DNA of 11,862 bases from contig JACMOG010000613.1 in the NCBI GenBank assembly GCA_014378125.1, positions 1 through 11,862 of the forward strand, given 5' to 3'. Shown piece by piece: positions 1-11,862 of the stretch. Below the pieces are notes generated by a model. The model did not search any database. It saw only the letters and a program-made list of their open reading frames with translations, and was not told the DNA's origin. The stretch is from Vitreoscilla sp. (GTDB taxonomy: Bacteria; Pseudomonadota; Gammaproteobacteria; Burkholderiales; Burkholderiaceae). The first letter of the stretch is position 1. Every line of letters begins with the position of its first letter. Position numbers and translations under genes: made by a program.

Positions 1-1062
<1,062 letters not shown>

Positions 1063-1076
1063 TGCCCTGCTCGACA

Positions 1077-1099
1077 GTGAGCGCGATGGCACCGCTCGC
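1077..1099 (+). terminator. Weak stem-loop after hppD
   Basis: A 7-bp stem (GTGAGCG at 1077-1083 with CGCTCGC at 1093-1099, one G-U pair) with a 9-base loop begins 15 bases after the hppD stop. No T-tract follows (GTTAACCC), so it is at best a weak or Rho-assisted terminator. It could equally be chance pairing in GC-rich DNA. Confidence 0.25.
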
Positions 1100-1132
1100 G
1101 TTAACCCCTCCCTAGAAGCGCGGAAATCTCCT

Positions 1133-1148
1133 GCCTGCGATCGCAGGC
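1133..1148. promoter_or_regulatory. Perfect 16-base palindrome, possible operator
   Basis: GCCTGCGATCGCAGGC is a perfect dyad with no spacer, lying 78 bases before the lipoprotein start codon. Nine bases downstream is GATAAT (1157-1162), one mismatch from a sigma70 -10 box and itself inside a small GCGAT-A-ATCGC dyad (1155-1165). No convincing -35 box is seen at the usual distance. The spacer must hold the lipoprotein promoter unless that gene is read through from hppD, so a regulator site here is plausible but unproven. No family of regulator is recognised. Confidence 0.3.
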
Positions 1149-1213
1149 GGCGTCGCGATAATCGCCTCCTGAAAGCGCTGCCAGCCCTCCACCAGAGACC
1201 GGCGCGGCGCTGC

Positions 1214-1220
1214 AGGGAGG
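1214..1220 (+). promoter_or_regulatory. Ribosome-binding site of the propeller lipoprotein
   Basis: AGGGAGG, close to the Shine-Dalgarno consensus, lies 5 bases before the ATG at 1226. It fixes this start and marks this frame as the translated one among several long overlapping open frames here. It is the strongest ribosome-binding site seen at any gene start in the window. Confidence 0.8.
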
Positions 1221-1225
1221 AACCC

Positions 1226-4200
1226 ATGTCCAGTGATTCGAGCCGCACGGCGGCATGCGGCGCCGACGCGCGCCTGTTTCGGTCCGTCACCCTGTGGCTG
1301 GCCCTCGCGCTCTGCGCCCTGGTCGCCGCCTGCGGCGGCGGTGGCGGCGGCAGCAGCCCGCCGCCGGCCGTCACCATCACCGCGCAGCCGACCGACGTCC
1401 ACGTCACGGCTGGCGCCAGCGCGAGCTTCACGGTGATGGCCAGCGGCTCGGTGACCTACCAATGGCAGCGCCTGCAATCGGGCAGCTGGAGCGACATCCC
1501 CGGCGCCACCGGGCCCACGTTGGCGCTCGGCACGGTGGCCGACGCCGACAACGCTGCCCAGTTCCGTGTCAACGTCGCCAGCACCGGCAACGCCGGCAAC
1601 AGCGTCAGAAGCTCCGTCGTCACGCTCACGGTGGATCCCTTGGTCGTGGCGCCCGTCATCGTGGCCGCACCCGCGGATACCTCGGCGATAGAGGGCTTCG
1701 CGGCGTACTTCAGCGTGACCGCCACGGGCACCGCGCCGAGCATCCAGTGGCAACGTAGCGCGGACGGCACGACGTGGGTCGACATCTCCGGCGCCACCAG
1801 CGCCACCCTGGCCCTGCCGACCACGCTGTCCGACGACGGCACCCGCGTCCGCGTCCGGGTGAGCAACTCGATGGGCACGGTCTTCAGCGCGGCGGTGCAA
1901 CTGCACGTCACGCCGACCCCGCAGTCGCCCCGGTTCACCACCCAGCCCGCCTCCGCCTCGGTCACGGCCGGCCAGGCCGCCACCTTCAATGCGGTGGCCA
2001 CCGGCACGCCCGCGCCCGACCTGCAGTGGATGACCAGCACCGACGGCGGGGCCCACTGGACGCCCATCGCCGGCGCCGCCAGCGGCAGCTACACCACGCC
2101 GGCCACCGTGCTGTCCGACGACGGCCACTGGTTCCGCGCCGACGCCAGCAACGCAACGACCACGACCAGCGACCCCGCGCGACTGACGGTGACGGCGGCC
2201 CCGGTGGCGCCGACGATCACGGCGCAGCCGGCCGACGTGACCGTGCAGTTCCAGCAGACCCTGTCGGTGGCCGCCACCGGCACGCCCACGCCGCGCTACC
2301 AGTGGCAGGTGAGCGTCGACAACGGCGCCACGTTCACCAACATCAACAACGCGGTGTACGCCACCCTCACCCTCTCGCCGCAGTCGCTGGCGGAGGACGG
2401 CAGGCAGTTCCGCGTGGTGGTGAGCAATTCGGCGGGCAGCATCACGAGCCGGGCGGCCACGATGTCGGTGGTCGCGTATCCGCAGGCCCAGGTCACGCAG
2501 AGGCAGGCCGTCCGGATCCCCGGCACGAAGCCGCTGCACCTCACCGCCACCGCCACCGGAGGCCACCTGCACTATGTCTGGCAGACGCACCACGTCGGCG
2601 GGTTGCGGCAGGACGTCGCCGGCGACGACACGCTGGCCTACGACCTGCCGGTCGACGCGCTCGCGGACACCGACGGAGTCTGCGTGACCGCCACCAATAC
2701 GGCGGGCAGCTCGATCCCCTCGTGCACCGATATTCGTACCCTGCGTTGGACCGCCATCGCGCCGCTGCCCACCTCCGAGACGTTGCACGCCACGTCGTGG
2801 CTGGACGCCGACACGGTGCTGGCCGGCGGGGGCGTGGGCACCATCCTGCGCAGCACGGATCGCGGCGTCACCTGGACGCAGGTCTTCGACGACGGCGACG
2901 CCGGCTGGCAGTTGCGAGCCTTCGGCACGCATGCCGGCGTGACGCTGGCGGTGGGCGAGGACGGCATGATCGCTCGCAGCACCAATGGAGGGATCGATTG
3001 GACCGACATCCACCTTCTGGACAACCATGCCGCCACAGGCTTGGCGTTCAATGCCGCGGGCGTTGCCATCGAGACCAGCGTCTCCGGCGGTTTCGGCCGC
3101 GTGTACAGCTCGCCCGACCTGGGCGTCACGTGGCAGGAGGTGAGCCTGCCCACCGGCGTCGAGTCGCTCTATGCGCTGGCGATCAACCACGCCGACGTGG
3201 CGCTCGCGGTGGGCGTCCACGGCGGCGTCGTCCGCTCGACCGACGGCGGCGCCACCTGGACCGCCGCGCACACCGGTGCCGCCAACCTGTTCGCGCTGGC
3301 CTTCGCATCGGATACCGTGGCGGTGGCAGCCGGCGACAGCGGAACGATCTGGCGCAGCCCCGACGCCGGCCAGACCTGGACGGCCGTCAACAGCGGCACG
3401 CTCAACGGGATCACGGACATTCGCTTCAGCAGCGCGACCGTCGGCATCGCGTCGATGCTGCACGGCGGCACGTTGCGCACGACCGACGGCGGCCAGACGT
3501 GGTCGCCCGTCACCAGCGACGGCGCGCATCAGTACTTCGCCGCGAGCTTCTCGCCCGACGGCAACACCGCCGTGACGGTGGGCGAACAAGGCCACATCCA
3601 ACGCAGCACCGACGGCGGCCTCAACTTCGTCGACGCCGTGCCCGCCAACGCGCCCAACCTGGCGGCCGTGGCCTTCAACGGCGCCGGCACCGGCCTGGCC
3701 GCGGGCGATGCGGGCATCCTGCGCACGCTCGATGGCGGCAGCACCTGGACGGTGGTCGCCGTCAGCGGCGCCCCCCTGTCCAGCGTCGCCTTCGCAACCT
3801 CGACCATCGCGGTGGCGGGCGGTGCCAACGGCACGCTCCTGCGCAGCACGAACGGCGGCGCGAACTGGTCGGCGCTCGCCCCGGCCTCCAGCGCCCAGGT
3901 GAACGCGATCGCGTTCGCGAGCAACGGCGTCGCCCTGGCCGGCACCGCCAGCGGCCTGCTGCGGTCGACCGATTCGGGTGCGACGTGGGCCAGCGTCGCG
4001 AGCATCACCGGCACCTTCACGGGCGTCACGTTCGCGGACACGAACATCGCCGTTGCCGTGACCGTCGATGGCGCCATCTACCGCAGCACCAACGGCGGCG
4101 CGGCCTGGACGCTCGCGACCACGCGGTCGTTCCGCATCCACGCCGTGGCGGCGGCCAGCGCCACGGTGCTGGAGGTCGGCGGCGAGGGCGGCTTCATCAG

Positions 4201-4459
4201 CCGCAGCGTGGACGGCGGCGTCACGTGGACGGATGCGACCTGGGCCTTCCCGTATTCGGTCTCCGGCATCGCCTTCAGCAGCGCCACCACCGGCGTGGCG
4301 GTGGGCAACAGCCTGGTCATGCGCACATCGGACGGCGGCGCCACCTGGAACAACGACTGGCCCATCGTCGACGGCTACGTCGCTGGCGTCGCCATCAGCC
4401 AGGGCAAGGCCGTGGCTGTCGGCTACTACGGCCTGATCATGCGGTCCGACGCGCTCTGA
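1226..4459 (+). CDS. Lipoprotein with five Ig-like domains and a 14-blade YCF48/BNR-type propeller
   Basis: A 1077-residue envelope protein of unknown function. Residues 1-36 form a lipoprotein signal: a hydrophobic run (WLALALCALVAAC), a lipobox ending at Cys36, then six Gly and a Ser/Pro linker. Five Ig-like repeats follow at about 49-137, 144-232, 236-325, 330-420 and 422-505. They share features such as TAQP, YQWQ, and DDG..FR.. .SN near the end. The fifth holds Cys486 and Cys500, the only cysteines seen after the lipid anchor, so a disulfide is likely. From Trp508 to the end run 14 blades marked by G-x-I-x-R-S-x-D-G-G-x-T-W; the motif glycine position falls at 538, 580, 624, 666, 706, 747 and 789, then every 40 residues from 829 to 1069. 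YCF48/HCF136 and BNR/sortilin-type propellers share this motif. It may bind protein or glycan at the surface; no catalytic residues are evident. The start is set by AGGGAGG 5 bases upstream. It is convergent with the sugar operon. Confidence 0.9.
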   Translation: MSSDSSRTAACGADARLFRSVTLWLALALCALVAACGGGGGGSSPPPAVTITAQPTDVHVTAGASASFTVMASGSVTYQWQRLQSGSWSDIPGATGPTLALGTVADADNAAQFRVNVASTGNAGNSVRSSVVTLTVDPLVVAPVIVAAPADTSAIEGFAAYFSVTATGTAPSIQWQRSADGTTWVDISGATSATLALPTTLSDDGTRVRVRVSNSMGTVFSAAVQLHVTPTPQSPRFTTQPASASVTAGQAATFNAVATGTPAPDLQWMTSTDGGAHWTPIAGAASGSYTTPATVLSDDGHWFRADASNATTTTSDPARLTVTAAPVAPTITAQPADVTVQFQQTLSVAATGTPTPRYQWQVSVDNGATFTNINNAVYATLTLSPQSLAEDGRQFRVVVSNSAGSITSRAATMSVVAYPQAQVTQRQAVRIPGTKPLHLTATATGGHLHYVWQTHHVGGLRQDVAGDDTLAYDLPVDALADTDGVCVTATNTAGSSIPSCTDIRTLRWTAIAPLPTSETLHATSWLDADTVLAGGGVGTILRSTDRGVTWTQVFDDGDAGWQLRAFGTHAGVTLAVGEDGMIARSTNGGIDWTDIHLLDNHAATGLAFNAAGVAIETSVSGGFGRVYSSPDLGVTWQEVSLPTGVESLYALAINHADVALAVGVHGGVVRSTDGGATWTAAHTGAANLFALAFASDTVAVAAGDSGTIWRSPDAGQTWTAVNSGTLNGITDIRFSSATVGIASMLHGGTLRTTDGGQTWSPVTSDGAHQYFAASFSPDGNTAVTVGEQGHIQRSTDGGLNFVDAVPANAPNLAAVAFNGAGTGLAAGDAGILRTLDGGSTWTVVAVSGAPLSSVAFATSTIAVAGGANGTLLRSTNGGANWSALAPASSAQVNAIAFASNGVALAGTASGLLRSTDSGATWASVASITGTFTGVTFADTNIAVAVTVDGAIYRSTNGGAAWTLATTRSFRIHAVAAASATVLEVGGEGGFISRSVDGGVTWTDATWAFPYSVSGIAFSSATTGVAVGNSLVMRTSDGGATWNNDWPIVDGYVAGVAISQGKAVAVGYYGLIMRSDAL

Positions 4460-4460
4460 C

Positions 4461-4520
4461 CGGTGTCAGGTCTTGCGGAACGCAAGACCTGACACCGCAA
4501 GAATCAAGACCTGACACCCG
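4461..4520. repeat. REP-like palindromic element, likely bidirectional terminator
   Basis: A perfect 17-bp inverted repeat (4461-4477 and 4481-4497; arms CGGTGTCAGGTCTTGCG and its complement) closes on a 3-base GAA loop. Seven bases on, a further partial copy of the right arm, CAAGACCTGACACC, occurs at 4505-4518. The hairpin begins two bases after the stop of the plus-strand lipoprotein gene and ends before the stop of the minus-strand regulator. It can therefore fold in both transcripts and would serve as a shared terminator or 3' stabiliser, although no T-tract adjoins it. Paired arms plus an extra copy between convergent genes is the usual setting of REP/BIME elements mobilised by RAYT-type transposases; no transposase is in the window. 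The third copy supplies the last codons and stop of the regulator gene. Confidence 0.7.
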
Positions 4521-5790
4521 TTGAATCGGCGCGCGCCAGGCTCGCCACCAGTTCCAGCTTGAAATCGATCAGGCCGCCGAAGCCGAGGGTGCGGCAGAAG
4601 CGGCTCACCTGCGACGGGCTGACGCCGGCGGAGGCGGCGATCGTGGAGATCGATTCGGTCGTCACGAAGGCGGGGTCGTCCAGCAGCACGTCCGCCACGC
4701 GCTGGTTGGACGGCGTGAGCTGGGCGTAGCGGTCGCCCACGCGGTCGACCAGGGTGCGCGTGGCGTCCAGCGACAGCGCGCGCATGGCGTCGTCGAGCGA
4801 CGTTCGGGCGCCCTCCAGGAAACGGATGGGCGCGGCGAGCACGCCGATCGCCATCACTGCCGCGGGCCCCGCCGCCTCGGCGCGCACGGCCTGCAGCCGG
4901 CGCGCCAGCGGGTAGTCGGCCAGCGCAGGCGCCAGCAGCGTGGCCGCGGGCCCGGCGAGCAGCACGCGGCGCACGCCCTCGAACGACAGCAGCGCGCACA
5001 GCTGGGCGATGGCCGCGCAGATCACGGCGCAGGCGCGGCGCGCGCGGGCGTCACGCGACGCGAGCGAGACGACGCCCTCGGCCGGCAGCGGGCAGGCGCT
5101 GTCGTAGTCGATGCCCGCGAGCGCCTCGAATGCGCGCGCGATACCGTCGGTACCCAGCAGGTTGCCGAACACCGGCGCCAGGCCCCGGGCGCGCATCGAC
5201 GCCACCACGATCAGCTCGTCCTCGCCGACCGGCGCGAACGGATGGCTCATCAGCGCCAGCGGCAGACGCGCCACCGGCTGGCCCACCGGCGCCAGCAGCG
5301 CGCCGTGCGTGTCGGAGCCCAGGCGGCACACCGCGGTCGACACGCCCGCGTGCAGGATCGTCGGCCCCGGCGCCAGCGCCCACCGCACCTCGCTGTTGGC
5401 CGGCGCGCCCGTCACCAGCGACAGCGCCTCGCGCTCGTCGATCACGCGCAACGTGCGCAGGCCCAGCTCGAGCCGCAGCGTCTCGACGCCGATGCTGCGC
5501 GCCTGGCCGCGCGGCAGGAAGCGCCCCGCGGCCACCGACCCGTCGATCACCAGCGCGCCGCCGACCGCCGACTGGCCCGCCGCCGCCAGGAACGCCTTCA
5601 GGCACGCGCCCAGCGCCACCGGCGGCGGCGCCTCGAGGCGGCGCGCGTGCGTCAGCCCGCGGTCGCTGCGCTCGATGGCCACCTCCAGCAAATGCGCGTC
5701 CAGATGCGCCAGCAGCCGCGGCCAGCGAGCCTCGCGCAGGATCGACGTGTCCGCCACCAGGCGGGCCGCCGGCGGGCGGGCGATGCTCAT
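4504..5790 (-). CDS. Degenerate glucokinase-like domain fused to RpiR-type HTH; SIS domain absent
   Basis: A 428-residue cytoplasmic protein, probably the locus regulator. Residues about 8-325 follow the layout of bacterial glucokinase (PF02685), with a start like PRLLAD and an end like FLG.S. The expected motifs are changed, however: the phosphate-binding DVGGTNAR reads DTSILREAR (14-22), the substrate-binding TNH segment reads LPRGQ (92-96), the base-containing NDF reads DER (118-120), and the GxGTGLG and GEGGH motifs are not recognisable. Kinase activity is therefore doubtful. Residues about 344-420 are a clear RpiR HTH (LTPSNQRVADVLL, then ESISTIAASAGVSPSQVSRFCRTLG). Burkholderia species carry a known glucokinase-RpiR-SIS fusion; here the SIS domain is missing and the frame ends 18 residues after IDFKL, inside the REP-like element. 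The ATG overlaps the GH97 stop (ATGA), which suggests coupled translation. Inferred role: sugar- or sugar-phosphate-responsive control of this operon. Confidence 0.8.
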   Translation of the reverse strand: MSIARPPAARLVADTSILREARWPRLLAHLDAHLLEVAIERSDRGLTHARRLEAPPPVALGACLKAFLAAAGQSAVGGALVIDGSVAAGRFLPRGQARSIGVETLRLELGLRTLRVIDEREALSLVTGAPANSEVRWALAPGPTILHAGVSTAVCRLGSDTHGALLAPVGQPVARLPLALMSHPFAPVGEDELIVVASMRARGLAPVFGNLLGTDGIARAFEALAGIDYDSACPLPAEGVVSLASRDARARRACAVICAAIAQLCALLSFEGVRRVLLAGPAATLLAPALADYPLARRLQAVRAEAAGPAAVMAIGVLAAPIRFLEGARTSLDDAMRALSLDATRTLVDRVGDRYAQLTPSNQRVADVLLDDPAFVTTESISTIAASAGVSPSQVSRFCRTLGFGGLIDFKLELVASLARADSTGVRS

Positions 5791-7877
5791 GGACGCACCA
5801 CCAACGGCGAGAGCCGGATGGCCTGGCCGCCGCCCGGCGCCAGCTTCATCACCAGCGTGTCGCCCGCGCGCACCGTGCGGCGTTCCACCACCAGGTCGAA
5901 GCGGTGCGCGTTGCGGTAGTCGGCCTGGTCGCCGTCGCGCCACATCTCGGCCAGGTAGTCGCGGCCCGCGTCGAGGAAGCCCAGCGGCAGTTGCAGCGTG
6001 CGCGCCTGGCCGTCGCCCACCGCGCCCACGTACCAGTCGTCGGAGCGGCGATCCTTGCGCGCCAGCGTGGCGTACTCGCCCACCTCGCCGCTGACCACGT
6101 GCGTCTCGGCCCAGTCGGTGGGCACCTGCTCGATGAAGCGGAACGCCTCGGGGTATTTCTCGTCGTTGGCGATCAGGTCGGCCGCCATCGCCAGCGGCGA
6201 CCAGATCACCACGAAGTTGGCCAGCTGCTTCGCCTGCGTGGAGTTGATCGGCCGACCCTTCTGGCCCACCAGGCTCAGGATGCCCGGCGTGTAGTCGAAC
6301 GGGCCGCTGAGCATGCGCGTGAACACCAGCCGGGCCTCGTGGTCGACACTGTTGATCGGGTCGCCCCAGGCGTTGTATTCCATGCCGCGGCCGCCCTCGC
6401 GCGACATCCAGTTGGGCCATGTGCGGCGCAGCCCGGTGTCCTTCACGGGCTCGTGGGTGTCGACGGCCAGGTGGTGCATCGCGGCCTCGCGCACGGCCCG
6501 CAGCTCGTGCCGCACGCCCTCCTGCGAGTCGGTGAAGCCCAAGTGCACGCCCGGGCCGTCGGCGTCGGCGAACACCGCGGTGCCACCGTCGGTGGCGTAG
6601 CCCGACTTCACCACCTCCACGCCCAGCCGCTCGTCGAGCGCGTAGGCCGCGTCCATCTGCGACTCGTAGCGCGCGATGTTGCCGCCCGTCTCGTGGTGGC
6701 CCACCAGGTGCACGCCCTTCTTCGCGGCGTAGGCGGTCACCGCCTCCAGGTCGAAGTCCGGCGCCGCATGCGTGAAGTCGAACTGCGAGCCGCTGCCGGC
6801 CCAGTCGCCGTCCCAGCCGCGGTTCCAGCCCTCCACCAGCACGCCGCGAAAGCCGTGCCGGGCCGCGAAGTCAATGTGGCGCATCGCGTTGGCCGTGGTG
6901 GCGCCGTGCGTCGGCCCGGCGCCCCACGTGCTGAGCCCGAGGTGCATCTCCCACCACACGCCGACGAACTTGGACGGATGCAGCCACCCCACGTCGCCCA
7001 GCCGGTTGGGCTCGTTGAGATTCAGCACCAGGTCGGACTCGTAGAGCCCGCCCGCGGTGTCGGCCACCACCAGCGTGCGCCAGGGCGTGGTGAACGCGCC
7101 GCGGCGCACCACGGCCGGCCCCGTCGCCGAAGGCGCGAGCTGCGCGCGCAGCACCTGGCCGTCGGTCTTGCGCACCCACATCGACGCGTAGTCCACCAGG
7201 GCCGCCTCGTGCAACGCCAGGTGCAGGCCGGCGGCGGTGCGCAAGGTGAGCGGCGTGTTGGCCAGGCCCACCTCGGCCAGCGGCGTCTTGCGGATCGCGT
7301 ATTCGAGCGCGGCCTGTTCGCCCCCGGGCTGCCACCACGCCGTGGCGGCCGGAACCACCGCGAACTCGGTCAGCTCGTCGGTGATGCGCGCCTCGGGCAG
7401 CTGCGGCTGGTCGGGAAACTCGTAGCGAAAGCCCACGCCGTCGTCGAACACGCGAAAGACGATGTCCAGGCGGCGGTCGGCCAGCGACTTCTGCACGACG
7501 CTGACCCGCATCTCGCGATAGTGGTTGCGCACGAAGCGGCGCTCGCCCCAAGGCTGCTCCCAGGTGTCGTCGTGTGCGCTCTCCGTGCGTTCACGCAGGC
7601 TGAAGCCGCCGTCCATCTGCGGCGCGTTGGCCAGCAGGAAGCCGAGGCGCGCGGGCGCGATCAAGGGCGTGCCGCGGCGATCGACCCGCCCCGCCAGGCG
7701 GCCGCCGCCGGCGAGCTGCACCGACGCCACCAGCGAGCCGTCGGGCGAGGCCACGCTGCCCAGCAGGTCGTCGGCCCGCGCCGCAGGGGCGCACAGCGAC
7801 GCGGCCAGGGCCAGGGCCAGTGCCAGGGCCAGGCCCGGCGTCCCCAGGCGGCCGCGCAGAATCGGGAAGAAGGTCAT
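5787..7877 (-). CDS. Secreted GH97 alpha-glucosidase (SusB-like)
   Basis: A 696-residue periplasmic glycoside hydrolase of family 97, which hydrolyses alpha-glucosidic bonds from the non-reducing end of maltooligosaccharides. A Sec signal peptide occupies 1-35 (a Leu/Ala run, then PAARA before DD). An N-terminal beta-sandwich follows to about residue 290 and a TIM barrel from about 291 (WLHPSKFVGVWWEMH). A C-terminal beta domain begins at about 600. The glutamates typical of the inverting, Ca-dependent SusB branch are present: Glu396 in VGHHETGG, Glu476 in DTHEPVKDTG and Glu500 in GGRGMEYN. The last two are 24 apart, as in SusB (508/532), whereas the 396-476 interval is about 11 residues longer than its SusB counterpart. 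The retaining alpha-galactosidase branch uses an Asp nucleophile instead. The start is 5 bases after the halogenase stop with little Shine-Dalgarno, so coupling is likely. A longer frame running back to 8687 is rejected because it buries the signal peptide. Confidence 0.93.
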   Translation of the reverse strand: MTFFPILRGRLGTPGLALALALALAASLCAPAARADDLLGSVASPDGSLVASVQLAGGGRLAGRVDRRGTPLIAPARLGFLLANAPQMDGGFSLRERTESAHDDTWEQPWGERRFVRNHYREMRVSVVQKSLADRRLDIVFRVFDDGVGFRYEFPDQPQLPEARITDELTEFAVVPAATAWWQPGGEQAALEYAIRKTPLAEVGLANTPLTLRTAAGLHLALHEAALVDYASMWVRKTDGQVLRAQLAPSATGPAVVRRGAFTTPWRTLVVADTAGGLYESDLVLNLNEPNRLGDVGWLHPSKFVGVWWEMHLGLSTWGAGPTHGATTANAMRHIDFAARHGFRGVLVEGWNRGWDGDWAGSGSQFDFTHAAPDFDLEAVTAYAAKKGVHLVGHHETGGNIARYESQMDAAYALDERLGVEVVKSGYATDGGTAVFADADGPGVHLGFTDSQEGVRHELRAVREAAMHHLAVDTHEPVKDTGLRRTWPNWMSREGGRGMEYNAWGDPINSVDHEARLVFTRMLSGPFDYTPGILSLVGQKGRPINSTQAKQLANFVVIWSPLAMAADLIANDEKYPEAFRFIEQVPTDWAETHVVSGEVGEYATLARKDRRSDDWYVGAVGDGQARTLQLPLGFLDAGRDYLAEMWRDGDQADYRNAHRFDLVVERRTVRAGDTLVMKLAPGGGQAIRLSPLVVRP
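7803..7832. repeat. Hexanucleotide repeat in the GH97 signal-peptide region
   Basis: Five tandem copies of GGCCAG on the plus strand, the fourth reading TGCCAG. On the coding strand they encode alternating Leu-Ala in the hydrophobic core of the GH97 signal peptide (residues 16-25). Loss or gain of a unit stays in frame, so slippage would only alter signal-peptide length. Confidence 0.75.
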
Positions 7878-7882
7878 GTCGT

Positions 7883-9415
7883 TCAGCCGCGCGGCGCGGC
7901 GCAATGGGCGGCCACGTAGCGGGCGTGCGACGGCATCTGCTCCACGCAGTTGGCCACCACCGACGCGACGTCGGCGAGATAGCCGGCCACGTCGGCCTCG
8001 TCCAGGGCGTCGGCGACGGGATGGTGGGCGCGCGGCTCGACGCGATGGCCCACGAGCACCTGCAGCCAACCCACCTCGGCGAACAGCTCGTTGTCGGTGC
8101 GCACGATGCGCCCGGCCGATCGCCACAGGTCGAGCTTGGCCTGCAGGGTGTCGGGCACCTGCATCGTGCGCACGTGGTTCCAGAACGACGAGTCGTCGCG
8201 CTCGGTGGAGTGGTAGTGCAGGATCAGGAAGTCGCGGATGCGTTCGTTCTCGAAGCGGCACTGGCGGTTGAACTCGTCGACGTCGGTAGCGCGGAACTCG
8301 TGGTCGGGGAAGAACGCGATCAGGCGCGCGATCGTGGCCTGGATCAGGTGGATCGAGGTGGACTCCAGCGGCTCGGCGAAACCCGACGCCAGGCCGATGG
8401 CCACCACGTTGCGGTTCCACGTCTTCGACCGCTGGCCCGACGTGAAGCGCAGCGTGCGCGGGTCGGCCGGCGGCCGGCCATCGAGGTTGTCCATCAGGAG
8501 GGCGGTGGCCTCGTCGTCGCCCATGTGCGCGCTGGAATACACGTGGCCGTTGCCGGTGCGGTGCTGCAGGCCGATGCGCCACTGCCAGCCCGCCTTGCGC
8601 GCGGTGGCCACGGTGAAGGGCGGCAGCTGGCCGGTGCTCTCGCACGGCACCACCACCGCGCGGTCGCACGGCAGCCACTGCGACCACGACTCGAAGCCGG
8701 TGTGCAGCGTCTCCTCGATGAGCAGGCCGCGCAGCCCGGAGCAGTCGACGAACGGGTCGCCCTCGATGCGCTCGCCGTCGGCCAGCCGGATGGCCTGCAC
8801 GAAGCCGTCGCCGGGCCGCAGCTCCACGTCCACCACCTTGCCCTCGGTGCGCCGCACGCCGGACTGCTCGGCCCGCTTGCGCAGGTAGCGCGCGTAGAGC
8901 CCGGCGTCGATGTGGAACGCGTGCACGATGTCGGCCAGCGGCGAGTTGGGCGACGAACGGTCGGCCCGCATGAAGCGGTGCGCGCGCGCCGCCATGCGGT
9001 TGATGGAATACGCCTCGAGGTCGCGCGCCTTGCCCAGCTGGTGCATGCGCAGCCAGTACTGGTGGAAGTTGAGCGTGGCCAGGTTGCGGCCGATGGGGCC
9101 GAAGCCGTGCATGTAGCGGTCGCCGACACGGGCCCAGTCGCGCAGCTCGATGCCCAGCTTGAACGTGGCCTTCGTCTCGCGCATGAACTCGTCCTCGTCG
9201 ATGCCGAGGAGCGCGTTGAACAGCCGAAGCGCGGGGATGGTGGACTCGCCCACGCCGATGGTGCCGATGTCGTCGGACTCGACCAGCCGGATGTCCACCG
9301 ACTTGCCGAGCACGTGGCCCAGCGCCGCCGCGGCCATCCAGCCGGCGGTGCCGCCGCCCACGATCACGAGGCGCCTGAGGTTGTCCTGGTTCATGTCTGC
9401 CGTGTTCCGGTTCAT
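7883..9415 (-). CDS. Flavin-dependent tryptophan-halogenase-like protein
   Basis: A 510-residue FAD protein of the tryptophan halogenase family (PF04820). The family uses FADH2, O2 and halide to make hypohalous acid, which a lysine relays to an aromatic substrate. Visible motifs are the dinucleotide-binding VIVGGGTAGWMAA (17-29), GVGESTIP (54-61), Lys86 in ATFKLGIEL, which matches the catalytic Lys79 of PrnA, and Glu351 in AEPLESTSIHL, which matches PrnA Glu346. The family's WxWxIP signature reads WQWRIG (277-282), with Gly in place of Pro. No signal peptide is seen. Genes of this kind recur beside TonB receptors in proteobacterial sugar loci, and some members (for example BrvH) act on free indole, but the physiological role there is unknown. 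The first ATG (9415) overlaps the GH13 stop as ATGA; Met8 (9394) is an alternative start, and neither has a strong ribosome-binding site. It is sandwiched between two glycosidase genes. Confidence 0.9.
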   Translation of the reverse strand: MNRNTADMNQDNLRRLVIVGGGTAGWMAAAALGHVLGKSVDIRLVESDDIGTIGVGESTIPALRLFNALLGIDEDEFMRETKATFKLGIELRDWARVGDRYMHGFGPIGRNLATLNFHQYWLRMHQLGKARDLEAYSINRMAARAHRFMRADRSSPNSPLADIVHAFHIDAGLYARYLRKRAEQSGVRRTEGKVVDVELRPGDGFVQAIRLADGERIEGDPFVDCSGLRGLLIEETLHTGFESWSQWLPCDRAVVVPCESTGQLPPFTVATARKAGWQWRIGLQHRTGNGHVYSSAHMGDDEATALLMDNLDGRPPADPRTLRFTSGQRSKTWNRNVVAIGLASGFAEPLESTSIHLIQATIARLIAFFPDHEFRATDVDEFNRQCRFENERIRDFLILHYHSTERDDSSFWNHVRTMQVPDTLQAKLDLWRSAGRIVRTDNELFAEVGWLQVLVGHRVEPRAHHPVADALDEADVAGYLADVASVVANCVEQMPSHARYVAAHCAAPRG

Positions 9416-10791
9416 CGAACGAATACGCGCCAGGCCCAGGGCGCCAACGTCAACGGAGTGTCGTCGTCGACGCGCACGGGCTCGCCGCTGTCGAGGTCAT
9501 GGTATTGCCCCGGCGCCAGGTCGTCCTTCAGGCGAACCCGTACCGGCTGGGCCGACAGGTTGAACACCGCCAGCACCTTGTCGCGCTCGTTGGCGCGCAC
9601 GAACGAGAACACCTGCTGCGGCGCCGTGTTGGGCACCGGCTCCATCGTGGCGCCGTACTGCCCGTTCCACAGCGCCGTGTTGCGATGCTTCAGCGCCAGC
9701 AGCTTCGTGTAGAGCGCCGCGTAGGGCGACGCCTTCCACTCGATCGGGTCGCGCTCGAAGAACTTCAGGCGCCGCGTGTTGCCGGCCTCCTGGCCGTTGT
9801 AGACCAGCGGCATGCCCTCGCTGACGAACGAGAACACGATGGCGGCGTCGGTGGCCGGCCCGAACACCTCGAACTCGGTGCCCTCCCACGCGTTCTTGTC
9901 GTGGTTGGTGGTGTACATCATGCGGTACGCCTGCTTCGGGTAGAACTTGCGGTTCCACGCGTAGTAGGTGTTGATGGCGCCGATGTCGCCGCGGCCGGCC
10001 ACGAGCGCGCGCATCGAGTCCCACCACGTCCACGCGTAGGTGGCGTCGAAGGCGGCCTCGTGCAGGTCGCGGCCTTCCCACTCGCCCAGCATGAACACGG
10101 GCTTGATGGCGGCCAGGCGGCAGCGCGCGTCCTCCCAGAACTTCAGCGGCACCAGGCCGGCGGCGTCCACGCGGTAGCCGTCGATGTCGGCGGTGCGCAC
10201 CCAGTACGCCAGCGCGTCCTGCATGTAGCGCTGCAGGCCGGGCTGCGCGTAGTCGAGGTCGATGATGTCGTCCCAGTCGTACCAGGGCGTCGGGCGGAAG
10301 TGGCCCTTGCGGTCGTGGTCGTACCACTCGGGATGGCTGGCCACCAGCACGTTGTCCCACGACGTGTGGTTGCCCACCCAATCGAGGATCACGTGCAGGC
10401 CCAGCCGGTGCGCCTCGGCCACGAAGCGCTTCAGGTCGTCCAGCGTGCCGTACTCGGGGTTGACGGCCATGAAGTCGCGGATGGCGTAGGGGCTGCCCAG
10501 CGGCCCCTTGCGGTTCTTCTCGCCGATGGGATGGATGGGCATCAGCCACAGGATGTCCACGCCCAGCGCCTTCAGGCGCGGCAGCTGCGCCTGCGCCGCG
10601 GCGAAGGTGCCCTGCGGCGTGAACTGGCGCAGGTTGATCTCGTAGAGGCTGGCGTTGCGGGTCCAGTCGGGATGGTCGACCTCGTAGCGGGGCGCGGTGC
10701 CGCAGGTGGGCGCCGCGAGCAGGGGCGGCGTGCAGGCCAGCGCGGCCGCCAGCGGGGCGAGCAGGCGCAGGCGTCGAAGAAATTGGATCAC
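9412..10791 (-). CDS. Secreted GH13 alpha-amylase-family enzyme
   Basis: A 459-residue exported glycoside hydrolase that acts on alpha-1,4-glucans such as starch or maltodextrin, probably by the retaining mechanism. Residues 1-27 form a signal peptide (FLRRLRLLAPLAAALA). A cysteine at 20 or 30 could be a lipid site, but neither fits a strict lipobox. The (beta/alpha)8 barrel carries the GH13 regions: DWVGNH (137-142), DGYRVDA with nucleophile Asp209, LGEWEG with acid/base Glu237, and TTNHDKN with Asp298. A short beta-sandwich domain C (about 390-459) closes the protein. The length is typical of a compact amylase without extra binding modules. Translation starts at GTG; no ATG or better start lies upstream in frame, and no clear Shine-Dalgarno is present. 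It follows the TonB-receptor gene by 85 bases and overlaps the halogenase start by 4. The exact specificity (amylase, neopullulanase or maltogenic) cannot be read from the sequence. Confidence 0.93.
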   Translation of the reverse strand: MIQFLRRLRLLAPLAAALACTPPLLAAPTCGTAPRYEVDHPDWTRNASLYEINLRQFTPQGTFAAAQAQLPRLKALGVDILWLMPIHPIGEKNRKGPLGSPYAIRDFMAVNPEYGTLDDLKRFVAEAHRLGLHVILDWVGNHTSWDNVLVASHPEWYDHDRKGHFRPTPWYDWDDIIDLDYAQPGLQRYMQDALAYWVRTADIDGYRVDAAGLVPLKFWEDARCRLAAIKPVFMLGEWEGRDLHEAAFDATYAWTWWDSMRALVAGRGDIGAINTYYAWNRKFYPKQAYRMMYTTNHDKNAWEGTEFEVFGPATDAAIVFSFVSEGMPLVYNGQEAGNTRRLKFFERDPIEWKASPYAALYTKLLALKHRNTALWNGQYGATMEPVPNTAPQQVFSFVRANERDKVLAVFNLSAQPVRVRLKDDLAPGQYHDLDSGEPVRVDDDTPLTLAPWAWRVFVR

Positions 10792-10831
10792 GGGGCAGGG
10801 GCGGTTGTCAGGCGAAACGAGAGAGCGCCCA

Positions 10832-10856
10832 GCCCGAGCGCGTGACGCGTGCGGGC
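10832..10856 (-). promoter_or_regulatory. Intercistronic stem-loop between TonB-receptor and GH13 genes
   Basis: GCCCG and CGGGC form the base and CGCGT/ACGCG-type pairing the top of an imperfect 25-base hairpin, with one mismatch and one G-U pair. It lies about 20 bases after the receptor stop codon in the 85-base gap. No full T-tract follows on the minus strand (TGGGCGCTCTCTCGTTT), so partial termination or an mRNA-processing/stability barrier is more likely than a full stop. Either would leave receptor mRNA in excess over enzyme mRNA. Confidence 0.35.
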
Positions 10857-10876
10857 CGGCGGGGCGAGGGACCGGG

Positions 10877-11862
10877 TCAGAACTTGTAGGTGATGCCCGC
10901 GGTATACGTCTTGCCGTACTTCACCGAGTTCGTGACGATGTTCGGATCGGACGTGTATTCCTGGAACGGCGCGTTGGTGAGGTTGTGCGCCTGGAACAGC
11001 CCCGACAGCCCCTTGAGCCAGCCGTCCTGGAACTCGTAGGACACCTGCAGGTCGCTGATGGTTTCCGTCTTGATGAAGGTGAACTGCGAGTCGGCGCGGT
11101 AGTCCAGGATCTGGCCGATGAAGGCCGAGCGCTTGTGCGCCGCCCAAGCCACCTGCAGGCCGTGCGCCTCGTAGTACACGCGGATGCTGCCCACGTCCTT
11201 CGACAGGCCCGGCAGGCCGATCGTCGAGACGCTGTCCTTGAACACCGGCCCGTTCTCGGGCGTGACGAAGCCGCTGGTGGGCAGCTTCACCGAGCTTTGC
11301 GACACCGACCAGGCCGCCGCGATGCCGAAGCCGTCCAGCGGCCTGGCGATGAGCGCGAACGGCAGGTTGACCGACAGCTCGAACCCGTGCAGGCTGCCGC
11401 CGGCACCGTTGGTGGGCTGGGTGAGGAAGCCGATGGTGGAACCGGCGTAGGGGCCCGTGGTGGGCAGCGGCGTGGTGGCGCTGGTGTAGGGCGCGAAGTC
11501 GAACACCCGCGGCGCGTTGATGATGTAGTTGTCCAGCTTCTTGTAGAACACCGCGGCGCTCACGTAGCCGTGGTTGCCGAAGTACTTCTCGTAGGACACG
11601 TCCACCGATCGCGCCGCGTAGGGCTTCAGCTTCGGGTTGCCGGCGTTGCCGGTGAGCGCGGGCTGCTGTGCCGTCGCGGACTGGACCTGGAAGTCGAGGC
11701 TGTCCTTCAGGTTGTCGAGGTCGGGCCGCGAGATCTGCTTGCCCGCGCCGAGGCGCAGCTTCTGGTCGTGACCGAGGTCGAACGCGAGGTTCAGGTTGGG
11801 CAGCCAGTCGTTGTAGCTGGTGCCGTCGGAACGCACTACGTACGCGCAGGTGGACACCTCGG
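10877..11862 (-). CDS. TonB-dependent outer-membrane receptor, C-terminal part
   Basis: The last ~328 residues of a TonB-dependent receptor; the gene runs off the window edge and the GTG near 11857 is an internal Val codon, not a start. The fragment shows the alternating aromatic/polar strands of the 22-strand barrel (for example VDVSYEKYFGNHGYVSAAVFYKKLDNYI), the FQAHNLTNAPFQEY segment near the end, and a terminal Phe after TAGITYK, as expected for BAM recognition. Wording such as QISRPDLDNLKDSLDF and SLHGFELSVNLPF is typical of the TonB-receptor subfamily common in Xanthomonas and Caulobacter (TIGR01782 type), which includes the maltodextrin receptor MalA of Caulobacter. The plug, TonB box and signal peptide are outside the window. 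Position at the head of an amylase/glucosidase operon suggests a maltooligosaccharide substrate. No SusD-like partner follows, which fits the proteobacterial rather than Bacteroidetes arrangement. Confidence 0.93.
   Translation of the reverse strand, partial: EVSTCAYVVRSDGTSYNDWLPNLNLAFDLGHDQKLRLGAGKQISRPDLDNLKDSLDFQVQSATAQQPALTGNAGNPKLKPYAARSVDVSYEKYFGNHGYVSAAVFYKKLDNYIINAPRVFDFAPYTSATTPLPTTGPYAGSTIGFLTQPTNGAGGSLHGFELSVNLPFALIARPLDGFGIAAAWSVSQSSVKLPTSGFVTPENGPVFKDSVSTIGLPGLSKDVGSIRVYYEAHGLQVAWAAHKRSAFIGQILDYRADSQFTFIKTETISDLQVSYEFQDGWLKGLSGLFQAHNLTNAPFQEYTSDPNIVTNSVKYGKTYTAGITYKF

Follow-up and report, generated by a model that had tools for sequence, protein, structure and literature searches.

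A putative regulator with a degenerate glucokinase-like domain and an RpiR-type DNA-binding domain, encoded by the terminal gene of an alpha-glucan operon

Introduction

The last gene of an alpha-glucan operon from Vitreoscilla sp. encodes a protein that resembles glucokinase (Glk) through most of its length and a transcriptional regulator at its C-terminus, and so raises the question of what a kinase fold might do in a regulator once its catalytic residues are gone. We have examined the domains, motifs, relatives and gene neighbourhood of this protein in the window, by which we mean the whole 11,862-nt stretch of DNA that was analysed. A first-pass annotation, made from the sequence alone, had proposed that the kinase-like half binds a ligand without catalysis; we describe below which of its claims stood.

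Results

Gene and operon

The regulator gene is an uninterrupted minus-strand frame of 428 residues, and is the last gene of an operon with the order TonB receptor, GH13 alpha-amylase, tryptophan-halogenase-family protein, GH97 glycosidase, regulator (Table 1). Its ATG shares the sequence ATGA with the GH97 stop codon, and this overlap is likely to couple translation of the 2 genes. The position at the operon end agrees with the annotation, which had called the gene coupled to a maltodextrin operon. The tryptophan-halogenase-family gene occurs in the same gene order in several Duganella loci.

Table 1. Positions of the regulator, its domains and its operon neighbours in the window
Feature	Coordinates	Strand	Evidence or remark
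Regulator CDS, 428 aa: pseudo-glucokinase domain and C-terminal RpiR-type HTH	4504..5790	-	
Pseudo-glucokinase domain, residues 18-344	4759..5739	-	
HTH_6 (RpiR) DNA-binding domain, residues 349-419	4534..4746	-	PF01418, 63.7 bits
Residues 28-39, aligned with Glk ATP-phosphate loop; GGTxAR lost	5674..5709	-	
D118-E119, fixed Asp-Glu replacing Glk Asn-Asp (catalytic base)	5434..5439	-	family alignment
Q394, in presumed recognition helix 392-401 (role inferred)	4609..4611	-	Thr in Glk-HTH-SIS fusions
ATGA overlap, GH97 stop/regulator start	5787..5790	-	
GH97 glycosidase, same operon	5787..7877	-	PF10566/PF14508/PF14509
Tryptophan-halogenase-family flavoprotein, same operon	7883..9415	-	PF04820, 2.2e-189
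GH13 alpha-amylase family enzyme, same operon	9412..10791	-	PF00128
TonB-dependent receptor, C-terminal part, cut by window end	10877..11857	-	PF00593, TIGR01782

On the opposite strand, a gene for a Ycf48/BNR-repeat protein with Ig-like domains is convergent to the regulator gene. The stretch that separates the 2 genes (4459-4521) contains a perfect 17-nt inverted repeat (4461-4477/4481-4497), and a third copy of its core, GTGTCAGGTCTTG, is found at 4505-4517 (3 copies, against 0.21 expected by chance), such that the final regulator codons consist of repeat sequence; no exact copy was present in the 133 loci examined. A 218-aa protein record (P0036) shares 99% identity with 28% of the length of the window protein and carries the precomputed SecA-type domain PF07516; it is perhaps a chimeric or mis-framed prediction.

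Domain assignment

PF01418 (HTH_6) matched the window protein well above its gathering score (63.7 against 28.3 bits) and was matched by all 32 members of the family alignment at E<=1. Of the 2 Pfam assignments proposed earlier, only this one held for the window protein, for which PF02685 (Glucokinase) gave no match at E<=1 in a profile search, although 16 of the 32 members did match it at that threshold (best 6.5e-12). The window protein matches a Glk profile, a profile-profile comparison with the Glk part of an intact fusion protein gave 6.4e-14 (a pairwise value), and the structure predicted for the kinase-like half has the Glk fold over 302 residues. The top NCBIfam match was PRK14101 (NF010701), a Glk-RpiR fusion, colinear over residues 20-419 at 82.9 bits, a score far short of the family cut-off of 920 bits.

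A profile made from the sugar isomerase-type (SIS) part of 14 intact Glk-HTH-SIS fusions found no SIS domain in the window protein, which stops 5 residues past the HTH stretch; the tail after the HTH is 0-25 aa long in 34 members, as against 202-237 aa in the 14 fusions. With SIS absent, the protein does not have the HTH-plus-SIS layout of RpiR/HexR regulators. Neither does it have the ROK layout, in which an N-terminal HTH precedes the kinase fold, its own HTH_6 being C-terminal; the family is distinct from the ROK repressors, as had been claimed.

Loss of glucokinase motifs

The motifs were compared in an alignment of 33 family members, to which 14 Glk-HTH-SIS proteins and, from the GH97 loci that had been fetched, 3 Lysobacter glucokinases were added as controls. 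None of the 33 members has an intact GGTxAR, TN, ND, GTG, EGGH, ER or AGG motif, and not one retains the Asn of TN, the ND pair, the EGGH His or the ER Glu. What survives is single letters, namely the Thr of GTG in 11/33, the first Gly of GGT in 3/33 and the Glu of EGGH in 1/33. In the 17 control rows the corresponding Asn, Asn-Asp, Glu, His and Glu are all present, while the GGT and GTG loops vary slightly. The loss is therefore common to the family and not a peculiarity of one protein. The annotation's choice of DTSILREAR as the ATP-loop counterpart was mistaken, since the alignment places that counterpart at residues 28-39. Together with the predicted fold and the HTH_6 match, these results uphold its central proposal that a glucokinase fold devoid of catalytic motifs is fused to an RpiR-type HTH, and the window protein very probably combines an inactive glucokinase fold with a functional HTH.

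At the position of the catalytic base, Asp-Glu (D118-E119) is found in 33/33 members versus Asn-Asp in 17/17 Glk and bifunctional controls. The window residues aligned with N99, E157, H160 and E187, the glucose contacts of E. coli Glk, are Asp, Ala, Ser and Gly, respectively. Glucose is therefore not an obvious ligand, and we regard glucose itself as a rather improbable one; nor is a sugar ligand implied, since most Glk sugar contacts are lost.

Eroded kin and GH97 loci

Eroded kin of the window protein were found near GH97 genes in 4 related genomes (loci L007, L126, L020 and L022). In L007 and L126 they directly follow GH97, are 345 and 344 aa long, and have ~240 residues before the HTH as against ~340. 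In L020 and L022 they lie one ORF after GH97 (this ORF is sugar transporter-like by eye only) and consist of ~120 residues of Glk remnant, then the HTH and a SIS-like tail. The kinase part has been eroded to nothing in several kin and is thus dispensable in some versions of the family. Eroded forms are also present in protein records named Pelomonas saccharophila and Roseateles asaccharophilus. The annotation's question of whether the motif losses recur beside GH97/TonB genes is answered in part by the eroded kin in 4 genomes; the window-type context is that of the window alone, the other window-type members being known as protein records.

The family alignment, used as a search profile (A1) at E<=10, gave 8 matches among the best 80 of 489 GH97 loci, and none in the other 72. 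Three were eroded kin (L007, L020, L022; L126 came from a genome search and is not among the 80), 3 were true glucokinases (L040, L055, L077) and 2 were plain RpiR-type ORFs (L025, L046). In Lysobacter antibioticus (L077, 11365-12993; L055, 11668-13029) an intact stand-alone glucokinase follows GH97 at the position of the dead kinase of the window, and in Telluria antibiotica (L025, 12113-13171, minus strand) the RpiR-type ORF has no kinase-like part and is convergent to GH97. The association with GH97 is thus not a general one. Among the 13 loci where GH97 is preceded by amylase and TonB genes of >60% identity, eroded kin were absent from 10 (mostly Duganella), and the regulator is therefore not required for the operon as such.

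GH97 was found at E<=1e-180 in 6/299 genomes, 4 of which have adjacent or near eroded kin; in the other 2 (G462, G119) no A1 match occurred within the 19 kb viewed (L125, a second GH97 locus of G001, was left out). At E<=1e-25, the eroded form was present in 4/249 relatives of G003, in every case at the 4 loci named above. All 4 genomes encode a full-length Glk-HTH-SIS fusion elsewhere (motifs were read for G001, G002 and G003), so that in those genomes the copy in the operon is additional to it. Wider searches, in which only a few candidates were scored per genome, gave for the window protein 5 matches at E<=1e-20 among 399 genomes from the family of G001, all of them frames of intact-fusion size (620-713 aa), and none at E<=1e-25 among 399 genomes from its order. 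With A1, no match at E<=1e-32 was obtained in 149 relatives of G003 or 149 of G002 (overlapping sets), and no relatives were found among 146 pattern matches on GTDB contigs and 33 on viral contigs.

Conservation and selection

The 32 aligned members are about equally conserved in the two halves of the protein, with a mean pairwise identity of 63% for the kinase-like part and 62% for the HTH; the invariant residues include E103, R106, D118, E119, D191 and E192, and residues 181-280 are among the most conserved stretches. The dN/dS of eroded kin was 0.20 for the L007/L126 pair (dS 1.4, near saturation) and 0.36 for L020/L022, with values of 0.15 and 0.29, respectively, for the GH97 genes of the same pairs. 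This conservation and the dN/dS of the eroded kin argue against a dying gene.

Probable descent from Glk-HTH-SIS fusions

We divided the proteins into types A to E, where A is the window type, A and B have no tail after the HTH and C-E have one. In an HTH tree of 57 rows (76 columns only, sampling 15 of 34 type-A rows and 28 of 43 others), the 43 rows of types A-E lie on one side of a 98/94 branch, with Glk-HTH-SIS fusions and plain RpiR proteins on the other, and types B-E form a 100/100 branch. Because A and B both lack the tail kept in C-E, while B groups with C-E, this tree suggests that there were probably 2 or more losses of SIS. The Glk-less forms are also scattered in the best tree; its well-supported branches require no more than one loss of Glk. 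An earlier tree of 63 rows was less clear, in that it did not separate 5 type-A rows from the fusions and plain RpiR proteins and placed one plain RpiR row with a long branch inside type A.

Within the presumed recognition helix, the position of Q394 is occupied by Gln in 77/77 proteins of types A-E, and by Thr in 14/14 bifunctional fusions and 8/11 plain RpiR proteins (the other 3 fall outside the pattern used). As a sequence marker, this Gln agrees with types A-E as one family. The window protein is thus likely to derive from a bifunctional, PRK14101-like Glk-HTH-SIS fusion; neither this origin nor the loss of SIS had been remarked on in the annotation.

Upstream regions

The window ends before its own TonB promoter, and we examined 10 TonB upstream regions from other loci, 3 of them with eroded kin, for possible operators. 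No HexR-type palindrome, sought as a match to a HexR consensus, was present in these 10, and perfect 7-bp inverted repeats occurred in only 2. A direct repeat that we derived from the same sequences and searched for in a slightly relaxed form, CTTCAG-N4-YCTTYA, was found 5' of the TonB gene in 11/14 loci (L007, L126, L020, L012, L001, L002, L006, L008, L023, L041 and L005; not L004, L033 or L025), and 15 of 16 plus-strand matches in those 11 loci fall upstream of the TonB gene; it was not found in the window. Genes for a response regulator and a histidine kinase lie beside the operon of relatives in divergent orientation (confirmed with Pfam in L007, similar ORFs by eye in others), and the repeat may be a candidate binding site of this pair. 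These observations suggest that the operon has another main regulator, and therefore that its main induction may be by the two-component pair, with the pseudo-kinase regulator modulating it or acting on other genes.

Discussion

The protein is probably best explained as a transcription factor that uses a non-catalytic glucokinase as its effector or dimerisation half. Its domain order, motif loss, conservation and operon position, and the existence of the family, are read from the sequences themselves, and its fold from a prediction; what we infer beyond these concerns descent from the fusion, dimerisation, ligand, targets and the sign of regulation. A copy of a Glk-HTH-SIS fusion would have been added to the end of an alpha-glucan operon (TonB/amylase/GH97), where it would have shed the SIS sensor and the kinase chemistry and altered one residue of the presumed recognition helix. 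The regulator would then be made in step with the operon, probably by translational coupling, and its HTH should bind DNA. Since SIS is absent, no part other than the Glk-like fold is a candidate for dimerisation and sensing; E. coli glucokinase is a dimer. The Glk-like fold would dimerise the regulator, and either a protein partner or a ligand bound in the remodelled cleft near D118-E119 would set DNA binding, so that alpha-glucan or glucose catabolism would be tuned.

Whether the kinase fold senses anything is less firm, and we lean towards a ligand or partner sensor rather than a mere dimer scaffold. A scaffold without any small molecule, the protein acting by an abundance tied to operon translation, would account for the loss of the ATP and most sugar-contact residues, for the shrinkage or outright absence of the domain in other lineages, and for the overlap of the regulator start with the GH97 stop. 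Yet 33/33 members carry the same acidic pair at the place of the Glk active site, which suggests a pocket in use, and the 181-280 stretch is among the most conserved parts; we therefore consider a pure scaffold somewhat unlikely. The same fixed pair might be taken for the mark of a kinase that uses Glu119 as base on another substrate, a reading that is hardly credible with the GGTxAR phosphate loop, the GTG nucleotide loop and AGG all degraded.

A different role, as antagonist or partner of the same cell's intact Glk-HTH-SIS regulator, either pairing with it through the Glk fold or competing at operators without response to ligand, is compatible with the likely shared ancestry and with the full-length fusion encoded in all 4 genomes that have eroded kin near GH97; the presumed recognition helix, which differs in 77/77 proteins, argues for other operators and makes this role quite improbable. 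That the gene is decaying without function is very improbable, for although domains are eroded to varying extents across relatives, the frame is uninterrupted, both halves average 62-63% identity over 32 aligned members, and dN/dS in the eroded kin is below 1. Wider in scope, and possible though short of probable, is the proposal of a separate, unnamed regulator family from a Glk-HexR-type fusion that entered alpha-glucan operons, changed operators through Thr to Gln and lost modules divergently (a dead glucokinase as sole sensor, a truncated SIS, or remnants of both), its Asp-Glu cleft sensing a ligand without catalysis.

Our preferred reading, a transcription factor with a non-catalytic glucokinase half, suggests that an old enzyme now forms the part of a regulator that senses or dimerises. 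If true, it would represent a second, independent route from sugar kinase to transcriptional regulator beside that of ROK, with another HTH, at the other end, and from a non-ROK glucokinase. Intact fusions, the dead-enzyme form and stripped-down forms coexist in related bacteria, and it should therefore be testable which part of an enzyme has to be retained on its way to becoming a sensor. Glk-RpiR fusions (NCBIfam PRK14101) and kinase-fold repressors (ROK) are already known. Among titles and abstracts of the open literature, we found no report of an RpiR regulator whose non-DNA half is a dead non-ROK glucokinase, or of a family losing its modules in several ways; given this scope, the evidence of novelty is weak.

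Among known systems, PRK14101 is the probable ancestor, having the same order of Glk and then RpiR HTH, but its relatives retain the Glk motifs and the SIS domain and have Thr at the position of Q394, and the window protein lacks all 3 of these features. The HexR, RccR and MurR regulators share HTH_6 with it and carry a C-terminal SIS sugar-phosphate domain, which it does not have; the closest solved sequences are those of RccR (8ju9 and 8k3b, 3.4e-10 and 3.9e-10). With E. coli Glk (PF02685) it has in common a predicted fold over 302 residues, but it has neither the catalytic nor the nucleotide motifs and bears a fused HTH. In the ROK repressors (Mlc, NagC, Lmo0178) the HTH is N-terminal and precedes the kinase fold, whereas in the window protein it is C-terminal and follows a non-ROK glucokinase.
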